DNA of 64,000 bases from Planifilum fulgidum (GTDB lineage Bacteria; Bacillota; Bacilli; Thermoactinomycetales; DSM-44946). A program made the position numbers and the translations under genes. The stretch spans positions 1-64,000 of the forward strand of contig NZ_FOOK01000016.1 in assembly GCF_900113175.1 (NCBI RefSeq), given 5' to 3'. Shown here in pieces: positions 1 through 64,000 of the stretch (position 1 is its first letter; the number at the start of each line of letters is the position of its first letter). Below the pieces are notes generated by a model. It saw only the letters and a program-made list of their open reading frames with translations. It was not told the origin of the DNA and ran no database searches.

Positions 1-262
1 CGATGTTGACCCGGATTTCCTCAATGAGGCGTCTTTCCGAACGAATTCCGTACAAATAACCGATCAAAAGCATTTTGAACAGCATGACCGGATCGATGCA
101 AGGACGCCCATTATCTTGACAATACAAGGGGCGGCATTTTTCCGCGATAAACGAAAAGTCGATGGTTTCATTGATTTTTCTAAGCAAGTGATCTTGGGGA
201 ACAAGGTCTTCTATGTTGACTGTTTCGGGTTGAAATTCCCTAGATGGGTTCGTCCTGAACAT
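1..262 (-). mobile_element. IS1182-like transposase, N-terminal part (runs off the left edge)
   Basis: The reverse strand from an ATG at 262 encodes a transposase N-terminus beginning MFRTNPSREFQPETVNIEDL, followed by a stretch reading DHLLRKINETIDFSF and then DNGRPCIDPVMLFKMLFIGY-type sequence. This is the DUF772 region found at the start of IS1182/IS5-group DDE transposases. An SD-like GGAAGG lies just upstream of the ATG. About 87 codons are visible and open to the window edge; the catalytic domain lies outside. Whether the element is intact cannot be judged from here. The family call rests on the recognisable N-terminal block. Confidence 0.85.
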
Positions 263-303
263 ATAAAAACCTTCCTTCGGAATTGTTTTATTCCGAATTC
301 AAC

Positions 304-364
304 AAAAAAGGCTGTTGACCCTTCTTTGTCAACAGCCTCACGAGCCCGACGGGGCTCGTTTTTT
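304..364. terminator. tandem, bidirectional intrinsic terminators beside the transposase
   Basis: Two hairpins sit back to back. One (GGCTGTTGAC at 310-319 paired with 328-337) is followed on the minus strand by a six-T run at 304-309. The other (CGAGCCC at 341-347 paired with 352-358, loop GACG) is followed on the plus strand by TTTTTT at 359-364. They would stop transcription entering from either side. The first hairpin may also be part of the insertion element's terminal structure. Confidence 0.75.
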
Positions 365-542
365 ATTGTCTATTTTTTAAAGGAACGAACGCTCGATTTT
401 CCGACAGCTTGTTCTCGGTTCCGGAAATTTTCGTGGAAGGTCTGTATTTGGGAAGTTCCGCCTGTTCCTTGAGGTACCGGTACAAACTGTACAGACCGAC
501 GAGGATGACCAAACCCGGGAAACAGAGTTCCAGGAGGGTCAA
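363..542 (-). CDS. small single-pass membrane protein, hypothetical (TTG start)
   Basis: A 59-codon frame starts with TTG at 542, preceded by an AAGGTG-type ribosome site about ten bases upstream. It begins with a hydrophobic stretch (FPGLVILVGLYSLYRYL) followed by a basic, polar tail, giving one membrane helix with a short cytoplasmic or external tail. The stop codon falls at the T-run of the hairpin at 341-364, so the frame is followed at once by terminators that work in its direction. No family is recognised. The unusual start codon and small size leave real doubt that it is expressed. Confidence 0.4.
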   Translation of the reverse strand: MTLLELCFPGLVILVGLYSLYRYLKEQAELPKYRPSTKISGTENKLSENRAFVPLKNRQ

Positions 543-1005
543 GGATGACCAGCACCTTTCTTCCTTTTGTCTTTATTGTAACCCTTTGGCACCCGAAGTG
601 TGTAAAGCGGATGTTAAGATCTTCTTGATCTTCTGTAATTTTCCCTTCTTTCCGTCGGGCGACACGCGTCCGTGTTCAGGGACTTCCGCCGCTGGGGCGG
701 GAGAAATGATTTTCAGATCGTCTCCGTAAACTTTATTGTCGCCCTTTCTGCGCATATTTATTCGGAAGCCGGTTTCCGGGGGGACATCCGCCGCTTTTCG
801 CATGAAGAGGGCGGGAGAAGGCGGCCATCAAGAAACATCGTCCACCCGCGCGCATAAATATATACTATCTTCCAAACTTTCTCTTAGCCCTCGCGAGGGA
901 GCGGCTTTTTTTCATTGGACGTGCATAGGTTGGGACGGAATGTCATATGTAGGTAAGAACCGCCGGTGCCAAAGGGAGCGAAGCTTAAGCGGAGGGGGAG
1001 CTTCG
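543..1005. other. intergenic region upstream of prkA
   Basis: No convincing gene. A 60- to 76-codon open frame on the minus strand (573 to about 755 or 803) has lysine-rich, protein-like composition but no ribosome site. An AT-rich run around 850-870 (ATAAATATATACTAT) is a plausible promoter region for prkA, and the self-complementary CCCTCGCGAGGG near 888-899 followed by T-rich sequence could be a weak terminator. In Bacillus prkA is transcribed by a sporulation sigma factor, but no clear consensus could be assigned here. Confidence 0.4.
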
Positions 1006-2904
1006 ATGGACATCCTCAAAAAGATCGCCGAGCAGCGGGAGAAAGAGAAGCAATTGGCGTGGGAAGGAACCTTTTCGGAATATTTGGAAATTGTGCGCAA
1101 GCGGCCGCAGGTGGCTCAGACGGCCCATTCGCGGGTCTACAACATGATCATCAGTCACGGAGTGGAAGTGGATGAACAGGGGAACAAGCGGTACCCCTTT
1201 TTTAGCAGGGAACTTTTCGGGCTGGACCGGGCGATTGAACGCCTGGTGGAGGAGTATTTTCATTCCGCTGCTCGTCGTCTGGACGTACGCAAGCGGATCT
1301 TGTTGTTGATGGGGCCGGTCAGCGGAGGGAAATCGACCATTGTCACCCTTCTCAAGAAGGGGCTGGAACAATATTCCCGGACGGACGAGGGGGCGGTGTA
1401 CGCCATCAAGGGCTGCCCGATGCACGAGGAACCCCTCCATTTGATCCCGCCGGAGCTCCGGGAGGAAGCGGAGCGGGAACTGGGGGTCAAGATCGAGGGG
1501 AACCTTTGTCCCTCCTGTCGCCTGCGCCTCAAGGAAGAATACGGCGGAAGAGTGGAAGATGTGATGGTGGAGCGGGTGCTGCTGTCGGAGGACGACCGGG
1601 TCGGGATCGGCACCTTCAGCCCTTCCGATCCCAAGTCCCAGGATATCTCTGAACTTACGGGCAGCATCGATTTTTCCACCATCACCGAATACGGATCGGA
1701 GTCGGATCCCCGGGCCTACCGTTTCGACGGGGAGCTCAACAAGGCCAACCGCGGACTGATGGAATTTCAGGAGATGCTCAAATGCGACGAGAAATTTTTG
1801 TGGAACCTGCTTTCCCTGACCCAGGAGGGAAATTTCAAGGCGGGGCGGTTTGCGCTCATCTCCGCCGACGAACTGATCATTGCCCATACGAACGAGGCGG
1901 AATACAAGGCGTTTATCAGCAACAAAAAGAATGAGGCGCTCCAGTCCCGGATCATCGTGATGCCGATTCCCTACAATCTCCGGGTGTCCGAGGAAGTCAA
2001 GATCTATGAAAAGCTGATCCGCCAAAGCGATCTGAAGCATGTGCACATCGCCCCCCACGCTCTGTACGCGGCGGCGGTGTTCACCATCTTGACGCGGCTG
2101 AAGGAATCGAAAAAGCAGGGAATGGATCTGGTCAAAAAGATGCGCCTGTATGACGGCGAAGCGGTGGAGGGGTACAAGGAAGCCGATGTGGAGGAGTTGC
2201 AAAACGAATTCCTGGATGAGGGGATGACGGGGATCGATCCCCGATATGTGATCAACCGCATCTCCAGCGCGCTGATCCGCAGCGATACCAACTGCATCAA
2301 CGCCCTGGATATTCTGCGTTCCCTGAAGGACGGCCTCAACCAGCATCCGTCCATCACCCGGGAGCAGCGGGAGAAATATCTCAATTTCATCTCCATCGCT
2401 CGCAAGGAGTACGATGAACTGGCGAAAAAGGAAGTGCAGAAGGCCTTCGTCTACTCCTATGAAGAGTCGGCCAAGACCCTGCTCGACAATTACCTGGACA
2501 ATGTGGAAGCCTATTGCAACATGACCAAGATCCGCGATCCGATCACGGGGGAGGAATTGGATCCCGACGAGAAGCTGATGCGCTCCATCGAGGAGCAGAT
2601 CGGCATTTCCGAGAACGCCAAAAAGGCGTTTCGCGAAGAAATCCTCATCCGCATTTCCGCCTATGCCCGCAAGGGGAAAAAATTCGACTACAACAGCCAC
2701 GAACGGCTGAGGGAAGCCATCCAGAAAAAATTGTTCGCCGATCTGAAGGATGTGGTGAAGATCACCACGTCCACCAAAACGCCGGATGAGAACCAGTTGA
2801 AGAAAATCAACGAGGTGACGGCGCGCCTCATCGATGAAAACGGATACTGCCCGATCTGCGCCAATGAGCTTCTCCGGTATGTGGGCAGTCTGCTCAACCG
2901 GTGA
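1006..2904 (+). CDS. prkA: PrkA-family serine protein kinase / AAA+ ATPase
   Basis: The 632-residue product starts MDILKKIAEQREKEKQLAWE and matches the length of Bacillus PrkA (631). It has a PrkA AAA domain with a Walker A loop GPVSGGKS at residues 103-110 and the family-specific C-terminal kinase-like domain. In Bacillus PrkA is produced early in sporulation and affects sigma-K-dependent development; kinase and Lon-like protease activities have both been proposed. The start at 1006 was chosen because GGAGGGGGAG lies 5 bases upstream and the product then begins exactly as the family does; a longer upstream frame is open but lacks a ribosome site. The yhbH gene follows after 101 bases, the usual gene order in spore formers. 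Confidence 0.96.
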   Translation: MDILKKIAEQREKEKQLAWEGTFSEYLEIVRKRPQVAQTAHSRVYNMIISHGVEVDEQGNKRYPFFSRELFGLDRAIERLVEEYFHSAARRLDVRKRILLLMGPVSGGKSTIVTLLKKGLEQYSRTDEGAVYAIKGCPMHEEPLHLIPPELREEAERELGVKIEGNLCPSCRLRLKEEYGGRVEDVMVERVLLSEDDRVGIGTFSPSDPKSQDISELTGSIDFSTITEYGSESDPRAYRFDGELNKANRGLMEFQEMLKCDEKFLWNLLSLTQEGNFKAGRFALISADELIIAHTNEAEYKAFISNKKNEALQSRIIVMPIPYNLRVSEEVKIYEKLIRQSDLKHVHIAPHALYAAAVFTILTRLKESKKQGMDLVKKMRLYDGEAVEGYKEADVEELQNEFLDEGMTGIDPRYVINRISSALIRSDTNCINALDILRSLKDGLNQHPSITREQREKYLNFISIARKEYDELAKKEVQKAFVYSYEESAKTLLDNYLDNVEAYCNMTKIRDPITGEELDPDEKLMRSIEEQIGISENAKKAFREEILIRISAYARKGKKFDYNSHERLREAIQKKLFADLKDVVKITTSTKTPDENQLKKINEVTARLIDENGYCPICANELLRYVGSLLNR

Positions 2905-3005
2905 AGGGGCGCGCCCGGGCAATGCGCGTTTTTCACCGCCTTCCGGCGGAATGGGCCGCAAGAGCGATCCGCCGGCAGGCGGATTGGTACGGGGGGTGAT
3001 CGGAA

Positions 3006-4166
3006 GTGGAAGGCCCGCTCTTCATCGTGTCCCAGGAGGATTGGTCCCTGCACCGAAAGGGTTACCAGGACCAGATGCGCCACAACGAGAAGGTGAAGGA
3101 GGCGATCCGGAAGAATCTTCCGGATCTGATCAGCGAGGAAAGCATCATCATGTCGGACGGAAGGCAAGTGGTGAAAATCCCCATCCGTTCGATGGAGGAA
3201 TACCGCTTCCGCTACAATTACAACAAAAGCAAACAGGTGGGCCAGGGGACGGGGAACAGCAAGGTGGGAGACGTGATCGCCCGGGAGTCCGCTCCCGGAA
3301 AGGGTCCGGGGAAGGGTTCCGGGGCGGGGGATCTGCCGGGAATGGATTACTACGAGGCGGAAATCACCCTGGAGGAGTTGGAGGAGATCCTGTTTGCCGA
3401 GCTGTCCCTGCCCCGGATGGCCCCCAAGCAGCAGGACGAGATGCAGACCCCGGACATCCGGTTCAATGATGTCCGCAAAAGGGGGCTGATGGGCAACATC
3501 GACAAAAAGCGGACCATCCTGGAAGCCATCAAGCGAAACGCCCTCAGAGGGCGGCCCGGTCTCGGCCGGATTTCCGACGAAGACCTGCGCTTCAAAACCT
3601 GGGAAGAGGTGGTCCGCCCCCATTCCAACGCCGTCGTCATCGCCATGATGGATACGTCGGGTTCGATGGGAGTCTTTGAAAAATATGTCGCCCGGAGCTT
3701 CTTTTTCTGGATGGTTCGCTTCCTCCGCACCAAGTACAGCCAGGTGGACATCCGGTTTATCGCCCACCATACCGAAGCGAAGGAAGTGACCGAGGAACAG
3801 TTTTTCAAAAGGGGGGAAAGCGGGGGAACCATGTGCTCCTCCGCCTACCGTCTCGCCCTGGCGATGATCGACCGCCGCTATCCGCCCCACCGTTACAACA
3901 TCTATCCCTTCCATTTCTCCGACGGCGACAACCTTGTCTCGGACAATGAACGCTGCGTCCGACTCGTCCAGGAATTGATCAAGCGCTCCAACCTCTTCGG
4001 CTACACCGAAGTGAACCAGTACGGCCGCCATTCCACCCTGATGAGCGCCTACCGCCACATCCGGGATCCCAAGTTTCGCTACTACGTCATCCGGGAGAAG
4101 GGACAGGTGTACGATGCCCTGAAGCACTTCTTCTCGAATCGGGACGAGGAAGCGCCGGCGGGGTGA
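3006..4166 (+). CDS. yhbH: YhbH family protein (DUF444, VWA-like), sporulation partner of PrkA
   Basis: The 386-residue product (GTG start, GGGGGGTGAT just upstream) is a DUF444 protein, close to the 392 residues of Bacillus YhbH. A von Willebrand A-like fold is indicated by the metal-site motif DTSGS at residues 216-220. A basic, glycine-rich linker around 95-112 separates it from the N-terminal part. prkA, yhbH and often spoVR are co-inherited in spore formers and stress-response clusters; spoVR is not in this window. The biochemical role is unknown. An intrinsic terminator follows at 4201. Confidence 0.95.
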
Positions 4167-4200
4167 AGAGACTCCGGAGCATCGCCGGAAGGCGTTTTCA

Positions 4201-4228
4201 GCCGGGCGTGCACATGCGCCCGGCTTTT
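4201..4228 (+). terminator. terminator of prkA-yhbH
   Basis: GCCGGGCG (4201-4208) pairs with CGCCCGGC (4217-4224) around an 8-base loop, followed by TTTTGT. It lies 35 bases after the yhbH stop. Confidence 0.85.
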
Positions 4229-4265
4229 GTCGTGAGTTGGAGTGAACCGGAAAGGGGAAGGGGGA

Positions 4266-5159
4266 TCATCTCACCAGATCATTTCTGACGGGAAACCGGC
4301 CGCCGAAGCGAAGGGGAACGCCCGCGCCGTCGCGTTCTGCGTGGATGTGGAGATGGGGTTCGCTCGTGTTTCCGGAATTGCCCACCCGGCCGATCCGCTG
4401 CCCTTCCTTTACTTTTTCTCCGTTTTTCACGGAAACGCTGCCCCGCTTGAGGTGGGCCAGAAGGAGGCGGGCATCATCCCCGTCACAGGTGAGGATGACA
4501 TGATTGCCTTCCGGGTTTTCAGGGTCCATTTCCGGCGGGGTCAAATCGGGCAGATCGTCGCGGGCCTCGATCACTTTTCCCGTGCAGGGACTGTACACGG
4601 GGTCTCCGAAGATCTCGTACCGGGTCAGCTCCTTCGGATACAGCCCTTTGGCGCGGGTGCCCAACCGGTTCAACCGGACAATGTCCAGGGCATACCGCTG
4701 GGGGGGATGCGCGCTGTGATAATTCATCTGCACCTGGCTGCCGCCGTGGGCCACGTAATACGTCCCGCTTCGGAGGGGGAAGGAGATTTCCAGGGCCTCA
4801 TCCGCCGGCCAGTGGCTGGTCAGCACCCCCAGATTGTAGGTGCCGAAAATCAAGACGAGAAATGCGTAGACGGCGATGGACCATTTCTGTTTTTTGCTGA
4901 GCGGTGTCTTGGCTGGAAGGCGGCGCGCCTTTTTCCAGGAGGCGAAGACCGCCGCCAAGAACAGAACAGGCCAAACCCAGCGCAGGGGGTAGCCGCCCCA
5001 ATCCCAGCGGCCGGAAAAGAATATCCAGACGAAAAACATTGCCAGCGCCAGCAGTTTGACATACCACTCCGTCCGACTCTGAACCGATCCCCTCCAAAGG
5101 GAAAGGAGAAGTGCGGCGGGCAGAAGCATACCGACGACCATCAGGATGGGCAAAATCAT
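4266..5159 (-). CDS. membrane-anchored M23-family peptidase-like protein
   Basis: The 297-residue product has about four hydrophobic segments in the first 130 residues and a C-terminal lysostaphin/M23-type LytM fold. Visible M23 signatures are the block GNHVILTCDGDD followed by LAHL, and near the C-terminus GNSGNTSEPHLHIHA, which contains the HLHIH metal-binding motif. The upstream HxxxD ligand is less canonical (HPPQRYALD region), so activity is likely but not certain. It would cut peptidoglycan peptides at the outer membrane face. The ATG at 5159 has GGAAAG six bases upstream; a GTG at 5207 would extend it but overlaps a -10-like TATATT (5198-5203), which fits better as promoter. Confidence 0.85.
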   Translation of the reverse strand: MILPILMVVGMLLPAALLLSLWRGSVQSRTEWYVKLLALAMFFVWIFFSGRWDWGGYPLRWVWPVLFLAAVFASWKKARRLPAKTPLSKKQKWSIAVYAFLVLIFGTYNLGVLTSHWPADEALEISFPLRSGTYYVAHGGSQVQMNYHSAHPPQRYALDIVRLNRLGTRAKGLYPKELTRYEIFGDPVYSPCTGKVIEARDDLPDLTPPEMDPENPEGNHVILTCDGDDARLLLAHLKRGSVSVKNGEKVKEGQRIGRVGNSGNTSEPHLHIHAERDGAGVPLRFGGRFPVRNDLVR

Positions 5160-5317
5160 TTTTTTCTTTCCATGCAAAAAATGGATTTCACCCATCCAAT
5201 ATAGCACAAATATCCATCTCGTTGTCTAGGAAAGGAGATCGGACATCGCGGCGGCTTTGCTCACCTGACGGGAATGGGGCCAAAATCATGGGAAGAAGGA
5301 GCCGCATCCCGAAAGCA

Positions 5318-5351
5318 TAAAAAAATCGGGGACCGCCGTCTAAAGCCCGAT
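5318..5351 (-). terminator. terminator after the decayed MaoC-like gene
   Basis: On the minus strand ATCGGG (plus 5346-5351) pairs with CCCGAT (plus 5325-5330), followed by a run of seven Ts. It begins at the stop codon of the pseudogene, which supports the former reading frame. Confidence 0.65.
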
Positions 5352-5645
5352 CATTCCTTCAAAGGATATTCCAAAATCTCCTTTCCGCCCTGGAAGAGCT
5401 CCAAGGCGCAAGGAATCCCGCTTTGCTTTCCATCCGTTCATCATGGACGGTCGCTTCACAGCAAATGGTCTCCCCAATCACCGGCCTGAGCGAGTCCTTC
5501 AAATCCCCGCCGTTTTGCCGGCCAGGCGGTGTACACCGACAACCCGCGTTCATCCGGCGTCACATGGTGCGCCGGTGTCGCCGGAAATGGAGCAGAACGC
5601 TTGCACATCCTCCATGGTGAAGGGGCGCTCCACAGGCAATCGCCG
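5351..5645 (-). pseudogene. decayed MaoC-like (hotdog-fold) dehydratase
   Basis: Minus-strand fragments in different frames together spell a MaoC/hydratase-like protein: ERPFTMEDVQAFCSISGDTG, then after a shift HVTPDERG, then LRPVIGETICCEATVHDERM, then after another shift CALELFQGGKEILEYPLKE and a stop at 5351. The first block resembles the FTxEDVxxFxxxSGDxxxxH segment of the family. At least two frameshifts and an internal deletion are needed to join them, so the gene is dead. The intrinsic terminator at its end is intact. The family name is inferred from the short conserved blocks. Confidence 0.6.
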
Positions 5646-5672
5646 GTTGCACAGGCCTTTTTGTCTCCGGTT

Positions 5673-6254
5673 TCACTTGGCGTAACGCATATAAACCATG
5701 TAATCCAGGCCGCTCAGGCGGCTGTATTTCTGTTTGATCCGCTCAAACTCCTTGAAGCCCAGTTTTTCATACAATCGGATGACCCGGGGGTCCGTGTTCG
5801 TCAGCTCCAGGATGTATTCATCGTATTGGGGCAGAGAAAGCAGGTGATTCATGATCGCCTTGGCAACCCCGCGCCTTCGGTACTTGGGGTCGGTGGCGAA
5901 AAATTGGATGAACGCCGTTCGTTTCCCCACCTTGATCGGCTTTTGAAATTCCCGTTTGAACACCACGTTGGCGATCGTGCCCTTGTATATGCCAAAATGC
6001 TTGCGCAATTCGTTTCGGTCGTGGTTCACCGGGTGAACATCGCTGGCGGTGCAGGCGGCCATTCCCGCGATATTGCCTTCGATCCGGGCGACGTGGAAAA
6101 CATCCAGGACGAACATGTGCTCCAGCGCCTCGGCCAATTTGTTTTTGTCTTTCGAAAAGAAAGACAAATGGTGGCCAAAGGCATCGACAAAGATCTCGCT
6201 GATCCGCTTCTTTGCCGCATCTCCCAATTCCTTTGCGCACAGGACTTCGATCAT
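5673..6254 (-). CDS. GNAT family N-acetyltransferase
   Basis: The 193-residue protein has a single GNAT fold. The acetyl-CoA-binding stretch reads FFATDPKYRRRGVAKAIMNH (RRxGVA loop), followed by the LELTNTDPRVIRLYEKLGFK motif typical of the C-terminal half of GNAT enzymes. The substrate is unknown. ATG at 6254 was preferred to a TTG six bases earlier because AAGGCGG lies six bases upstream of the ATG. It is monocistronic, with a long AT-rich upstream region (6290-6345) that probably holds its promoter. Confidence 0.88.
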   Translation of the reverse strand: MIEVLCAKELGDAAKKRISEIFVDAFGHHLSFFSKDKNKLAEALEHMFVLDVFHVARIEGNIAGMAACTASDVHPVNHDRNELRKHFGIYKGTIANVVFKREFQKPIKVGKRTAFIQFFATDPKYRRRGVAKAIMNHLLSLPQYDEYILELTNTDPRVIRLYEKLGFKEFERIKQKYSRLSGLDYMVYMRYAK

Positions 6255-7259
6255 GGTCAACCGCCTTTTCTCAATGGGGATTGATGAATTTTTACCATTC
6301 GTTATAAATGTAATATTTTTTGATTCCCTCTGTCAATGGCCGTCGGTTTTTGGAGAAAAACGAGAAGAAGATTGACAGAGATCCGGATAAATTTTGAATG
6401 GAACATGATGGTAGGAAGGAGGCGGATTCACGGGGATTTCCGGTAGGCGGCCCATGCCGGGATCTCAAGGGAAGGTCCGCGTGGGAGGGCATCATTTTTT
6501 ATTTGCAAATTGTAGCAAGTCCAATGATAATGGATAGAACAAATCTCCATCTTTACTGGGGGGTGACTTGAAATTGCCGGGGAGCGTTTCGTGCGGAGTG
6601 ACCGGTTGAAAGGGGACTTTGGCCGGTTATTTTCCGGAGATGATGGTTTTCCGGTTCGAAGGCGGCGATCCTCCGCTGGCTGAAGCGTAAACGAGCCGGA
6701 ATTCCCTGCCGGACGCTGTATGGCAAAGACCGGATTTGTCATTGACGGAGGAGTTGCAGGGGTTCGGGCCTCAAGGGGGCATGCTCCGGCCTGCCTTCGT
6801 CCGGATGAAGACACAGGCGCTGAGAGCCGAGCCTGATTATCTTCCCGCCCCTGCCGTTGCGGGCGCCGAGAGCAGATCCCAACATCCGCGCGGTTGGGCG
6901 GACTGGAGGAGGCGACGGTAATCGTGGGGATCGGCCTTACCGGTGAAGACGTTTGATCATCGCGCCGGAACGGAACGCGGATCTGGCCGGCAAGATGCGG
7001 TCCGCCTGCAGTGTGGGGGATGTGATTCTCCGTTTATTCCGATGAAAGCGGGAAATGTTCCTTCGATGGCCTGTGCGAACGGGGGCATTGTCCCCTCCAG
7101 GGAAGATTTCCGGCGAAAGCGTGGCATCGGCATCGCCTGCGGAGATAACGAGATCCGGGCGATCGCCGGGGCGTCGCGCGGGGGGCCGGTTCCACATTCC
7201 GGTCACCGGACAGGCAGCGGCACAGGCGCAGGTGCGGGCGATTTGGAGAGAAAACGAGG
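6255..7259. other. long region without intact gene; probable eroded coding sequence
   Basis: About 1 kb between the acetyltransferase and the aldolase holds only short plus-strand pieces in shifting frames. Examples are EEATVIVGIGLTGEDV around 6910-6950, LIIAPERNADLAGKMRSACS around 6955-7010, and GRFHIPVTGQAAAQAQVRAI at about 7180-7240, ending at the aldolase start. These read like protein, and the last could be the C-terminus of a former gene in the aldolase operon, but no family could be named. The first 250 bases are AT-rich and probably regulatory. Confidence 0.4.
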
Positions 7260-7931
7260 ATGGGGGAATGCGTTGTGGAAGAACTGAAGGAACTCATTCA
7301 CACCGCCAAGGAATTGTATCGCACGGGGCTGGTGCGGGGAACGAGCGGGAATGTGAGCGTCCGGGATCCGGAGAGCCCCGGCCGGATGTGGATCACTCCC
7401 TCGGCGATCCCCTATGACGAAATCACCGTGGAGGATTTGGTGCAGGTGGATCTGGAAAGCGGCACACCGGTCCGCGGGAGCCGCAAACCTTCCTCGGAGA
7501 CGCCGATGCACAGGGCGATCTATCGGCTCCGGTCCGATGTGCGGGCGGTCGTCCATACCCATTCCACCTACGCCACCATGTTCGCGTGTGCGGGGGAAGA
7601 GATTCCCGCGGTCCATTATCTGATCGCCGAAATCGGGGACCGGGTGCCGGTGGCGGACTATGCCGTATACGGTTCGGAGGAGTTGGCCAGAAACGCCGTC
7701 GAGGCGCTCAGAAGGGCCGGCGCCAACGGAGCGCTCCTGAAAAATCACGGGGTGATCGCGGTGGGGGAAAGCCTGTCCAAGGCTTATGTCCGGGCGGAGA
7801 TCATCGAAACCGTCGCCCAATTGGCCTTCGGCGCCAAAATGATCGGCCGCTGGGAGCTCCTCACACCGGAACAATTGGAGGAGACGCGCAAAAACTTTGG
7901 TTCCTACTTTGCCGCCCGAGAAGATCGATAA
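7260..7931 (+). CDS. class II aldolase/adducin family protein (fuculose-phosphate aldolase-like)
   Basis: The 223-residue product has the class II aldolase fold. The zinc ligands are H99 and H101 (motif VVHTHS) with H163 (KNHGV), and E80 (SSETPMH) matches the catalytic glutamate. The phosphate-binding stretch GTSGNVS is at 27-33. Such enzymes cleave L-fuculose-1-phosphate or similar sugar phosphates, or act as 4-epimerases or decarboxylases; the substrate cannot be read from sequence. ATG at 7260 has GGAGAG nine bases upstream; GTG at 7275, with GGGGGA seven bases upstream, is an alternative. KDPG aldolase lies 3.5 kb downstream, so a sugar-acid catabolic region that has since decayed is possible. 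Confidence 0.9.
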   Translation: MGECVVEELKELIHTAKELYRTGLVRGTSGNVSVRDPESPGRMWITPSAIPYDEITVEDLVQVDLESGTPVRGSRKPSSETPMHRAIYRLRSDVRAVVHTHSTYATMFACAGEEIPAVHYLIAEIGDRVPVADYAVYGSEELARNAVEALRRAGANGALLKNHGVIAVGESLSKAYVRAEIIETVAQLAFGAKMIGRWELLTPEQLEETRKNFGSYFAAREDR

Positions 7932-8234
7932 AAAGGGGAGAATGGAAATTTTCGCGGGAAATTTCCCTGCAGGAACCGGCTCAGGTGGAATTCAAACAGT
8001 GTCCGGCCATGTTGGATGATTCGAATCCTCAGTGCCGCTTCTGTTATCGGAGTGTGAAAGAGTTTGTGACCAAGAATTTTATGCTTCGATCCACCAGTGG
8101 TTGGAAATCCGACTTCCAGGCAGAAATGGATCATCCCATATTTTTCGCCCAGATTTCACTGCTGCTTGGATGTGTGTTGGTATGAGAGAATGAAGAAGGA
8201 AAACCGAAGAAATTCTGTTTATGGAGGTATCTTT
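7932..8234. other. intergenic region before the secreted protein
   Basis: No gene with a ribosome site was found. The AT content rises toward 8234, so the promoter of the secreted protein is probably here, but no clean -35/-10 pair could be assigned. Confidence 0.35.
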
Positions 8235-9230
8235 ATGAAAAGTATGTTCACAAGAAGATGGTTTCGGAGAAAGCGTTTTGCCTTCGTTTTTTTAAGCCTT
8301 GTTCTCTGCGCGACGATGATAATCCCTGACGCAGCCAGTGCAGCATACTATAACACCTATACCACCGTGGATACACTCCCTGATGCGCATGGGTGCACTG
8401 CCGTACAGGGGTTTGCCGTGGGATCCACTTACGTATATTCCATAAAAATCAAAAAGGATGAAACCAGGGCGGTCATTTACCGAACCAGAATGAGCGACGG
8501 GACCACCACACTCATGAAAAACGGTGATGACGGGACAACTTACGCCACCTACCTGGGTCACGGCAATGATATTGCACTCCATAGCAACGACGGAAAGTAC
8601 TATATGTTTGTCGTTACTATGAAAAAAGGCGCGATGAGTCTTGTTAAACTGCAGTATGTAGGAAATACCTATTACAAAGTGGGCAACTACACAATCAGAT
8701 ATAACGGTGAGGATGTGTCAATGTCGGGAGTTGCTATTACCGGAAAGGACAGCAAAAACATCTATTTTCTCTTTAAATCTTCGACGAAATTCTACAGGGG
8801 ATCGCTTCCAATCAACGCAACAAGCGGTACGATTCATGTGACGCATGCCTTTGACTTAAACGTTGAAGATGCGCTGGTCAATGGCAAGCCCGTCAAGGAC
8901 TTCTTGCCCTCGTGGACAACCCAGGGAATCGGTTTATATAAAGATACATTGTATTTTCCGGTGACTGAAACAAATGATCCGGATGGTTTCAACAACATCA
9001 GCGTTGTACTTGTTTATCGCAATATATCTGCCGCTTCGGGCACGATCTATGCGGATGATGATCTGTCATTCCGGATTACATCCAGTGCATACAAAAAGCT
9101 TTTCGAGATCGAGGGCGTTGGCATCGCCAACGGAGATAAACTCTGGTTCAACACCAATCGGACAACCGAGCAAGGCACTGCTTCCGACAATGTAGGATAC
9201 TTTAATGGCTATAGCGCCTCCGATGAATAA
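8235..9230 (+). CDS. secreted protein of unknown function, AT-richer than its neighbours
   Basis: The 331-residue product begins with a basic n-region (RRWFRRKRF), a hydrophobic core and a signal-peptidase site near AASA-A, about residues 35-39. The mature part is rich in Tyr, Thr, Gly and Asn with alternating beta-strand pattern (VKLQYVGNTYYKVGNYTIRY) and almost no cysteine. An extracellular beta-propeller or beta-sandwich lectin-like fold is possible, but no family is recognised. GGAGG lies seven bases before the ATG at 8235. Base composition is visibly lower in GC than flanking genes and codon choice is more mixed, suggesting recent acquisition. A strong stem-loop follows at 9272. Confidence 0.85.
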   Translation: MKSMFTRRWFRRKRFAFVFLSLVLCATMIIPDAASAAYYNTYTTVDTLPDAHGCTAVQGFAVGSTYVYSIKIKKDETRAVIYRTRMSDGTTTLMKNGDDGTTYATYLGHGNDIALHSNDGKYYMFVVTMKKGAMSLVKLQYVGNTYYKVGNYTIRYNGEDVSMSGVAITGKDSKNIYFLFKSSTKFYRGSLPINATSGTIHVTHAFDLNVEDALVNGKPVKDFLPSWTTQGIGLYKDTLYFPVTETNDPDGFNNISVVLVYRNISAASGTIYADDDLSFRITSSAYKKLFEIEGVGIANGDKLWFNTNRTTEQGTASDNVGYFNGYSASDE

Positions 9231-9271
9231 ACATGGATTCCATTTGTCGAGTCGAGTATCCCCAAAAGGCT

Positions 9272-9361
9272 GCGGCTTTGCATGGAGCTTTCTGTGGGCA
9301 TGGACGCGCAGCGATACATTATAGGAGGTTGTCTCCCCACTCCATGCAAAGCCGCTTTTTT
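9272..9361 (+). terminator. long-stem terminator or structured RNA after the secreted protein
   Basis: A perfect 16-bp inverted repeat (GCGGCTTTGCATGGAG at 9272-9287 with its complement at 9340-9355) is followed by six Ts. The 52-base loop is unusually large and holds two smaller hairpins: CTGTG...CGCAG around 9292-9311 and GGAG/CTCC around 9324-9336. The fold would be a three-way junction ending in a U-run. It is an effective terminator and possibly a small RNA end. Confidence 0.7.
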
Positions 9362-9426
9362 CATTTTTGGAGACACCAAATAATGAAGCCTGATCGGCTC
9401 GGGCGTCGGGGGAACATTGCCAACCA

Positions 9427-9520
9427 CCCCTCAGGCCGGCTGCACCGGGTGCTGAGGGGCGGGGAAGCGAAAAGGGACGCCTGCATGTGAGAGGCGCTGC
9501 CGATGGCGGATGGCAGCGCC
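9427..9520. repeat. two further hairpins in the secreted protein / nuclease gap
   Basis: CCCCTCAG (9427-9434) pairs with CTGAGGGG (9452-9459), and GGCGCTGCC (9493-9501) pairs perfectly with GGCAGCGCC (9512-9520). Neither has a T-run on either strand, so they are not classical terminators. They lie in the convergent gap before the 3' end of the nuclease-like gene. Confidence 0.5.
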
Positions 9521-9563
9521 TCCAGTATTTGTCGATGGGAGTGATTCCAAGTGGCGGAGAAGG

Positions 9564-10538
9564 TCACCGCAGAATCAGCCATTTGGATCCTCTTAAATGG
9601 ATCAGTTTTTCTCTCGCAACCAAATCCCCGGCGGTGTCGCTGTAATATTCCACGTAGGCAGCCAATCCATCTCTTGTGTATTTTAATCCCTCGAGCGATT
9701 CCTGGATGCTTTTGTAGGAGGTGGCGACGAGGGACAGTTTCTGGCTGTTGGTCATGTCGGCCCATGCCTGTTCCTTGACGTACACTTTGACGAAAATGGT
9801 ATAGGAGCTTTTTCCCCGTTTCGAGGGGTCTTCCTCATATCGAATGAAGGCGATCCGTTCGTCCTTCTGTTTCACCTTGTCCAAGGCCTGTTTGATCTGG
9901 CGATGATATGCTTTTTCCTCCTCGATTTGCTTGCGTTTTCGGGCTTCGGCTTTCTGTCGGGCGCGGCGCTCGGCGGCTTCGTGGTCTTGGAGGATCTTTC
10001 TCCCGATTTCGGGGTCGAATCCATCCTTGGTCACATATCCCTTGTGGGCCCAGATCCCCCGCTTGAGACGCCGGGCTTCCTTTTGAGCGGAGAGGTATGA
10101 GTTGATGGTGATGTCCGTCCACTCTCCGTCCGGTATCACCACCCGGGCCAAGCCTTCCCTGATCATTTCATCGTTTAGGGACTCGGCCGGCCTGCCGTAG
10201 AGAATCTGGCCCACGTAACCGTTTTCTGTTTTCTTTAAATAGTAAAAGTGATCGTCATTGCCCTTTTGATTGAACTGCTGCACCTTCTTTTTCAAAAACT
10301 CGACGGCTTTTTGGCCGTGGTAGGAATCGGGGGGAGGGGTGTCCACAAAGGCCAGATCCATGCGGATTTGCCTGCCGTCGGCTTCCAACACCAGGGTGTT
10401 TCCATCCACAACGTGGTAGGCGGTGGCTTGCCCCTGCAAATCCCAGGATTGAACCAAAAAAATGGCGGCCAGGAGCAATAACCCCGAAGCAACGGCAAAA
10501 ATCCCCAGAAGGATCACCAGCCATACGGGCAATTTCAT
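9564..10538 (-). CDS. membrane-anchored thermonuclease (SNase)-like protein with coiled-coil C-terminus
   Basis: The 324-residue protein has one N-terminal membrane helix (VWLVILLGIFAVASGLLLLA), then a staphylococcal-nuclease-like domain (AYHVVDGNTLVLEADGRQIR, FVDTPPPDSYHGQKAVEFL, YGRPAESLNDEMIREGLARV) to about residue 160, a highly charged helical segment (roughly 175-225, many K, R and E) and a C-terminal domain of unknown type. The usual SNase motif VDTPE has become VDTPPP, so the catalytic glutamate appears to be missing, while an arginine in YGR is kept. It may bind rather than cut nucleic acid. AAGGAGG sits nine bases before the ATG at 10538. Confidence 0.82.
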   Translation of the reverse strand: MKLPVWLVILLGIFAVASGLLLLAAIFLVQSWDLQGQATAYHVVDGNTLVLEADGRQIRMDLAFVDTPPPDSYHGQKAVEFLKKKVQQFNQKGNDDHFYYLKKTENGYVGQILYGRPAESLNDEMIREGLARVVIPDGEWTDITINSYLSAQKEARRLKRGIWAHKGYVTKDGFDPEIGRKILQDHEAAERRARQKAEARKRKQIEEEKAYHRQIKQALDKVKQKDERIAFIRYEEDPSKRGKSSYTIFVKVYVKEQAWADMTNSQKLSLVATSYKSIQESLEGLKYTRDGLAAYVEYYSDTAGDLVAREKLIHLRGSKWLILR

Positions 10539-11453
10539 CGTGCAACGCCTCCTTGGAAGTGCTTTCGGGTCATCCTTTAATTGCGTCCTTTGATTTAATC
10601 CCGGGTCGTTTCCGGCAGTGGTACTGATGACGATTGCCCCGGCCGCCGCTGGTTGAGGATCATTCGCGAAACGGATCCACCTGGTCATGCCGGGCACCGG
10701 ATCCGGGGGTGTCGCCTGCTAAGATATGAAGGGGTTTGGCAATGCCGGGAAAGAGCGTTTGTCCCGTCAGGGATCAAGAGACACGTTTTTATTTTTTTAA
10801 CGGGCGGCTGGATTCCTTTTTTGCAGAGACCCGCGTGGCCCCGTTGGGAACAGAGACAAAATCCATCATTACAATAACAAGTTTTCATGTATCTGCCCAG
10901 TTCGAAATGGCCTGTTTTTGAGTGGCTGGAAAAGTCGTTTCCACTGGCCGCCGCGGTGTTGAAACATTTCAGTATGGAAGGGGTTTGCTTAAGTTCCTAC
11001 CGGGAAACCCTCGGGAGGGGTGATCAAAAATCCGTAGAAATAGGGAAAAGGGGTATCGAAGACGTTTGGCGGCGGACGCCGGCTTGGCCGGTCAGATGTA
11101 TCCGGATCCGAGCCTGTGTCCCCTCAGGTCCCGCATGTGGTGAAGCGGATCAACCAAGGGCTGCAGCGCGCCGAAATTCACGGGGTTCGGTGTCCGCCGT
11201 CAGCAGATGTCGCAGGAAAGGTGTGTCCATCCAAAAAATCGATGCAAACGTCGGAAAAGGAAGGAAGCGGTCCGAGAACGTTCCGGTTCTCGGATCGGGT
11301 GGTGCGGGCCCTGACCGCATGCAGGGGATTTCCGCGAGTTTGAACCCGTTGGATTTTCCCTTCTGGAACGCTCCTCGTTGCTTGGCTGCAGAAAACCGGA
11401 ATCTTTCTCCGGACCATCCGGTTTGACCGAACATTTTGAAAGGAAGGATTGCC
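10539..11453. other. 900-base region without intact gene, probably eroded
   Basis: No frame has a good ribosome site and coherent composition. A 179-codon plus-strand frame from 10887 lacks any recognisable motif and has arginine/proline-heavy composition typical of non-coding GC-rich DNA. Short protein-like pieces occur near 11110-11340. The AAGGAAGGA ribosome site and start of the KDPG aldolase gene close the region. Confidence 0.35.
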
Positions 11454-12107
11454 ATGAAAAAGTGGAAGGTCCTGCAGAAGCTGTCGGATCTCGGTGTCGT
11501 TGCCGTCATCCGCACAAAAAAGGCTGAAACGGCCGAAAACATCGCCTGGGCCTGTCGGGAAGGCGGGCTGTCCGCGGTGGAGATCACCTTCACCATTCCG
11601 GGGGCGGACCGGGTGATCCGCCGCCTGCGGGAAGAGGATGCCTTCGGCGAATTGATCGTGGGAGCGGGCACCGTCCTCGACAGCGAAACGGCCCGCATCG
11701 CGATTCTGGCGGGCGCCCAGTTCGTGGTCAGCCCCGGTTTTGACGAGGGGACGGCCCGCCTCTGCAATCGGTATCAGGTGCCGTATATCCCGGGTTGCAT
11801 GACCGTTTCCGAAATGATCCGGGCAATGGAATGCGGGGCGGAGGTGATCAAGCTGTTTCCGGGCGCGCTGTTTGATCCTTCCGTCATCCGGGCGATCAAG
11901 GGTCCGCTGCCCCAGGTGTCCATCATGCCGTCGGGCGGCGTGGATCTGGAGAATGTGGAGGAATGGATCCGAAACGGAGCCGACTTCGTGAGCGTCGGCA
12001 GCCACCTCACCGCTCCGGGGGAGCAGGGGGATTTCCGGAGGGTGAAGGAATTAGCCGCCGAATATGTGGAACGGGTCCAACTGGCCAGGGGGAAGAGGGG
12101 GAGGTGA
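11454..12107 (+). CDS. eda: 2-keto-3-deoxy-6-phosphogluconate / 4-hydroxy-2-oxoglutarate aldolase
   Basis: The 217-residue TIM-barrel enzyme cleaves KDPG to pyruvate and glyceraldehyde-3-phosphate. The Schiff-base lysine is K133 in EVIKLFPG, the catalytic glutamate is E43 in AVEITFT, and the family blocks VGAGTVLD (69-76), VVSPGFD (91-97) and MPSGGV are all present. The length equals the family norm. The ATG at 11454 has GGAAGGA five bases upstream. No kinase for 2-keto-3-deoxygluconate is nearby, although eroded DNA lies directly upstream. A good terminator follows at 12172. Confidence 0.95.
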   Translation: MKKWKVLQKLSDLGVVAVIRTKKAETAENIAWACREGGLSAVEITFTIPGADRVIRRLREEDAFGELIVGAGTVLDSETARIAILAGAQFVVSPGFDEGTARLCNRYQVPYIPGCMTVSEMIRAMECGAEVIKLFPGALFDPSVIRAIKGPLPQVSIMPSGGVDLENVEEWIRNGADFVSVGSHLTAPGEQGDFRRVKELAAEYVERVQLARGKRGR

Positions 12108-12171
12108 ACTCCATTCCTGGTCTGGAAGTCATCGGTTATGAGTTTGAATAATTACTGAGATAGGGGAAAAA

Positions 12172-12205
12172 GGTTGTGCCGTTCCTTCGGCACAACCCTT
12201 TTTGT
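12172..12205 (+). terminator. terminator of the KDPG aldolase gene
   Basis: GGTTGTGCCG (12172-12181) pairs with CGGCACAACC (12188-12197) around a TTCCTT loop, followed by CTTTTTGTT. It marks the left limit of the AT-rich pPIWI-RE island. Confidence 0.88.
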
Positions 12206-12226
12206 TCAAGGAAATGAGGTAGATTT

Positions 12227-12261
12227 AATATTTATGCAAATAAATATTGCGGTATTTATTT
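12227..12261. promoter_or_regulatory. phased inverted-repeat array upstream of the pPIWI-RE operon (putative operator)
   Basis: Two overlapping perfect inverted repeats share one arm: AATATTTA/TAAATATT (12227-12248, 6-base spacer) and AAATAAATA/TATTTATTT (12238-12261, 6-base spacer). The three TATTTA/TAAATA half-sites begin at 12229, 12241 and 12253, exactly 12 bp apart. The array ends 36 bp upstream of the -35 box. It could bind a regulator or act as an UP-element; no regulator gene lies next to it. Confidence 0.5.
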
Positions 12262-12297
12262 CTGGGATAAATGGAAACAAAAATTCAAAATAATGAG

Positions 12298-12326
12298 TTG
12301 TGTTTTTAACTAAAAATTATTAAAAT
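12298..12326 (+). promoter_or_regulatory. sigma-A-type promoter of the pPIWI-RE operon
   Basis: TTGTGT (12298-12303) and TAAAAT (12321-12326) are separated by 17 bp, giving a predicted start near 12333 and a leader of about 35 bases. Confidence 0.6.
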
Positions 12327-12368
12327 AGTAAATGATAGTTGGAATACATTTGAAGATGAGGTGGTTTA

Positions 12369-13442
12369 ATGGAGGAATTCCGGAAAGACGTTATCCAGGA
12401 AATTTTATATACCCAATTGATTGCGATAAAGAACTTAAATGAAGCACTGAAAAAAGATGAATTTACCATGCCGGATTCTGTTGTTCATGCACGGCGGCAA
12501 TTGGCCCATTATTTTCTTAACAATGGAAGAAAACCTTTGTTAGGCTTGAATGAATGGGTGACAGCGATGCTGCAACCAGTTAAGACATGGTTGCCCGAGG
12601 CGGAAGATTTCATCAATTTAGAAGCTCCACTTTGGGAGAACAACGGATGGAGCCGGGATTCCGAATATTTTTTGCAAGCATACGGGAGACCAGAAGACTA
12701 TCAGGAACTAACAGTGTTAAAGGTTCTTGAATATTGTCGTAAGAATAACGATCAAGAGGGTTATGTTCTTTTTCGGAGCTTTCTGTCAGATCCGGAATGG
12801 GCAGTTGTGTCGGAAGAAGAGTTGAATCAGATGGCCGCGTCGTTTTCGGATGAGTTTTTGAAACAGCAGATAAGAGCTTGTTATGAGCCTTTTGCTGAGT
12901 GGGAACAGGCCAGAAAGTGTCCTTATTGCGGCTGGAGTTTATTAAAAAAATCAGGATTGTGGCACTGCGGTCACGCTAATGTGTGTTTTGATTTGGAAGG
13001 ATCAAACAAATGGTCTCTACAAACGGCTGAGCCCTTTCCTTTTGGGAAAGATACGCGCGTCTATCGGCTTCGGCCTGGGATCCACCGCTATACCCTGATC
13101 CCTGGAATTCCTGAAAAAAGGATAGCCGAAAATTTGAGCAAGATCCATCGCGTCGAACGTTACCCGGAACAGGATCGATTTGATCTTGCTGTTTATCTGG
13201 ACAACAGAAATATTTATTTAGATGTGAAATGCTTTCGAAGCCCCGATCATTTGGCAACCTATATTGAACGATTGGGGCCCGAGAGATTGGAAGAGTTCCG
13301 AACCCATGCCTGGTTTGTGATTCCGAGGGAATACGCCAGTAAAGGTTACATAAATCGAGTCCGCAATCGAATCGAACTTCAGGTGAATGTTTGTGAAGAA
13401 GATCAGCTGTATCAACTGCTGAAAGAAGGAGTGGTGTCATGA
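12369..13442 (+). CDS. pPIWI-RE-associated restriction-endonuclease-like protein with zinc finger
   Basis: The 357-residue protein has three visible parts: a helical N-terminal region (1-175), a zinc-binding cluster CPYC...HCGHANVC with C184, C187, C200 and C206 (H202 alternative), and a C-terminal PD-(D/E)xK nuclease-like core. In the core D272 (RFDLAVYL) and D285-x-K287 (IYLDVKCF) form the expected catalytic set, with predicted strand-strand spacing typical of Mrr/REase folds. This matches the REase component of pPIWI-RE modules. The gene starts the operon: GAGGTGG lies four bases before ATG 12369, and its end overlaps the helicase start by 4 bases (ATGA). Base composition is clearly more AT-rich than the flanking chromosome. 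No function has been shown here; nuclease activity is inferred. Confidence 0.8.
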   Translation: MEEFRKDVIQEILYTQLIAIKNLNEALKKDEFTMPDSVVHARRQLAHYFLNNGRKPLLGLNEWVTAMLQPVKTWLPEAEDFINLEAPLWENNGWSRDSEYFLQAYGRPEDYQELTVLKVLEYCRKNNDQEGYVLFRSFLSDPEWAVVSEEELNQMAASFSDEFLKQQIRACYEPFAEWEQARKCPYCGWSLLKKSGLWHCGHANVCFDLEGSNKWSLQTAEPFPFGKDTRVYRLRPGIHRYTLIPGIPEKRIAENLSKIHRVERYPEQDRFDLAVYLDNRNIYLDVKCFRSPDHLATYIERLGPERLEEFRTHAWFVIPREYASKGYINRVRNRIELQVNVCEEDQLYQLLKEGVVS

Positions 13443-16400
13443 ACCGTCTGACATTGTTTCAATTGTGTGAAGAGATCGGGAAAAAGGGGTATTTTGATGC
13501 TCTCGGTTTTGGTGTCGAGAGAGGTGAGATCCACCGGAAGAAACGGTTTGTTGAAGTGGAATTCACTCTGTACGGAGGATATCACAGTGGACTCAGTGAT
13601 TGGCCGGCAAAAGACTTGTGGGCGGCTTTGAAAGGATGGGAGGAGTTGGTACTCCCGAATAGCGCTGATGTGGATCGGATTCGACGCCTACGTTTGCTTG
13701 TTTATTCGTTTCAAAACAAAGCCATTTGGGAAGAAGCCCTTTCATTATATCTCAAAGTTGAGGAACGCTATCGCCTGTTTACAGTGGATGAATCGGGACG
13801 TTTTCACCCGCGTTCTGTTTCTCCGGTGGTTTGTTCCGACAGAGAGAAAATATACGAGAAGATTCTCTCTGCCGCCATTCCCCGCAGAAAGCGAAAAATC
13901 CCCTTGGCTCGGCCCGGTGAATGTTTTCAATACGATCGCGAGGAAACAAACGACCAATACTTTGTAAAAATACCTTCTGGTTTTGTCGTTTCTTCGCCTA
14001 TGGAGATCACTCGCGGAAAGAAACGTCCATTTACCCCTCCAGTCGATTTTGACTGGGCGAAGTTGGGCAGGGAAATGGATCGCATCCGGGAAGAAAACGG
14101 TTTAAAACCGGTTGATTATGCCGGCCGGATGGAAAAGTTGTCCTTGGTCCCCTTGAATGGACAAGGTAAGAAATCCATGAATATTACCGGATTGACACAT
14201 ATTCTGGGAGGCTTGGGCGCAGGGAAGTCCACATGGATGGTGGCTGTGGCTTATGAACTGGTGAAACGACAAGGGGCCAAGGTTGGATTTATCGAAAGTA
14301 GCGTAGCCAATATATTGAAACGGGCCGAAGAGCTTCGCGCGCTCAATCTCTCTGTGGCCACCATTATTGGTACGGGCCAGCGGATCGATCATGAAAGGGA
14401 ATATTTGGATCGGCCGGGATTGACACTGGAAGAGATCGCATCGGATTCCAGCCTGATCGACTTGTCTTCGCTTTGTTTGCTTGAATCCCTTGCGGAAGAC
14501 GAAACTATAAATAACAGATATCCTTGCCAACGTTTGTATAAAAGCAATGATAGGAAAAAGCGTTATGCTTGTCCCATGGCATCAGAATGCGGACTGTATC
14601 GGCAACTGGCCACTTTGGATCAAGCGGACGTGTGGATCGCCACGCCAGCCAGTTTGGTGTTTACCCGCATACCTCCCCAAATTTGTCCGGATAACCCCAC
14701 TTTATACGAAGCGTTTTATGAGGCGTTGGATGTGGTGTTCGTCGATGAAGCGGATGCCCTTCAGGAAGTTTTTGACGAATTGTTTATTCGTGATGAAAAA
14801 TTGTTCGGAGATCGCGGTCACCTCATTGAAAACGCCATTCGCGATATTCGCAATGCCTTACACGGTTTGTATGAACCGGGGGGACATTTTTTAACGCGTT
14901 ATTTGCGGCGGTGTGATAATGCCCTCGATGCAACACGCTGTCTGTTCCAATTGATCAAAGAGCATCCCAAAATTCAGGAATATTTGCGGAACCGTGTTTC
15001 TTTCAAATTCCAGTGGGAGCATAAAGTGCGATGCTCACTCAAAAGATGGAATCCCACTGCCGATCTGAATCCGTTTTTTAAAGTGTTAAAGACTTGGAAC
15101 CAGTCCCCCTTCCGAAGTGAATTATGGGAAGAGCGTCATCGTAACGGTACGGTTTGGTATCAGAAAATCGAGGATTTTCTTGACGGAAATATCGATCTTC
15201 AGCAATTGCTGGCCTTAGCTCCCGATAAATCTTTGAGTAAGTCTGAAATAAGGAATATCGAGGCGGAATGCCGATTTTACCTTTGGCTTTGTCGGCTGGA
15301 ATCAAGCTTGGATTATATCACGGAGCGTTATCCCCAGTTACTTTCTTTTGTGGAGGAGCTAGAAGTTGATCTTCCCTTCAGTGCCGCAAAAAACCCGTTA
15401 TTACCCCACCTGCCCACGCCAACGCTGGGATACCGTTATGGCTATCGCCTAGTTAAGGAAGAGGACTCCCAAAACCTGGTCATGAAATTGATTGAATACA
15501 ATACTGTCGGTCGTTTTCTTCTTTACCGGTTCCCCGATCTTTTCCGGCCGGCAGGGGACGGGGCGGGGCCTGCTGTTATTCTCTTATCCGGAACAACCCT
15601 TGCTCCCCGCAATGCTCATTTTTCCTTGTCCGTGACTCCGGAATGGTTGATTACTTCCGACAACAAGGCTTCGGAAATCACTCAAAAGTTTGTTCCCATA
15701 ACAGATTCGACAGGTCGCCATATACGCGTGTCCGGAATGAAGCCGTCGGAAAGGCGGACAGCCCTCAAAGAATTGGCGCGTCAGCTGCCTTCGTTGATCG
15801 AGGTAGAAAAAAATCATTGGAAGAATCAGAGAAGGGTGCTCATTGTGACCAATTCTTATCGTGACAGTGAGGCGATGGAAGAAGTTTTTTCCCGTTCACC
15901 GCTCCAGGGGCGGATCAAATCTTTGACGCGAAAAATCAAAGATTCCATACATGTCACACGTCCGCGCCTCATGGAAGTTGCCAAAGAAGTGGATGCCCTG
16001 ATCACCCCGCTTTCCGCCATGAACCGCGGGGTGAACCTGGTCGACGAGAATCGGAAAGCTCTTTTCGGAACAGCATTATTTGTCAGCCGTCCTTATCCTC
16101 CTCCCCAGGAAATTGCCTACATTCTCTCTTTTATTCACAGCCGTATCCCTTCTTTAATCCTACAGGTTCAAAGGGAAGGGTTGTCCGGAAAAGAGGCGCT
16201 TTCCTGTTTTCGCAAGATCTGTCATGCCATTTTTGAGAAAATGCATGACGAGCCAAACTTCTGGATGCAATTGAGCGATGAAGAGCGGTTGGACTTGGCT
16301 TGGTATTTGTTTGTTCCGATTTGGCAGATGGCTGGCCGCCTTGTCCGGGGAGGAATGCCTGCTCGACTGTTGTATATCGATTCAAGCTTTGCTTCCGGTA

Positions 16401-16534
16401 CTGAAGCGTCCACTCTTTTTCAGTCTTGGCATCAATTGTTTGAGCCCTATAAGGATCACTGGCTTTACCAAGAATTATATGGCCCCTTCTTGTCCTCGTT
16501 GGAGTCTCTCGTATTCGAAGAAAGTCGGAAATGA
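13439..16534 (+). CDS. DinG/XPD-like SF2 helicase of the pPIWI-RE module
   Basis: The 1031-residue protein has an N-terminal family-specific region (about 1-190, corresponding to the pPIWI_RE_Z domain), then a helicase. The Walker A loop GGLGAGKS is at 257-264, the DEAD box (FVDEADAL) at 436-439, and motif VI QMAGRLVR at 963-970. Cysteines 363, 378, 384 and 416 lie between motifs I and II, where DinG/XPD helicases bind a 4Fe-4S cluster; spacing suits such a site. A strand ending ILLSGTTLAPRN corresponds to the usual SATL-type motif. It would unwind DNA or RNA-DNA hybrids. GGAG lies seven bases before ATG 13439. Translation is coupled to the nuclease gene and followed by the PIWI gene after 13 bases. 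Confidence 0.88.
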   Translation: MNRLTLFQLCEEIGKKGYFDALGFGVERGEIHRKKRFVEVEFTLYGGYHSGLSDWPAKDLWAALKGWEELVLPNSADVDRIRRLRLLVYSFQNKAIWEEALSLYLKVEERYRLFTVDESGRFHPRSVSPVVCSDREKIYEKILSAAIPRRKRKIPLARPGECFQYDREETNDQYFVKIPSGFVVSSPMEITRGKKRPFTPPVDFDWAKLGREMDRIREENGLKPVDYAGRMEKLSLVPLNGQGKKSMNITGLTHILGGLGAGKSTWMVAVAYELVKRQGAKVGFIESSVANILKRAEELRALNLSVATIIGTGQRIDHEREYLDRPGLTLEEIASDSSLIDLSSLCLLESLAEDETINNRYPCQRLYKSNDRKKRYACPMASECGLYRQLATLDQADVWIATPASLVFTRIPPQICPDNPTLYEAFYEALDVVFVDEADALQEVFDELFIRDEKLFGDRGHLIENAIRDIRNALHGLYEPGGHFLTRYLRRCDNALDATRCLFQLIKEHPKIQEYLRNRVSFKFQWEHKVRCSLKRWNPTADLNPFFKVLKTWNQSPFRSELWEERHRNGTVWYQKIEDFLDGNIDLQQLLALAPDKSLSKSEIRNIEAECRFYLWLCRLESSLDYITERYPQLLSFVEELEVDLPFSAAKNPLLPHLPTPTLGYRYGYRLVKEEDSQNLVMKLIEYNTVGRFLLYRFPDLFRPAGDGAGPAVILLSGTTLAPRNAHFSLSVTPEWLITSDNKASEITQKFVPITDSTGRHIRVSGMKPSERRTALKELARQLPSLIEVEKNHWKNQRRVLIVTNSYRDSEAMEEVFSRSPLQGRIKSLTRKIKDSIHVTRPRLMEVAKEVDALITPLSAMNRGVNLVDENRKALFGTALFVSRPYPPPQEIAYILSFIHSRIPSLILQVQREGLSGKEALSCFRKICHAIFEKMHDEPNFWMQLSDEERLDLAWYLFVPIWQMAGRLVRGGMPARLLYIDSSFASGTEASTLFQSWHQLFEPYKDHWLYQELYGPFLSSLESLVFEESRK

Positions 16535-16547
16535 GGAGTGATGATTT

Positions 16548-18932
16548 ATGACGAATCAACACCGATTACATTTGTTTGCCTTTGACGTGACTCATCCCCC
16601 TGTGCCGGATCAACCGGTTTATGGTTTAAGGTTCTCCCCTTCTTGGCGTGAGATGATTTGGCCCGGCCGTTCTGAAGGGTGTCATGTGAAAACGCCGGGT
16701 TTGGCCAGTTTGAGAGAGGAGTTGATGCAGCTATATCCCGGCTTGTTATACACCCGCTTCGACGAATCGGCTCTTGCCGGAAAGACGCCTGCACTTGTTG
16801 CTGAACAACCGATTCCAGCGGATGTGCTTGCTTGGCACTTTACCCGCCATTTCAAGCGGATCGGAAAATCCGCCTCCTTCGATGCGTCCGATGTCGAATG
16901 GTCCCGCATCGATTGGGCTAAGGTGGATCATCAACAAGACGCGATATTCAGCTGGCTGCCAGCGTATGTGTCCCGTCGTTTTGCCGAATCCGCCAAACCC
17001 TTCAGAGTCATGGAGTATAAGCGAAAGACGAAACAGCAGGTGTTTGAAGGAGAATTGCGGTTTTATCCGGTTTTTCTGAACGGAAAATATGGCTGCATGA
17101 CTGAACCCTACAAAGGATATTCCTATGCCGTTTATTTTTCAGTGGAAACGCGCGCAAACCAACCTGGAAGAAAATTTTTGTACATTCATCCACGAATTCA
17201 TCGCTTCGTTTCCGTGTCTGTCAAAAGGGGGTTGTCGCCTAAAAGAAATGGCACGGTGTTGATCCGTTTGCCTCACAGACAAGGAAAAACACCCTTTGTT
17301 CCGGTAACGATTACCAAGAGCTCCAAACAGGGAGTTGCAGCGGAGTGGAAAGAAGATTGGATACCGGAATACTTGAATTATTTTCTTCCCGAACCTTTGG
17401 AATTGGAATCCCTTTTGAGTGAGCCGTCCAGATATCAAAATGTGGAGGGAGAAATTTGCGCATTACTATTGTACAATCCTGTTTTTTATTCTTCCTATTA
17501 CAATGAAAAAGTGGCCAAAGGCGGGATGGGGCTTTCGGAGAGAAAGCAACTGTTTGATCTTTTTCAAGAGGTTTTTCCGGAATTGGAACCGTTGCAGCCG
17601 CTAAAGGAAGTGAAAACCAAACGAATTGTAAAAAAGAAATTCCCTATGACTGTAACCGATTCTGAAGAAAGTCGTTTACGGATCAATTGTCACACGACCG
17701 ATCCTGTATTTCAGAATTTGGTTGAACAAATTGAAGGATTGACCGACTATTTCTCAAGGCAGGATAATTGTGTGTACAAACTGCGTGCCAGTGGGCCTGA
17801 AATGGTGGTGGAGTTGAGGCATTGTCCGGACAGCGGTGTCGTCCAGGATGTAGATATCAACCATCCTCACCGGACTCTGCGCAGAATGAAAACGATGATA
17901 ACAAAATGGGGTAAAGCGCATGGTGCGTTGGTGATGATCGAACCGAAAAAAACCTGGTCGGAAAATCCGAAGGCTGATCCCAAACATGCATTGCGGGTTG
18001 CCTTTGCGGAATGCGGACAGATCACCCAATTTTTGCATGACGATAATGAGGAAAATTTTGAACACAGGGTGAAAAACGCCTTTTTCGATCTGCTGAGCGA
18101 TTTCGGGGTCTATACGCATCACCTGATTGAAGGGGTGGATCGGGAACGGGTTTGGTTGTTTGTTACCGCCTTCAGGCCCCACGAATTGAATGAGGGCCGC
18201 GTATTATACGCCCGTTATGACGGTGATCGCTATTTGATCCGTATGGAAGGAGACGACGGATCTTGGAGGGCCTTGCCCGAGTTTATTACCGATGCGGGAG
18301 GTTTAAAACAGGGGCTTGAAAGAGATGGCCTGACAAGAGAGAAGCAACCTGAAATCGAACGAACCATCCTTCAAATTCTGCAGGAAACGGAAAGGCCTCT
18401 GACTGTTGTTTTTGATCGAATTCCTTTGACCAAGTTGTATTATCCCGTTCAGGATAAACACCTGATTAATGGAGACTGGATCCTGACGAGGCCTGAACTT
18501 GATTACCAACGCAACCGCCTCCGCATTTTGCGAATAACGACGGGAGATCAGGTGCCTGATTACTACAACGATGAATACGGAAAAGCTTATTCATACCGTT
18601 CCGGACTGTTCCTCTCTGAGGATGGTGTTTACTATAGCCTTGGGCAAAAACCGAAAACCTATCGAGGAGCTGTTTTGCTTACAAAAGCTACCGATCCTTC
18701 GGAGCTATTGCTTCAACCCAATCTGGTGGAAATTTTGCCAGTGGGACATTGGGACCCCGGTGAAGTGGAAGAGGCCGTTCGACAGCTTCACATGTTGCGA
18801 AAGGCAAATCTGACCTATGATCATCATACGATTTATCCGGCACCGTTACACCGATTGAATGCGGCAAAAAAATATTTGGAGGCGTTTCTCACTGTTCAAA
18901 GGAGCGTCAAAAATGATCGCGTGAGAATATAA
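16548..18932 (+). CDS. prokaryotic PIWI protein, pPIWI-RE family
   Basis: The 794-residue product matches the pPIWI-RE architecture: an N-terminal X region (about 1-300), a MID-like part (about 360-470) and a C-terminal RNase H-fold PIWI domain (about 475-794). Recognisable family segments are ADPKHALRVAFAECGQITQF (476-495), the strand LTVVFDRI with D623, the arginine-rich strand NRLRILRITTGDQVPDY (656-672; R658, R662), GLFLSEDGVYYSLG (686-699) and NLVEILPVG with E728. Conserved arginine and glutamate give the family its name. Unlike ordinary Argonautes the protein has no clear PAZ. Such proteins are predicted to bind guide-target duplexes or R-loops in defence against invading DNA. GGAG about ten bases upstream supports ATG 16548. 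A terminator follows at 18969. Confidence 0.88.
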   Translation: MTNQHRLHLFAFDVTHPPVPDQPVYGLRFSPSWREMIWPGRSEGCHVKTPGLASLREELMQLYPGLLYTRFDESALAGKTPALVAEQPIPADVLAWHFTRHFKRIGKSASFDASDVEWSRIDWAKVDHQQDAIFSWLPAYVSRRFAESAKPFRVMEYKRKTKQQVFEGELRFYPVFLNGKYGCMTEPYKGYSYAVYFSVETRANQPGRKFLYIHPRIHRFVSVSVKRGLSPKRNGTVLIRLPHRQGKTPFVPVTITKSSKQGVAAEWKEDWIPEYLNYFLPEPLELESLLSEPSRYQNVEGEICALLLYNPVFYSSYYNEKVAKGGMGLSERKQLFDLFQEVFPELEPLQPLKEVKTKRIVKKKFPMTVTDSEESRLRINCHTTDPVFQNLVEQIEGLTDYFSRQDNCVYKLRASGPEMVVELRHCPDSGVVQDVDINHPHRTLRRMKTMITKWGKAHGALVMIEPKKTWSENPKADPKHALRVAFAECGQITQFLHDDNEENFEHRVKNAFFDLLSDFGVYTHHLIEGVDRERVWLFVTAFRPHELNEGRVLYARYDGDRYLIRMEGDDGSWRALPEFITDAGGLKQGLERDGLTREKQPEIERTILQILQETERPLTVVFDRIPLTKLYYPVQDKHLINGDWILTRPELDYQRNRLRILRITTGDQVPDYYNDEYGKAYSYRSGLFLSEDGVYYSLGQKPKTYRGAVLLTKATDPSELLLQPNLVEILPVGHWDPGEVEEAVRQLHMLRKANLTYDHHTIYPAPLHRLNAAKKYLEAFLTVQRSVKNDRVRI

Positions 18933-18968
18933 TGTGCCGATGAAGTGAAAACTTCGGTATGGTAACAA

Positions 18969-18998
18969 GAAAGCGGATGCTCCTGGGCATCCGCTTTC
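18969..18998. terminator. bidirectional terminator between the pPIWI-RE operon and the ABC-F gene
   Basis: GAAAGCGGATGC (18969-18980) pairs perfectly with 18987-18998 around TCCTGG. T-rich sequence within and after the 3' arm on both strands suits the convergent arrangement. It is the right limit of the AT-rich island. Confidence 0.8.
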
Positions 18999-19016
18999 GC
19001 TTTATAAAAGAAAGCT

Positions 19017-20648
19017 TCACCACTCCCCCCGTTTCCGCCGGGCTTCGTCGTAATTCCCCTCAAAGCGGGTCAGGATGCCGTTTTCCAGCCAGTAGACGGG
19101 AGCGAACAGCTGGTTCAAAAAGTAGCGGTCATGGGAGACGGCGAGGATGGTGCCGCGGAAATCCCGCAGCGCCTCTTCCAGCACCTCCCGGGAGTCGATG
19201 TCCAGATGGTTGGTCGGCTCATCCAGAATCAGCGCGTTCACTTCGCGGTGCATCAGCTGGGCAAGCCGCAGGCGCATCCGCTCGCCGCCGCTCAGATCCC
19301 GGATCTTGCGGAAGACGGAGTGGCCGTAGAAGAGGAACCGGGCAAGAATCTGCCGGGCCGTGCCCGCATCTAAGGGGACTTCTTCCCGGAACGCTTCCAA
19401 CACGGTCATGTCCGGGTCCCCCTCCCAACCCTGCTGGGAAAGATATCCCGCCTTGACCGACGGTCCCACGTACACTTCGCCCCGATCCGGCGCAATCTCA
19501 CCGGTCAGGAGGCGGAGAAGGGTGGATTTTCCCGCACCGTTTTTTCCCACCACCGCCACCCTTTCGCCGGATCTTACCACCAGGTTTGCCCCCCTCAGGA
19601 CCGGCTCCCGGCCGTAATGCTTGTAAATGTCTTCGAGCCGGAACACGATCTCCCCGCTCCGCTCTTGGCCGCCGAAGTTCAGGGCCATTTTTTTCCGCTC
19701 CAGGACCGGCCGCTTTAGCATCTCCATCCGCTTGAGGGCCTTTTCCATGCTGGAGGCCCTCCGGTGAAGGCCGGCGCTGGGAGGGTTGGAACGGTTGGCC
19801 CACTCCCGCAACCGCTTGATGGCTTCCTCCATCTTTTTGATTTTCTTCTGCTGTTCCCGGTAAGCCTGGAATTCCGCCAGCAGGCGCTGTTCTTTTTCCC
19901 TGACGAAGTGGGAGTAATTTCCCTGGTACAGGGTGCTCCTGCCGTCTTCCAAATCGATGATCCGGTTGACGACCCGATCCAGGAAATAGCGGTCGTGGGA
20001 TACGACCACCACCGCCCCGCGCCATTGGGATAAAAGCTCCTCCAACCATTCCAAGGCCGAAAGATCCAGATGGTTGGTGGGTTCGTCCAGCAGGAGCAGG
20101 TCGGGTTCGGATAGCAACACCTGGGCCAGACCGACCTTGGTCTTTTCCCCGCCGCTGAGGTCGGCAAAGGGACGATCCGGAACATCTTCCGGAAGACGGA
20201 GGCCGCGCACCACCCGGCGGATGCGGGCCTCCATCTCGTACCCGCCACGTTTTTCGAATTCCTCCTGGCAGGCCTGATATCGATTCAAGATTTGTTCCAT
20301 TTGCTTTTCATCGAGCGTGGCATCGGCCATCCGGTTTGCCAGCTCTTCCATTTTCCGTTCCAGATCGATCAGCTCCGCAAAGGGGGAGCGCAGCACGTCC
20401 ATCACCGTCGCTCCCGGGTCCGCCTGGGGAACTTGTTCGAGGTAGCCGATCCGAGCCCCTTTGGCCAGAAACACCGTTCCCCGGTCGGGCGCGATTTCTC
20501 CCGCCAGGAGGCGGAGGAGCGTCGTTTTTCCCGATCCGTTGGGACCGACCAGCCCGACCCGTTCACCCCGCTTGACCACGAAACTCACGTCGCTCAATAC
20601 CCAGCGGTCCTCCAGATGTTTGCCCACGCGATCGGCCGCAATGATCAT
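19017..20648 (-). CDS. ABC-F family ATPase (ribosome-associated)
   Basis: The 543-residue soluble protein has two ATPase domains and no membrane segments: Walker A GPNGSGKTT and GKNGAGKST, signatures LSGGEKT and LSGGERM, and two LLLDEPTNHLD/LILDEPTNHLD Walker B boxes. Between them is a charged linker (QQKKIKKMEEAIKRLREWAN) that in ABC-F proteins reaches into the ribosome. ABC-F proteins regulate translation or dislodge ribosome-targeting antibiotics. ATG at 20648 was chosen because AAGGAGG lies eight bases upstream; ATG 20654 is too close. The frame stays open upstream to an ATG at 20756 inside the leader. The leader holds an upstream ORF and a terminator hairpin, which favours an inducible antibiotic-response role. 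Confidence 0.92.
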   Translation of the reverse strand: MIIAADRVGKHLEDRWVLSDVSFVVKRGERVGLVGPNGSGKTTLLRLLAGEIAPDRGTVFLAKGARIGYLEQVPQADPGATVMDVLRSPFAELIDLERKMEELANRMADATLDEKQMEQILNRYQACQEEFEKRGGYEMEARIRRVVRGLRLPEDVPDRPFADLSGGEKTKVGLAQVLLSEPDLLLLDEPTNHLDLSALEWLEELLSQWRGAVVVVSHDRYFLDRVVNRIIDLEDGRSTLYQGNYSHFVREKEQRLLAEFQAYREQQKKIKKMEEAIKRLREWANRSNPPSAGLHRRASSMEKALKRMEMLKRPVLERKKMALNFGGQERSGEIVFRLEDIYKHYGREPVLRGANLVVRSGERVAVVGKNGAGKSTLLRLLTGEIAPDRGEVYVGPSVKAGYLSQQGWEGDPDMTVLEAFREEVPLDAGTARQILARFLFYGHSVFRKIRDLSGGERMRLRLAQLMHREVNALILDEPTNHLDIDSREVLEEALRDFRGTILAVSHDRYFLNQLFAPVYWLENGILTRFEGNYDEARRKRGEW

Positions 20649-20663
20649 CGGCATGCCCTCCTT

Positions 20664-20706
20664 GAAAAACAAAACACCGCAGGCAAGGTTGCCCCACCTG
20701 CGGTGT
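20664..20706 (-). terminator. leader terminator (attenuator) of the ABC-F gene
   Basis: On the minus strand ACACCGCAGG (plus 20697-20706) pairs perfectly with CCTGCGGTGT (plus 20674-20683), followed by TTTGTTTTTC. It ends one base from the AAGGAGG of the ABC-F gene, so by default transcription would stop before the gene. Confidence 0.75.
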
Positions 20707-20752
20707 GGTTGTTGTGAACGAAAAGCCGCAATCCGTGTGAAGGGAACCTTCC

Positions 20753-20866
20753 TCATGCACCGGTCGTTTTCGGATGGCTGAAAAAGGGCACACGAATCCC
20801 GTTTGCGGCCAATCGATAGGTAATATTGGAAATTTCATTCCACCAAGCCATCCGACCGGCACACAT
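20753..20866 (-). CDS. 37-codon upstream ORF in the ABC-F leader
   Basis: From ATG 20866 a 37-residue frame starts MCAGRMAWWNEISNITYRLA and ends FSHPKTTGA. A very strong ribosome site (GGGAGGTGAAGGG) lies directly upstream. Its TGA overlaps an ATG at 20754-20756 (ATGA), which is in frame with the ABC-F protein and runs through the terminator hairpin. This layout suits ribosome-mediated attenuation: a ribosome stalled by an antibiotic on this ORF could change folding of the downstream hairpin. Leader peptides of this type are known for several antibiotic-inducible ABC-F genes. The sequence itself matches nothing I recognise. Confidence 0.6.
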   Translation of the reverse strand: MCAGRMAWWNEISNITYRLAANGIRVPFFSHPKTTGA

Positions 20867-20901
20867 CGTTCCCTTCACCTCCCTTTGCTCAGGTAAAATT
20901 G

Positions 20902-20930
20902 ATTTTATATATTTTCCGTCCGATTTTCAA
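20902..20930 (-). promoter_or_regulatory. sigma-A promoter of the ABC-F leader transcript
   Basis: On the minus strand TTGAAA (plus 20925-20930) and TAAAAT (plus 20902-20907) are separated by 17 bp. The predicted transcript starts near 20895 and includes the 37-codon ORF and the hairpin, giving a leader of about 250 bases. Confidence 0.7.
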
Positions 20931-20953
20931 GGGGCATCGACCGCCTGGGTTTC

Positions 20954-21925
20954 TCAATAAAACGTGCGGATCAGCTCCAGCTCCTCCGAACAGGAGACCT
21001 CGTAGCCGGACAAGGTGGCGGGGACGATCGCGGCTTCGCCCCGGGAAAGCGCCATTTCACCGCCGGGCCAGTGCAGGGCGCCCTGCCCTTTCGTCACGAT
21101 CAGGATGTCCGGGTTGTTTTGGCGTCCCAAACGGAAGGAATGGTGTCCCGGCGCCAGGTTCCATCGGTCGATGGTGAAATAGGGGCAGGAGACAAGGCGG
21201 GATCCGCGCAGGCCGCCTTCCAGAGTGAGCGCCGTTTCCTCCGGGAAGGGGTCCGGCTGCGATCCGTACCGCAGGACGTCGGCCGCCTTGTCGATGTGCA
21301 GTTCGCGGCTTCGTCCGTGTTTGTCGACGCGGTCCCAGTCGTATACCCGGTAGGTGACGTCGGAGGTCTGCTGGATTTCGAGCACCGTCGTGCCGGCCAG
21401 CAGGGCGTGCAGTGTCCGCGAGGGGACGAACACCAGCCGGCCCGGCGCAATGGGCGCGTACTGGAGATATTCCCGAACGCGCTTCTCTTCGACAGCCCGG
21501 AGGTATTCCTGCCGCGACGAAAAGCGGTGGCCGTAGATGACGCGCCCGTCCTCCGGGCAGTCCAGCACGTACCAGGCCTCGGTCTTTCCGAAATCCGACT
21601 CCGCTTGGCGGGCGTATTCGTCGTCCGGGTGCACCTGGACGGACAGATCCTGCGCCGCTTCGATCAATTTGATCAGGAGGGGAAACCGGGGTTGCGGACT
21701 GGTTCCGAGATAGGCTTCCGGATATTCCCGCACGAGATCGTTCAGGTTTTTTCCCCGGAAGGGGCCTTCCCCGACGATGCTGGTTCCGTTCGGATGGCTG
21801 GAGATGAGCCAGTATTCGCCGATCGGTTCTTCTGTTTCGGTGCCGAACCAGGATTTCAGCCGGTGCCCGCCCCAGATCCGCGGCACGGCGAGGGGGGTGA
21901 ATTTGACCGGTTCCGTTTTTTTCAT
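20954..21925 (-). CDS. manA: mannose-6-phosphate isomerase, class I
   Basis: The 323-residue cupin enzyme interconverts fructose-6-phosphate and mannose-6-phosphate. The N-terminal block PLAVPRIWGGHRLKSWFG and the zinc-site region LSVQVHPDDEYA (His and Glu ligands) are typical of Bacillus ManA (about 315 residues), as is GRLVFVPSRTLHALLAGTTVLEIQQTSDVTYRVYDW further on (only key parts named). ATG 21925 has AAGGTGG five bases upstream. It is the last gene of a group providing mannose-1-phosphate and a nucleotide sugar, 43 bases after the mutase. Confidence 0.94.
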   Translation of the reverse strand: MKKTEPVKFTPLAVPRIWGGHRLKSWFGTETEEPIGEYWLISSHPNGTSIVGEGPFRGKNLNDLVREYPEAYLGTSPQPRFPLLIKLIEAAQDLSVQVHPDDEYARQAESDFGKTEAWYVLDCPEDGRVIYGHRFSSRQEYLRAVEEKRVREYLQYAPIAPGRLVFVPSRTLHALLAGTTVLEIQQTSDVTYRVYDWDRVDKHGRSRELHIDKAADVLRYGSQPDPFPEETALTLEGGLRGSRLVSCPYFTIDRWNLAPGHHSFRLGRQNNPDILIVTKGQGALHWPGGEMALSRGEAAIVPATLSGYEVSCSEELELIRTFY

Positions 21926-21968
21926 GAAAACCACCTTTCACTGTAAGGTTCCATTTTGCGCGCCCATG

Positions 21969-23378
21969 TCACCACGGGATGGGGGCGGTGATGCCGCAAC
22001 GGCGGACGACGTCTTCCACTTCCCGTTTGATTTCGGACAGCCGGGCGGCGCTGTCCGCTTCGGCCCTGAGCACGAGAATCGGCTGGGTGTTGGAACTGCG
22101 CACCAAAGCCCACCCGGAGGGGAATTGTATCCGGGCGCCGTCCACATCGACAATCGGGTATTTCCTCGCGAAGTGCGCTTTCACCTGCTCGATCACCGAA
22201 GCTTTCTTCGTTTCTTCGCAGGGCACCCGCGTTTCCGGCGTGGCGTGGTACTGCGGCACGTCCGCAAACAGGGCGGAAAGGGGACGCGTCTCCCGGGACA
22301 GGATCCGCAACAGGCGCCCCGCGGCGTACAGCGCGTCGTCAAACCCGTAGTACTCGTCGTTGAAGAACAGGTGGCCGGACATCTCCCCCGCAAAGGGCGC
22401 CCCGGTTCGCCGCAACGTCGCCTTGATGTGGGAATGTCCCGTGCGGTGGAAGCGGGGATTGCCGCCGAGCCGCTTGATTTCTTCCACCAGCGCCTGGGAG
22501 CACTTCACCTCGACCCAGGCATCGCATCCCGGATATTTCGGCAGAATTTCCCGCCAGTAGAGAATCATCAGCTGGTCCCCCCAGCGGATGTTGCCCGTCT
22601 CGTCCACCACGCCGAGGCGGTCGCCGTCGCCGTCAAAGGCGATGCCCAGGTCAGCTCCCGTCTCCTTCACCGTCCGGATGAGATCCGTGAGATTTTTCGG
22701 ATCGACGGGGTCCGGATGGTGGTTGGGGAAAGAGGGATCCGACGTGCAGTAAAGGGGAATCACTTCACAACCCCAGCGCTTTAAAGCTTCCGGAGCGAAG
22801 GAGGAAGCGGTCCCGTTGCCGCAATCCACGACCACTTTCAACGGTCGGCCTTCGAGCCGGATCTTTTCCTTAAGCATGTCGAGGTAGGGCGTGCGGATGT
22901 CCACCGATTTGGAAGGGGGCGTTTGGGGGATTTCCGGTTCGGGACCGGTTTCGGCGGCCGCTTCCGCCATTTCCTTGTACAGGCTTTTGACCGCGTCGCC
23001 ATACAGGGTTGTCCCGTTTTGCGCCACTTTGAACCCGTTTTCATCGGGCGGGTTGTGGCTGGCCGTGATCATGATGCCGGCGGGAACATCCAGGTGTTCC
23101 AGGCTGAAGTAGAAGATGGGGGAGGTGACTTCCCCGATGTCCAGCACTTCGCATCCTTCCCGGACGAGACCCGCGGTGATCGCCCGGGCGAGGGAGGGAG
23201 AACTTTTTCGGTTGTCGCGGCCGATCACCACCGAACGCTGCCCTTCGGCGCGCACCCGGCGGGCGAAGGAGCGGCCCAGCCAATAGGCGAAGGATTCGTG
23301 GATCTCCTTTCCGACGACGCCCCGGATGTCATATTCCCGAAACACGTGAGAAGCGATTCGGTCAGCTGGTTTCGTCAT
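21969..23378 (-). CDS. phosphomannomutase/phosphoglucomutase
   Basis: The 469-residue alpha-D-phosphohexomutase has the four-domain layout. The phosphoserine loop reads MITASHNPPDENG, the magnesium site is FDGDGDRLGVV, the sugar-binding loop is GEMSGHLFF and the phosphate-binding C-terminal loop is VRSSNTQP. It converts mannose-6-phosphate to mannose-1-phosphate (or the glucose equivalents), linking ManA to the nucleotidyltransferase of the same operon. GGGAGGGG lies seven bases before ATG 23378. The start overlaps the end of the upstream gene by 17 bases. Confidence 0.94.
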   Translation of the reverse strand: MTKPADRIASHVFREYDIRGVVGKEIHESFAYWLGRSFARRVRAEGQRSVVIGRDNRKSSPSLARAITAGLVREGCEVLDIGEVTSPIFYFSLEHLDVPAGIMITASHNPPDENGFKVAQNGTTLYGDAVKSLYKEMAEAAAETGPEPEIPQTPPSKSVDIRTPYLDMLKEKIRLEGRPLKVVVDCGNGTASSFAPEALKRWGCEVIPLYCTSDPSFPNHHPDPVDPKNLTDLIRTVKETGADLGIAFDGDGDRLGVVDETGNIRWGDQLMILYWREILPKYPGCDAWVEVKCSQALVEEIKRLGGNPRFHRTGHSHIKATLRRTGAPFAGEMSGHLFFNDEYYGFDDALYAAGRLLRILSRETRPLSALFADVPQYHATPETRVPCEETKKASVIEQVKAHFARKYPIVDVDGARIQFPSGWALVRSSNTQPILVLRAEADSAARLSEIKREVEDVVRRCGITAPIPW

Positions 23379-24495
23379 CGCGCATCCCCTCCCGCATTTT
23401 GTGGTATATGGCTTCCGTCAACAAATAGGCCAACGTGGATTCGGCTCCCCGGTTGCGGTTGGGCCCGTTTTCCGTCAAGCCGTCGCAACAGGAACCGTCC
23501 GCCGGGTCGGCCATCGGCACCCGGAGGTCATTGTCTCCGTGGAACCACGCCCGGCATTTCTCCAACACGTCCCGGTAGCCCGCATCCCCGGTCACCGCAT
23601 AGCCCTGCTCGCAGGCCATGGCCAGTTTCATCACTTCCACCGGCTGTTGGTCCCATTGGCTGCCGCCTTGCCGGGTGCACCATCCCCGGTTGCCCACGGG
23701 TCGAATGAATCCTTCGGGCGATGTCATTTTCTCGATCAGGAAATCGAGGCTCTCCCGGGCGGTTTGTTCCGCCTCCCGTGACGGGAAGGTCCTGTGCCAC
23801 TGGAACAAGGCCCAGGGGAAGACGCCGTTGCTGTAGGTCATGACGTCCTCAAACCATCGCCATCCCGGACCGGAGTGCTTGCGGAAGCGCTGGATCAGCT
23901 CTTTTCCCAGACGCTCGGCGGTCGCCGGCAGATCCCGCAAAATCCAATTCCGGAACAATGGTTCGAGCCGGGGATTCGCTTCCGCTTCGCGCAGGAGCAG
24001 GCAGGCCGCCGAAAGGCTGAAGGCGAAGCCCCGGGGATATCGGAGTCGATCGACGGCGCGAAAACCGGTCCGGCACAAGTCTTGGGCGATGCGGGAACGA
24101 TCGCCGTCGGGATCCCAAACCGCGGCGGTCGCCGTGGACCACAGCGTGCGCCCCAGGCAGTCGTCCGACGGCTCTTCCTCTTCCCACCGGCGGTTGTACG
24201 CGACGTTGTTGTGGAAGTGGCCGTCCTCCTTTTGGACCCAGACCAGGAATGCCAGGTACGTGTCGGACAGGCGGGCGAGCTGTTCCGCCGCTTCGGCGTC
24301 CCCGGTCCGACGGGCGATTTTTCCCCATTCCACGCAGGTCCAGAGGGCCCGGGCATTGTCGTCGGTGGAGTAGCCTTCCTTTCGCCGGGGAATTTTTCCG
24401 ATGCCGTGTTCGATGATACCCGTGTCGTCGGTGAGCCGTCTCAGATGGATCAGTTTAACGGGAAGCGGACGCGATGTTTTCACTGCGGTCCGCAT
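23362..24495 (-). CDS. six-hairpin (alpha/alpha toroid) glycosidase-like protein
   Basis: The roughly 377-residue, tryptophan-rich helical protein has the look of the six-hairpin glycosidase superfamily: EGYSTDDNARALWTCVEWG near the N-terminus, then PSDDCLGRTLWST, SGPGWRWFEDVMTYSNGVFP and NRGAESTLAYLLTEA. Similar domains occur fused to or beside mannosyltransferases. Acid residues in YSTDDNAR and WFED are candidate catalytic or binding positions. It probably trims or binds a manno-oligosaccharide made by the neighbouring glycosyltransferase. No strong ribosome site is visible and the start overlaps the upstream gene, so ATG 24495 is a guess; GTG 24522 is also possible. Translational coupling is likely. 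Confidence 0.75.
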   Translation of the reverse strand: MRTAVKTSRPLPVKLIHLRRLTDDTGIIEHGIGKIPRRKEGYSTDDNARALWTCVEWGKIARRTGDAEAAEQLARLSDTYLAFLVWVQKEDGHFHNNVAYNRRWEEEEPSDDCLGRTLWSTATAAVWDPDGDRSRIAQDLCRTGFRAVDRLRYPRGFAFSLSAACLLLREAEANPRLEPLFRNWILRDLPATAERLGKELIQRFRKHSGPGWRWFEDVMTYSNGVFPWALFQWHRTFPSREAEQTARESLDFLIEKMTSPEGFIRPVGNRGWCTRQGGSQWDQQPVEVMKLAMACEQGYAVTGDAGYRDVLEKCRAWFHGDNDLRVPMADPADGSCCDGLTENGPNRNRGAESTLAYLLTEAIYHKMREGMRDDETS

Positions 24496-25651
24496 AGGAA
24501 CGACGGAGCTGAGACAGCTCACCGAAAAGATTAAGGTGCCGTTCGCCGACGCGGGGCCAATTCATCTCCTTTCCGATCTGCCGGATTTTTCGCTCCCACT
24601 CCTGCAACCGGCCGGGGTCGGACAAGTGAGCGGTAACCGCCCGGGCCCAGGCATCCGCATCCCCGTACGGAATGAGCAGCTCGGGATAGGGTCTCAGCAA
24701 GTCCCGTGCGTAAGCATAGGGCGTGCTCAGGACGGGCCGGCCCAATCCCACCGCATAGGCCAGCGTGCCGCTGGTGACCTGTTCCATCCCGGGGTAAGGC
24801 GTGACGTACAGATCGCATGCCATGAGGGTGTGCACCAATTCGGATTCGGAGAGATAGCGATCGATCATCGTCACATGGCGATCCAGGCCCTGCGTCCGGA
24901 TCATGTCCCGGAGGCGTTCGCGGTACGCTTCGCCTTCCGCCTTTTTCACCTGGGGATGGGTTTGGCCCACGATGGCGTACAGGACGTCGGGGATATGGCG
25001 AACCACTTCCGGCAGGGCTTCGAGAATCAGTTCAATCCCCTTGTTGGGGCTGAGCAGCCCGAAGGTCATCACGACCCGCCGGTTCGACCAGCCGAGCTTT
25101 GCCCGCATGGCTTCCCGCTGTTCCGGAACGGGGGACGGGGTGCCGTGGGGGATGTACGCGCATTTGTCTTTCGGCACCCGGTATTGTTCCGCCAACTGAT
25201 CGGCGGCGTGCCGGTTCATGACCAGGATGCGGTCGCTTCTCCGGGCGATTTCCTCCTGAATGCGGCGGTAAGGTTCCTCTGGAGAGCGGAGGACGGTATG
25301 GAAGGTGGTGATAAGGGGTTTTCTGAGCTCCCGCACGAAGTCGAGCACGTATTCGCCGGCGTCGCCGCCGAAGATGCCGAACTCGTGTTGGAGCGAAACG
25401 ACGGTGACCGGACTGTCGTTCAGGCGCCTGGCCATGTCGCGGTAATCTTCGCGGGCGTTTCGTCGGATCCGAAGCAGGGAGGGGTCGTAATCCAGGGCTT
25501 CGTCGGGGTCGACGACGGCAATCACCGTGTCGGCCGGTTTTGCTCCCTTTTTCATCTGCGCCTGGCGGACGGACGTCCGGAGATGGTGGGTGTAAGTGGC
25601 GAGGCCGCACCGTTTTGGAACGTAGGTGCTGACGTAGGCCGGGTGTATCAT
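24455..25651 (-). CDS. family 4 glycosyltransferase (GT-B)
   Basis: The 398-residue enzyme has a GT-B fold. N-terminal part: YVPKRCGLATYTHHLRT and VSLQHEFGIFGG; C-terminal part: VMTFGLLSPNKGIELILEALPE and the acidic nucleotide-binding motif in YVTPYPGMEQVTSGTLAYAVGLGRPVL (E-x7-E-type region, only key parts named). It probably transfers mannose from the nucleotide sugar supplied by the adjacent genes. ATG 25651 overlaps the stop of the nucleotidyltransferase by 4 bases (ATGA), so translation is coupled. AAGGAG is about ten bases upstream. Confidence 0.9.
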   Translation of the reverse strand: MIHPAYVSTYVPKRCGLATYTHHLRTSVRQAQMKKGAKPADTVIAVVDPDEALDYDPSLLRIRRNAREDYRDMARRLNDSPVTVVSLQHEFGIFGGDAGEYVLDFVRELRKPLITTFHTVLRSPEEPYRRIQEEIARRSDRILVMNRHAADQLAEQYRVPKDKCAYIPHGTPSPVPEQREAMRAKLGWSNRRVVMTFGLLSPNKGIELILEALPEVVRHIPDVLYAIVGQTHPQVKKAEGEAYRERLRDMIRTQGLDRHVTMIDRYLSESELVHTLMACDLYVTPYPGMEQVTSGTLAYAVGLGRPVLSTPYAYARDLLRPYPELLIPYGDADAWARAVTAHLSDPGRLQEWERKIRQIGKEMNWPRVGERHLNLFGELSQLRRSYADRSENIASASR

Positions 25652-26679
25652 TGCTGCATCACTCCTTGGCGGGGGATCTCGGCGGGGCGGGTGGTGATCA
25701 GAAAGTCCGGGCCGACGATGGCGTGTCGGAACACGCGGTTTTGCGCGAGCCGGGTTCCCGGGAGGATGACGGCATGGGCCAAGCGGCTGTCCGCATGAAC
25801 CGTCACGTTCTCTCCCAGCACTGCGTAGGGTCCGATGACCGCGCCGCGTTCCACTTTTGTTCCCGGGCCGATGACGACGGGTGGGATCAGGATGGCATGG
25901 CTGGAGATGTTGGTGTTTTCGCCGATCCAAACGCCCTCCATCTTTCTCGGATAGGGGAGTTGGAGATCAATTTTACCGTCCAGGGCATCCCGGTGCAAGG
26001 CGAGATAACGGTCGTGGGTTCCCATGTCCAGCCAGTATCCGCGCACCGTGCAGCCGTAGACCGGCAATCCCTTGCGGATCAGGAGCGGGAAGGTTTCCCG
26101 TTCGATGGAGACTTCTCGTCCGGCGGGAATCCAAGCGAGGGCCTCTTTTTCCATCACGTAAATGCCTGCGTTGATCCGGTTGGAAGGGGCCTTGTGCCGA
26201 GGGGGTTTTTCCACGAATCGAAGGATGCGTCCCGAAGAAGTTTGTTGAACCACTCCGTATTGGGAAGGATCTTCGACTTCCGTCAAGCCGATGGTGACCA
26301 GCGCGCCGGAGGACTGATGGAATTCCAGAAGGGGCAAAAGGTCCACGTGGTGGATGATGTCCGCGTTGATCACGATGAAACGATTTGCCGTAAGCAGCGG
26401 TTCCGCGTGCTTGATCGCTCCCGCAGTACCGAGGAGCTCGGGCTCTTGGCTATATGCGATGTTTACCCCGAAGCGGCGACCGTCACCGAAGTGGTTGCGA
26501 ATGATGTCCGCGTTGTGCTTGACGGCGATGACAAAGTCGGAGAGGCCTTGCGATTGGAGGTGCTTGATGAGGTGTTCGAGCCATGGACGGTTGACCACCG
26601 GTGCCATGGGTTTGGGGAGGTGTTCCGTCAAAGGTCTCAACCTGGTTCCCAATCCCCCTGCCAACAGCAACGCTTGCAT
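25648..26679 (-). CDS. sugar-1-phosphate nucleotidyltransferase with left-handed beta-helix (mannose-1-phosphate guanylyltransferase-like)
   Basis: The 343-residue protein starts MQALLLAGGLGTRLRPLTEH, the nucleotide-binding signature, continues with PKPMAPVVNRPWLEHLI and VINADIIHHVDL, and ends in hexapeptide-like repeats (IGENTNISSHAILIPPVVIG, VERGAVIGPYAVLGENVTVH). It would make GDP-mannose (or NDP-glucose) from the sugar-1-phosphate produced by the mutase three genes downstream; GDP-mannose is the better guess because of ManA. GGGGGAT lies about seven bases before ATG 26679. It is the first gene of the operon and diverges from the sigma-54 activator gene. Confidence 0.9.
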   Translation of the reverse strand: MQALLLAGGLGTRLRPLTEHLPKPMAPVVNRPWLEHLIKHLQSQGLSDFVIAVKHNADIIRNHFGDGRRFGVNIAYSQEPELLGTAGAIKHAEPLLTANRFIVINADIIHHVDLLPLLEFHQSSGALVTIGLTEVEDPSQYGVVQQTSSGRILRFVEKPPRHKAPSNRINAGIYVMEKEALAWIPAGREVSIERETFPLLIRKGLPVYGCTVRGYWLDMGTHDRYLALHRDALDGKIDLQLPYPRKMEGVWIGENTNISSHAILIPPVVIGPGTKVERGAVIGPYAVLGENVTVHADSRLAHAVILPGTRLAQNRVFRHAIVGPDFLITTRPAEIPRQGVMQQ

Positions 26680-27059
26680 TGAGCATCCCCCCATTGGATA
26701 GAATGAAATTTCTATGCCAATAAAGAGGCGACGGACATGATGATAGAGACGATCTGACAGAGAGAAGGTAGCGTAGACGGAACACTGTCGAGAGAGGAAT
26801 TTTGGGGTTGTTAGCACTCACATGGAGCGGCTGATAACAAAATACATTTATATCATACTTGAAAGTCTTGGAAAAGACAAGCCCGGCGGAAAGGCGAACG
26901 GGACCTTCCGCAACCGGTCCCGGCGGGAGAGAATCCAATATGTTTGAAGGGGCATTTTTTGCGAAAAAAAGGAGACCGATAAAAGAATAGGGAAGTATGT
27001 TACCTGATGCCCGTTTCCGGCTGGCGCCGATGAAAATTCCGTTTGCGAGGGGGTACGCG

Positions 27060-28808
27060 ATGGCTGGGCAGCAACTCGACTGGCAGCACCTGTGGAACCA
27101 GACGCCCTGCCCCATGGCGGTGGTGGACGATGCGGGCAGGATCCGGTACGGAAACGGGGAATTGCTCCGGTTGTGCGGAGAGCGGCTTTCGGAGGACCCA
27201 TCCTGGGTGTCGTTCATTCAGACGACTTCTTCCCGGGAACATCCGGGGGTTCAGCGGATCGGCGGCAAGGATTACCGCGTCCGTTACAGCATTCTGGCAG
27301 AGCCGGAGGGCTGGATCCTTTACCTTTTGGAACCGGTGGCCGTCAAGGAAAAAGCTTCCCCTCCTTCCTCCAGCGGACTGGATCTGGACACGCTGATCGA
27401 ACATTCCTATGACTGCATCTACATCACGGATCAAAACGGGATCACCCTCCATACCAATTCGGCCATTGAGAGGCTGACGGGCATTCCCAAGGAATATTAC
27501 ATCGGCAAGGATGTCCGCTATCTGGAAAAGCGGGGGATTTTGAAGAAGTCCGTCACGCTGGAAGTGCTGAGGACCGGAAAGACGGTCAGCACCGTGCAGG
27601 AGAACAAACACGGAAAGGTGCTCATCATCACGGGCAGCCCCATCTTCGACGAAGAGGGCCGGATTGTGCGCGTGGTCATCAACATCCGGGACGTGACGGA
27701 ACTGAACCGCCTCCGGGACGAGTTGGACGAGACGAGGAAACGGTCGGAGAAGTATCGCAAAGAGCTGTCCGCCTTGAGGAAGTTGTACCTGAAAGAGGAG
27801 CCCTCCGTCGTCATGAACGACGTGGTGATGCAGCAGGCGTACCACCTGGCGATGCGGGTGGCCGGGACGGACGCGACGGTGCTTTTGCTGGGGGAATCCG
27901 GGGTGGGCAAGGAAGTGTTCGCCCGGCTGATTCACAAAAACAGCAGCCGTTACGAAAGCGGGTCCTTCATCACCGTCAACTGCGGGGCGATCCCGGAAGA
28001 ACTGATCGAGTCGGAATTATTCGGCTACGAGGGCGGAGCCTTCACCGGGGCCCGAAAAGAAGGAAAACCGGGCATGTTTGAGATGGCGGAAAACGGCACC
28101 CTGCTTCTGGATGAGATCGGGGAACTGCCCCTGTCGATGCAGGTCAAGCTTCTGCGGGTCCTTCAGGAAAAGAAGATCCGAAGGGTGGGAGGAGTCCGGT
28201 CGATTCCGGTCAACGTGAGGATCATCGCGGCGACAAACCGGGATTTGAAGGAAATGGTCCGAAGGGGCCGGTTCCGGGAGGATCTCTATTACCGCATCAG
28301 CGTGGTGCCCATCGAAATTCCTCCCCTGCGGAGGAGGAGGAAGGATATCAAGCCCCTGCTCGTCCACTACCTGGACAAGTTCAACCGGAAATACCGCCGG
28401 TCCTGCCACTTCGTCCCGGAGACCTTCGAGAAACTGGAGAGGTACGACTGGCCCGGGAACGTCCGGGAGCTGGCCAATATGGTGGAGCGGCTGGTGATCA
28501 CCTGTCCGGAGGATGCGATCCGGCCGGAGCACATTCCGGAAATCCGGGAAGATGGAAGCGGCCCGTCTCCCGCGGACGGAAGCCGTACGGCCCCGGAGAT
28601 CAACGGGGAGGCCTACGATTTGTCCGGATTGAACCGCTCCTTCGGTTCCCTGAGCGAAATGCTTTCCCACCTGGAGCGAACCGTTTTGGCCGAAGCCTAC
28701 AGGCGGCACCACAGCTCCTATCAGGTGGCGAAGCATCTGGGGATCAGCCAGTCCGCGGCGATGCGGAAGGCTTACAAGTACGGGATCCGGGAAAAGGGGC
28801 GCCCGTAA
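27060..28808 (+). CDS. sigma-54-dependent activator with PAS domain
   Basis: The 582-residue regulator has a short N-terminal sensor-like part (10-95), a PAS domain (about 108-215), a coiled linker (218-245), an AAA+ domain (250-485) and a C-terminal Fis-type helix-turn-helix (SYQVAKHLGISQSAAMRKA). Walker A is GESGVGKE at 278-285 and the sigma-54-contact motif GAFTGA at 326-331, which makes true RpoN dependence likely. No phospho-acceptor domain is present; the PAS domain probably senses a ligand. GAGGGGG lies six bases before ATG 27060. It sits directly upstream of beta-oxidation genes that carry a -24/-12 promoter, so it most likely activates them. Confidence 0.93.
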   Translation: MAGQQLDWQHLWNQTPCPMAVVDDAGRIRYGNGELLRLCGERLSEDPSWVSFIQTTSSREHPGVQRIGGKDYRVRYSILAEPEGWILYLLEPVAVKEKASPPSSSGLDLDTLIEHSYDCIYITDQNGITLHTNSAIERLTGIPKEYYIGKDVRYLEKRGILKKSVTLEVLRTGKTVSTVQENKHGKVLIITGSPIFDEEGRIVRVVINIRDVTELNRLRDELDETRKRSEKYRKELSALRKLYLKEEPSVVMNDVVMQQAYHLAMRVAGTDATVLLLGESGVGKEVFARLIHKNSSRYESGSFITVNCGAIPEELIESELFGYEGGAFTGARKEGKPGMFEMAENGTLLLDEIGELPLSMQVKLLRVLQEKKIRRVGGVRSIPVNVRIIAATNRDLKEMVRRGRFREDLYYRISVVPIEIPPLRRRRKDIKPLLVHYLDKFNRKYRRSCHFVPETFEKLERYDWPGNVRELANMVERLVITCPEDAIRPEHIPEIREDGSGPSPADGSRTAPEINGEAYDLSGLNRSFGSLSEMLSHLERTVLAEAYRRHHSSYQVAKHLGISQSAAMRKAYKYGIREKGRP

Positions 28809-28840
28809 GTCGGTTTCGGTTTATAAACCGGAACCGACTT
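28807..28840. promoter_or_regulatory. 34-bp palindrome, putative activator-binding site upstream of the beta-oxidation operon
   Basis: The sequence beginning AAGTCGGTT and ending AACCGACTT is an almost perfect palindrome centred on TTATAA; one position pair differs. It overlaps the regulator stop codon and is centred about 75 bp upstream of the -24 element, as expected for enhancer-type sites of sigma-54 activators. With little loop and no T-run it is a poor terminator, although a weak terminator role is not excluded. Confidence 0.6.
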
Positions 28841-28895
28841 ATTTCTTTGAAGGTTCGGACCGCGGAGGCGGGGGAGGGGAAAGGCCTTTTTCCCG

Positions 28896-28911
28896 TGGCA
28901 TGAGATTTGCT
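28896..28911 (+). promoter_or_regulatory. sigma-54 (-24/-12) promoter
   Basis: TGGCATGAGATTTGCT matches the consensus TGGCAC-N5-TTGC with 10 bases between GG and GC. It lies 28 bases before the thiolase start codon. Confidence 0.82.
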
Positions 28912-28938
28912 TAAACAACGGGGCGGGAGGTGGAGAAG

Positions 28939-30141
28939 GTGCAGGATTGTTGGATCGTTGGGGCGGTGCGCACGCCGGTGGGCCGCTACGGCGGCGCATT
29001 GTCCTCCGTTCGGCCGGACGATCTGGCCGCGGTGGTGATCCGGGGATTGCTCGAGCGGACGGGGGTTCCCGGCGAAGAGGTGGAGGATGTCATCTTTGGA
29101 GCGGCCAATCAGGCGGGGGAAGACAACCGCAATGTGGCGCGGATGGCCCTGTTGCTGGCGGATTTGCCCGTCACCGTCGGCGGCGTGACGGTGAATCGCC
29201 TCTGCGGTTCGGGGCTGGAGGCCGTCAATCAGGCCAACCGGGCGATCCGGCTGGGGGAAGGGGATGTGATGATCGCCGGAGGCGTGGAGAGCATGTCCCG
29301 GGCCCCCCTGGTGATGGCCAAACCCGAACGGGCTTTTCCGCGGGGAAATGTGACGGTTTATGACACCACCATCGGCTGGCGGTTCGTCAATGACAAGCTG
29401 GCGAAGCGGTATCCCCCCGAGTCGATGGGGGAGACGGCGGAAAATGTGGCGGAGCGCTACGGCATCTCCCGGGAGGATCAGGACCGGTTCGCCCTCCGGA
29501 GCCAGCAGCGGGCGGCGGCGGCGATCCGGGAAGGGAAGTTCAAGGAAGAAATCGTGCCGGTTCCGGTCACCGACCGAAGCGGAACCCGGTGGGTGGAGGA
29601 GGACGAACACCCCCGGCCGGACACCACGCTGGAAAAGCTCAGTTCCCTGCGACCGGCCTTTCGCGAGGGGGGAACGGTGACCGCGGGCAACGCTTCCGGG
29701 ATCAACGACGGGGCGGCGGCCCTTTTGCTGGCGACTCCGGAGAAAGCGAGGACTTACGGCCTCAAGCCCCTGGGACGGATCCTCTCCACCGCGGTGGCCG
29801 GGGTGGACCCCTCGGTGATGGGAATCGGTCCGGTGCCGGCGGTCCGAAAGGCCTTGAAACGGGCGGGGCTGACGATCGACCAGGTGGATCTGGTGGAGTT
29901 GAACGAGGCCTTTGCCGCCCAGGCCCTGGCCTGCATGCGCGAATTGGGCATTCCCGGGGAAAAGTGCAACGTCAACGGCGGGTCCATCGCGATCGGTCAT
30001 CCCCTGGGGAGCACCGGAGCCCGTCTGTTGACGTCCCTTCTTTACGAGATGAAGCGTCGCAAGGCCCGCTACGGGCTGGTGACGATGTGCATCGGCGTGG
30101 GACAGGGAATCGCCACCGTGGTCGAGCGGGTTGAGGATTGA
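28939..30141 (+). CDS. acetyl-CoA acyltransferase (thiolase)
   Basis: The 400-residue thiolase catalyses the last step of beta-oxidation (or acetoacetyl-CoA formation). Acyl-accepting C89 is in [10 protein letters not shown], and H354 ([10 protein letters not shown]) and C384 (MCIGVGQG) complete the active site; the NEAFAAQ motif is present. GTG 28939 was chosen over GTG 28930 because GGAGG then lies eight bases upstream and the protein begins like other thiolases. It is the first gene of a four-gene sigma-54-controlled operon. Confidence 0.93.
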
Positions 30142-30170
30142 CGCCAGCAGTGGAAGGAGGATGCTGAAAC

Positions 30171-31067
30171 ATGCGCGATGTTCAACGGATCGGCGTGGTC
30201 GGCGCGGGAGTGATGGGTCGGGGAATCGCTTACCAGGCGGCGGTTTCCGGATTTCAGGTGGTGTTGCACGACGCCTTGCCGGAAGTGGCCGAACAGGCGG
30301 TGAAACAGATCGCTTCCCTCATCAATCGGCAGGTGGAAAAGGGTTATCTCGATCCGGAACGGGGGTCGGAGGCGCTGCCCCGGATTCAGACGGCGGATTC
30401 GTTGGAATCCTTCGGGGATTGCGATTTTGTCATCGAGGCGGTGGTGGAGGATCTGGACGTCAAACAGGACGTGTTCCGAAAGTTGGATGATGTCTGCGAT
30501 GACGACGTGGTGCTTGCGACCAACACATCGGCGAAGAGCATCACGGAGATCGCTTCCGCCGCTTCCGATCCCACCCGGGTCTGCGGAATGCATTTTTTCA
30601 ATCCCGTTCACCGGATGAAGCTGGTGGAGGTGGTCCGCGCCCTGCAGACCGCCGATTGGGCGGTGGAGCAGACGGAAAGGGTGGGCCGGCTGCTGGGGAA
30701 GGAAGTGGTCCGCATTCAGGAGCGGCCGGGATTCGCCACCAGCCGCATCAGCGCCCTCGTGGGGAATGAGGCCTTTTACATGCTGATGGAAGGCGTCGGC
30801 ACCCCCGAAGAGATCGACCGGGCCATCAAGCTCGGCTTGAACTTTCCCATGGGCCCCTTCGAGTTGGGGGATCTGGTGGGTTGGGACACCCGGCTGAAGG
30901 TGCTCCAGTATTTGCACGAGACGCTGGGGGAGAAGTTTCGCCCCTGCCCGCTGCTCGTTCAATATGTGAAGGCCGGCCGTCTGGGGAGGAAAACCGGCTG
31001 GGGCGTTTACCGCTACGATGAACAGGGGCGGCGGATTCCGGAGGATGAAGATCATCCTGCCAAATGA
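30171..31067 (+). CDS. 3-hydroxyacyl-CoA (3-hydroxybutyryl-CoA) dehydrogenase
   Basis: The 298-residue NAD-dependent enzyme has an N-terminal Rossmann motif GVVGAGVMGRGIA, the NTSAKSITEIA loop and the catalytic-histidine segment MHFFNPVHRMKLVEVV, followed by ERPGFATSRI and the helical dimer domain (MGPFELGDLVGWD). It oxidises L-3-hydroxyacyl-CoA; the short form resembles clostridial and Bacillus 3-hydroxybutyryl-CoA dehydrogenases (about 285). GGAGG lies ten bases before ATG 30171, 29 bases after the thiolase. Confidence 0.94.
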   Translation: MRDVQRIGVVGAGVMGRGIAYQAAVSGFQVVLHDALPEVAEQAVKQIASLINRQVEKGYLDPERGSEALPRIQTADSLESFGDCDFVIEAVVEDLDVKQDVFRKLDDVCDDDVVLATNTSAKSITEIASAASDPTRVCGMHFFNPVHRMKLVEVVRALQTADWAVEQTERVGRLLGKEVVRIQERPGFATSRISALVGNEAFYMLMEGVGTPEEIDRAIKLGLNFPMGPFELGDLVGWDTRLKVLQYLHETLGEKFRPCPLLVQYVKAGRLGRKTGWGVYRYDEQGRRIPEDEDHPAK

Positions 31068-31079
31068 AGGTGAGGACCT

Positions 31080-32231
31080 TTGAAACGGGATTTGAGACCG
31101 GAAATTCGGCAGTTGCAGGCGGTTGTCCGGGATTTTGTCAGGGATGTGGTGGAACCGGTGGCCCACGTGATCGAAGAGGAGGACCGGATTCCGGAGGAGG
31201 TGGTGGAGCAGGCGAAGGAACTGGGCCTCTTCGGCCTGTCCATCCCCGAGAAATACGGCGGCTTGGGCCTGAACATGACCGAAAAGTGCCTCCTTTTGGA
31301 AGAGCTCGGCAAGACACACAACGGTTTCACCAGCCTGATCGGCGCCCACACGGGCATCGGAACCGTCGGCATCGTGGAAATGGGCACAAAAGAGCAGCGG
31401 GAGCGCTTTCTGCCGAAGATGGCGACGGGGGAGTGGATCGGCGCCTTCGCCCTGTCCGAACCCGAGGCGGGATCCCACGCGGCCAATTTGCGCACCCGGG
31501 CCGAGCGCAGGGGAGACCGATACGTGCTGAACGGCATGAAGCACTTCATCACCAACGGGCCGGAGGCCCACGTGATCACCGTCATGGCCAGCACCGATCC
31601 CTCCAAGGGCGCCAAGGGGATCACCTCCTTCTTGGTGGAGGGCGATTTTCCGGGTTTCAGCCGGGGGCCCGCGGACGTGAAGATGGGGCTCCGGGGTTCC
31701 CACACCTGCCAACTCTATTTCGAGGACTGCGAGGTGCCCGTGGCCAACCGGTTGGGCGAAGAAGGGGAAGGATATGTGAACGCGCTGAAGATTTTGGCCA
31801 ACGGCCGGGCTTCCCTCGCCGCCCGCTGCCTGGGGTCCTGCGAGAAGCTGCTGGAGCTTTCCCTGGATTATGCCATGCAGCGGAAACAATTCGGCCGTCC
31901 GATCTTCGAGAACCAGGCGATTCAGCACATGTTGGCGGACATGTATGTGGAGATTGAAACCTTGCGAAGCATGCTGTACCGCGTCACTTTCATGGTGGAC
32001 GAGGGAAAGAAAGTGATCAAGGAGGCGGCGGCGGTCAAATTGTACGCCTCGGAGGTGTATAACCGCATCGCGGACCGGGCGGTGCAGATTTTCGGCGGCA
32101 TGGGATACATGCGGGAGCTGCCGGTGGAGCGGTTTTACCGGGATGCCCGCATCACCCGGATCTATGAGGGGACGTCGGAGATTCAGCGCAACATTATCGC
32201 GGCGCAGTTGAAAAAGGAATACGTCCGGTAG
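31080..32231 (+). CDS. acyl-CoA dehydrogenase
   Basis: The 383-residue flavoenzyme has the usual ACAD signatures: the FAD/substrate stretch AFALSEPEAGSHAANLRT, the DYAMQRKQFGRPI block, IFGGMGYMRELPVERFYRDA and the C-terminal YEGTSEIQRNIIA, whose glutamate is the likely catalytic base. It introduces the trans-2 double bond of acyl-CoA. The start is TTG 31080 with GGTGAGG just upstream, 12 bases after the dehydrogenase gene. Confidence 0.93.
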   Translation: MKRDLRPEIRQLQAVVRDFVRDVVEPVAHVIEEEDRIPEEVVEQAKELGLFGLSIPEKYGGLGLNMTEKCLLLEELGKTHNGFTSLIGAHTGIGTVGIVEMGTKEQRERFLPKMATGEWIGAFALSEPEAGSHAANLRTRAERRGDRYVLNGMKHFITNGPEAHVITVMASTDPSKGAKGITSFLVEGDFPGFSRGPADVKMGLRGSHTCQLYFEDCEVPVANRLGEEGEGYVNALKILANGRASLAARCLGSCEKLLELSLDYAMQRKQFGRPIFENQAIQHMLADMYVEIETLRSMLYRVTFMVDEGKKVIKEAAAVKLYASEVYNRIADRAVQIFGGMGYMRELPVERFYRDARITRIYEGTSEIQRNIIAAQLKKEYVR

Positions 32232-32258
32232 GGAGGGCGAAAAGGGGAGCCCTCCCTA
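32229..32258 (+). repeat. intercistronic hairpin between acyl-CoA dehydrogenase and enoyl-CoA hydratase
   Basis: TAGGGAGGGC (32229-32238) pairs perfectly with GCCCTCCCTA (32249-32258). No T-run follows, so partial termination or mRNA stabilisation is more likely than full termination. Confidence 0.5.
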
Positions 32259-32298
32259 TCTTGTCCGGTCGGGGTCAACCGTCGAGAAGGGGTCAGCA

Positions 32299-33078
32299 AT
32301 GCCGGAACGGAAGACGATCCTTGCGGAAGTGGCGGACGGGTTGGGAATCATCACCGTCAATCGCCCGGAAGTGCGGAACGCCTTGAATTCCGAGGTGATC
32401 CGGGAGATGAGGGAGGTGCTCGAATCCTGGCGGGAGGACGACCGGGTGAAGCTGGTGGTGTTTACCGGAGCGGGGGAGAAGGCCTTTGTCTCCGGGGCGG
32501 ACATCGCTGAGCTTAACCGCCGCACCCTGCGGGACGGGCTGGCCGCCGTCCTGCAGGGGTTTTACGACGAAATCGAAAGGTATGAAAAGCCGACCATCGC
32601 CGCCGTCAACGGCTACGCCTTGGGGGGAGGATGCGAGCTGGCCATGGCCTGCGATCTGCGGATCGCCCAGGAAAATGCCAAGTTCGGGCTCCCCGAACTC
32701 CATTTGTCCATCCTTCCCGGGGCGGGGGGAACCCAGCGGCTGGCCCGCCTGGTGGGAAAGGGACGGGCGATCGACATGATTCTGACGGGGACCCTGATCG
32801 ACGCCCGGGAGGCGGAGCGGATCGGCTTGGTTTCCCGGGTGGTTCCCCGCGGCCGCTTGATGGAAGAGGTGCGAAGCGTGGCCGAAACGATCCTGTCGAA
32901 GGGGCCGCTGGCGGTCCGGTTGGCGAAGATGGTGGTGCACGCCGGCTTTGAAACGGATCAGCGGACGGGGATGATCCTGGAAAAGTTGGCCCAAGCGCTC
33001 CTGTACACCACCGAGGACATGCGCGAGGGAACCGCCGCCTTTCTGGAAAAGCGGAAGCCTTCCTTTAAGGGAAGATGA
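32299..33078 (+). CDS. enoyl-CoA hydratase/isomerase family protein
   Basis: The 259-residue crotonase-fold enzyme has the oxyanion-hole segments FVSGADIAEL and GYALGGGCELAMACDLRIA, and the glutamate-bearing block KFGLPELHLSILPGAGGTQRL. It hydrates trans-2-enoyl-CoA. AAGGGG lies six bases before ATG 32299. It is the last gene of the operon; the cluster lacks an acyl-CoA synthetase and electron-transfer flavoprotein, so these must be supplied elsewhere. Confidence 0.93.
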   Translation: MPERKTILAEVADGLGIITVNRPEVRNALNSEVIREMREVLESWREDDRVKLVVFTGAGEKAFVSGADIAELNRRTLRDGLAAVLQGFYDEIERYEKPTIAAVNGYALGGGCELAMACDLRIAQENAKFGLPELHLSILPGAGGTQRLARLVGKGRAIDMILTGTLIDAREAERIGLVSRVVPRGRLMEEVRSVAETILSKGPLAVRLAKMVVHAGFETDQRTGMILEKLAQALLYTTEDMREGTAAFLEKRKPSFKGR

Positions 33079-33529
33079 ACCGGCTTTCGCGGGGATTGCG
33101 GTCCAACCTTCGGTGGAGGGAAGGGATTGCGCTTGCTCGGCCGAGTCAAAGTCCAACAGCCATGGTAAATTGGCGTGGGCGCGTCCCTGCGTCGGGCCCC
33201 GCCGCGCAGGGAGTGATTCCTGGGCCGGGATGGAACAGGCCCGCTGCTTCACCCCGAAGGCGGCGCACATGATGGATACAAGGGGCCGGAAGGAGGTGGC
33301 CGCGATCAAGTGGGCCGCCCACCTGCATGGCGCTGATCGGCCGGGCCGTTCGGGATCAAGGGGGTTTGGGAAAACGGCTGCCGGCGGCGAAGCGGAAAGA
33401 GCTTGCGGCGGTATCCGGGAACCGGGGCGGGAGAAACTTCGGTAAAGGGGCCAATGGACAGCCGGTTCGGCCAGCAGCGTTTTGGGGCGGACAAAGGGCG
33501 GTCATCGATAAGGAAAAAGCGGAAACGGA
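33079..33529. other. region without recognisable gene
   Basis: About 450 bases of GC-rich sequence between two converging operons. Short open frames lack ribosome sites, and their arginine/glycine-rich composition is that of non-coding GC-rich DNA. Nothing could be assigned. Confidence 0.4.
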
Positions 33530-33561
33530 AAAGGGGCATCCCTCCAAAGAGGTGCCCCTTT
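33530..33561. terminator. bidirectional terminator between the beta-oxidation and cell-wall operons
   Basis: AAAGGGGCATC (33530-33540) pairs with GGTGCCCCTTT (33551-33561), one G-T pair, with T-rich sequence on the plus side. It lies just beyond the end of the minus-strand serine hydrolase gene. Confidence 0.75.
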
Positions 33562-33570
33562 CCTTTGGGA

Positions 33571-35328
33571 TCACCAGTTCCGGATCTCCCAGCCGTCGCC
33601 GGACCATTGGACGTCCACTTTTTTGCCGCCGGCCGTTTTCAGTTCCGGATTTTTGACGTACCAACCCCTGCCGTTGGCGTAATCGTCGGTTTTGTAGCGG
33701 AAACGGAGGTATTTCGTTTTCGGGGGAACGGTCACCTTCACCCGCTTCCACCCGTCGCTGTTGCCGACGAAGGGTTCCGCCAGGGGCTTCCAGCGGGTTC
33801 CGTCGGCGGAGGCTTCCACGGTTCCGGAATCTTCCCCGGTTCCCGGTTCGGCCTCCACCCGGTACCAGGTGTCGAAGGAGAGGGTGGAGGGCTTGGACGA
33901 CTCCGGCAATTCTCCGCTGCGCAGGGATCGGTCCAGATTATCGCCGTAACCGGAGAACCAGGCTCCCTTTTTCCCGAGGCCGCCCACGGGGATGGCGTCG
34001 GCGGCCAGACGGGCCACCTGGCGACGCAGCGGATTGACGGTGGGGTTCCGGTTGGGATGCACCCGGTTGGTCAGCAGGATGGCGACGGTTTGGTTTTTCC
34101 GGTTCAGCACGAGGGAGGTGCCGGTGAAGCCGGTGTGACCCATAGTTTTCTCGTCGGCCAAGGCGTCCATGTACCAGCCCTGGTTCAATTCCCAGCCCAG
34201 TCCCTGGTCATCGCCGGGGAAGTCCGGCAGGTGGTTTTTCGCCATCAGCTCCACCGTCGATTCCTTCAGAATCCGCTTGCCGCCGTATTTTCCCTTCTGG
34301 AGGAACATGTGGCCGAACACGGCCAGATCCCGGGCGGTGGAGAATACCCCTGCGTGGCCCGCCACCCCGCCGAGAGACCAGGCGTTCTCGTCATGCACCT
34401 CGCCCCAGACCAGCCCCCGTCCGGTCGCCGCCTGGTATTCCGTCGCGGCGATCCGGGGTTTCAGGGATGCGGGCGGGTTGTACATCGTGTCGGTCATGCC
34501 CAAGGGATCGGTAATGTGCTTTTTCACGAAGTGATCCAGGGACATCCCCGACAGCCGTTCCACCAGCGCCCCCAGGGTGATCAGGTTCAAGTCGCTGTAG
34601 GCGTACCGGGTTCCCGGCTCCGCCTCGAGGGGTTGACGGAACACGATTTGCAGCCGTTCTTCCCGGCTGTCTCCCATCTGGTAGAGGGGTATCCACGGGG
34701 CGAGGCCCGAGGTGTGGGTCATCAGCTGCCGGATGGTCACCTTTTCCTTTCCTTCCGCCGCAAATTCCGGGATGTAGCGGGCGACGGGGTCATCCAGCTT
34801 GAATTTTCCCTGCTCGTACAATTTCATCGCCGCCGTGACCGTGAACAATTTGCTGATGGAGGCGATGTCAAAGATGGTGTCCTCCCTCATGGCGATCGGC
34901 TTTTCCACCGGTGTGTACCGGTCGTCCCGATAGAGGAGGGAGTGGCCGTAAGCCTTGTGCTTCACCACGATTCCCCGGCGGGCGATGAGCACCACGGCCC
35001 CGGGCGTGGTCCGTTCCCGGATCGCCTGTTGAATGTGCGAATCGATGGCGTTTAAGGGCCCCACTTTCATCCCGGCGGCCTTGGGCGCCCCCCAGCGCAG
35101 CACCGGGGAGGAAATCCCCGGTTCGTCCCAGGGAAAGGGATGGTTGTTTTGGGAAGGGATCACCTGGACGCCGCCGATCTCAACCTCCGGATTTTTTTTC
35201 AGGGCGGAATCTGCCGATGCCGAAAGGAACGGAGGATTCCAGAAAGTGGTCGGAAGGAGCATCGACATCCCCAGGCTGATGCTGAGCAGTCGCCGATGTC
35301 CCCGCCATCTGCCTTTGTCTCGGGTCAT
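33571..35328 (-). CDS. exported serine hydrolase, class C beta-lactamase/esterase fold (YbbE-like)
   Basis: The 585-residue protein has an export signal (LLSISLGMSMLLPTTFW) and a penicillin-recognising-enzyme fold. The nucleophile motif is SISK in DIASISKLFT, the second motif YSD in YAYSDLNLI, and the third HTG in MGHTGFTGTS. After about residue 450 a separate beta-rich domain follows (DTWYRVEAEPGTGEDSGTVE, GWKRVKVTVPP), perhaps carbohydrate- or wall-binding. In Bacillus the homologous ybbE gene lies with NamZ, NagZ and sugar PTS genes, and the same neighbours are present here, pointing to peptidoglycan turnover. AGGAGGGAG precedes ATG 35328. Confidence 0.88.
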   Translation of the reverse strand: MTRDKGRWRGHRRLLSISLGMSMLLPTTFWNPPFLSASADSALKKNPEVEIGGVQVIPSQNNHPFPWDEPGISSPVLRWGAPKAAGMKVGPLNAIDSHIQQAIRERTTPGAVVLIARRGIVVKHKAYGHSLLYRDDRYTPVEKPIAMREDTIFDIASISKLFTVTAAMKLYEQGKFKLDDPVARYIPEFAAEGKEKVTIRQLMTHTSGLAPWIPLYQMGDSREERLQIVFRQPLEAEPGTRYAYSDLNLITLGALVERLSGMSLDHFVKKHITDPLGMTDTMYNPPASLKPRIAATEYQAATGRGLVWGEVHDENAWSLGGVAGHAGVFSTARDLAVFGHMFLQKGKYGGKRILKESTVELMAKNHLPDFPGDDQGLGWELNQGWYMDALADEKTMGHTGFTGTSLVLNRKNQTVAILLTNRVHPNRNPTVNPLRRQVARLAADAIPVGGLGKKGAWFSGYGDNLDRSLRSGELPESSKPSTLSFDTWYRVEAEPGTGEDSGTVEASADGTRWKPLAEPFVGNSDGWKRVKVTVPPKTKYLRFRYKTDDYANGRGWYVKNPELKTAGGKKVDVQWSGDGWEIRNW

Positions 35329-35371
35329 GTTCTCCCTCCTGAAGTTTTGGCGTCCGCGCCTAGGGCTGGCA

Positions 35372-36652
35372 TCAGTGTTTTTTTCCGGCCGGAGGATAGA
35401 GCAGATACCGGGCGCGAAGCTTTTGGAAATCCTTCAGTTCCTCTTTCCATTCTTCCGCAATCTTGCGGGCGGGAATCCCCGCATCCAACTTTTTGCGGAC
35501 CCGGTCGGAACCGGTCAGCTTGTCGATCCAGTATTCGTTTCCGTCTTTCCTCCAGGCGAAATCCTCGGGATACAGCTGCTTCACCTTCTCGATGATCACG
35601 AGCCCCGTCAGGATGGGGGAGAAGCGTTCGGGATCCTCCACATGGACCTGCACTCCGCCCACCGTTTCTCCCGCGTATTTGGAAAAGGTGGGGTTGAAGT
35701 AGGCTTCCCGGAAGGAAACGCCGGGCAGTTTTTCCTCGTTCAGCGCCTCCGCCAGTTCCCAACCCTTGATGTAGGGGGCTCCCAACAGTTCGAAGGGACG
35801 GGTGGTTCCGCGGCCCTCGGACAGGTTTGTTCCCTCGATCATTCCGGTTCCGGGATAGACCAGGGCCGTGTCCGTCGTGGGCATGTTCGGCGAAGGAATC
35901 ACCCAGGGAAGGCCGGTGTCCTCGTAAAGCTGATTTCTTTTCCATCCCTTCATGGCGATGACCGTCAAATCCGCCTTTTTCTTTCCTTCCTTCGGGAAAA
36001 ATTCCTCATTGAACATCCGGGCCAGTTCGCCCACCGTCATCCCGTGCCGCTGGGGGATCGGAAAGAGGCCGACGAAGGAACGGTATGCCGGATCCAGCAC
36101 CGGACCTTCCACCTTTTCCCCGCCGATGGGGTTGGGGCGGTCCAGGACGATGAAGGGTTTTCCGGCTTCGGCGGCCGCTTCCATCGCGTAGGCCATGGTG
36201 TAGATGTAGGTGTAAAAGCGGGTGCCCACATCCTGGATGTCAAAGACCAGCACATCCACTCCGTCGAAGAGGGGGATCATCTCTTCAGGCTGTTTGCCGT
36301 AAAGGTTGATAAAGGGAAGTCCTGTCCGGGGATCCTCGAAGGAACCCGGCTCCTCTCCCGCCTGTTCCGTGCCCCGGACGCCGTGTTCCGGACCGTACAC
36401 CTTGACCACCTGGATGCCCGCATCCAACATGGCGTCCAGGGCATGGCGGTAATCCCGGGTAATGGCGGTGGGGTTGGTGATCAAACCGACTTTTTTCCCT
36501 TTCAACCTGTCCGGTTGTTCGAGCAGAATTTCGAGACCGGTTTTCACTTTGGCCGGCTTTCCGGCGTGCCGGGAACCGTCCGCGTAATGCCAAACGCCGG
36601 TGAAGATCATCACGAGCGCCAATAAACCTACGGCCAGCCACCGTTTCCACAT
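35372..36652 (-). CDS. namZ: DUF1343 exo-beta-N-acetylmuramidase (NamZ/YbbC-like)
   Basis: The 426-residue exported protein carries an N-terminal membrane/signal segment and a DUF1343 domain. Conserved blocks are VGLITNPTAIT, VYGPEHGVRG, VFDIQDVGTRFYTYIYTM, LDRPNPIGG, PSPNMPTTDTALVYPGT and EGTNLSEGRGTT. Family members such as Bacillus NamZ remove terminal MurNAc from cell-wall glycan, allowing NagZ to release GlcNAc. ATG 36652 has GGGAGG nine bases upstream. It is divergent from nagZ and 43 bases upstream of the serine hydrolase gene. Confidence 0.92.
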   Translation of the reverse strand: MWKRWLAVGLLALVMIFTGVWHYADGSRHAGKPAKVKTGLEILLEQPDRLKGKKVGLITNPTAITRDYRHALDAMLDAGIQVVKVYGPEHGVRGTEQAGEEPGSFEDPRTGLPFINLYGKQPEEMIPLFDGVDVLVFDIQDVGTRFYTYIYTMAYAMEAAAEAGKPFIVLDRPNPIGGEKVEGPVLDPAYRSFVGLFPIPQRHGMTVGELARMFNEEFFPKEGKKKADLTVIAMKGWKRNQLYEDTGLPWVIPSPNMPTTDTALVYPGTGMIEGTNLSEGRGTTRPFELLGAPYIKGWELAEALNEEKLPGVSFREAYFNPTFSKYAGETVGGVQVHVEDPERFSPILTGLVIIEKVKQLYPEDFAWRKDGNEYWIDKLTGSDRVRKKLDAGIPARKIAEEWKEELKDFQKLRARYLLYPPAGKKH

Positions 36653-36839
36653 CAAAATTTCCCTCCCTGTGGAGTGTGGGATCGGAAGATCCCGGATTTG
36701 AAAAAGGAAGTGAAAACTGCTCTCCGGGACCGGGACGCGATTTCCTGGATTCCCCTTCTCCTCTTAGGATATCACAGTGAACTCATTGGTTTTAAATATT
36801 TCAAGATTGTAACATAACGCCCCGGGGAAAGGGACTTGC

Positions 36840-36868
36840 TTGACCGGGACATGCAATCGTGATAATAT
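36840..36868 (+). promoter_or_regulatory. sigma-A promoter for nagZ
   Basis: TTGACC (36840-36845) and TAATAT (36863-36868) with a 17-bp spacer, about 140 bases upstream of the nagZ start. The divergent namZ promoter should lie in the same 350-base gap. Confidence 0.6.
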
Positions 36869-37009
36869 TCCGAATGGAAATAAATCAATGAAAAGAAGGG
36901 CGGAAAGGGATTCATTTCCTTATTTCCCGTGGGAAGGCTTTTAATGCGGGAAGATGCCTGCGGGCGGGATCCGCCTGCCCGAACAAGAAACGGGAGGGGA
37001 ATCGCGTAC

Positions 37010-38782
37010 ATGCGCAAATGGCTTGCCGTTCTGTGTTCGGTCCTGGTTTTCTTCACCGTTCTTCCGGCCGCCGCTCTGGCTGATACCGGGGACGCGGTGA
37101 AGCCGGGCTGGAAGGAGGACCGGGTGGCGAAGGGATGGATTCAGAGCAAAATCCGGAGGATGACCCTGGAAGAAAAGGTCGGACAACTGTTCATGGTGCA
37201 TGTGTACGGCAGGACGCCGACGGATCCGGATTACGAGGAAATCAATTTGGAACAGAAGCGGGGCGGGAAAAACTTTAAAGAGGTGATCGAAAAGTACCAC
37301 ATCGGCGGCGTGATCTACTTCAACTGGACGGACAACATCGGCACCCCTCTCGACGCGAAGCAGGTGAACGCCCTTTCGAACGGGCTGCAGAAGATCGCCA
37401 TGAAGCAGCGCATGAAAATTCCGCTCTTCATTTCCACGGACCAGGAAGGCGGCATGGTTGCCCGGGTGACGGAGCCGGCCACGGTTTTTCCGGGAAACAT
37501 GGCCGCGGGGGCGACCCGGTCCATTGAATACGCCGGGAAATCGGCCGAAGTCATGGCGCGGGAGTTGAAGAGTCTCGGCATCAACATGAATCTGGCGCCG
37601 GTCCTCGATGTGAACGTCAATCCGGCCAATCCGGTCATCAACGTGCGTTCCTTCTCCGAGGACCCGGACCTGGTCGCCAAGATGGGCGTGGCCCAGGTGA
37701 AGGGATTCCAGGGGCAAAATATCGTGGCCACCGCCAAGCATTTCCCGGGACACGGGGATACGGACGTGGATTCCCACTACGGTCTTCCGATCATCCATCA
37801 CGACCGCGAAACCCTGGAAAAGGTGGACCTGAAGCCGTTCCGGGCGGCGATCGACGCGGGGATCGACGCGATCATGACGGCCCACATCGTGGTTCCGGCC
37901 CTGGACGACTCGGGACTTCCGGCCACCCTTTCCAAACCGATTCTGACCGATCTCCTCCGGAAGGAGATGGGCTTTGACGGTTTGATCATCACCGACAGCC
38001 TCGGCATGTCGGGGGCCAACGTCCTGCCGCCGGACCGGGTTCCCGTCGAGGCGTTCAAGGCGGGGGCGGACATCCTGCTGAATCCGCCGGATGTGGATCT
38101 CGCCTACAACGCGGTGCTGAACGCGGTCAAAAGCGGCGAGATCAGCCGGAAGCGCCTCGATGAATCCGTCTACCGGATCCTTTGGTACAAGATGAAGCGG
38201 GGGTTGTTCCACCATCCCTATGTGGACGAAAAGGAGACACGGGTCATCGGGAACAACAAACATCTGGAAACGGCGGACCGGATTGCCGAAAAAAGCATCA
38301 CCCTCCTGAAAAATGAAAAGGGGGCGCTCCCCCTGTCCAAGAGAAAAAGCGTGTTGGTGACCGGTCCGTCCGACGGCAAGCCGGAGCGGCTCGCCTCGCT
38401 GCTGGAAGAAAAGGGCATCTCCGCCGATGCCTACACGACGGGGGCCACGCCCACGTCGGCGCAAATTGAAGCGGCTGTGGAAAAGGCGAAGGGCGTCGAT
38501 GCGGTCATCGTCACCACCTACAACGCGGACTCCAACACCGGCCAGCAGAACCTGGTTCGCGCCTTGAAGGAGACGGGCAAGCCGGTGGTGGTCGCGGCGA
38601 TGCGCAATCCCTACGACATCTCCGCTTTCCCGGAAGTGGACGGATACCTGGCCACCTACGGAAACCGGGATGTGTCGGTTCGCGCGCTGGCCAAGGCGCT
38701 GACGGGAGAGGTCAATCCCTCCGGGAGGTTGCCGGTTACGGTGCCCGGGATGTTTGAATACGGATTCGGCCTGAGCTATTGA
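37010..38782 (+). CDS. nagZ: exported beta-N-acetylglucosaminidase, glycoside hydrolase family 3
   Basis: The 590-residue enzyme has a signal peptide (WLAVLCSVLVFFTVLPAAALA), a GH3 TIM-barrel with the Asp-His catalytic loop KHFPGHGDTDVDSHYGLP, the nucleophile region GFDGLIITDSLGM, and a C-terminal GH3 domain. It would remove GlcNAc from muropeptides outside the cell, as Bacillus NagZ does. GGGAGGGG lies ten bases before ATG 37010. Its last 7 bases overlap the end of the convergent EIIA gene. A second, more divergent GH3 gene is present at 51858. Confidence 0.92.
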   Translation: MRKWLAVLCSVLVFFTVLPAAALADTGDAVKPGWKEDRVAKGWIQSKIRRMTLEEKVGQLFMVHVYGRTPTDPDYEEINLEQKRGGKNFKEVIEKYHIGGVIYFNWTDNIGTPLDAKQVNALSNGLQKIAMKQRMKIPLFISTDQEGGMVARVTEPATVFPGNMAAGATRSIEYAGKSAEVMARELKSLGINMNLAPVLDVNVNPANPVINVRSFSEDPDLVAKMGVAQVKGFQGQNIVATAKHFPGHGDTDVDSHYGLPIIHHDRETLEKVDLKPFRAAIDAGIDAIMTAHIVVPALDDSGLPATLSKPILTDLLRKEMGFDGLIITDSLGMSGANVLPPDRVPVEAFKAGADILLNPPDVDLAYNAVLNAVKSGEISRKRLDESVYRILWYKMKRGLFHHPYVDEKETRVIGNNKHLETADRIAEKSITLLKNEKGALPLSKRKSVLVTGPSDGKPERLASLLEEKGISADAYTTGATPTSAQIEAAVEKAKGVDAVIVTTYNADSNTGQQNLVRALKETGKPVVVAAMRNPYDISAFPEVDGYLATYGNRDVSVRALAKALTGEVNPSGRLPVTVPGMFEYGFGLSY

Positions 38783-39306
38783 TCCTTCGGCGGCTTCGGC
38801 AGCACCCGCAGCAGTTCGTCGGTTCCGGACCGGACGGCCGACGATGCTGCGGGTTTGATTTTTGCCACCCGCTCCATGTTGGTCACCACCACCGGTGACA
38901 CCATCGATTTGGCCGTCCTTTGAAGCTTCTCCAGATCGATCCGGATGATCGGTTCCCCCGCCTCCACCCGTTTTCCCGGGGTGGCCAGGACGGTGAACCC
39001 GTCCCCCTTCAGCTCGACGGTGTTGATGCCGATGTGGACGAGGATTTCCAATCCCTCGTCGGTGGTGATTCCCGCGGCGTGGCCCGTCGGGAAGAGATGG
39101 GTCAGCGTGCCGCCGACGGGGGACAGCAGCATGTCGGATTCCGGGAGGATCGCCACGCCGTCCCCCACCATTTTCCGGGCGAAAACGGGATCCGGGACTT
39201 CGGTCAGCGGAACCGTTTTTCCGCTGAAGGGAGCGTGGATCCGGATCCAGGCGGGTTCATCGGATGAAGCGGATTTTTTTCTTCGCCAAAACGGCACTTT
39301 GATCAC
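38776..39306 (-). CDS. PTS glucose-family EIIA protein
   Basis: The 176-residue soluble domain carries the phospho-accepting H91 in ILVHIGINTVELKG with its partner H76 (TGHAAGI). The FARKMVGDGVAI block is typical of EIIA-Glc/Crr. It would pass phosphate to the separate EIICB encoded at 40442, which has no fused EIIA. GTG 39306 has AGAAGG four bases upstream; the frame continues upstream without a better start. It is the last gene of the PTS group. Confidence 0.9.
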   Translation of the reverse strand: MIKVPFWRRKKSASSDEPAWIRIHAPFSGKTVPLTEVPDPVFARKMVGDGVAILPESDMLLSPVGGTLTHLFPTGHAAGITTDEGLEILVHIGINTVELKGDGFTVLATPGKRVEAGEPIIRIDLEKLQRTAKSMVSPVVVTNMERVAKIKPAASSAVRSGTDELLRVLPKPPKDQ

Positions 39307-39426
39307 CACACCTTCTGCTTTTTTGTCGCGGGATGGCGCCCGGACCCGCCAAACCAAATGCCGGGTCCCGGGGGATGGGGAGGAGGCGCGGACGCCTCCT
39401 TCCGTCCTCGACCTGCTGCCACCGGT

Positions 39427-40341
39427 TCAGCGAAGGACGGAGGAGGCCATCCGGCGGTATGTGTGGCGCTTTCCGCGGAGGGCGACGGAGGCGGCGAAGA
39501 GATTTTCGGGCGGGGCCATCCCGAGGAGTCCGGCGTCCCCCAAGTGGAAGATGTCGGCCCCGGCTTTTTTGCTTTCCAGCGCAATGGTGCGCACCGTTTC
39601 CGCATCCGCCCCTTCCTGGGAGGTGCCGACGGCGGCCATGATAAGCCCTCCCCGCCGATGAACCGCTTCGGCGGCCCTGCGCAAAAGCGGCACGTCCAGA
39701 CCCGGGACGGTGCCGGGAGCCGGAATCAGCACCACATCCGCTCCCGCTTCCGCGAATCGGTCAGCCGATTCGACCACCTCCTCTTCCGTCCAGCCCTCGG
39801 AGGTGCCGGCGGCGTGCATCTTTCCGGCGATGATCATCAGTTCCTCCCCGAGCCATTCCCGCGCCAGGCGGATTCCCCGGAGGATGGCATCGTTGGTGAC
39901 GCCCGTTTTGGGGTTTCCCGTCAGGCAAACGAAGTCGAAGCCCAATTCCTTCACCTTTCGGAGGCTGTCCGGATTCAACGTTCTCCCGGCGCTGATCGGA
40001 ATCTGCTTCTCCATCATGGACGGATCGGGATCCACCGGTTCCAGGTTGACGCCGACGGGCCTTCCGGTGAACCGCTTGGCCAGACGGACGACTTCCTCCC
40101 CCTCTTCCACGGGCAACCCGCTGATGCGCGGGCGGTTCACGTCAAAGAGGTTGAGCAACAACAGGTCGGCGCCGAAGGAACGCGCCACTTCCGGAAGCGA
40201 AACATCTTCGAAGGGAGAGGGGAAGCGGACGATCAGCTCGGAAAGCAGCGTGCGTCCTTCGGCGGCCCGAATCGAGGCTTTCAGATCCTGCCCCTTCATG
40301 GCGGCAAAATCGCTTCCGTGACAGTCCAGGATGCGTTTCAC
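39427..40341 (-). CDS. DUF7916-like TIM-barrel protein in the PTS operon
   Basis: The 304-residue protein starts MKRILDCHGSDFAAMKGQDL and contains GADLLLLNLFDVNRP, VGVNLEPVDPDP, DFVCLTGNPKTGVTN, IIAGKMHAAGTSE, VLIPAPGTVPG and HLGDAGLLGMAPPEN. The alternating strand/helix pattern suggests a TIM barrel. Very similar proteins occur beside sugar PTS genes in other Bacillota; I recall them as DUF7916, sometimes mis-named hydrolases. The context suggests an enzyme acting on the phosphosugar imported by the adjacent EIICB, but the reaction is unknown. GTG 40341 has GAGGGGG eight bases upstream. A 14-bp hairpin lies between it and the EIICB gene. Confidence 0.8.
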   Translation of the reverse strand: MKRILDCHGSDFAAMKGQDLKASIRAAEGRTLLSELIVRFPSPFEDVSLPEVARSFGADLLLLNLFDVNRPRISGLPVEEGEEVVRLAKRFTGRPVGVNLEPVDPDPSMMEKQIPISAGRTLNPDSLRKVKELGFDFVCLTGNPKTGVTNDAILRGIRLAREWLGEELMIIAGKMHAAGTSEGWTEEEVVESADRFAEAGADVVLIPAPGTVPGLDVPLLRRAAEAVHRRGGLIMAAVGTSQEGADAETVRTIALESKKAGADIFHLGDAGLLGMAPPENLFAASVALRGKRHTYRRMASSVLR

Positions 40342-40372
40342 GCAGGTTTCCCCCTCGCTCTTTTCTTAAGGA

Positions 40373-40416
40373 CGAAGGGGGTGCGCCGATCGCGGGGTGA
40401 AGGCGCACCCCCTTCG
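40373..40416 (-). repeat. intercistronic hairpin between EIICB and the TIM-barrel gene
   Basis: CGAAGGGGGTGCGC (40373-40386) pairs perfectly with 40403-40416 around a 16-base loop. In the transcribed (minus) direction no U-run follows, so it probably modulates expression of the downstream gene or protects the EIICB message. Confidence 0.55.
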
Positions 40417-40441
40417 GGTTTTGTATTCGAATGGGACCTTA

Positions 40442-41872
40442 TTATCCGTCTTTTCGCATTTCGTGCCGAATCGCTTCCGCCAGCATGTCGGCGATGGTGC
40501 CGACGACAACCTGGGCGTGCTGGTCATCCAGTCTCATGACCCCGGCGGCGCCGAGCCGCTTCAAGGCTTCCTCGTCCAGGAGGTTTGTGTCTTTCACCCT
40601 CAACCGCAGCCGGGTGATGCATCCCTCCACTTCCAGGATGTTCTCCTTCCCGCCCATGGCGGCAAGATACTGGCGGGCTTGTTCGGCCATATCGCCGTCC
40701 GCCTTTTTCTCCTCCTTGTCCTCCTCTTTCGAGGCGAGCTGGTACTCGTCAAAGACGCTGAATCCTCCGCTTTGGGCGGCTTCCCCTTCCGATTCCCGCC
40801 CCATGGTTTTGATGTTGAAGGCCTTGATGCTGAAGTAGAACACCAGGAAGTAAAGGACGAAGAACACGGCACCGATGGGAATCAGCCACCACCCCTTCTC
40901 CGCCAGCCCCATGTTGAGGAAGTAGTCGATGGATCCCGCGGAGAAGAAGAAACCGTGCCGGATGTCAAGGGCATAGACGACAGCCAGGCTGATCGCCGTC
41001 AACAGGGCGTGGAGGACATAGAGCACCGGCGCCAGGAACATGAAGGAGTATTCCAGGGGCTCGGTGATCCCTGTCAGGAAGGCGGTGAGCGCCGCGCTCA
41101 GCATGAAGCCGGCAACGGCGGGGCGCCTTTCCTTTTTGGCCGCCAGCGTCATGGCCAGGGCGGCCGCCGGCAGACCGAACATGAAGATGGGGAAGAAGCC
41201 CGCCATGTATTCACCGGCGGTCGGATCGCCCGCGAAGAAGCGGTGCAGGTCCCCGGTTTTTCCTTCATACTCGCCGAAGACGAACCAGATGTACGAGTTG
41301 ATGACGTGGTGAAGCCCCAGCGGGATCAGCAAACGGTTCAGGAAGCCGTAGATGGCGGCACCGAGGGCGCCGATACCGGTCAGTCCGTGGCCCAGAACAT
41401 CGATGCCCGCTTGAATGTAGGGCCATACGTAACCCAGCACGAAGGCCAGAACGATCGCCGCACCGGCGGTGACGATGGGGACGAAGCGCCTGCCGCCGAA
41501 GAATCCGAGATAATCCGGCAGTTTGACGGTGTGATACCGGTTGTACAGCCAGGCGGCGAGAATCCCGGCGATGATCCCGCCGAGGACACTCATGTTGATG
41601 TCCTCGTTGATGGCCTGTGCCCCTTTGGTGATGATCTCATAGGCGATGTAGCCGGCCAGCCCCGCCGCCCCGTGGTTTTCCTTCGCCAGACCGATGGCCA
41701 CGCCGATGGCGAAGAGAACCGGAAGATTGTCCAGGACGGCGCTGCCGGTCGCTGCGATAAAGGGAATGTCCAACAAGTCCGGTTGACCGAAGCGCAGCAG
41801 AAGCCCCACGGCGGGCAACACCGCCACCGGCAACATGAGCGATTTGCCCAGCCGTTGCAACTGACCCAACAT
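40442..41872 (-). CDS. nagP: PTS EIICB, N-acetylglucosamine-type (NagP-like)
   Basis: The 476-residue permease has the EIIC membrane domain first (MLGQLQRLGKSLMLPVAVLP at the start; ITEPLEYSFMFLAPVLY) and the EIIB domain at the C-terminus with C418 in VEGCITRLRLRV. The C-then-B order and N-terminal sequence resemble Bacillus NagP rather than MurP (B-then-C). It imports and phosphorylates GlcNAc or a close relative released by NagZ. GGAGG lies nine bases before ATG 41872. The leader contains a RAT/terminator pair and a cre-like site. Assignment to GlcNAc is by similarity and context. Confidence 0.88.
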   Translation of the reverse strand: MLGQLQRLGKSLMLPVAVLPAVGLLLRFGQPDLLDIPFIAATGSAVLDNLPVLFAIGVAIGLAKENHGAAGLAGYIAYEIITKGAQAINEDINMSVLGGIIAGILAAWLYNRYHTVKLPDYLGFFGGRRFVPIVTAGAAIVLAFVLGYVWPYIQAGIDVLGHGLTGIGALGAAIYGFLNRLLIPLGLHHVINSYIWFVFGEYEGKTGDLHRFFAGDPTAGEYMAGFFPIFMFGLPAAALAMTLAAKKERRPAVAGFMLSAALTAFLTGITEPLEYSFMFLAPVLYVLHALLTAISLAVVYALDIRHGFFFSAGSIDYFLNMGLAEKGWWLIPIGAVFFVLYFLVFYFSIKAFNIKTMGRESEGEAAQSGGFSVFDEYQLASKEEDKEEKKADGDMAEQARQYLAAMGGKENILEVEGCITRLRLRVKDTNLLDEEALKRLGAAGVMRLDDQHAQVVVGTIADMLAEAIRHEMRKDG

Positions 41873-41896
41873 GTTCTTTAACCTCCCCCTTGTTGT

Positions 41897-41910
41897 TGTA
41901 AGCGCTTTTC
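41897..41910 (-). promoter_or_regulatory. cre-like catabolite-response element
   Basis: TGTAAGCGCTTTTC agrees with the cre consensus TGWAANCGNTNWCA at 12 of 14 positions. It lies in the EIICB leader, between the leader terminator and the ribosome site, where CcpA could act as a roadblock. Confidence 0.6.
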
Positions 41911-41917
41911 CGCCGAA

Positions 41918-41961
41918 AGAAAAAAGGGCAGGCACAAGCTGACAAGCTCATGCCTGCCCTT
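41918..41961 (-). terminator. leader terminator of the PTS EIICB gene
   Basis: On the minus strand AAGGGCAGGCA (plus 41951-41961) pairs with TGCCTGCCCTT (plus 41924-41934), followed by TTTTCTTTC. Its 5' arm overlaps the 3' half of the RAT structure, so the two folds exclude each other. Confidence 0.8.
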
Positions 41962-41977
41962 GTCGGCAGTAACACGC
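41946..41977 (-). promoter_or_regulatory. RAT (ribonucleic antiterminator) for a BglG/GlcT-family protein
   Basis: The transcript contains GTGTTACTGCC, nine bases or so, then GGCAGGCATGAGC. This matches the pattern TTGTTACTG...CAGGCA of LicT/SacY/GlcT RNA targets. A GlcT-like protein is encoded at 48875 in this window. Confidence 0.7.
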
Positions 41978-42079
41978 TCAATTTCATGTTACCATCTGCG
42001 CCCGCATCTTGCAACGGCTTTTGGGGTGAACCGGACGCTTGCAGTCTTCGCCGATCCTTCGGGGCGACAAGCCCCCCGC

Positions 42080-42345
42080 GCCGGGATCCATGATGAAAAA
42101 CTTCCAGAGACGGCCGTCGGGATGGCGAAAACTCCGTCTGGACGCGAAGCCGTGGTCGGCGGATCGCCTGGGAGGCGGATAGGCGTCCCAAGCCCTGTTG
42201 AAGATTTCGTCCACGCGGGCTGCCGGCCGCGCACAGGAACCCGATGACTTCGACGCTTCGGCCCGGATCGGGGATCTCCCTTTTCGTAAAGGATTCCCAC
42301 TCCCCCGGATCGATTGGCTCTTGGCCAGTGAAAACAGGAAATGAA
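42080..42345 (-). pseudogene. decayed VOC-family (glyoxalase-like) gene
   Basis: Minus-strand pieces in two frames spell the second half of a VOC/PhnB-like protein: SFTKREIPDPGRSVEVIGFL, then after a frameshift RVDEIFNRAWDAYPPPRRSA, DHGFASRRSFRHPDGRLWKF and FIMDPGA. The DHGFxxxRSFxDPDGHLWexFxMDP block is characteristic of the family. The N-terminal half is absent. It lies between the PTS operon and the arsR gene. Confidence 0.65.
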
Positions 42346-42350
42346 AATAT

Positions 42351-42402
42351 TTTACAGGGTACCAAAAAGTGTCATATAATATTTTCGACACCAAAAGGTG
42401 TC
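42351..42402 (+). promoter_or_regulatory. promoter and palindromic operators of the arsR-type gene
   Basis: TTTACA (42351-42356) and TATAAT (42375-42380) are 18 bp apart. A perfect palindrome GACACCAAAAGGTGTC lies at 42387-42402, and a degenerate copy (GTACCAAAAAGTGTC, 42359-42373) fills the spacer. Both could bind the ArsR product for autoregulation; the palindrome followed by CTTTTTCC could also act as a small terminator. Confidence 0.6.
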
Positions 42403-42496
42403 CTTTTTCCGGATGCCGGAGGGCTTGTTTCCCGCATCGAGAGGCGGGATGCCGCCTGCGCAGGGCGTGGCCGGGATTCATCAGGAGGGGGGTGTC

Positions 42497-42829
42497 ATGA
42501 GCGGAAATAAGCCGTCACGGGATGTGTTTGACGCAATTGCCGATCCAACGAGACGCCGGATTATCCAACTGCTGGCCGAGAAGGGAGAATTGCCGCTTCA
42601 CCAGTTGGCGGCGCAGTTTTCGATAGGCCGGACAGCGGTTTCCAAACATTTAAAAATATTGAAAGAAGCCGGACTGGTTGTGGACCGGAAAGCGGGCAGA
42701 GAGACGCGCTATCGGCTCAATGCCTTTCCGCTGAAGAAGGTTCAGGATTGGGTGTCCGATTACAGCGTGTTCTGGAGTGCCAATATGTCACGTCTGGATC
42801 GATTTTTGCGGGAGGAGAAAGAAGAGTGA
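42497..42829 (+). CDS. ArsR-family winged-helix repressor
   Basis: The 110-residue protein begins MSGNKPSRDVFDAIADPTRR and has the ArsR DNA-binding helix (LPLHQLAAQFSIGRTAVSKH) and the wing KAGRETRYRL. No cysteine metal site is visible, so it is the metal-independent type that often controls SRPBCC/AHSA1 and VOC genes, both of which survive here only as pseudogenes. GGAGGGGGGT lies just upstream of ATG 42497. Palindromes at the promoter suggest autoregulation. Confidence 0.92.
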   Translation: MSGNKPSRDVFDAIADPTRRRIIQLLAEKGELPLHQLAAQFSIGRTAVSKHLKILKEAGLVVDRKAGRETRYRLNAFPLKKVQDWVSDYSVFWSANMSRLDRFLREEKEE

Positions 42830-43233
42830 GACTGAAGCTGACGATGGATTTTCAGTTTGCGGCGACGATGGAGAAGCTGTGGTCCGCTTAGACCAAACAA
42901 ACTTGCCAGGTGGAGGGGGGCTGCGGCGGGCCGATGGAGAACAATTTCAAGCCCGTCGTGGGCGCCGTTTTCGGTTCCGGGCCCAGCCGTTCAACGGTTG
43001 GGACGGGATCATTGAGGGCGAAGTGCTGGTTGTCGAACCGACGCCCCGGCTATCCTTTACCTGGGCCGGCGGCGGGGAGGAACACAAGATCGTCTGGACG
43101 CTGCAGGACTTGGGGAATGGGAGAGTCAATCTCCATCTCGAACAGACCGGGTTTTTCCGGCAGCAAGGCCTGGAAGGGGCCAGGTACGGCTGGGGAATGG
43201 TGCGGGGAGCTGAAAAAAGTGTTGGAACAATGA
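42826..43233 (+). pseudogene. decayed SRPBCC (AHSA1-type) gene, in operon with arsR
   Basis: From GTG 42826, overlapping the arsR stop, the frame reads MRLKLTMDFQFAATMEKLWS and then hits TAG. Beyond the stop the frame continues with GPMENNFKPVVGAVFG; after a frameshift the rest of a START-like domain follows (FRFRAQPFNGWDGIIEGEVL, EPTPRLSFTW, RVNLHLEQTGFFRQQGLEGA). One nonsense codon, a lost segment and at least one frameshift inactivate it. SRPBCC proteins are common partners of this ArsR type. Confidence 0.8.
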
Positions 43234-43296
43234 CAACACGTGGGGGATCCGTGTGGTCGGTGGCGGTCAACCCACGCTTTCGAGGAGTGAATGCGG

Positions 43297-43887
43297 ATGA
43301 GGGAAGGGAAGAGGAATCCGAAACTGGATGCCTATTTTGACAAGCTGAAGCAGTGGAAGGAGGAGTTTCGGCTGCTCAGGGAAATCGTCCTGGACTGCGG
43401 GCTGGTCGAGGATTTCAAGTGGATGCATCCCTGCTACACGTATGAGGGCAAAAACATCGTGTTGATTCACGGGTTTAAAAACTACTGCGCCCTCCTGTTT
43501 CACAAGGGCGCTCTGCTGAAGGATCCCCACGGCATTCTCGTCCGACAGACGAAAAATGTTCAATTGGCCCGACAAATCCGGTTCACGGGCGTTGAACAGA
43601 TCAAAAAATTGCGCCCGGTTTTGAAGTCCTATATCGAGGAAGCCATCGAAGTGGAGAAAGCCGGACTGAAATGGGACCCTCCCGAGAAAGCGGAGCCCGT
43701 TCCGGAGGAATTGAAGAAAAAGTTTGAGGAAGTGCCGGGTTTAAAAGCGGCATTTGAAAAGCTGACGCCGGGCCGGCAGCGGGCATATCTGCTGCATTTT
43801 TCCTCGGCCAAGAAGTCCGAAACCCGGTTGGCCCGCATCGAAAAATATATTCCGCACATTCTGAGCGGAAAGGGAATGAATGACTAG
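43297..43887 (+). CDS. YdeI-like DUF1801 family protein
   Basis: The 196-residue protein contains the DUF1801 block VEDFKWMHPCYTYEGKNIVL, then IHGFKNYCALLFHKGALLKD and QIRFTGVEQIKKLRPVLKSY. Its C-terminus (VPGLKAAFEKLTPGRQRAYL) is the bacteriocin-protection YdeI/OmpD-associated motif with SAKKSETRLARIEK. It resembles Bacillus YdeI. Function is unknown. ATG 43297 with GGAG nine bases upstream is preferred to ATG 43291. Confidence 0.9.
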   Translation: MREGKRNPKLDAYFDKLKQWKEEFRLLREIVLDCGLVEDFKWMHPCYTYEGKNIVLIHGFKNYCALLFHKGALLKDPHGILVRQTKNVQLARQIRFTGVEQIKKLRPVLKSYIEEAIEVEKAGLKWDPPEKAEPVPEELKKKFEEVPGLKAAFEKLTPGRQRAYLLHFSSAKKSETRLARIEKYIPHILSGKGMND

Positions 43888-44030
43888 GCCGGGCAAGCCG
43901 CGGAACGGCGGACATCTGTGGACCCGCCCGCCGAAATATCTCCGCCCCTCCATTGGGCCGATCCACTTGCTCCGCAAAAGGGGAGTGGCCGGTGCTGGCA
44001 AAAGGGCGCAGCCGGGTAAGATGCGCCGCC

Positions 44031-44534
44031 TCACAGTATCCATTTTTCGCACAGGGTCCGGATGCGGTCGTGCTGGTGCGCCCAGCTTCTCCACACCGCC
44101 TTCGCCCATTATTGGATCATTTCCTTTCTGCCGCTTCCCGGCTCCCCCTTCATCACATCCAAAACCGCGATATCCCCTGGCCGTTCCGGCGGCTCAAGCC
44201 GGGGCCATTCGGCTCCCTTTCCCGCCTTTTTCGCCAGTTTCATGTGCGCGATTTGAACCTGCCTTCCGTAAAACCCGCGCTCGACGGCCAGATACAGACC
44301 CACCGGCGCAAAAACGGTGGTGATGGGTTTGACGGGCCCTCCCGAATGCTGTGCCCCGTGGGCATCCACGCACAATTGATGATGGAAGAAAGGGTCCATT
44401 TCCTCCATGTTGTTTGCGGTCAACTCACCGTACAATTCCCAACATTCGCCGCTCGCAAGATAACGGTCGCTCACGGGCAAGTGCCGATCGGGAAGCTCCG
44501 CCCCGCATCCCGGGCATTTCACGAAACGATACAT
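44031..44534 (-). pseudogene. DUF5946-like protein interrupted by one in-frame stop
   Basis: From ATG 44534 the frame reads MYRFVKCPGCGAELPDRHLP with a CPGCG zinc-binding start, then LCVDAHGAQHSGGPVKPITT, as in DUF5946 proteins. It meets TAA at 44109-44111 after KEMIQ. Read past that codon, the same frame continues without any shift: WAKAVWRSWAHQHDRIRTLC and a stop at 44031, which is the expected C-terminus. A single substitution therefore seems to have truncated the gene. The 141-residue remnant could still be made. Confidence 0.7.
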
Positions 44535-44832
44535 CGCTCATCACCCGCCTAATTTTTATCCCTGCAAACGCCGGGAGAGAAGGAAGGGGAGGAAACCGCC
44601 GATCGGGGTGCCGTAAATTGCAGTGAAGGCCGAACGGGTGCGGAAGCCACAAGGGCTTGAGCGCCCATGCGGCACAGCGGCGGTGAGACTGCTGATAAAC
44701 CCATATCCCGGGAGCCGGGACAGATCTTCACGACGCCGAGCCGTGGCCGCTCGACGAATAATTTCTTCCGATGCGCGCTGCGACAGCCTGTCGTCTCCGA
44801 TGATGGGCTGTTTTTGTTTTTAGCAGGAAGTT
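44535..44832. other. leader-like region upstream of the exporter operon
   Basis: Some 250 GC-rich bases with several short complementary segments end in a terminator-like hairpin: ACAGCC (44783-44788) pairs with GGCTGT (44806-44811), followed by TTTTGTTTTT. It may end a transcript from the left or be an attenuator. No known riboswitch consensus was recognised. Confidence 0.4.
44783..44820 (+). terminator. terminator upstream of the exporter operon promoter region
   Basis: A 6-bp stem ACAGCC/GGCTGT with a 17-base loop is followed by a U-rich tail (TTTTTGTTTTT). Confidence 0.55.
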
Positions 44833-44854
44833 GTTCATATTCAGTTCATAATTG
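44833..44854 (+). promoter_or_regulatory. 11-bp direct repeats, putative response-regulator box
   Basis: GTTCATATTCA (44833-44843) is followed directly by GTTCATAATTG (44844-44854). Head-to-tail repeats of 11 bp are the usual target of OmpR/PhoB-type regulators, and such a regulator is encoded two genes downstream in the same operon. The pair lies about 46 bases before the first start codon. Confidence 0.55.
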
Positions 44855-44900
44855 CCTGCTACGATTCTGTGCGAATCGATCCAAGGAGGAGGGAACCCAT

Positions 44901-45917
44901 ATGGCATTGGAAATGCAAGCCGCGCCGGGGGACCGGAATTGGGCCGTGGAAGCGCGCGGACTGGTGAAATCCTTCGGCGCCCATCGGGCGGTGAACGGCC
45001 TCGATTTGCGCGTGCGGGCGGGCACTGTCTACGGCATCCTGGGCCCCAACGGGGCCGGCAAGACGACGACCATCCGGATGTTGGCCACGTTATTGCGCCC
45101 GGACGCCGGCACTGCCAAGATTTTTGGATACGACGTGGTCCGGCAGCCGCAGAGGGTCCGGCAGTTGATCAGCGTCACCGGCCAATACGCATCGGTCGAT
45201 GAGTCGCTCAACGCGGCGGAGAATTTGATGATATTCTCCAGGCTGCTGGGACTGAGCCGAAAAGAGGCGCGGAAGAAAACGGACGAACTGTTGGAGGAGT
45301 TCGGCTTGACGGAGGCGGCAAAACGCCCGTTGAAGCATTTTTCGGGCGGCATGCGCCGGCGCCTGGATCTCGCCGCCAGCCTCATCGTCCGGCCGCCCCT
45401 CCTTTTTCTGGACGAACCGACCACCGGTCTCGATCCTCGGACGCGCAATCAAATGTGGGAGACCATTCGCCGCCTGGTGAAAACGGGGACGACGGTGCTG
45501 CTGACGACCCAATATTTGCAGGAAGCGGACGAACTGGCGGACCGAATCGCCGTGATCGATCGCGGCCGGGTTGTCGCGGAGGGGACGCCCGATGAGCTGA
45601 AAGCCTCCGTCGGCAGGTCGTCTTTGCAGCTCCGTCTGCGAAATCCCGGGGAGATCGATGTGGCCAGGCGCATCGCGGAACGCGTTCTCCGCACCCCGTC
45701 GGCGGTGTCTGCGAAGACCGGGAACATCACGGTGCCGATCGCCGATGCGTCCCAGGTGACGGACTTGCTCGTCGCCTTGCGCCGGGAGGGAATCCGCCTG
45801 TCGGAGATCAATGTGCAAAAGCCCACCCTGGATGAAGTCTTTCTGGCCATCACCTCCCATGGAGCGGAAAAAACCGTGGAGGAATCCAAGGGTGTGAAGG
45901 AGGAAAAAATGGGATGA
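44901..45917 (+). CDS. ABC exporter ATP-binding protein, DrrA-like
   Basis: The 338-residue ATPase has Walker A LGPNGAGKTTT, signature HFSGGMRRRLDLA, Walker B PPLLFLDEPTTGLD and a switch histidine replaced by Gln in LLTTQYLQEADELAD, as in DrrA-type daunorubicin-resistance ATPases. The C-terminal 100 residues form the regulatory domain common to that group. It energises the membrane protein encoded next. ATG 44901 follows AAGGAGGAGGG by six bases. Confidence 0.93.
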   Translation: MALEMQAAPGDRNWAVEARGLVKSFGAHRAVNGLDLRVRAGTVYGILGPNGAGKTTTIRMLATLLRPDAGTAKIFGYDVVRQPQRVRQLISVTGQYASVDESLNAAENLMIFSRLLGLSRKEARKKTDELLEEFGLTEAAKRPLKHFSGGMRRRLDLAASLIVRPPLLFLDEPTTGLDPRTRNQMWETIRRLVKTGTTVLLTTQYLQEADELADRIAVIDRGRVVAEGTPDELKASVGRSSLQLRLRNPGEIDVARRIAERVLRTPSAVSAKTGNITVPIADASQVTDLLVALRREGIRLSEINVQKPTLDEVFLAITSHGAEKTVEESKGVKEEKMG

Positions 45918-46726
45918 GTAGCATTTCACTTCCGTCCGTCAATCGACCGCCGAAAAATCGTGCAGGCTTTTCCATGGCAGTCCGTCAAACGCTGACGATG
46001 GCCCGTCGCAGTCTGCTGAAGGTGCGGCGCACGCCGGAACATTTATTTGACGTCACTTTCCAGCCCATCCTTTTTATCCTGATGTTTACCTATATCTTCG
46101 GCGGGGCCGTCGCGGGAGATGCGCAGGGTTACCTGCCCATGATCGTTCCCGCGATACTGATCCAGACGTTGGTCGGGGCTTCCGTTGCTTCGGGAGTCCA
46201 ACTGCGCGACGATATGGACAAGGGCGTGTTCGACCGCTTCAAGGCGATGCCGATCGCCCGCGTCGCCCCGTTGGCGGGAATCTTGTTGGCCGATATGGTC
46301 CGGTATGCCATCGCCGCCGTGCTGACGTTCGGCATGGGCTTTCTCATCGGTTACCGACCGGAAGGAGGCATTGCCGGCGTGGCGCTTGCGATCGTATTTT
46401 CCATCTGTTGCGCGTGGGCACTCAGCTGGATTTTTGCCTTCTTCGGGGTCATTGCGCGCGATGCCGCCAGTGTGCAGGGGATCTCCATGGTGGTGCTGTT
46501 TCCGCTCATGTTCGTCTCCAATGCCTTTGTGCCGGTGGAGACGATGCCCGGCTGGCTGCGATGGTTTGCCGAAATCAATCCGATTTCCCACATGATCGCG
46601 GCCGTCCGCGGGATGGTCAATCAGGGGACGATGAATGCCGATTTCGCGATCTCCCTGCTGGGCGCGGCGGCCATTGTCGCCATCTTTGCCCCGATCGCTG
46701 TTCGCGTGTATATGCGCCGGGTGTAG
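45914..46726 (+). CDS. ABC-2 type exporter permease, DrrB-like
   Basis: The 270-residue protein has six hydrophobic segments, starting with FQPILFILMFTYIFGGAVAG, and the ABC-2 signature near the C-terminus (NAFVPVETMPGWLRWFAEIN, followed by PISHMI). It starts at ATG 45914, overlapping the ATPase stop by 4 bases, so the two are translationally coupled. With the ATPase it should export a hydrophobic drug or lipid-like substrate, which is unknown. Confidence 0.93.
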   Translation: MSSISLPSVNRPPKNRAGFSMAVRQTLTMARRSLLKVRRTPEHLFDVTFQPILFILMFTYIFGGAVAGDAQGYLPMIVPAILIQTLVGASVASGVQLRDDMDKGVFDRFKAMPIARVAPLAGILLADMVRYAIAAVLTFGMGFLIGYRPEGGIAGVALAIVFSICCAWALSWIFAFFGVIARDAASVQGISMVVLFPLMFVSNAFVPVETMPGWLRWFAEINPISHMIAAVRGMVNQGTMNADFAISLLGAAAIVAIFAPIAVRVYMRRV

Positions 46727-46747
46727 CCGGAAAGAGGGGAGATGAAA

Positions 46748-47422
46748 ATGGCACGAATCCTGGTCGTCGACGATGACGCTCATATCCGCGAACTCGTGAG
46801 ACATTTTTTAAGCCTCGAAGGTTTTGAGGTTCACGAGGCGGCCGATGGAAAAGAGGCCCTGGCCCTGCTGGAGACGGTGAAAGTGGATCTGGTCATCTTG
46901 GACATCATGATGCCGGTGATGGACGGGTGGGATCTCTGCCGGGAACTGCGCGCAGTCGGCGATGTGCCCATCCTGATGCTGACGGCCAAGGGGGAAACGA
47001 GACAAAAAGTGAAGGGTTTTGAGCTCGGGGCGGACGATTATCTCGTCAAACCCTTCGACCCGCTTGAACTGGTCGCCCGGGTCAAGGCACTGCTCAAACG
47101 GTACCGGATCGCCACATCGCAAATTGTGCAAATCGGCTCCTTATCGTTAAACCGCAAGACATATGAATGCCGGATGGGAGACCGGGAGGTTCTCTTGCCG
47201 CCCAAGGAATTCGAACTGCTTTTTAAGTTGGCCAGTCATCCGGGAAGGACATTCACGCGCGACGAGTTGATTGAACAGATTTGGGGCTACGATTACGAAG
47301 GGGATGAACGAACGGTGGACGTGCACATCAAGCGGTTGCGCGAGCGGTTTGCCCGGCCGGACGCCCCCTTTTTGATCCGGACGATTCGGGGACTCGGTTA
47401 CCGGTTGGAGGAGTGCCGATGA
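46748..47422 (+). CDS. OmpR-family response regulator
   Basis: The 224-residue protein has a receiver domain with the acidic pocket VVDDD near residue 7-11, phosphorylation site D52 (VILDIMMPVMDG) and the K of DDYLVKPFD, and a winged-helix output domain (LLPPKEFELLFKLASHPGRT, VDVHIKRLRERF, RTIRGLGYRL). ATG 46748 has GGGGAG six bases upstream; ATG 46742 is too close. The gene overlaps the kinase by 4 bases. It probably binds the direct repeats at 44833 to regulate the operon. Confidence 0.94.
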   Translation: MARILVVDDDAHIRELVRHFLSLEGFEVHEAADGKEALALLETVKVDLVILDIMMPVMDGWDLCRELRAVGDVPILMLTAKGETRQKVKGFELGADDYLVKPFDPLELVARVKALLKRYRIATSQIVQIGSLSLNRKTYECRMGDREVLLPPKEFELLFKLASHPGRTFTRDELIEQIWGYDYEGDERTVDVHIKRLRERFARPDAPFLIRTIRGLGYRLEECR

Positions 47423-48495
47423 AACGGTTGTGGTTCGCGATCAAGGCCGTCTTGATGCTGATTGCCGTGATCGTCATCATCAGCGTGTATTGGACGGCTG
47501 CGTATTTCCTTTCGGAATGGGTTTACGCCCGCCTAAACTGGCAGCCGCATCCGCTTGCTCGGCAACTTATGACATCGATCCTGGGCTTCTTTTTGTTTGG
47601 ATTCAGCATGAGCGTCATCGCACCGTTCATACGAAAGCATGAAAAAGTGTTTTGGCAGAACATGATGGATGCCATCCAACGGATCGCACAGGGCGATTTT
47701 CGCGTCCATCTCCCTGTGGATCGGGAAAATCGGAATCATCCCTTTTCAAAACTCGCAACGGGCATCAATGACATGGTCGCCCAATTGCGTGTGATGGAGG
47801 AGATGCGCCAGGAGTTCATCTCCAACGTATCCCATGAGATCGGCTCTCCCTTGACTTCGATCCGCGGATTTGCCCGGGCGCTGAAAAACGAGAACCTGAG
47901 CCGGGAGCAAAGGATGCGGTATCTGGACATCATCGAAACGGAATGCGTCCGTCTGTCCAAGTTGAGCGAGAATTTGCTGCGGCTGACGATGTTGGAATCG
48001 AACCAGCCCCCCTTTTTCCCCGCCCCTTATCGCCTGGACGCACAGCTTCAGACCATCCTTCTCCGCTGCGAGCCGCAGTGGGCGGAAAAGGAGCTGGACG
48101 TGGGCGCCGACCTCGAAAAGGTCGTCATCACCGCCGATGAGGACTTGCTGAGTCAGGTGTGGCTGAACCTGATCCATAATGCCATCAAATTCACGCCGAA
48201 GGGAGGAAGGATCACCATCCGGCTTGAGAAACGGGGCGACCGGGCGGTCGTCACCGTCTCCGACACCGGGCCGGGAATCGACCAGCAGGATCAGCACCGC
48301 ATCTTTGAGCGGTTTTATAAAGCGGACAAATCCCGCCACCGCGCCGCCGGCGGAAGCGGACTCGGCTTGTCGATCGCCAAGAAGATTGTTGAGATCCATC
48401 AGGGAAGGATTTCGGTGCACAGCCGGCCGGGGGAAGGAGCCGTTTTCACCGTTGAGCTTCCCCTCCATGCTTCCGAAACCGCGCAGAGCGGTTGA
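47419..48495 (+). CDS. sensor histidine kinase
   Basis: The 358-residue kinase has two membrane helices (about 8-32 and 50-70) with only a short loop between, a HAMP-like segment (80-125), the HisKA box with H139 (FISNVSHEIGSPLTSIRGFA) and an ATPase domain with N box LIHNAIKFTPKGG, G1 VSDTGPGID and G2 GGSGLGLSIAKKI. The tiny extracytoplasmic loop suggests sensing at the membrane or through the adjacent exporter, as in BceS-type kinases. GGAGGAG lies five bases before ATG 47419. Confidence 0.94.
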   Translation: MKRLWFAIKAVLMLIAVIVIISVYWTAAYFLSEWVYARLNWQPHPLARQLMTSILGFFLFGFSMSVIAPFIRKHEKVFWQNMMDAIQRIAQGDFRVHLPVDRENRNHPFSKLATGINDMVAQLRVMEEMRQEFISNVSHEIGSPLTSIRGFARALKNENLSREQRMRYLDIIETECVRLSKLSENLLRLTMLESNQPPFFPAPYRLDAQLQTILLRCEPQWAEKELDVGADLEKVVITADEDLLSQVWLNLIHNAIKFTPKGGRITIRLEKRGDRAVVTVSDTGPGIDQQDQHRIFERFYKADKSRHRAAGGSGLGLSIAKKIVEIHQGRISVHSRPGEGAVFTVELPLHASETAQSG

Positions 48496-48874
48496 AGGGC
48501 GGCGAGCGTTTCGGGCGGGTGCGTCGGGCCTCGGCGCCTTTGAAGACCAAAGCCCGCTAGGATGAAGAATGAAAAATAGGGCGACGCGCGCCCTTGAGAC
48601 TGCAGACCATTTCCGTGCTGATAGCTTTGAAAAATGACGAAGGGGGGCCGCTGGTGCCTTTGTACGAAGCGGCACACCCCTTCGGCATCTGATGGGAATT
48701 TTTTAAAGCGCCTCCAAAAAGGTCGCGGACGCGGTTTTTTGCGCCGATTCCATGAGGCAGGGGTTCCCCGGAGAAAAATCGCCCCCTCTTCGACTTTGTC
48801 GACAACCTGTAGGGCTCTTGCGCCCTTTTTCTCATTTCTCCGTGTTTATTCGAAAAATGACTTGGCTTTCTTTC
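48496..48874. other. intergenic region after the kinase gene
   Basis: No gene is supported. A hairpin AGGGC/GCCCT (48811-48826) followed by TTTTT can terminate rightward transcription, and TCGACTTTGTCGA near 48789-48801 is self-complementary. A 92-codon minus-strand frame (48557-48835) has no ribosome site. Confidence 0.4.
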
Positions 48875-49738
48875 CTACTCAAAAGTCCCGGAAGCATCCC
48901 GTTCTCCCGTGAACCGCGCCACGTGCATGGCCAGGTAGGCCACTTCATCTTCGGGGAGTTTGAGGTGAAGCCTCTCTTCCAGCCGGTCGGCCACCGCTTG
49001 CGCTTGTCGGAAGCTTTCGGGAAGGCGCTCGCGGATGGCGCGCTTTAGCGGGTTGACGATGGGCTGCTTGGTGAGGGCGCGCTGAAGGGCAAACCGGACG
49101 TGGGTGACGAAACGGGCGTAATCCAGGGATTCCCTGGGAAGGGGCCGGTTCAGCAGGCGCTCCATCTCCTGGACCGCCACGCGCACGCCTTCCGTGACGC
49201 GGAGGGTTTCCGACAATCTCCCCCGCTCCCGGGCGGCCTGAAGGTGCAGCGTCAAAAACCCGATTTCCGAGTCGGGGATCTTGACGCCGAATCGCTTTTC
49301 CATCAGTTTGGCGCCGTCGGCGGCGGGGCCCCAGGCCTCAGGATACAGGCACTTGATTTCCTCGAGGAAGGGATTGTCAATCTCCAGTCCGCCCATGAGG
49401 CGTTTGAGGGCGAAACCGATGTGATCCGGCAATGCGACGTGGATGTGTTCGTGCAGGGGACCCAGCAGAGGGGCGGCGTGGGCGATGATCTCCTCGGCGA
49501 CGCCGATCACTTCGTCGCTGACCACGGTGTACAGCTGCTTAAACTTGGCGCGGTTGTCCGGATTCGCCAGGGTAAACCGCTTTTCGATCCGCGGATCTTC
49601 CGGATCGATCGGATTTCCGCGGCGCATGCCGAACCCCAATCCCCGGCCGATGAGAATCTCCTCCTTGCCGTCCGGCGTCCGGACTACCAGCACGTTGTTG
49701 TTGAGCGAACGTTCCACTATATAATGGCCCCGTTTCAT
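48875..49738 (-). CDS. glcT: PRD-containing transcriptional antiterminator, GlcT-like
   Basis: The 287-residue protein has an RNA-binding CAT domain (1-60; VERSLNNNVLVVRTPDGKEE, LIGRGLGFGMRRG) and two PTS-regulation domains. Candidate regulatory histidines are in HEHIHVALPDHIGFAL and FLTLHLQAA (PRD1), and THVRFAL and YLAMHVARF (PRD2). Length and N-terminus agree with Bacillus GlcT (288). It should bind the RAT in the EIICB leader at 41946 and be controlled by phosphorylation from the PTS. The leader of a gene outside the window could also be a target. ATG 49738 follows GGGGG by six bases. Confidence 0.92.
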   Translation of the reverse strand: MKRGHYIVERSLNNNVLVVRTPDGKEEILIGRGLGFGMRRGNPIDPEDPRIEKRFTLANPDNRAKFKQLYTVVSDEVIGVAEEIIAHAAPLLGPLHEHIHVALPDHIGFALKRLMGGLEIDNPFLEEIKCLYPEAWGPAADGAKLMEKRFGVKIPDSEIGFLTLHLQAARERGRLSETLRVTEGVRVAVQEMERLLNRPLPRESLDYARFVTHVRFALQRALTKQPIVNPLKRAIRERLPESFRQAQAVADRLEERLHLKLPEDEVAYLAMHVARFTGERDASGTFE

Positions 49739-49920
49739 GTTCAACCCCCGCTGTCTTCTTCCGCTTCACGCACCTTGCTGTTGACCGAATTCCACACGGG
49801 GAGCGGCAAATCCTTTTCCGCAAACATTTTGGCCGATGCGTTGCGGATCGCGTTTTAGATCAGAACGTTCAGTCTATTTATATCTTGGAAGGAGAATTTT
49901 TCATTAAGGAGGTCGGTTGG

Positions 49921-50694
49921 ATGGCGGATTCTTATCCGGTGATGAAAGGGGCGGAGCCCTTCTTCTTTGAGGGAAATGAGGTGGGGGTGCTGGTTCAGCA
50001 CGGATTTACCGGTACGCCCCAGAGCATGCGGGAACTGGGCGAGTACCTCGCCCACTGCGGGTTTACCGTTCACGGTCCTCGGCTCAAGGGGCACGGAACC
50101 CACCCGGAGGAGATGGAAAAGACCACCTACAAGGACTGGATTGCTTCCGCCGAGGAGGGCTACCGCCTGCTCAAGGAGAAATGTTCCCAGGTGTTTGTGG
50201 TCGGCCTGTCCATGGGGGGAACACTGGCCCTTCATTTGGCGCACCGATACCCGGAGACCCGGGGCATCGTGCTGATCAACGCCGCCATGTCCATGGAGGA
50301 GCTGGAGAAAGTGGCCCGGCAGGAAGAGCCCCGCTTTCTGGAGGGCATCGGCTCGGACATCAAGGCGCCGGGCGTGAAGGAGCTGGCCTATGAAAAAACG
50401 CCCCTGAAATCGGTTCGGGAACTGGTGAGGTTCATGGCGGAGACAAGGGAGAAAGTCTCCTCCATCACCTGCCCCGCCCTGATTCTCGTCTCCGCGGAGG
50501 ATCATGTGGTTCCCCCCTCCAACTCCCGGTTCATCTACGACCATCTCTCCAGCGATGACAAAGAATGGGTGGAGCTTCAAAACTCCTACCATGTGGCCAC
50601 CCTCGACAACGACAAGGATTTGATCAAAAGGGAAACGGAGAAGTTCATCCGCCGTCTGGCGGGAAAGGAAATAGGTGCCGGCAGGGATCGGTGA
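49921..50694 (+). CDS. alpha/beta hydrolase, Est30-like carboxylesterase
   Basis: The 257-residue esterase has the oxyanion-hole HGFTGTPQS, nucleophile elbow GLSMGG, the acid in SAEDHVVP and catalytic histidine in NSYHVATLDND. It closely resembles Geobacillus Est30-type monoglyceride/carboxylesterases (about 247 residues). It hydrolyses short to medium acyl esters; cytoplasmic, no signal peptide. AAGGAGG lies eight bases before ATG 49921. Confidence 0.94.
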   Translation: MADSYPVMKGAEPFFFEGNEVGVLVQHGFTGTPQSMRELGEYLAHCGFTVHGPRLKGHGTHPEEMEKTTYKDWIASAEEGYRLLKEKCSQVFVVGLSMGGTLALHLAHRYPETRGIVLINAAMSMEELEKVARQEEPRFLEGIGSDIKAPGVKELAYEKTPLKSVRELVRFMAETREKVSSITCPALILVSAEDHVVPPSNSRFIYDHLSSDDKEWVELQNSYHVATLDNDKDLIKRETEKFIRRLAGKEIGAGRDR

Positions 50695-50860
50695 GCGGAG
50701 CTGAGGGGAAAAGAAGCGGGGGAAAACCGGGGGATGGCGGGAGATGACACCGGCCCTCCGGAGATTCTGACAACCCAAATTCCGGGTGTCGGGAGGGGAT
50801 TTTCCGCCTCGATTCCCCGGCGGAAAATGGCTTTCTCTGGATACGTTTTCTGTGATTGAA

Positions 50861-50884
50861 GGCGGGCGGTCTGCCCGCCTTTGT
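50861..50884 (+). terminator. terminator downstream of the carboxylesterase
   Basis: GGCGGGC (50861-50867) pairs with GCCCGCC (50873-50879), followed by TTTGT. A near-identical stem terminates the next, decayed unit at 51746. Confidence 0.65.
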
Positions 50885-50980
50885 ATCTTACAAGGGATGC
50901 GGCCAGGCGCTCCTTCGGGGTACAGGAGGAAGACACAAAACCTTTTGCCGCGCGAATTTGTCGGGACGGAGAAGGGAACC

Positions 50981-51745
50981 ATGGGTGAGCAAAATGTGCA
51001 AACCGGACGGAATGTACGCGATGTCCATATCCTGATACAACGGGAGGTGAGGAGGGTGGAGATGCAGGTGATGAATGCCACCGATGTCGCCGGCACCGGG
51101 GAGAGTTCATTGACGGAGTCGTGCGCGGGCATCTCAAGGCATTGAAGCCACCGGGATCATATTTTGGTATTTCGCTGGACATGGCCGGGGAGCAGTTGAG
51201 GGGGTGCGGTTTCGAATGAAAGTGGAACAGGAAGAAGGCGGTTTGGTCGCAGGAACGCTGGAAGGCCTTGACCTGGTGGAAAACGCTTCGGATACCGAAT
51301 CCCGCCGAAGGCTTTGGCCGAGGAACTGTTGATTTCCTCCGAACATGCCCAATTCCCCTTGTAAATAAATTCTCCAAACCGTCGTCACCACTTTCCGTCG
51401 GCTTTCCGCGCCAATAGGCTGACAGCGTCGATGAAGTGATGGAGCTGATTGATTGAGTGCCCACCTGGAGGGAATCGGATCGATGCCGGCGGCGAAGCGG
51501 TTGGAGAAAGCTGCCGGGGAAAAGGGATCACATCTATTTTGAAAGGCAGCTTCCGGACGGAGCCGTGTTGTGAAATCCAAGCGGATATGGCAGCAGATCT
51601 TGAAGAAGCATGGGCCGGGCTGAGGCTGGACCGCAAAATGGAGGCGGGCAGATCCGGCCCGCCGGAAGTCGATTTTTTGCCTTGTTCCATGATGAAGGGG
51701 ATATTCGGCAACATGCTCCCTCCCGAAACTTCGCCGACCATTTAA
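50981..51745 (+). pseudogene. decayed coding region (HicB-like and unknown fragments)
   Basis: Plus-strand pieces in shifting frames read as protein: MGEQNVQTGRNVRDVHILIQ from ATG 50981, then FIDGVVRGHLKALKPPGSYF, then MKVEQEEGGLVAGTLEGLDL and KALAEELLISSEHAQF (the EEGGxVAxxLExLDLV...ALxxLAEELL pattern recalls HicB-type antitoxin folds), and finally EAWAGLRLDRKME through MMKGIFGNMLPPETSPTI with a stop at 51745. The stop is followed at once by a good terminator. At least one, perhaps two, former genes are present. The HicB link is weak. Confidence 0.4.
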
Positions 51746-51770
51746 GGCGGGCAGTCAGCCCGCCTTTTTT
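51746..51770 (+). terminator. terminator after the decayed region
   Basis: GGCGGGC (51746-51752) pairs with GCCCGCC (51758-51764), followed by six Ts. Confidence 0.85.
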
Positions 51771-51857
51771 ATATCAGATTCATGGCGGCGACGAACGGTT
51801 CGCGGCGTGATGCAAACATCCAGGTCCATTCCCTTGTCCGGGTCTCTGGCCATCGGG

Positions 51858-53597
51858 TCAGTCGTAGCGCAGTCCGTGCCCGCAGGGGTAAAGGTCGCCG
51901 ATGGTCACCGGGAGCCGGCCTCCCGGCTGTTTGCCGAAGATCACTTCGACCGCCGCCCGAAGCGCGGTGGGATTGGGGGTTTGCCAGCGGTCGAGGGCGT
52001 AGGAGGCGAGGTATGCGTCCACCTCCGGATAGTCGGCGAGATCATAGGGCAGCCCCAGGGAGAGGGCGGCCACCGGTTTTCCCGTCTTCAGCAGGGCCCG
52101 GACCAACTCGCTCTGTCCCGGGGGGAGTTTGCTCTGGGAATAGGTGGCGACCAGGATCCGGTCCGCCTGCTCGGCCAGCCGGACCGCTTCCTGAATCTCT
52201 TCCGCCGTCGGATCATGGGTCCGGGCTTGCCATCCGATCACCTGGCCTCCCCCGATCGCCTGGACCGCTTCCACCGCCTCCGGCACCTGGATCACTCCCG
52301 CCACCAAGGTGGTTTGGCCATTTCGCCTGAAGGGCAGCACCCCTTCATTTTTCACCAGGGTGGTGGCGCGGCGCGCGATCTGATCCGCTTTTTTCCGGTG
52401 GGAGGTGTGGCCGCTCACCCTTTCCGCCCGTTTCGGGTCGGCGTAGCGGTCGGAAAACAGGCCGTACTCGCATTTGGCCCGCAGCACCCGGCGGACGGAG
52501 TCGTTCACCCGTTTTTCGGAGATCGCTCCGGTCCGAACCCCGTCGCGGATCGCGCTGACCGTCTCCACGTGGTCCTCAAAGGAGCCGGTGGACATGATCA
52601 CGTCCGCTCCGGCCTGCACGGCCATCGCTGCGGCTTCCCGGGTGCCCCAGTTTTCGTCGATGGCGTCCATCGTCATGGCGTCGGTGATGATGATCCCGTC
52701 ATAGCCCATCTCGTTCCTCAAGAGCCCGGTCAGCACCTTGTGCGACAGGGTGGCCGGAAGTTCCGGATCGATCGCTTCCACCACCACGTGGGCCGTCATG
52801 ATGGAGTCGACCCCCGCGTCGATGGCGGCGCGAAAGGGCAGGAGGTGGACCGTTTCCAGGGTTTTTCGGTCGTAGCCGACTCTGGGCAGTCCGAGATGGG
52901 AGTCCACATCCGTGTCCCCGTGCCCCGGAAAATGCTTGGCCGAAGCCATCACCTTTTCTTTCTGGTACGCCCGCACTTGCGCTGCGGTCAGTTTCGCCGC
53001 CAGTTGCGGGTTTTCGCCGAAGGAACGGACGCCGATCACGGGATTTTCCGGGTTGGTGTTCACATCCGCCACCGGGGCGAAGTTCCAGTGAAAGCCCATC
53101 GCCCGGGCTTCCCGGGCGGTAAGCCGGGCGGCCTCCGCGGCATCCTTGATGCTGTGGGTGGCCCCGATTCCCATCTGCCGGGGGAAGGCGGTGGTGCCCC
53201 GGCGGATGTTCTGGAAGGCGCCGAACTCGAGATCGGCGGAGATCAGCAGGGGGATTCCCAGACGGGTTTGGGATGCCCACTTCTGAAGCCGGTTGTTGTA
53301 TTCGGCCATGAAGGCGGGGGCCGGTTTGTTGTAGATGATCACCGATCCGACGTGGTAGTCCTGAAGGACTTTCCGGGTCTTTTCGTCGGGCATGCCATCG
53401 GGGGCGTCGCCGGTGACCTCCATCACCATCTGTCCGGCCTTCTCGTCCAGGGTCATCCGGGAAAGGAGGCTTTCCGCCGCCTCCTCGCAGGAAGGGGTTT
53501 TCCGCGCCGAGGCGGGAGCGACCTGCACCGATGCGATCAGGGCGACTCCCAGAATCGAAGCGACGGTTCCCATCCACACGCGTCGAAAGCGGGACAT
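51858..53597 (-). CDS. second exported glycoside hydrolase family 3 beta-N-acetylglucosaminidase
   Basis: The 579-residue protein has a signal peptide (VASILGVALIASVQVAPASA) and the GH3 NagZ-type signatures KHFPGHGDTDVDSHLGLP (Asp-His loop) and GYDGIIITDAMTMDAI (nucleophile Asp), plus a C-terminal GH3 domain. The layout equals that of the nagZ at 37010, but sequences have clearly diverged; the nearest neighbour is not a PTS gene. Substrates are probably GlcNAc-ending muropeptides or chitooligosaccharides. AAGGAGG lies seven bases before ATG 53597. Confidence 0.92.
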   Translation of the reverse strand: MSRFRRVWMGTVASILGVALIASVQVAPASARKTPSCEEAAESLLSRMTLDEKAGQMVMEVTGDAPDGMPDEKTRKVLQDYHVGSVIIYNKPAPAFMAEYNNRLQKWASQTRLGIPLLISADLEFGAFQNIRRGTTAFPRQMGIGATHSIKDAAEAARLTAREARAMGFHWNFAPVADVNTNPENPVIGVRSFGENPQLAAKLTAAQVRAYQKEKVMASAKHFPGHGDTDVDSHLGLPRVGYDRKTLETVHLLPFRAAIDAGVDSIMTAHVVVEAIDPELPATLSHKVLTGLLRNEMGYDGIIITDAMTMDAIDENWGTREAAAMAVQAGADVIMSTGSFEDHVETVSAIRDGVRTGAISEKRVNDSVRRVLRAKCEYGLFSDRYADPKRAERVSGHTSHRKKADQIARRATTLVKNEGVLPFRRNGQTTLVAGVIQVPEAVEAVQAIGGGQVIGWQARTHDPTAEEIQEAVRLAEQADRILVATYSQSKLPPGQSELVRALLKTGKPVAALSLGLPYDLADYPEVDAYLASYALDRWQTPNPTALRAAVEVIFGKQPGGRLPVTIGDLYPCGHGLRYD

Positions 53598-53662
53598 GGA
53601 CCATCCTCCTTAAGGCGGGATTATTGAACCCGTTCGACGCGCCGGTCGACTTTTCCTTGTTA

Positions 53663-53688
53663 TTTGAATTCAATTGAAAGAATTCAAA
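53663..53688. promoter_or_regulatory. perfect inverted repeat upstream of the second GH3 gene (operator/promoter)
   Basis: TTTGAATTC (53663-53671) and GAATTCAAA (53680-53688) flank an 8-base AT-rich spacer. On the minus strand a TTGAAT hexamer within it pairs with AATAAC 17 bases on, a weak promoter. The repeat could be an operator for a sugar-responsive repressor not in this window. Confidence 0.45.
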
Positions 53689-53695
53689 CAAAATT

Positions 53696-53720
53696 CCCCT
53701 TCTCCGGAGAGGGGAAGGGG
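53696..53720 (-). terminator. terminator of the symporter operon
   Basis: On the minus strand CCCCTT (plus 53715-53720) pairs with AAGGGG (plus 53696-53701), followed by AATTTTGTTTG. It lies 28 bases past the symporter stop. Confidence 0.5.
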
Positions 53721-53748
53721 TAAAAGGCGGCTTTGCCCGATGGAATTT

Positions 53749-55164
53749 TCAGGACTTCTCCAGTTGCTCGGCGGGCCGGGTTGTTTCGCGAAGGGGACGG
53801 CTCCTGTCAAAGAGCGAAACGCCGACCATGATGATCAGGCTGGCGGCCATGCCGTACATGATGGGATCGGTGGAGGTGATGCCCAAAACGGCCAGACCGC
53901 CGATCACGACCGCCGTGCCGCCGATGACCGCCGAAAAGCCGGCCTTGGGGGTGGCTTTTTTCCAGAAGATGCCCAGGACCACCGGAACGAAGATCGCTCC
54001 GGACAGGATGGCGTAGGCCACGTCCAGCGCCACCAGCACGTCCTGGATCCAGATGGCGAAGATGATGGCGAGGGCCCCCAGGGACAGGGTGGCCAATTTG
54101 GAAATCCAGATATATTTCCGGTCGTCGGCTCCCTTGAACAGGAAACGGAGGAGAATGTCGTTGGCAAGCAGTGTGGACGATGCGAGCAGGGAGCCGGAGG
54201 CGTTGGACATCAGCGCGGCGCAGACGGCGGCGAGCACCAGGCCCAGCAGACCGGGCGGAAGGATGCCGCTTGCCATCTCGGCGAAGGCGTCCTGGGGCTG
54301 CTTTAGGGCGGGCAGCGAAACGAGGGCGCACATCCCGATCAGGCTGAGGGCGATGGCCCAGGCGATGCTGTAGAAGCCGGCGAACAGGGCGCCCGTCCGG
54401 GAGACGGAGGCGGACCGGGCCGTGAACACCCGCTGCCAGATGTCCTGGGAGACCACCATCCCCAGGCAGTACAGGAGGAAATATTGAAAGATCTGGGCCC
54501 CGCCGATATGGGTCCAATCCAGGTGGGTGGCCGGCACCTTGTCCAGGAGGGCGGAGAAACCGCCGACGTGGGCAAGGGATAGGGGCAGCATGACAAAAAA
54601 CACGCCGGCGGTCATGATGACGAACTGGATGACGTCGGTCATGGTGACGCTCCACATGCCGCCCAACAGCGTGTAAAAGATGACGATGCCCCCGCCGACG
54701 ATCATGGAGGTCGTCAGTTCCCAGCCGAGGATGGCGTGGATGATGGCCCCCATGCCGATCACCTGCGTCACCGTCACCATGACGGTGTAGATCACCGCCA
54801 CCACGGCGCTGAGGAGGCGGGTCTGCTCCCCGTACTTAAGTCCCAACAGTTCGCTGATGGTCGTCACCTTCAGCCGGTTGAAGGCGCCGCTGAAAAAGAG
54901 GCCGAGCACCATGATGCCGAGGCCCAGCATCGCGACGAACCACATGCCGGAGATTCCGTGTTCGTATCCCAGCCGGGCGGTGCCGATGGTGGCGGCCCCG
55001 CCGATGATGACCGCCACCAGGCAGCTGCAGTAGACGAGGAGCCCCAAATTGCGGCCCGCCAGAACATACTCCTCCGAGGTGCGGACTTTTTTTGTTCCGA
55101 GGATGCCGATGATGATCAGGACGAGGAAATAGACCAGCAGCACTCCCGTATCCAACCAATTCAT
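53749..55164 (-). CDS. sodium/solute symporter family (SSS) transporter
   Basis: The 471-residue protein has about 13 membrane helices and SSS motifs such as EEYVLAGRNLGLLVYCSCLV near the N-terminus, GGMWSVTMTDVIQFVIMTAG in the middle and VCAALMSNASGSLLASSTLL. It couples uptake to Na+. Directly downstream of an aminotransferase gene (13 bases), it probably imports an amine or amino acid that the enzyme then transaminates. AAGGAGG lies seven bases before ATG 55164. Confidence 0.93.
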   Translation of the reverse strand: MNWLDTGVLLVYFLVLIIIGILGTKKVRTSEEYVLAGRNLGLLVYCSCLVAVIIGGAATIGTARLGYEHGISGMWFVAMLGLGIMVLGLFFSGAFNRLKVTTISELLGLKYGEQTRLLSAVVAVIYTVMVTVTQVIGMGAIIHAILGWELTTSMIVGGGIVIFYTLLGGMWSVTMTDVIQFVIMTAGVFFVMLPLSLAHVGGFSALLDKVPATHLDWTHIGGAQIFQYFLLYCLGMVVSQDIWQRVFTARSASVSRTGALFAGFYSIAWAIALSLIGMCALVSLPALKQPQDAFAEMASGILPPGLLGLVLAAVCAALMSNASGSLLASSTLLANDILLRFLFKGADDRKYIWISKLATLSLGALAIIFAIWIQDVLVALDVAYAILSGAIFVPVVLGIFWKKATPKAGFSAVIGGTAVVIGGLAVLGITSTDPIMYGMAASLIIMVGVSLFDRSRPLRETTRPAEQLEKS

Positions 55165-55177
55165 TCGATAACCTCCT

Positions 55178-56491
55178 TCATGGGACCGGATGGCCTGCCT
55201 CCAGCTCGGCCAGGACCCGGTCGAGCACCTTCAAGCCCTCATCGATCTGGTCGCGGTTGACGGTCAGCGGGGGGATCATGCGGATCACTTCTCCCCGGTT
55301 TCCGCAGAGATAGAACAAGACGCCGTATTCGGCGCATCGGTGGAGGATTTTAAGCAGCGCCTCCCCGTCCGGTTCACCGGTTTCCGGGTCGATGATCTCG
55401 ATGCCGATCATGAGGCCGACGGAGCGGACGTCGCCGATGCGCGCGTGCTTTTCCGCAAGCTTATCCAGCTTTTCCCGGGCATAAGCCCCCATCTGGCGGC
55501 AATTGGCCAGGAGGTTTTCCTCTTCGATCACTCGGATGGTGGCCAGCGCCGCCTCACAGGCGATCGGATTCCCTCCGAAGGTGGTGGCGTGGGCGCCCGG
55601 CGTCCATTTCTGCATCAGCTCCCGGGAAGCGGCGGTGACGCCGAGGGGCAGGCCCGAGGCGATGCCCTTGGCGATGGCCATGATGTCCGGCGTCACGCCG
55701 AAGGTCTGGGCGGCGAACCACTGGCCGGTTCTTCCGAACCCGGTCTGCACTTCGTCAAAGACCAGCAGGATGCCGTGCCGGTCGCAGATCTCCCGCAGAC
55801 GGACCAGCCACTGACGGGGCGGAACGATGTAGCCGCCTTCGCCGAGGATGGGCTCCAGGATCACGCAGGCGATTTCTTCCGGCGACACCTGATGTTGAAA
55901 GAGATGCTCCAGGTTTTTGTCCAGCTCCTCCACGCACCAACGGGCGGGCTCCCGGTCCGGCGGGCATCCGCGGGGATCGGCGTAGGGGATTTGGTACACC
56001 CCGGAGACTGCATGCAGATGTTTCCGGTATTTGCTCTTGGAGGTGCTGAGGCTCAGGGCTCCCAGCGTGCGGCCGTGAAAACATCCCGTGAACGACACGA
56101 CACAGGGCTTTCCGGTTACGTGTTTCGCCAGCTTGATCGCCCCTTCCACCGCCTCGGTCCCGCTGTTTCCGAAAAAGAAAGAATCCAGCCCTTCGGGCAG
56201 GATGCGGGCCAGCTCTTCCGCCAGTTTCAGTGCGGATTCGTAGACGATCACCCCCATGGGGCCGTGGAGGAGGCGATCCGCCGCCCTTTTGATCGCCTCC
56301 ACCACTTTCGGGTGGCGGTGTCCCACGTTGGTCACGGCGATGCCGGAGGTGAAATCGAGGTATTTTCTGCCGTCCAGCCCCAGGTAGTAACACCCCTCTT
56401 CGCCGATCACCGGCAGGTTGGGGAAATCCTTGGCCATCGTCGGAGCTAGATGGCGGTGCATTCTCTTCAGGAAGGATTCCGGCGTGTTCAA
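55178..56491 (-). CDS. class III (omega-type) PLP aminotransferase
   Basis: The 437-residue enzyme has the class III signatures: [61 protein letters not shown] and the PLP lysine in [15 protein letters not shown]. Likely substrates are 4-aminobutyrate-like omega-amino acids; the exact one cannot be read. TTG 56491 is taken as start because AAGGAG lies eight bases upstream and the protein then begins like its relatives; the frame is open far upstream without a good ribosome site. It forms an operon with the symporter, under a palindromic operator. Confidence 0.9.
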
Positions 56492-56599
56492 GCGAATCAC
56501 TCCTTTTTCCTCGGCGGCTTCCGCATTTCGTCCCCTCGCGTCCAGGGACTGCGGAGCGGCCATGAGGGGGATGACGATTCCCCTGGCGAATAACAATAC

Positions 56600-56615
56600 G
56601 ATTATACGTATAATC
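56600..56615. promoter_or_regulatory. perfect 16-bp palindrome at the aminotransferase promoter (putative operator)
   Basis: GATTATACGTATAATC is self-complementary. The minus-strand reading TATAAT inside it can serve as a -10 box with TGGACG 17 bases upstream. It lies about 110 bases before the aminotransferase start; a GntR- or PucR-type repressor is plausible, but none is adjacent. Confidence 0.55.
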
Positions 56616-56801
56616 ATCCATATCGTCCAGAAGGAAATTTGCGGGGGGAAAGAGAGGTCCGCGGGAGAAAAAAGGCGGCACGGGGGGTTTTTGGATGTTT
56701 TCGACCGGCGAAATGCGGGCAAGTCCCCTTTCATTAGCCGCCCATAGGCCGGTCGGCTGAGGATGGGATGGTCTCTCCGAAGGAGGAAATTTTTGTATAA
56801 T

Positions 56802-56830
56802 TGACACCCGATCAACAGGGAGTTTATACT
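56802..56830 (+). promoter_or_regulatory. sigma-A promoter of the ribose operon
   Basis: TTGACA (56802-56807) and TATACT (56825-56830) with a 17-bp spacer. Confidence 0.82.
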
Positions 56831-56833
56831 GTA

Positions 56834-56890
56834 TGTAACCGGTTACTCATGTGTCGGATATTTTTTATCGCCGGTGTGTAACCGGTTACA
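56834..56890 (+). promoter_or_regulatory. twin LacI-type operators of the ribose operon
   Basis: TGTAACCGGTTACT (56834-56847) lies directly after the -10 box, and the perfect palindrome TGTAACCGGTTACA (56877-56890) lies just before the rbsR ribosome site. Their centres are 43 bp apart, about four helical turns, which suits looping by one RbsR tetramer or two dimers on one face. Confidence 0.8.
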
Positions 56891-56910
56891 TATGGAGGTT
56901 GAAAACGGAT

Positions 56911-57912
56911 ATGGCGACGATTCGGGATGTGGCCGCCCGGGCCGGTGTTTCCGTGGCCACCGTCTCCCGGGTGCTGAACGGGAACGGGTACGTGAACAAG
57001 GAGACGGCCCGGCGGGTCCGAAGGGCGATCCAAGAGCTGAACTACCGGCCGAACATGGTGGCGAGGGGGTTGGCCAACCGGAAGACGGGAACCCTGGCCG
57101 TCATCCTGCCGGACATCAAAAACCCGTTCTTTTCGGAATTGGCCCGGGCGGTGGAAGACACGGCCCGGACCGGCGGCTTCACGGTGATCTTCTGCAATTC
57201 CGACGACCTGGGGTCGAGGGAGAAGAGCTACATTGAAGTCCTGCGGCAGAAATATATCGACGGCATCATCATCGCCTCCAACACACTGGGGGAAGCGGAT
57301 GTGGCTTACATCAACGACAACGACATTCCGCTGGTGGTGCTGGACCGCGGGCCGGGAGTCGGGGACTGCGCCGTGTTCCGGGCCAAAAACGCCGACGGGG
57401 CGAAAATGGCCGTCCGGCACCTCCTGGATGCGGGCTGCCGAAAGGTGGCGCACATCGCCGGTCCCGAAGAATTGGTCACTGCCCGGGAACGGCTGAAGGG
57501 ATATCGCGAAGTTGCGGGAGCGTTTCCCTGGTTTGACGAGAGCCTGATCGTGCCGGGGCGTTTTTCGGTCGAGGGGGGAAAGGAGGCCGTGCGCCGGCTG
57601 CTGGAGCGCCATCCCGATGTGGACGGAATTTTTGCCGGAAACGATCTGATGGCGATCGGAGCGCTCAAGGCGCTGCAGCGGATGGGAATCAAGGTGCCGG
57701 ACCAGGTGTCGATCTGCGGTTTTGACGGTGTGGAAATGACGGAATGGACGGAACCGGAGCTGACCACCGTCGCTCAGCCCATCTACGAAATGGGAGCCGA
57801 AGCGACCCGGTACCTGATCGACCGGGTCCGGGGCAAGGCGGAGCCGAAGGCGGTGGTGGAGCTGGACGTCCGGTTGATACAGCGGGGATCGACGAGGAGG
57901 GGTGCGGATTGA
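56911..57912 (+). CDS. rbsR: LacI-family ribose operon repressor
   Basis: The 333-residue regulator has an N-terminal LacI helix-turn-helix (MATIRDVAARAGVSVATVSR, hinge NYRPNMVARGLANRKT) and a periplasmic-binding-protein-like sensor domain (VILPDIKNPFFSELARAVED, GIFAGNDLMAIGALKALQRM, FDGVEMTEWTEPELTTV). It is expected to bind the two TGTAACCGGTTACA sites upstream and be released by ribose. GGAGG lies 12 bases before ATG 56911, rather far. It overlaps rbsK by 4 bases. Confidence 0.94.
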   Translation: MATIRDVAARAGVSVATVSRVLNGNGYVNKETARRVRRAIQELNYRPNMVARGLANRKTGTLAVILPDIKNPFFSELARAVEDTARTGGFTVIFCNSDDLGSREKSYIEVLRQKYIDGIIIASNTLGEADVAYINDNDIPLVVLDRGPGVGDCAVFRAKNADGAKMAVRHLLDAGCRKVAHIAGPEELVTARERLKGYREVAGAFPWFDESLIVPGRFSVEGGKEAVRRLLERHPDVDGIFAGNDLMAIGALKALQRMGIKVPDQVSICGFDGVEMTEWTEPELTTVAQPIYEMGAEATRYLIDRVRGKAEPKAVVELDVRLIQRGSTRRGAD

Positions 57913-58844
57913 CGCGGAAGCGGGCGCAGGTGGCGGTCGTCGGCAGTCTCAACATGGATGTGGTCGTCAAGGCGAAGCGCGCCCCGAAGATGGGCGAAAC
58001 CGTGATGGGGGAGGCGGTCCATTTCATCCCCGGCGGCAAGGGGGCCAACCAGGCCGTGGCCGCGGCCAAACTGGGGGCCCAGGCGGTGATGATCGGGGCG
58101 GTGGGGGACGACCCCTTCGGCCGGTCCCTTTTGGAGTCCCTCCGAAAGAGCGGAGTGAATACAAGGGGCGTGAAAACCGTGCCCGGGGTGGCCACCGGCA
58201 TCGCCTCCATTCTCCTGACCGATGAAGACAACAGTATCGTCGTGGTGGCGGGAGCCAACGGCCGATGCCTGCCCGAAGACGTGGAGGCGGGGAGGGAGAT
58301 GCTTTCCGGTGCGGATATTCTCCTGCTCCAGCTGGAGATTCCCCTGGAGACGGTGCTTGCGGCCGCCCGCACCGCCAAGGAGCTGGGGATGAAGGTGATC
58401 CTGAACCCGGCCCCGGCCCGGGAGCTCCCCGAGGAGCTGTACCGGCTGACGGATGTGATCACGCCCAACCGTTCCGAGCTGGAGTTTCTGACGGGCCGCC
58501 CCGTGGACGAGGGCGGGCTGGAGGCGTCGATGAAGGTGCTTTTGGAGCGGGGGGCGGGCTGCGTGGTGACCACTCTGGGGGCCGAGGGAGCCGCCCTGCT
58601 GTCGCCGGAGGAAGGATTTCGGCGGGTGAAAGGGTATGCGGTGGAAGTGGTGGACACCACCGGTGCGGGAGATGCCTTCAACGCGGCCCTGGCCTGCGGG
58701 CTGTCCGAGGGGATGGGGCTTTCGGCCGCGGTGGATTTTGCCGGCCGCACCGCCGCCCTGGCCGTCACCCGGCTCGGCGCCCAGGACGGGATGCCGCTGA
58801 GGAAGGAAGTCGAGGAATTTGCCAAACGGCTGAACGGAGGATGA
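57909..58844 (+). CDS. rbsK: ribokinase
   Basis: The 311-residue PfkB-family kinase phosphorylates ribose at O5. Signatures are VVGSLNMDVVVKAKRAPKMG, the first PfkB motif HFIPGGKGANQAVAAAKLG and the second DTTGAGDAFNAAL with its catalytic aspartate. The TTG start at 57909 overlaps the rbsR stop (TTGA) and has GAGGAGGGG upstream. Confidence 0.94.
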   Translation: MTRKRAQVAVVGSLNMDVVVKAKRAPKMGETVMGEAVHFIPGGKGANQAVAAAKLGAQAVMIGAVGDDPFGRSLLESLRKSGVNTRGVKTVPGVATGIASILLTDEDNSIVVVAGANGRCLPEDVEAGREMLSGADILLLQLEIPLETVLAAARTAKELGMKVILNPAPARELPEELYRLTDVITPNRSELEFLTGRPVDEGGLEASMKVLLERGAGCVVTTLGAEGAALLSPEEGFRRVKGYAVEVVDTTGAGDAFNAALACGLSEGMGLSAAVDFAGRTAALAVTRLGAQDGMPLRKEVEEFAKRLNGG

Positions 58845-58847
58845 ACC

Positions 58848-59243
58848 GTGAAAAAGACGACGCTGTTGAACAGCCATCTTTCAAGGGTCATCAGCGAGAT
58901 GGGACACACGGACCGGCTGGTGGTGGCGGATGCCGGGCTTCCGATCCCGCGGGATACGGAGCGGATCGACTTGGCGGTCCGGCCCGGCTTGCCCGGTTTC
59001 CTGGAGACGCTGGAGGCGATCCTCACCGAGCTGGAGGTGGAGAAGGTGTATGTGGCCGAGGAGACGGAAAGGGTCAGCCCCCGGCTGCATCGGGCGCTGA
59101 AGGAGATGTTTCCGGAGGCGGAGTGGGAAACGGTCACCCATGAGGCATTGAAGGGGATGACCAGGGAGGCGAAGGCGGTGGTCCGGACCGGCGAATGCAC
59201 CCCCTACGCCAATGTGATCCTGCAGGCCGGTGTCTCGTTTTGA
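58848..59243 (+). CDS. rbsD: D-ribose pyranase
   Basis: The 131-residue protein interconverts ribose pyranose and furanose forms. It begins MKKTTLLNSHLSRVISEMGH with the catalytic histidine in EMGHTD, then VADAGLPIP, and ends RTGECTPYANVILQAGVSF as in Bacillus RbsD (131 residues). GTG 58848 has GGAGG seven bases upstream, three bases after rbsK. Confidence 0.95.
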   Translation: MKKTTLLNSHLSRVISEMGHTDRLVVADAGLPIPRDTERIDLAVRPGLPGFLETLEAILTELEVEKVYVAEETERVSPRLHRALKEMFPEAEWETVTHEALKGMTREAKAVVRTGECTPYANVILQAGVSF

Positions 59244-59257
59244 GGGGGGATGATCCC

Positions 59258-60757
59258 ATGCCCGCGCATCTTTTGGAAATGAAAGGAATCCGAAAGGAAT
59301 TTTCCGGCGTCCCGGTCCTCCGCGGCGTGGACTTTGCGCTTTATCCCGGAGAGATTCACGCCCTCATGGGGGAAAACGGGGCGGGAAAATCGACCCTGAT
59401 GAAGATTCTCGCCGGAGTCCACCGGAAGGACGGGGGGATCATCCGGATCGACGGGGAAGAGCGGGAGATCGACGGCGCCCGGGAAGCGATGCGGCTGGGA
59501 ATCGCCGTGATCCACCAAGAACTGAACCTGATCCCCCACCTGACGGTGATGGAAAACCTGTTTTTGGGCCGGGAGATGGTTTACGGGAGGACGGGATGGA
59601 TCCGCTGGAAGCAGATGAAGGAGGAAGCCCGCAGGTGGCTGGAGCCCCTGGGGCTTGAGGTGGATCCTTCCCGGGAAGTGGCTTCCCTGTCCGTGGGGGA
59701 GCAACAGCTGGTGGAAATCGCCCGCGCCCTCTCCATGCAGGCCAGGATTCTGGTTCTGGACGAACCGACATCGGCCCTGACCAACCGGGAAATCGACACC
59801 CTTTTCCGAATTCTCCGCTCTTTGAAGGAAAAGGGAGTGGGGATGATATACATTTCCCACCGGATGGAGGAGATCTTCGAAATCTGCGACCGGATCACGG
59901 TCCTTCGGGACGGCGAGTGGATCGGCACGCGGCGGGCCGATGAGACCGACGTGGATGAATTGATCCGGATGATGGTGGGAAGGAACATCAGTAACCGCCA
60001 TTTCCGCGAGCCGGTGGAACCGGGGGAAGAGCGGCTGCGGGTGGAAGGGCTCACCCGCAAGGGACAAGTGGAAGAGGTCTCCTTTTCGATCCGGAGCGGG
60101 GAAATCGTCGGTCTGACCGGCCTGATGGGCGCCGGGAGGACGGAAACGGCCCGTCTCCTCTTCGGCATCGACGCCCCTGACCGGGGGAAGGTGTGGGTGG
60201 ACGGCAGGGAGGTCCGGGTCCGTCACCCGGCCGACGCCATCCGCGAGGGCATCGCCTTTGTGACGGAAAACCGGAAGGAGGAGGGGCTGGTTTTGTCCCT
60301 TTCGGTCCGGGAAAACCTCTCCCTCCCCAATCTGGGCGCCTTGTCCGCCCGCGGGCTGATCCGCAGCCGGAAGGAAGCGCGCCTGGTGGAGGAACTGATC
60401 CGGCGGTTGTCGATCAAAACCGCGGGGCCGGGACAGGAGGTCCGTTTCCTAAGCGGGGGGAACCAGCAAAAGGTGGTCATCGGCAAATGGCTGGCCGCTT
60501 CGCCCCGGGTGCTCATCCTGGATGAGCCGACCCGGGGGGTGGACATCGGCGCCAAGGAGGAGATTTACCGGCTGATGAACCGGTTGACCCGGGAAGGCAT
60601 GGCCATCCTGCTCATCTCCTCGGATCTTCCGGAGGTGCTGGGGATGAGCGACCGGGTGCTGGTCATGCACCAGGGGCGGATCGCCGCCGAATTTAAAAGA
60701 GAAGAGGCGACCCAGGAGAAAATTCTGGCCGCCGCCTCGGGAGGGTGTGCGTCATGA
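59258..60757 (+). CDS. rbsA: ribose ABC transporter, duplicated ATP-binding protein
   Basis: The 499-residue protein has two ABC domains: Walker A GENGAGKST and signature LSVGEQQLVEIA in the first, the degenerate G-loop LMGAGRTE in the second, which keeps the signature LSGGNQQKVVIGKW and Walker B LILDEPTRGVDIGAK. This asymmetric pattern is typical of RbsA-type sugar ATPases. ATG 59258 follows GGGGGGATGATCCC. It overlaps rbsC by 4 bases. Confidence 0.95.
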   Translation: MPAHLLEMKGIRKEFSGVPVLRGVDFALYPGEIHALMGENGAGKSTLMKILAGVHRKDGGIIRIDGEEREIDGAREAMRLGIAVIHQELNLIPHLTVMENLFLGREMVYGRTGWIRWKQMKEEARRWLEPLGLEVDPSREVASLSVGEQQLVEIARALSMQARILVLDEPTSALTNREIDTLFRILRSLKEKGVGMIYISHRMEEIFEICDRITVLRDGEWIGTRRADETDVDELIRMMVGRNISNRHFREPVEPGEERLRVEGLTRKGQVEEVSFSIRSGEIVGLTGLMGAGRTETARLLFGIDAPDRGKVWVDGREVRVRHPADAIREGIAFVTENRKEEGLVLSLSVRENLSLPNLGALSARGLIRSRKEARLVEELIRRLSIKTAGPGQEVRFLSGGNQQKVVIGKWLAASPRVLILDEPTRGVDIGAKEEIYRLMNRLTREGMAILLISSDLPEVLGMSDRVLVMHQGRIAAEFKREEATQEKILAAASGGCAS

Positions 60758-61698
60758 ACACTCTTTGGAAAAACAGCCGGTTGGGCCTGTTTCAAAAACT
60801 CGGTCCCCTGATGGGTCTCGGCGTCATCGTGATCGCTCTGTCCTTCATCAGCGGGGATTTCCTGACCGTCACCAACATTTTCAACGTGTTGCGGCAGATT
60901 TCCATCAACGCCCTGCTCGCCTTCGGAATGACCTTCGTCATCCTGACCGGCGGGATCGACCTGTCCGTCGGATCCATTCTGGCCCTGTCCGGCGCTCTCT
61001 GCGCCGGGATGATCGCCGGGGGAACGGACCCGATCCTGGCCGTGCTCGCCGGACTGGCGGCCGGCACCCTGATGGGGGCGGCCAACGGGCTGTTGGTGGC
61101 CAAGGGGCGGGTGGCCCCCTTTATCGCCACCCTGGCGACGATGACGATCTATCGGGGATTGACGCTGGTTTACACGGAAGGGCGTCCCATCACCTTCAGC
61201 AACGAGACCTTCTCCCTGTTGGGAAAGGGATATTTCCTCGAGATTCCCGTGCCGGTCATCTGGATGCTGCTTTCCTTCCTCATCCTTTCCTTTTTGCTTC
61301 GCAACACCACCTTCGGCCGCCACATTTACGCGGTGGGGGGGAATGAGGAGGCGGCCGTTCTCTCCGGGATCCGGGCGGACCGGGTGAAGATCCGGGTCTA
61401 TGCCATCAGCGGACTGTTCGCATCCCTGGCGGGGATCATTCTGACTTCCCGCCTCAGTTCCGCCCAGCCGACGGCGGGCGTGGCCTATGAGCTGGATGCG
61501 ATCGCCGCCGTCGTCCTCGGGGGGACGAGCCTGGCCGGCGGGCGCGGCTGGATTGCCGGCACCCTGGTCGGCGCCATGATCATCGGGGTGCTGGACAACG
61601 GCCTCAACCTGTTGAATGTATCCTCTTTCTACCAGCAAGTGGTGAAGGGAGGGGTGATTCTGCTGGCGGTGCTGTTGGACAGGTCCCGGAATGGCTGA
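60754..61698 (+). CDS. rbsC: ribose ABC transporter permease
   Basis: The 314-residue membrane protein has eight to ten hydrophobic segments and the family motif ILTGGIDLSVGSILALSGAL near residue 60 and AVVLGGTSLAGGRG near 255. It forms the ribose channel with RbsA. ATG 60754 overlaps the rbsA stop (ATGA), with GGGAGG nine bases upstream. Confidence 0.95.
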   Translation: MNTLWKNSRLGLFQKLGPLMGLGVIVIALSFISGDFLTVTNIFNVLRQISINALLAFGMTFVILTGGIDLSVGSILALSGALCAGMIAGGTDPILAVLAGLAAGTLMGAANGLLVAKGRVAPFIATLATMTIYRGLTLVYTEGRPITFSNETFSLLGKGYFLEIPVPVIWMLLSFLILSFLLRNTTFGRHIYAVGGNEEAAVLSGIRADRVKIRVYAISGLFASLAGIILTSRLSSAQPTAGVAYELDAIAAVVLGGTSLAGGRGWIAGTLVGAMIIGVLDNGLNLLNVSSFYQQVVKGGVILLAVLLDRSRNG

Positions 61699-61740
61699 GG
61701 CGCGTCGGGTGAAATGCTTAAAACCAGGAGGGATGCGAGG

Positions 61741-62664
61741 ATGAAAAAAGTTTGGTTTTCCCTGTTGACGGCCTTGCTGGTCGTCGGATTGATCGCGGGC
61801 TGTTCCAGCCAGTCCGGCCTGGAACAGCAGGAAGAGAAGCAGGATGACGGCGTGACGATCGGTTTTTCCATCTCGACGCTCAACAACCCCTTCTTCGTCA
61901 CCCTGAAGGAGGGAGCGGAGAAGGCGGCCAAGGAGGCCGGCGCGGAGCTGATCGTCGTCGATGCCCAGGATGACAGCGCCAAACAGTTGAGTGACGTGGA
62001 AGACCTGATCCAGAAAAAGGTGGACATTCTCCTGATCAACCCCACGGACAGCCATGCGGTTTCCAGCGCCGTGGAGTCCGCCAACCAGGCGGGAATTCCG
62101 GTGATCACCGTGGACCGTGAAGCCGAAGGCGGGGAAACGGTGGCCCACATCGCCTCCGACAACGTTTCGGGGGGCAAAATGGCCGGTGAATATATCCTGG
62201 AGCAGCTGGGCGGCAAGGGCAACATCGTGGAGCTGGAGGGAATTCCCGGAACCTCCGCCGCCCGGGACCGGGGAAAGGGATTCCATGAAGCCGTGGACGG
62301 CAAGCCGGGTGTGAAAGTGGTGGCTTCCCAGCCGGCGGACTTCAACCGGGCAAAGGGCCTGAACGTGATGGAGAACATCCTGCAGAGCCACAAGGACATC
62401 CAGGCGGTCTTCGCTCATAATGACGAAATGGCGCTGGGCGCGCTGGAGGCGATAAAAGCCGCCAAGAAGGAGATCCTGGTCGTCGGCTTTGACGCCATCG
62501 AGGACGCGGTGAAGGCCGTCGAAAAGGGGGACATGGCCGCCACCATCGCCCAGAAGCCGGAGGAGATGGGCCGGATCGCCGCGGAAGTGGCCGTCAAGGC
62601 CGCCAAGGGAGAGAAAGTGGAGAAGTTTTATCCGGTGGAGCTGGAGCTGATCACGAAGAAGTGA
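61741..62664 (+). CDS. rbsB: ribose-binding lipoprotein
   Basis: The 307-residue substrate-binding protein has a lipoprotein signal (LLVVGLIAGCSS; lipidated Cys in the lipobox LIAGC). The type I periplasmic-binding fold follows (GFSISTLNNPFFVTLKEGAE, IVVDAQDDSAKQLSDVEDLI, NPTDSHAVSSAVESANQAGI, FAHNDEMALGALEAIKAAKK, VVGFDAI). The length matches Bacillus RbsB (305). AGGAGG lies nine bases before ATG 61741. A terminator follows at 62843. Confidence 0.96.
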   Translation: MKKVWFSLLTALLVVGLIAGCSSQSGLEQQEEKQDDGVTIGFSISTLNNPFFVTLKEGAEKAAKEAGAELIVVDAQDDSAKQLSDVEDLIQKKVDILLINPTDSHAVSSAVESANQAGIPVITVDREAEGGETVAHIASDNVSGGKMAGEYILEQLGGKGNIVELEGIPGTSAARDRGKGFHEAVDGKPGVKVVASQPADFNRAKGLNVMENILQSHKDIQAVFAHNDEMALGALEAIKAAKKEILVVGFDAIEDAVKAVEKGDMAATIAQKPEEMGRIAAEVAVKAAKGEKVEKFYPVELELITKK

Positions 62665-62842
62665 TATGCCTTGGGCGGTAAAGGGGCGCTGACATAGGGG
62701 ATGTTGCGCTCCGCCCCACTGCTGATAGAATCGAAACAAACGATGTTTGCTTCAAATATATCTCTGATCCGCATAGGTGATCCGCATAAGTGGGAGAGGT
62801 CTTGTCAGTCGACGAGCAGTTTGATGCGGACCGTGAAAATTG

Positions 62843-62870
62843 AGGGCCGGTGTGCCCTCTTTCTTTTTCC
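62843..62870 (+). terminator. terminator of the ribose operon
   Basis: GAGGGC (62843-62848) pairs with GCCCTC (62855-62860), followed by TTTCTTTTTC. Confidence 0.8.
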
Positions 62871-62872
62871 AT

Positions 62873-63047
62873 CATGTGGAGAACCATCCCTTCGATTGCT
62901 TGGGATTCATGTATTTCAGATAATAACCCCCCAATAGTAACAACACGACCGAAATCCCCCATTTGATTAGAGCATATTTGGGAGCAAAATAGGAAAATGG
63001 ATGAACACGGCAAGAATGATGAGAATTTTACCCAGGTAGCGTTTCAT
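62873..63047 (-). pseudogene. small two-helix membrane protein, frameshifted
   Basis: From ATG 63047 (GGAGG nine bases upstream) the frame reads MKRYLGKILIILAVFIHFPI and stops at 62967 after 26 codons. A neighbouring frame picks up at once with PKYALIKWGISVVLLLLGGY and runs through YLKYMNPKQSKGWFST to a stop at 62873. A single-base change would join them into a protein of about 57 residues with two membrane helices. The frame may start earlier at an ATG near 63086. Recent frameshift or sequencing error; family unknown. Confidence 0.55.
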
Positions 63048-63176
63048 GGGATTCTTCCTCCACAGGTTTTCTGACAAATCATCCATCGGAGACAGAATGA
63101 GACGAAAGCCCGTCTATTAGGGTTCTTCACGTATGCACGGCGGCGAGACCCATCGCGGACTCCTGAACGATGCAAT

Positions 63177-63743
63177 TCATGTTTTCTTTGCTTTTTCCCG
63201 ACGCCATTCTTGCAAAATTTTCTCCAGTTGAACAAGGTGCCGTTTTTGATGTTGCACCAAAAAGTAAATCCATTGGTACAGGTCGATTTTCCCCAGGTTT
63301 TGCACCGACATGCGCACGCGATACAACGTTCCCTGGCCTGCCGAGAGCTCATCCAATATGTCGAGGCATTGTTTCTGCTGATTGTGGAGGGTGGCGCGAA
63401 CTTCTTCAACCGGTACGTTTCCCGTCGGCTCCATGTGTTCGGGACGGTCCCAGGGAAAGGCATCCGGTTGTGCAATGGTGGCCAGACGATCGAGGTCGGT
63501 ATCCCTGTGGGGAACTTTTCCCTGTTCGTACCGCTTTAGCGCTTTGTCCCTTCCTTTGCGGATAATGATCATCAAAAAGTGGTTGGTGAGCGTGATGTGC
63601 TCCAAAACTTCACGGATCGACCAGCCGCCGTCCCTTGGCTTGTAAGTTTGAGGTTCGACGGGCAGATCAAACCATCGATCCAGTCGTTCCAAGGTATCCA
63701 CAAGGTCCCTGCGAATTTTTTCGATCGCATCGGATACTTTCAT
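63177..63743 (-). CDS. DinB-like domain protein
   Basis: The 188-residue four-helix protein fits the DinB/YfiT superfamily: WSIREVLEHITLTNHFLMII with a candidate metal histidine in the EHI segment, and HQKRHLVQLEKILQEW with two histidines near the C-terminus. Such proteins bind a divalent metal through three histidines, and many act as thiol-dependent transferases; the specific role is unknown. ATG 63743; no strong ribosome site is visible. A 4-base overlap with an open frame entering from the right edge suggests possible coupling. Confidence 0.85.
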   Translation of the reverse strand: MKVSDAIEKIRRDLVDTLERLDRWFDLPVEPQTYKPRDGGWSIREVLEHITLTNHFLMIIIRKGRDKALKRYEQGKVPHRDTDLDRLATIAQPDAFPWDRPEHMEPTGNVPVEEVRATLHNQQKQCLDILDELSAGQGTLYRVRMSVQNLGKIDLYQWIYFLVQHQKRHLVQLEKILQEWRREKAKKT

Positions 63744-64000
63744 GTTGTTTCACCGTTTTTCCATGGATAAGTTGATTTTAACTCAGAATTCGTTGAAACC
63801 GGTGCCAGGAGAAGGAGTTGTACCAAAGAGGCCGTAACGACCTCAACGAAACAAGGCGGCATACTCCTTTCCGGCACCTCGGCGGTGGCTGAGGGGTCGG
63901 ATTCTCGACAGATTTGAAAGGAAAAATGCGCAATAACGAAGAAAATGTCTAATGCGTCCTTTACAAATCGGGTAACTGAATTTCTGTAGCGCCTGTCGCG
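63740..64000 (-). other. open frame entering from the right edge
   Basis: A minus-strand frame is open from the window edge to TGA at 63740, ending in the ATGA overlap with the DinB-like gene. It reads in part RNSVTRFVKDALDIFFVIAH and SMPPCFVEVVTASLVQLLLL. Composition is not strongly protein-like after the first 30 codons, and no family was recognised. It could be the tail of a gene (perhaps mobile-element-derived) outside the window, or chance. Confidence 0.25.

What the first reader, a model, noticed from the sequence alone, without database searches (positions are those of the whole stretch)
12227..18998. Complete three-gene pPIWI-RE island: predicted PIWI-based conflict system on an AT-rich insert
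Seen: three co-directional genes with a 4-base overlap and a 13-base gap, own promoter and terminators on both sides, and base composition well below the flanking chromosome. The products are a PD-(D/E)xK-like nuclease with a zinc cluster, a DinG/XPD-like helicase, and an 800-residue protein with the C-terminal pPIWI-RE segments (AECGQITQF, RLRILRITTGDQVPDY, VEILPVG). Known: pPIWI-RE modules were predicted from comparative genomics to pair exactly these components and to act against invading nucleic acid, probably through R-loops. Inference: this is a mobile defence system. How it recognises targets, and whether it uses guides, is not settled.
Basis: partly seen in the sequence, partly recalled or inferred. 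Interest (0 to 1): 0.88.

Follow-up and report, generated by a model that had tools for sequence, protein, structure and literature searches.

The report
Three-gene pPIWI-RE defence island
This stretch of a bacterial chromosome carries a complete copy of a known but little-tested three-gene system (an Argonaute-like protein, a helicase and a DNA-cutting enzyme) that probably destroys invading plasmids or phages, with the cutting most likely done by the separate nuclease because the Argonaute-like part has lost a catalytic residue.

Summary
Window 12369-18932 carries a co-directional REase-DinG-PIWI triad that matches the Pfam pPIWI-RE models (REase, Z, X, MID, RNaseH above cut-off; Y just below) and PADLOC PprRE/PprDinG/PprPIWI. 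This is the three-gene pPIWI-RE island predicted in 2013 (PMC3702460): a new member of a known kind. Added here: (i) the family-defining R662 and E728 are present, but the first RNase-H Asp is gone, while the REase site (E249, D272, D285-x-K287), Fe-S Cys4 and helicase motifs are intact in all triads aligned; (ii) the N-terminal X domain models like the Argonaute N-L1-L2/APAZ lobe; (iii) in relatives the triad sits beside MADS, BrxA/GmrSD and other defence genes, or on Nostoc plasmids; (iv) the three proteins are co-inherited (Mantel r 0.99), under purifying selection (dN/dS about 0.15), patchy within genera, and 46% G+C in a 60% context, but shared at the same site by the sister species, so not a recent insert. 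Best model: a DdmDE/ApsAB-like split system, in which a guided, non-cutting PIWI recruits a 5'-3' Fe-S helicase and a PD-(D/E)xK nuclease onto invading DNA. Guides, targets and defence activity are untested. The promoter and present-day mobility claims are not supported.

The parts
12369..13442 (+). REase gene (pPIWI_RE_Y helical domain + zinc ribbon + PD-(D/E)xK REase), 357 aa
   Evidence: Pfam PF18154 52.7 bits (cut-off 26.1), PF18156 23.8 bits (below its cut-off 26.7); PADLOC PprRE 1.2e-11
12918..12986 (+). zinc ribbon, C184/C187/C200/C206
   Evidence: four Cys kept in 13 triads
13104..13424 (+). REase domain with E249, D272, D285-V-K287
   Evidence: invariant in 13 triads; model aligns with PD-(D/E)xK nucleases such as Hjc, Bax1, Can2
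13439..16534 (+). DinG/XPD-type SF2 helicase gene with N-terminal Z domain, 1031 aa
   Evidence: PADLOC PprDinG 6.7e-104, Pfam pPIWI_RE_Z 1.1e-16
14210..14233 (+). Walker A (GGLGAGKS)
   Evidence: invariant K263
14474..14590 (+). Fe-S cluster region, C346-C363-C378-C384
   Evidence: four Cys invariant in 11 homologues and present in Nostoc plasmid copies
14744..14755 (+). DEAD/H box (DEAD)
16325..16348 (+). helicase motif VI (QMAGRLVR)
16548..18932 (+). pPIWI-RE gene, 794 aa
   Evidence: PADLOC PprPIWI 6.7e-89; three Pfam pPIWI-RE domains
16596..17666 (+). X domain, predicted Argonaute N-L1-L2/APAZ-like
   Evidence: Pfam PF13111 3e-19; model residues 6-358 align with pAgo N-terminal lobes and APAZ
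17913..18119 (+). MID domain with DPKxxxR motif (R483 invariant)
   Evidence: Pfam PF18157 3.2e-13; alignment of 18
18159..18161 (+). position of the first RNase-H catalytic Asp, here F538 (lost)
   Evidence: no D/E in RVWLFVTAFRPH in any register
18237..18875 (+). RNase H (PIWI) domain; D623 kept, family-defining R662 and E728 kept
   Evidence: Pfam PF13032 70.1 bits
12167..12202 (+). intrinsic terminator between KDPG aldolase gene and the island
18969..18998 (.). 12-bp perfect hairpin between convergent PIWI and ABC-F genes, probable terminator
   Evidence: conserved in sister species

Best explanation
A complete three-gene pPIWI-RE island acting as an anti-invader DNA system that works like a split DdmDE/ApsAB. 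Proposed steps: (1) the PIWI protein binds a short guide strand through its MID pocket and pairs with invading DNA (inferred); (2) it cannot cut well itself because the first catalytic Asp of its RNase-H site is missing (sequence-based); (3) the loop that forms recruits the Fe-S DinG helicase, which loads on the displaced strand and runs 5'-3' (inferred from DinG, CasDinG and DdmD); (4) the PD-(D/E)xK protein, with all catalytic residues, cuts the DNA (residues shown, activity inferred). Plasmids are the most likely target, phages second (inferred from DdmDE, ApsAB, type IV-A CRISPR).
For: Family membership of all three proteins. Fixed gene order and tight spacing in 13 triads, -38 to +40 nt; distance matrices of the three proteins almost identical, Mantel r 0.992-0.994, 0 of 5000 permutations. 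Catalytic asymmetry: REase E/D/DxK in 13 of 13, helicase and Fe-S residues intact, none of 18 PIWIs with both Asp positions. PIWI model matches are Argonautes or short-Argonaute subunits in 48 of the 50 rows, including DdmE. dN/dS 0.146-0.164 against the sister species. Defence neighbours in relatives: mad6-8, PDC-S37-like helicase-nuclease, GmrSD and BrxA. Patchy presence inside five genera. A relative encoded next to dinG and a nuclease gene, PsPIWI-RE, is an RNA-guided DNA and DNA-guided RNA nuclease (PMC10991935). DdmDE and ApsAB combine an Ago-like protein with an SF2 helicase-PD-(D/E)xK protein and remove plasmids (PMC12409362, PMC11096173).
Against: No experiment on any inactive-PIWI triad was found. 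No guide source is visible: no tandem repeats, no Rfam hit, upstream leader not conserved in the sister species. The window island itself has no defence neighbours. The MID/PIWI part of the structural model is unusable (pLDDT about 30), so loss of catalysis rests on alignment. Fold matches all have Z of 8 or less. PsPIWI-RE deletion gave a ciprofloxacin phenotype; defence was not tested there.
Confidence: 0.55

Rival explanations
1. R-loop-sensing restriction without guides (the 2013 model): the PIWI recognises DNA-RNA hybrids already present on transcribed or replicating invaders, DinG unwinds or translocates, REase cuts.
For: DinG acts on R-loops; the PsPIWI-RE pocket prefers DNA/RNA hybrid pairings (PMC3702460, PMC10991935). 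No guide source seen near the island.
Against: MID residues are kept (R483 in 18 of 18) and PsPIWI-RE is guide-programmable in vitro; classical pAgos load guides without any dedicated locus (established knowledge), so lack of one is weak evidence.
Confidence: 0.25
2. A DNA repair or replication accessory operon, as proposed for Pseudomonas stutzeri, not a defence system.
For: piwi-re deletion sensitises P. stutzeri to ciprofloxacin; DinG relatives are repair helicases; purifying selection and vertical inheritance in the genus.
Against: Patchy presence inside genera, anomalous composition, defence-gene neighbours in relatives, copies on Nostoc plasmids.
Confidence: 0.12
3. Modification-dependent (McrBC-like) restriction in which PIWI and helicase only help a REase that reads modified or structured DNA.
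For: REase without a methylase, first in the operon (noted in PMC3702460); GmrSD neighbour in one relative.
Against: No modified-base reader domain found in the REase protein; does not explain a conserved MID/PIWI module.
Confidence: 0.05

Closest known systems
Three-gene pPIWI-RE island (Burroughs, Iyer, Aravind 2013; PADLOC Ppr proteins)
   Same: Gene order REase-DinG-PIWI, Y-ZnR-REase, Z-DinG with Cys-rich Fe-S region, X-MID-RNaseH, invariant R and E, overlapping genes, patchy spread
   Different: Nothing that defines the family differs; this copy belongs to the catalytically incomplete PIWI subset and has no N-terminal HTH fusion
PsPIWI-RE of Pseudomonas stutzeri DSM4166 (PMC10991935)
   Same: Same family, next to dinG and a nuclease gene; D623 corresponds to its D610 by spacing, R662 to R639, E728 to E718
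   Different: It has D525 and cuts guided targets; the window protein has F538 at that place (inferred from alignment and from the same 85-residue spacing to the second Asp; its sequence itself was not available here)
DdmDE (Vibrio cholerae) and ApsAB (E. coli)
   Same: Ago-like guide protein (non-cutting in DdmE) + SF2 helicase + PD-(D/E)xK nuclease; the D-x12-D-V-K spacing of ApsA (D1420, D1433, K1435) also occurs here (D272, D285, K287)
   Different: Helicase and nuclease are fused there; here they are separate and the helicase is of the Fe-S DinG type; PIWI proteins are not detectably related in sequence here
Type IV-A CRISPR with CasDinG (and CasDinG-HNH)
   Same: A guided complex that opens DNA and uses a DinG-type 5'-3' helicase
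   Different: crRNA and Csf proteins instead of a PIWI; no repeat array here; CasDinG lacks the Fe-S Cys that are present here (PMC11981726)

Membership tests
three-gene pPIWI-RE island | Two family-specific conserved residues, R and E, in the RNase-H extension | tested here: met
   R662 and E728 present, invariant in 18 homologues
three-gene pPIWI-RE island | X, MID and RNase-H pPIWI-RE domains in one protein | tested here: met
   PF13111, PF18157, PF13032 all above cut-off
three-gene pPIWI-RE island | First gene encodes Y helical domain, zinc ribbon and REase fold | tested here: met
   REase above cut-off; Y domain at 23.8 bits, under its 26.7 cut-off; Cys4 and E/D/DxK present
three-gene pPIWI-RE island | Second gene encodes Z domain plus DinG-type helicase with Cys-rich Fe-S region | tested here: met
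   PF18155 1.1e-16, PprDinG 6.7e-104, four invariant Cys
three-gene pPIWI-RE island | Fixed order REase-DinG-PIWI with overlapping or close termini | tested here: met
   -4 and +13 nt; same order in 13 triads
catalytically active PIWI (DEDX tetrad) | Catalytic Asp on strand 1 and strand 4 of the RNase-H fold | tested here: not met
   Strand 1 RVWLFVTAFRPH has no acidic residue; strand 4 D623 kept. Alignment-based; model too poor to confirm
DdmDE / ApsAB | Ago-like protein paired with a fused SF2 helicase-PD-(D/E)xK protein | tested here: not met
   Helicase and nuclease are separate genes; kinship to DdmE not shown by sequence, fold match Z 5.6-5.8 only. The works-like claim is unaffected
defence system | Protects host from plasmid or phage | not testable with these tools
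   Only context evidence
mobile element | Mobility gene, terminal repeats, target duplication or empty site | tested here: inconclusive
   None found at the borders; sister species occupied at the same site; third genus member too incomplete

The most novel reading that the evidence does not exclude
The pPIWI-RE triads with a catalytically incomplete PIWI are a further, independent design of guided plasmid elimination beside DdmDE and type IV-A CRISPR: a non-cutting PIWI whose X domain is a diverged Argonaute N-L1-L2/APAZ lobe hands DNA to a separate Fe-S DinG helicase and a separate PD-(D/E)xK nuclease.
Probability: 0.4. Interest if true: 0.68.

Novelty: new member of a known kind. Interest (0 to 1): 0.45.

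Why it matters
The pPIWI-RE triad was predicted as a defence system in 2013 and, in the papers held here, only one PIWI of it has been tested in vitro, without a defence assay. This copy is a clean, complete, selected operon with intact REase and helicase and a PIWI that should bind but not cut. That makes the open question - who cuts, with which guide, against what - directly testable by single-residue mutants.

Tried and rejected
Empty site: flank genes searched in relatives; the sister species is occupied, G001 is 67% complete and gave no orthologue of KDPG aldolase or manA, other families have different neighbours. Copies of this clade on plasmids, phages or IMG/VR contigs: none; distant triads on Nostoc plasmids only through another query. 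Solved homologue by sequence: none. Encoded guide RNA or repeats: no Rfam match, no tandem repeats, leader not conserved. Structure of the MID/PIWI half: AF2 with five rows gave pLDDT about 30, so reading catalytic geometry from it was dropped. A plain protein query against GTDB contigs found nothing, an alignment query found four named relatives. Considered and rejected: housekeeping operon (patchy), pseudogene (dN/dS about 0.15, no stops), chance ORFs (family scores).
Full report
Observation. The three genes are real and placed as described: 12369-13442, 13439-16534 and 16548-18932, all +, with a 4-base overlap and a 13-base gap. The region has 46.3% G+C in a window whose other 6.8-kb stretches average 59.9%; none of those falls below 53.6%, and third-position G+C is 0.43-0.50 against 0.75-0.79 in the flanking genes tested. 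A strong terminator separates it from the KDPG aldolase gene (12167-12202) and a 12-bp perfect hairpin (18969-18998) separates it from a convergent ABC-F gene. A promoter was not found by consensus scan; that sub-claim stays open.

Identity. Protein 1 hits pPIWI_RE_REase (5e-14, above cut-off) and pPIWI_RE_Y (just under cut-off); protein 2 hits pPIWI_RE_Z (1e-16) and PADLOC PprDinG (7e-104); protein 3 hits pPIWI_RE_X, MID_pPIWI_RE and RNaseH_pPIWI_RE above cut-off and PprPIWI at 7e-89. These are the components, order and spacing of the three-gene pPIWI-RE island described by Burroughs, Iyer and Aravind (PMC3702460). No solved structure is related by sequence to the PIWI or the helicase (a helicase match at E 0.65 to an apoptosis regulator is chance).

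Relatives. Of 42 genomes of the order (named members: Kroppenstedtia guangzhouensis, Paenactinomyces guangxiensis, Shimazuella kribbensis), 11 encode a detectable homologue, and presence varies within five genera. In a spread of 398 genomes of the phylum the RNase-H profile passes its cut-off in two, one of them this genome. The sister species G002 has the triad at the orthologous site, between the same KDPG aldolase and ABC-F/manA genes; synonymous divergence of the three genes (0.23-0.26) is like or slightly below that of the neighbours (0.27-0.36) and dN/dS is 0.146-0.164. So the island was in the common ancestor, has been kept by purifying selection and still carries foreign composition; its G+C equals that of the nearest homologues, in Kroppenstedtia guangzhouensis and G025 (46-47%). 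Origin by transfer is therefore likely; recent mobility is not shown. Distant triads lie on Nostoc plasmids, one typed as conjugative, near a tyrosine recombinase.

Unit. In 13 triads the gene order is the same and the neighbouring ends lie within 40 nt; pairwise distance matrices of the three proteins correlate at 0.992-0.994. The proteins travel and evolve together.

Active sites. The helicase keeps Walker A, DEAD box, motif VI and four Cys (C346, C363, C378, C384) in all 11 homologues aligned. The nuclease keeps E249, D272, D285 and K287 and a four-Cys ribbon in 13 of 13. The PIWI keeps R662 and E728, the residues that name the family, and the MID residue R483 in 18 of 18; it keeps D623 at the second catalytic place but has no acidic residue anywhere in the first strand (RVWLFVTAFRPH), where the active PsPIWI-RE needs D525 (PMC10991935). 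The distance from F538 to D623 equals that from D525 to D610. None of the 18 sequences has both. This reading is from alignment; the structural model of this half failed (pLDDT about 30).

Fold. The N-terminal 350 residues of the PIWI were modelled with fair confidence. In the structural re-alignment 48 of the 50 rows are Argonautes or subunits of short-Argonaute systems (best Z 8.0, A. aeolicus Ago; DdmE 5.6-5.8; many rows cover model residues 6-358 only). Z values of 8 or less are weak one by one; their near-unanimity makes it likely that the X domain is a diverged N-L1-L2/APAZ lobe, a link that the 2013 sequence comparison did not see. The REase domain aligns with Hjc, Bax1, Can2 and restriction enzymes (best Z 7.8, 3.0 A over 100 residues).

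Context. Genes beside the triad in relatives include mad6-mad7-mad8, a helicase with an MTES_1575 nuclease, GmrSD and BrxA, and a serine recombinase in one. The window's own neighbours are metabolic and other non-defence genes as far as tested.

Mechanism. Shown: components, intact residues, co-inheritance, selection. From literature: DdmDE and ApsAB remove plasmids with an Ago-like protein plus SF2 helicase and PD-(D/E)xK nuclease; DinG enzymes move 5'-3', and a CasDinG variant is proposed to translocate along the displaced strand of an RNA-guided loop while cutting; PsPIWI-RE takes guides. Inferred: here a guided or hybrid-binding PIWI that cannot cut opens invading DNA, the DinG loads on the displaced strand and the separate REase cuts. 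The main rival is hybrid sensing without guides; a repair role is less likely.

Verdict. A real, complete, probably functional member of a known and under-tested family. New here are the catalytic asymmetry across triads, the Ago-lobe reading of the X domain and the defence neighbours in this order; none of these makes it a new kind.

Noticed in passing
window 11067-11174: A 108-bp frameshifted relic of an isocitrate lyase gene, 87% identical to another copy in the genome (G000:C35:26467-26578), just upstream of the KDPG aldolase gene; the region left of the island has been rearranged before.
   Followed up: partly
window 19017-20756: ABC-F ATPase gene convergent with the island; best matches (69-71%) in another family of the order, no close orthologue in the three f5 genomes, and its orthologue is broken in the sister species.
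   Followed up: partly
L020 3-11433: A mad6-mad7-mad8 (MADS) defence cluster directly upstream of the triad in Paenactinomyces guangxiensis.
   Followed up: no
L039 1787-6239: On a Streptomyces plasmid a pPIWI-RE gene is followed by a 228-aa ORF and an annotated restriction endonuclease, an arrangement that puts a nuclease after the PIWI.
   Followed up: no
L026 8480-15397 and L027 8305-15190: Two genomes of the order carry a very divergent triad clade (about 20% identity) with an Asp in the first RNase-H strand but none at the aligned place in the fourth.
   Followed up: partly
window 736-4166: Neighbouring PrkA-type serine kinase and DUF444 genes, a pair known from spore formers (the link to sporulation is from general knowledge).
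   Followed up: no
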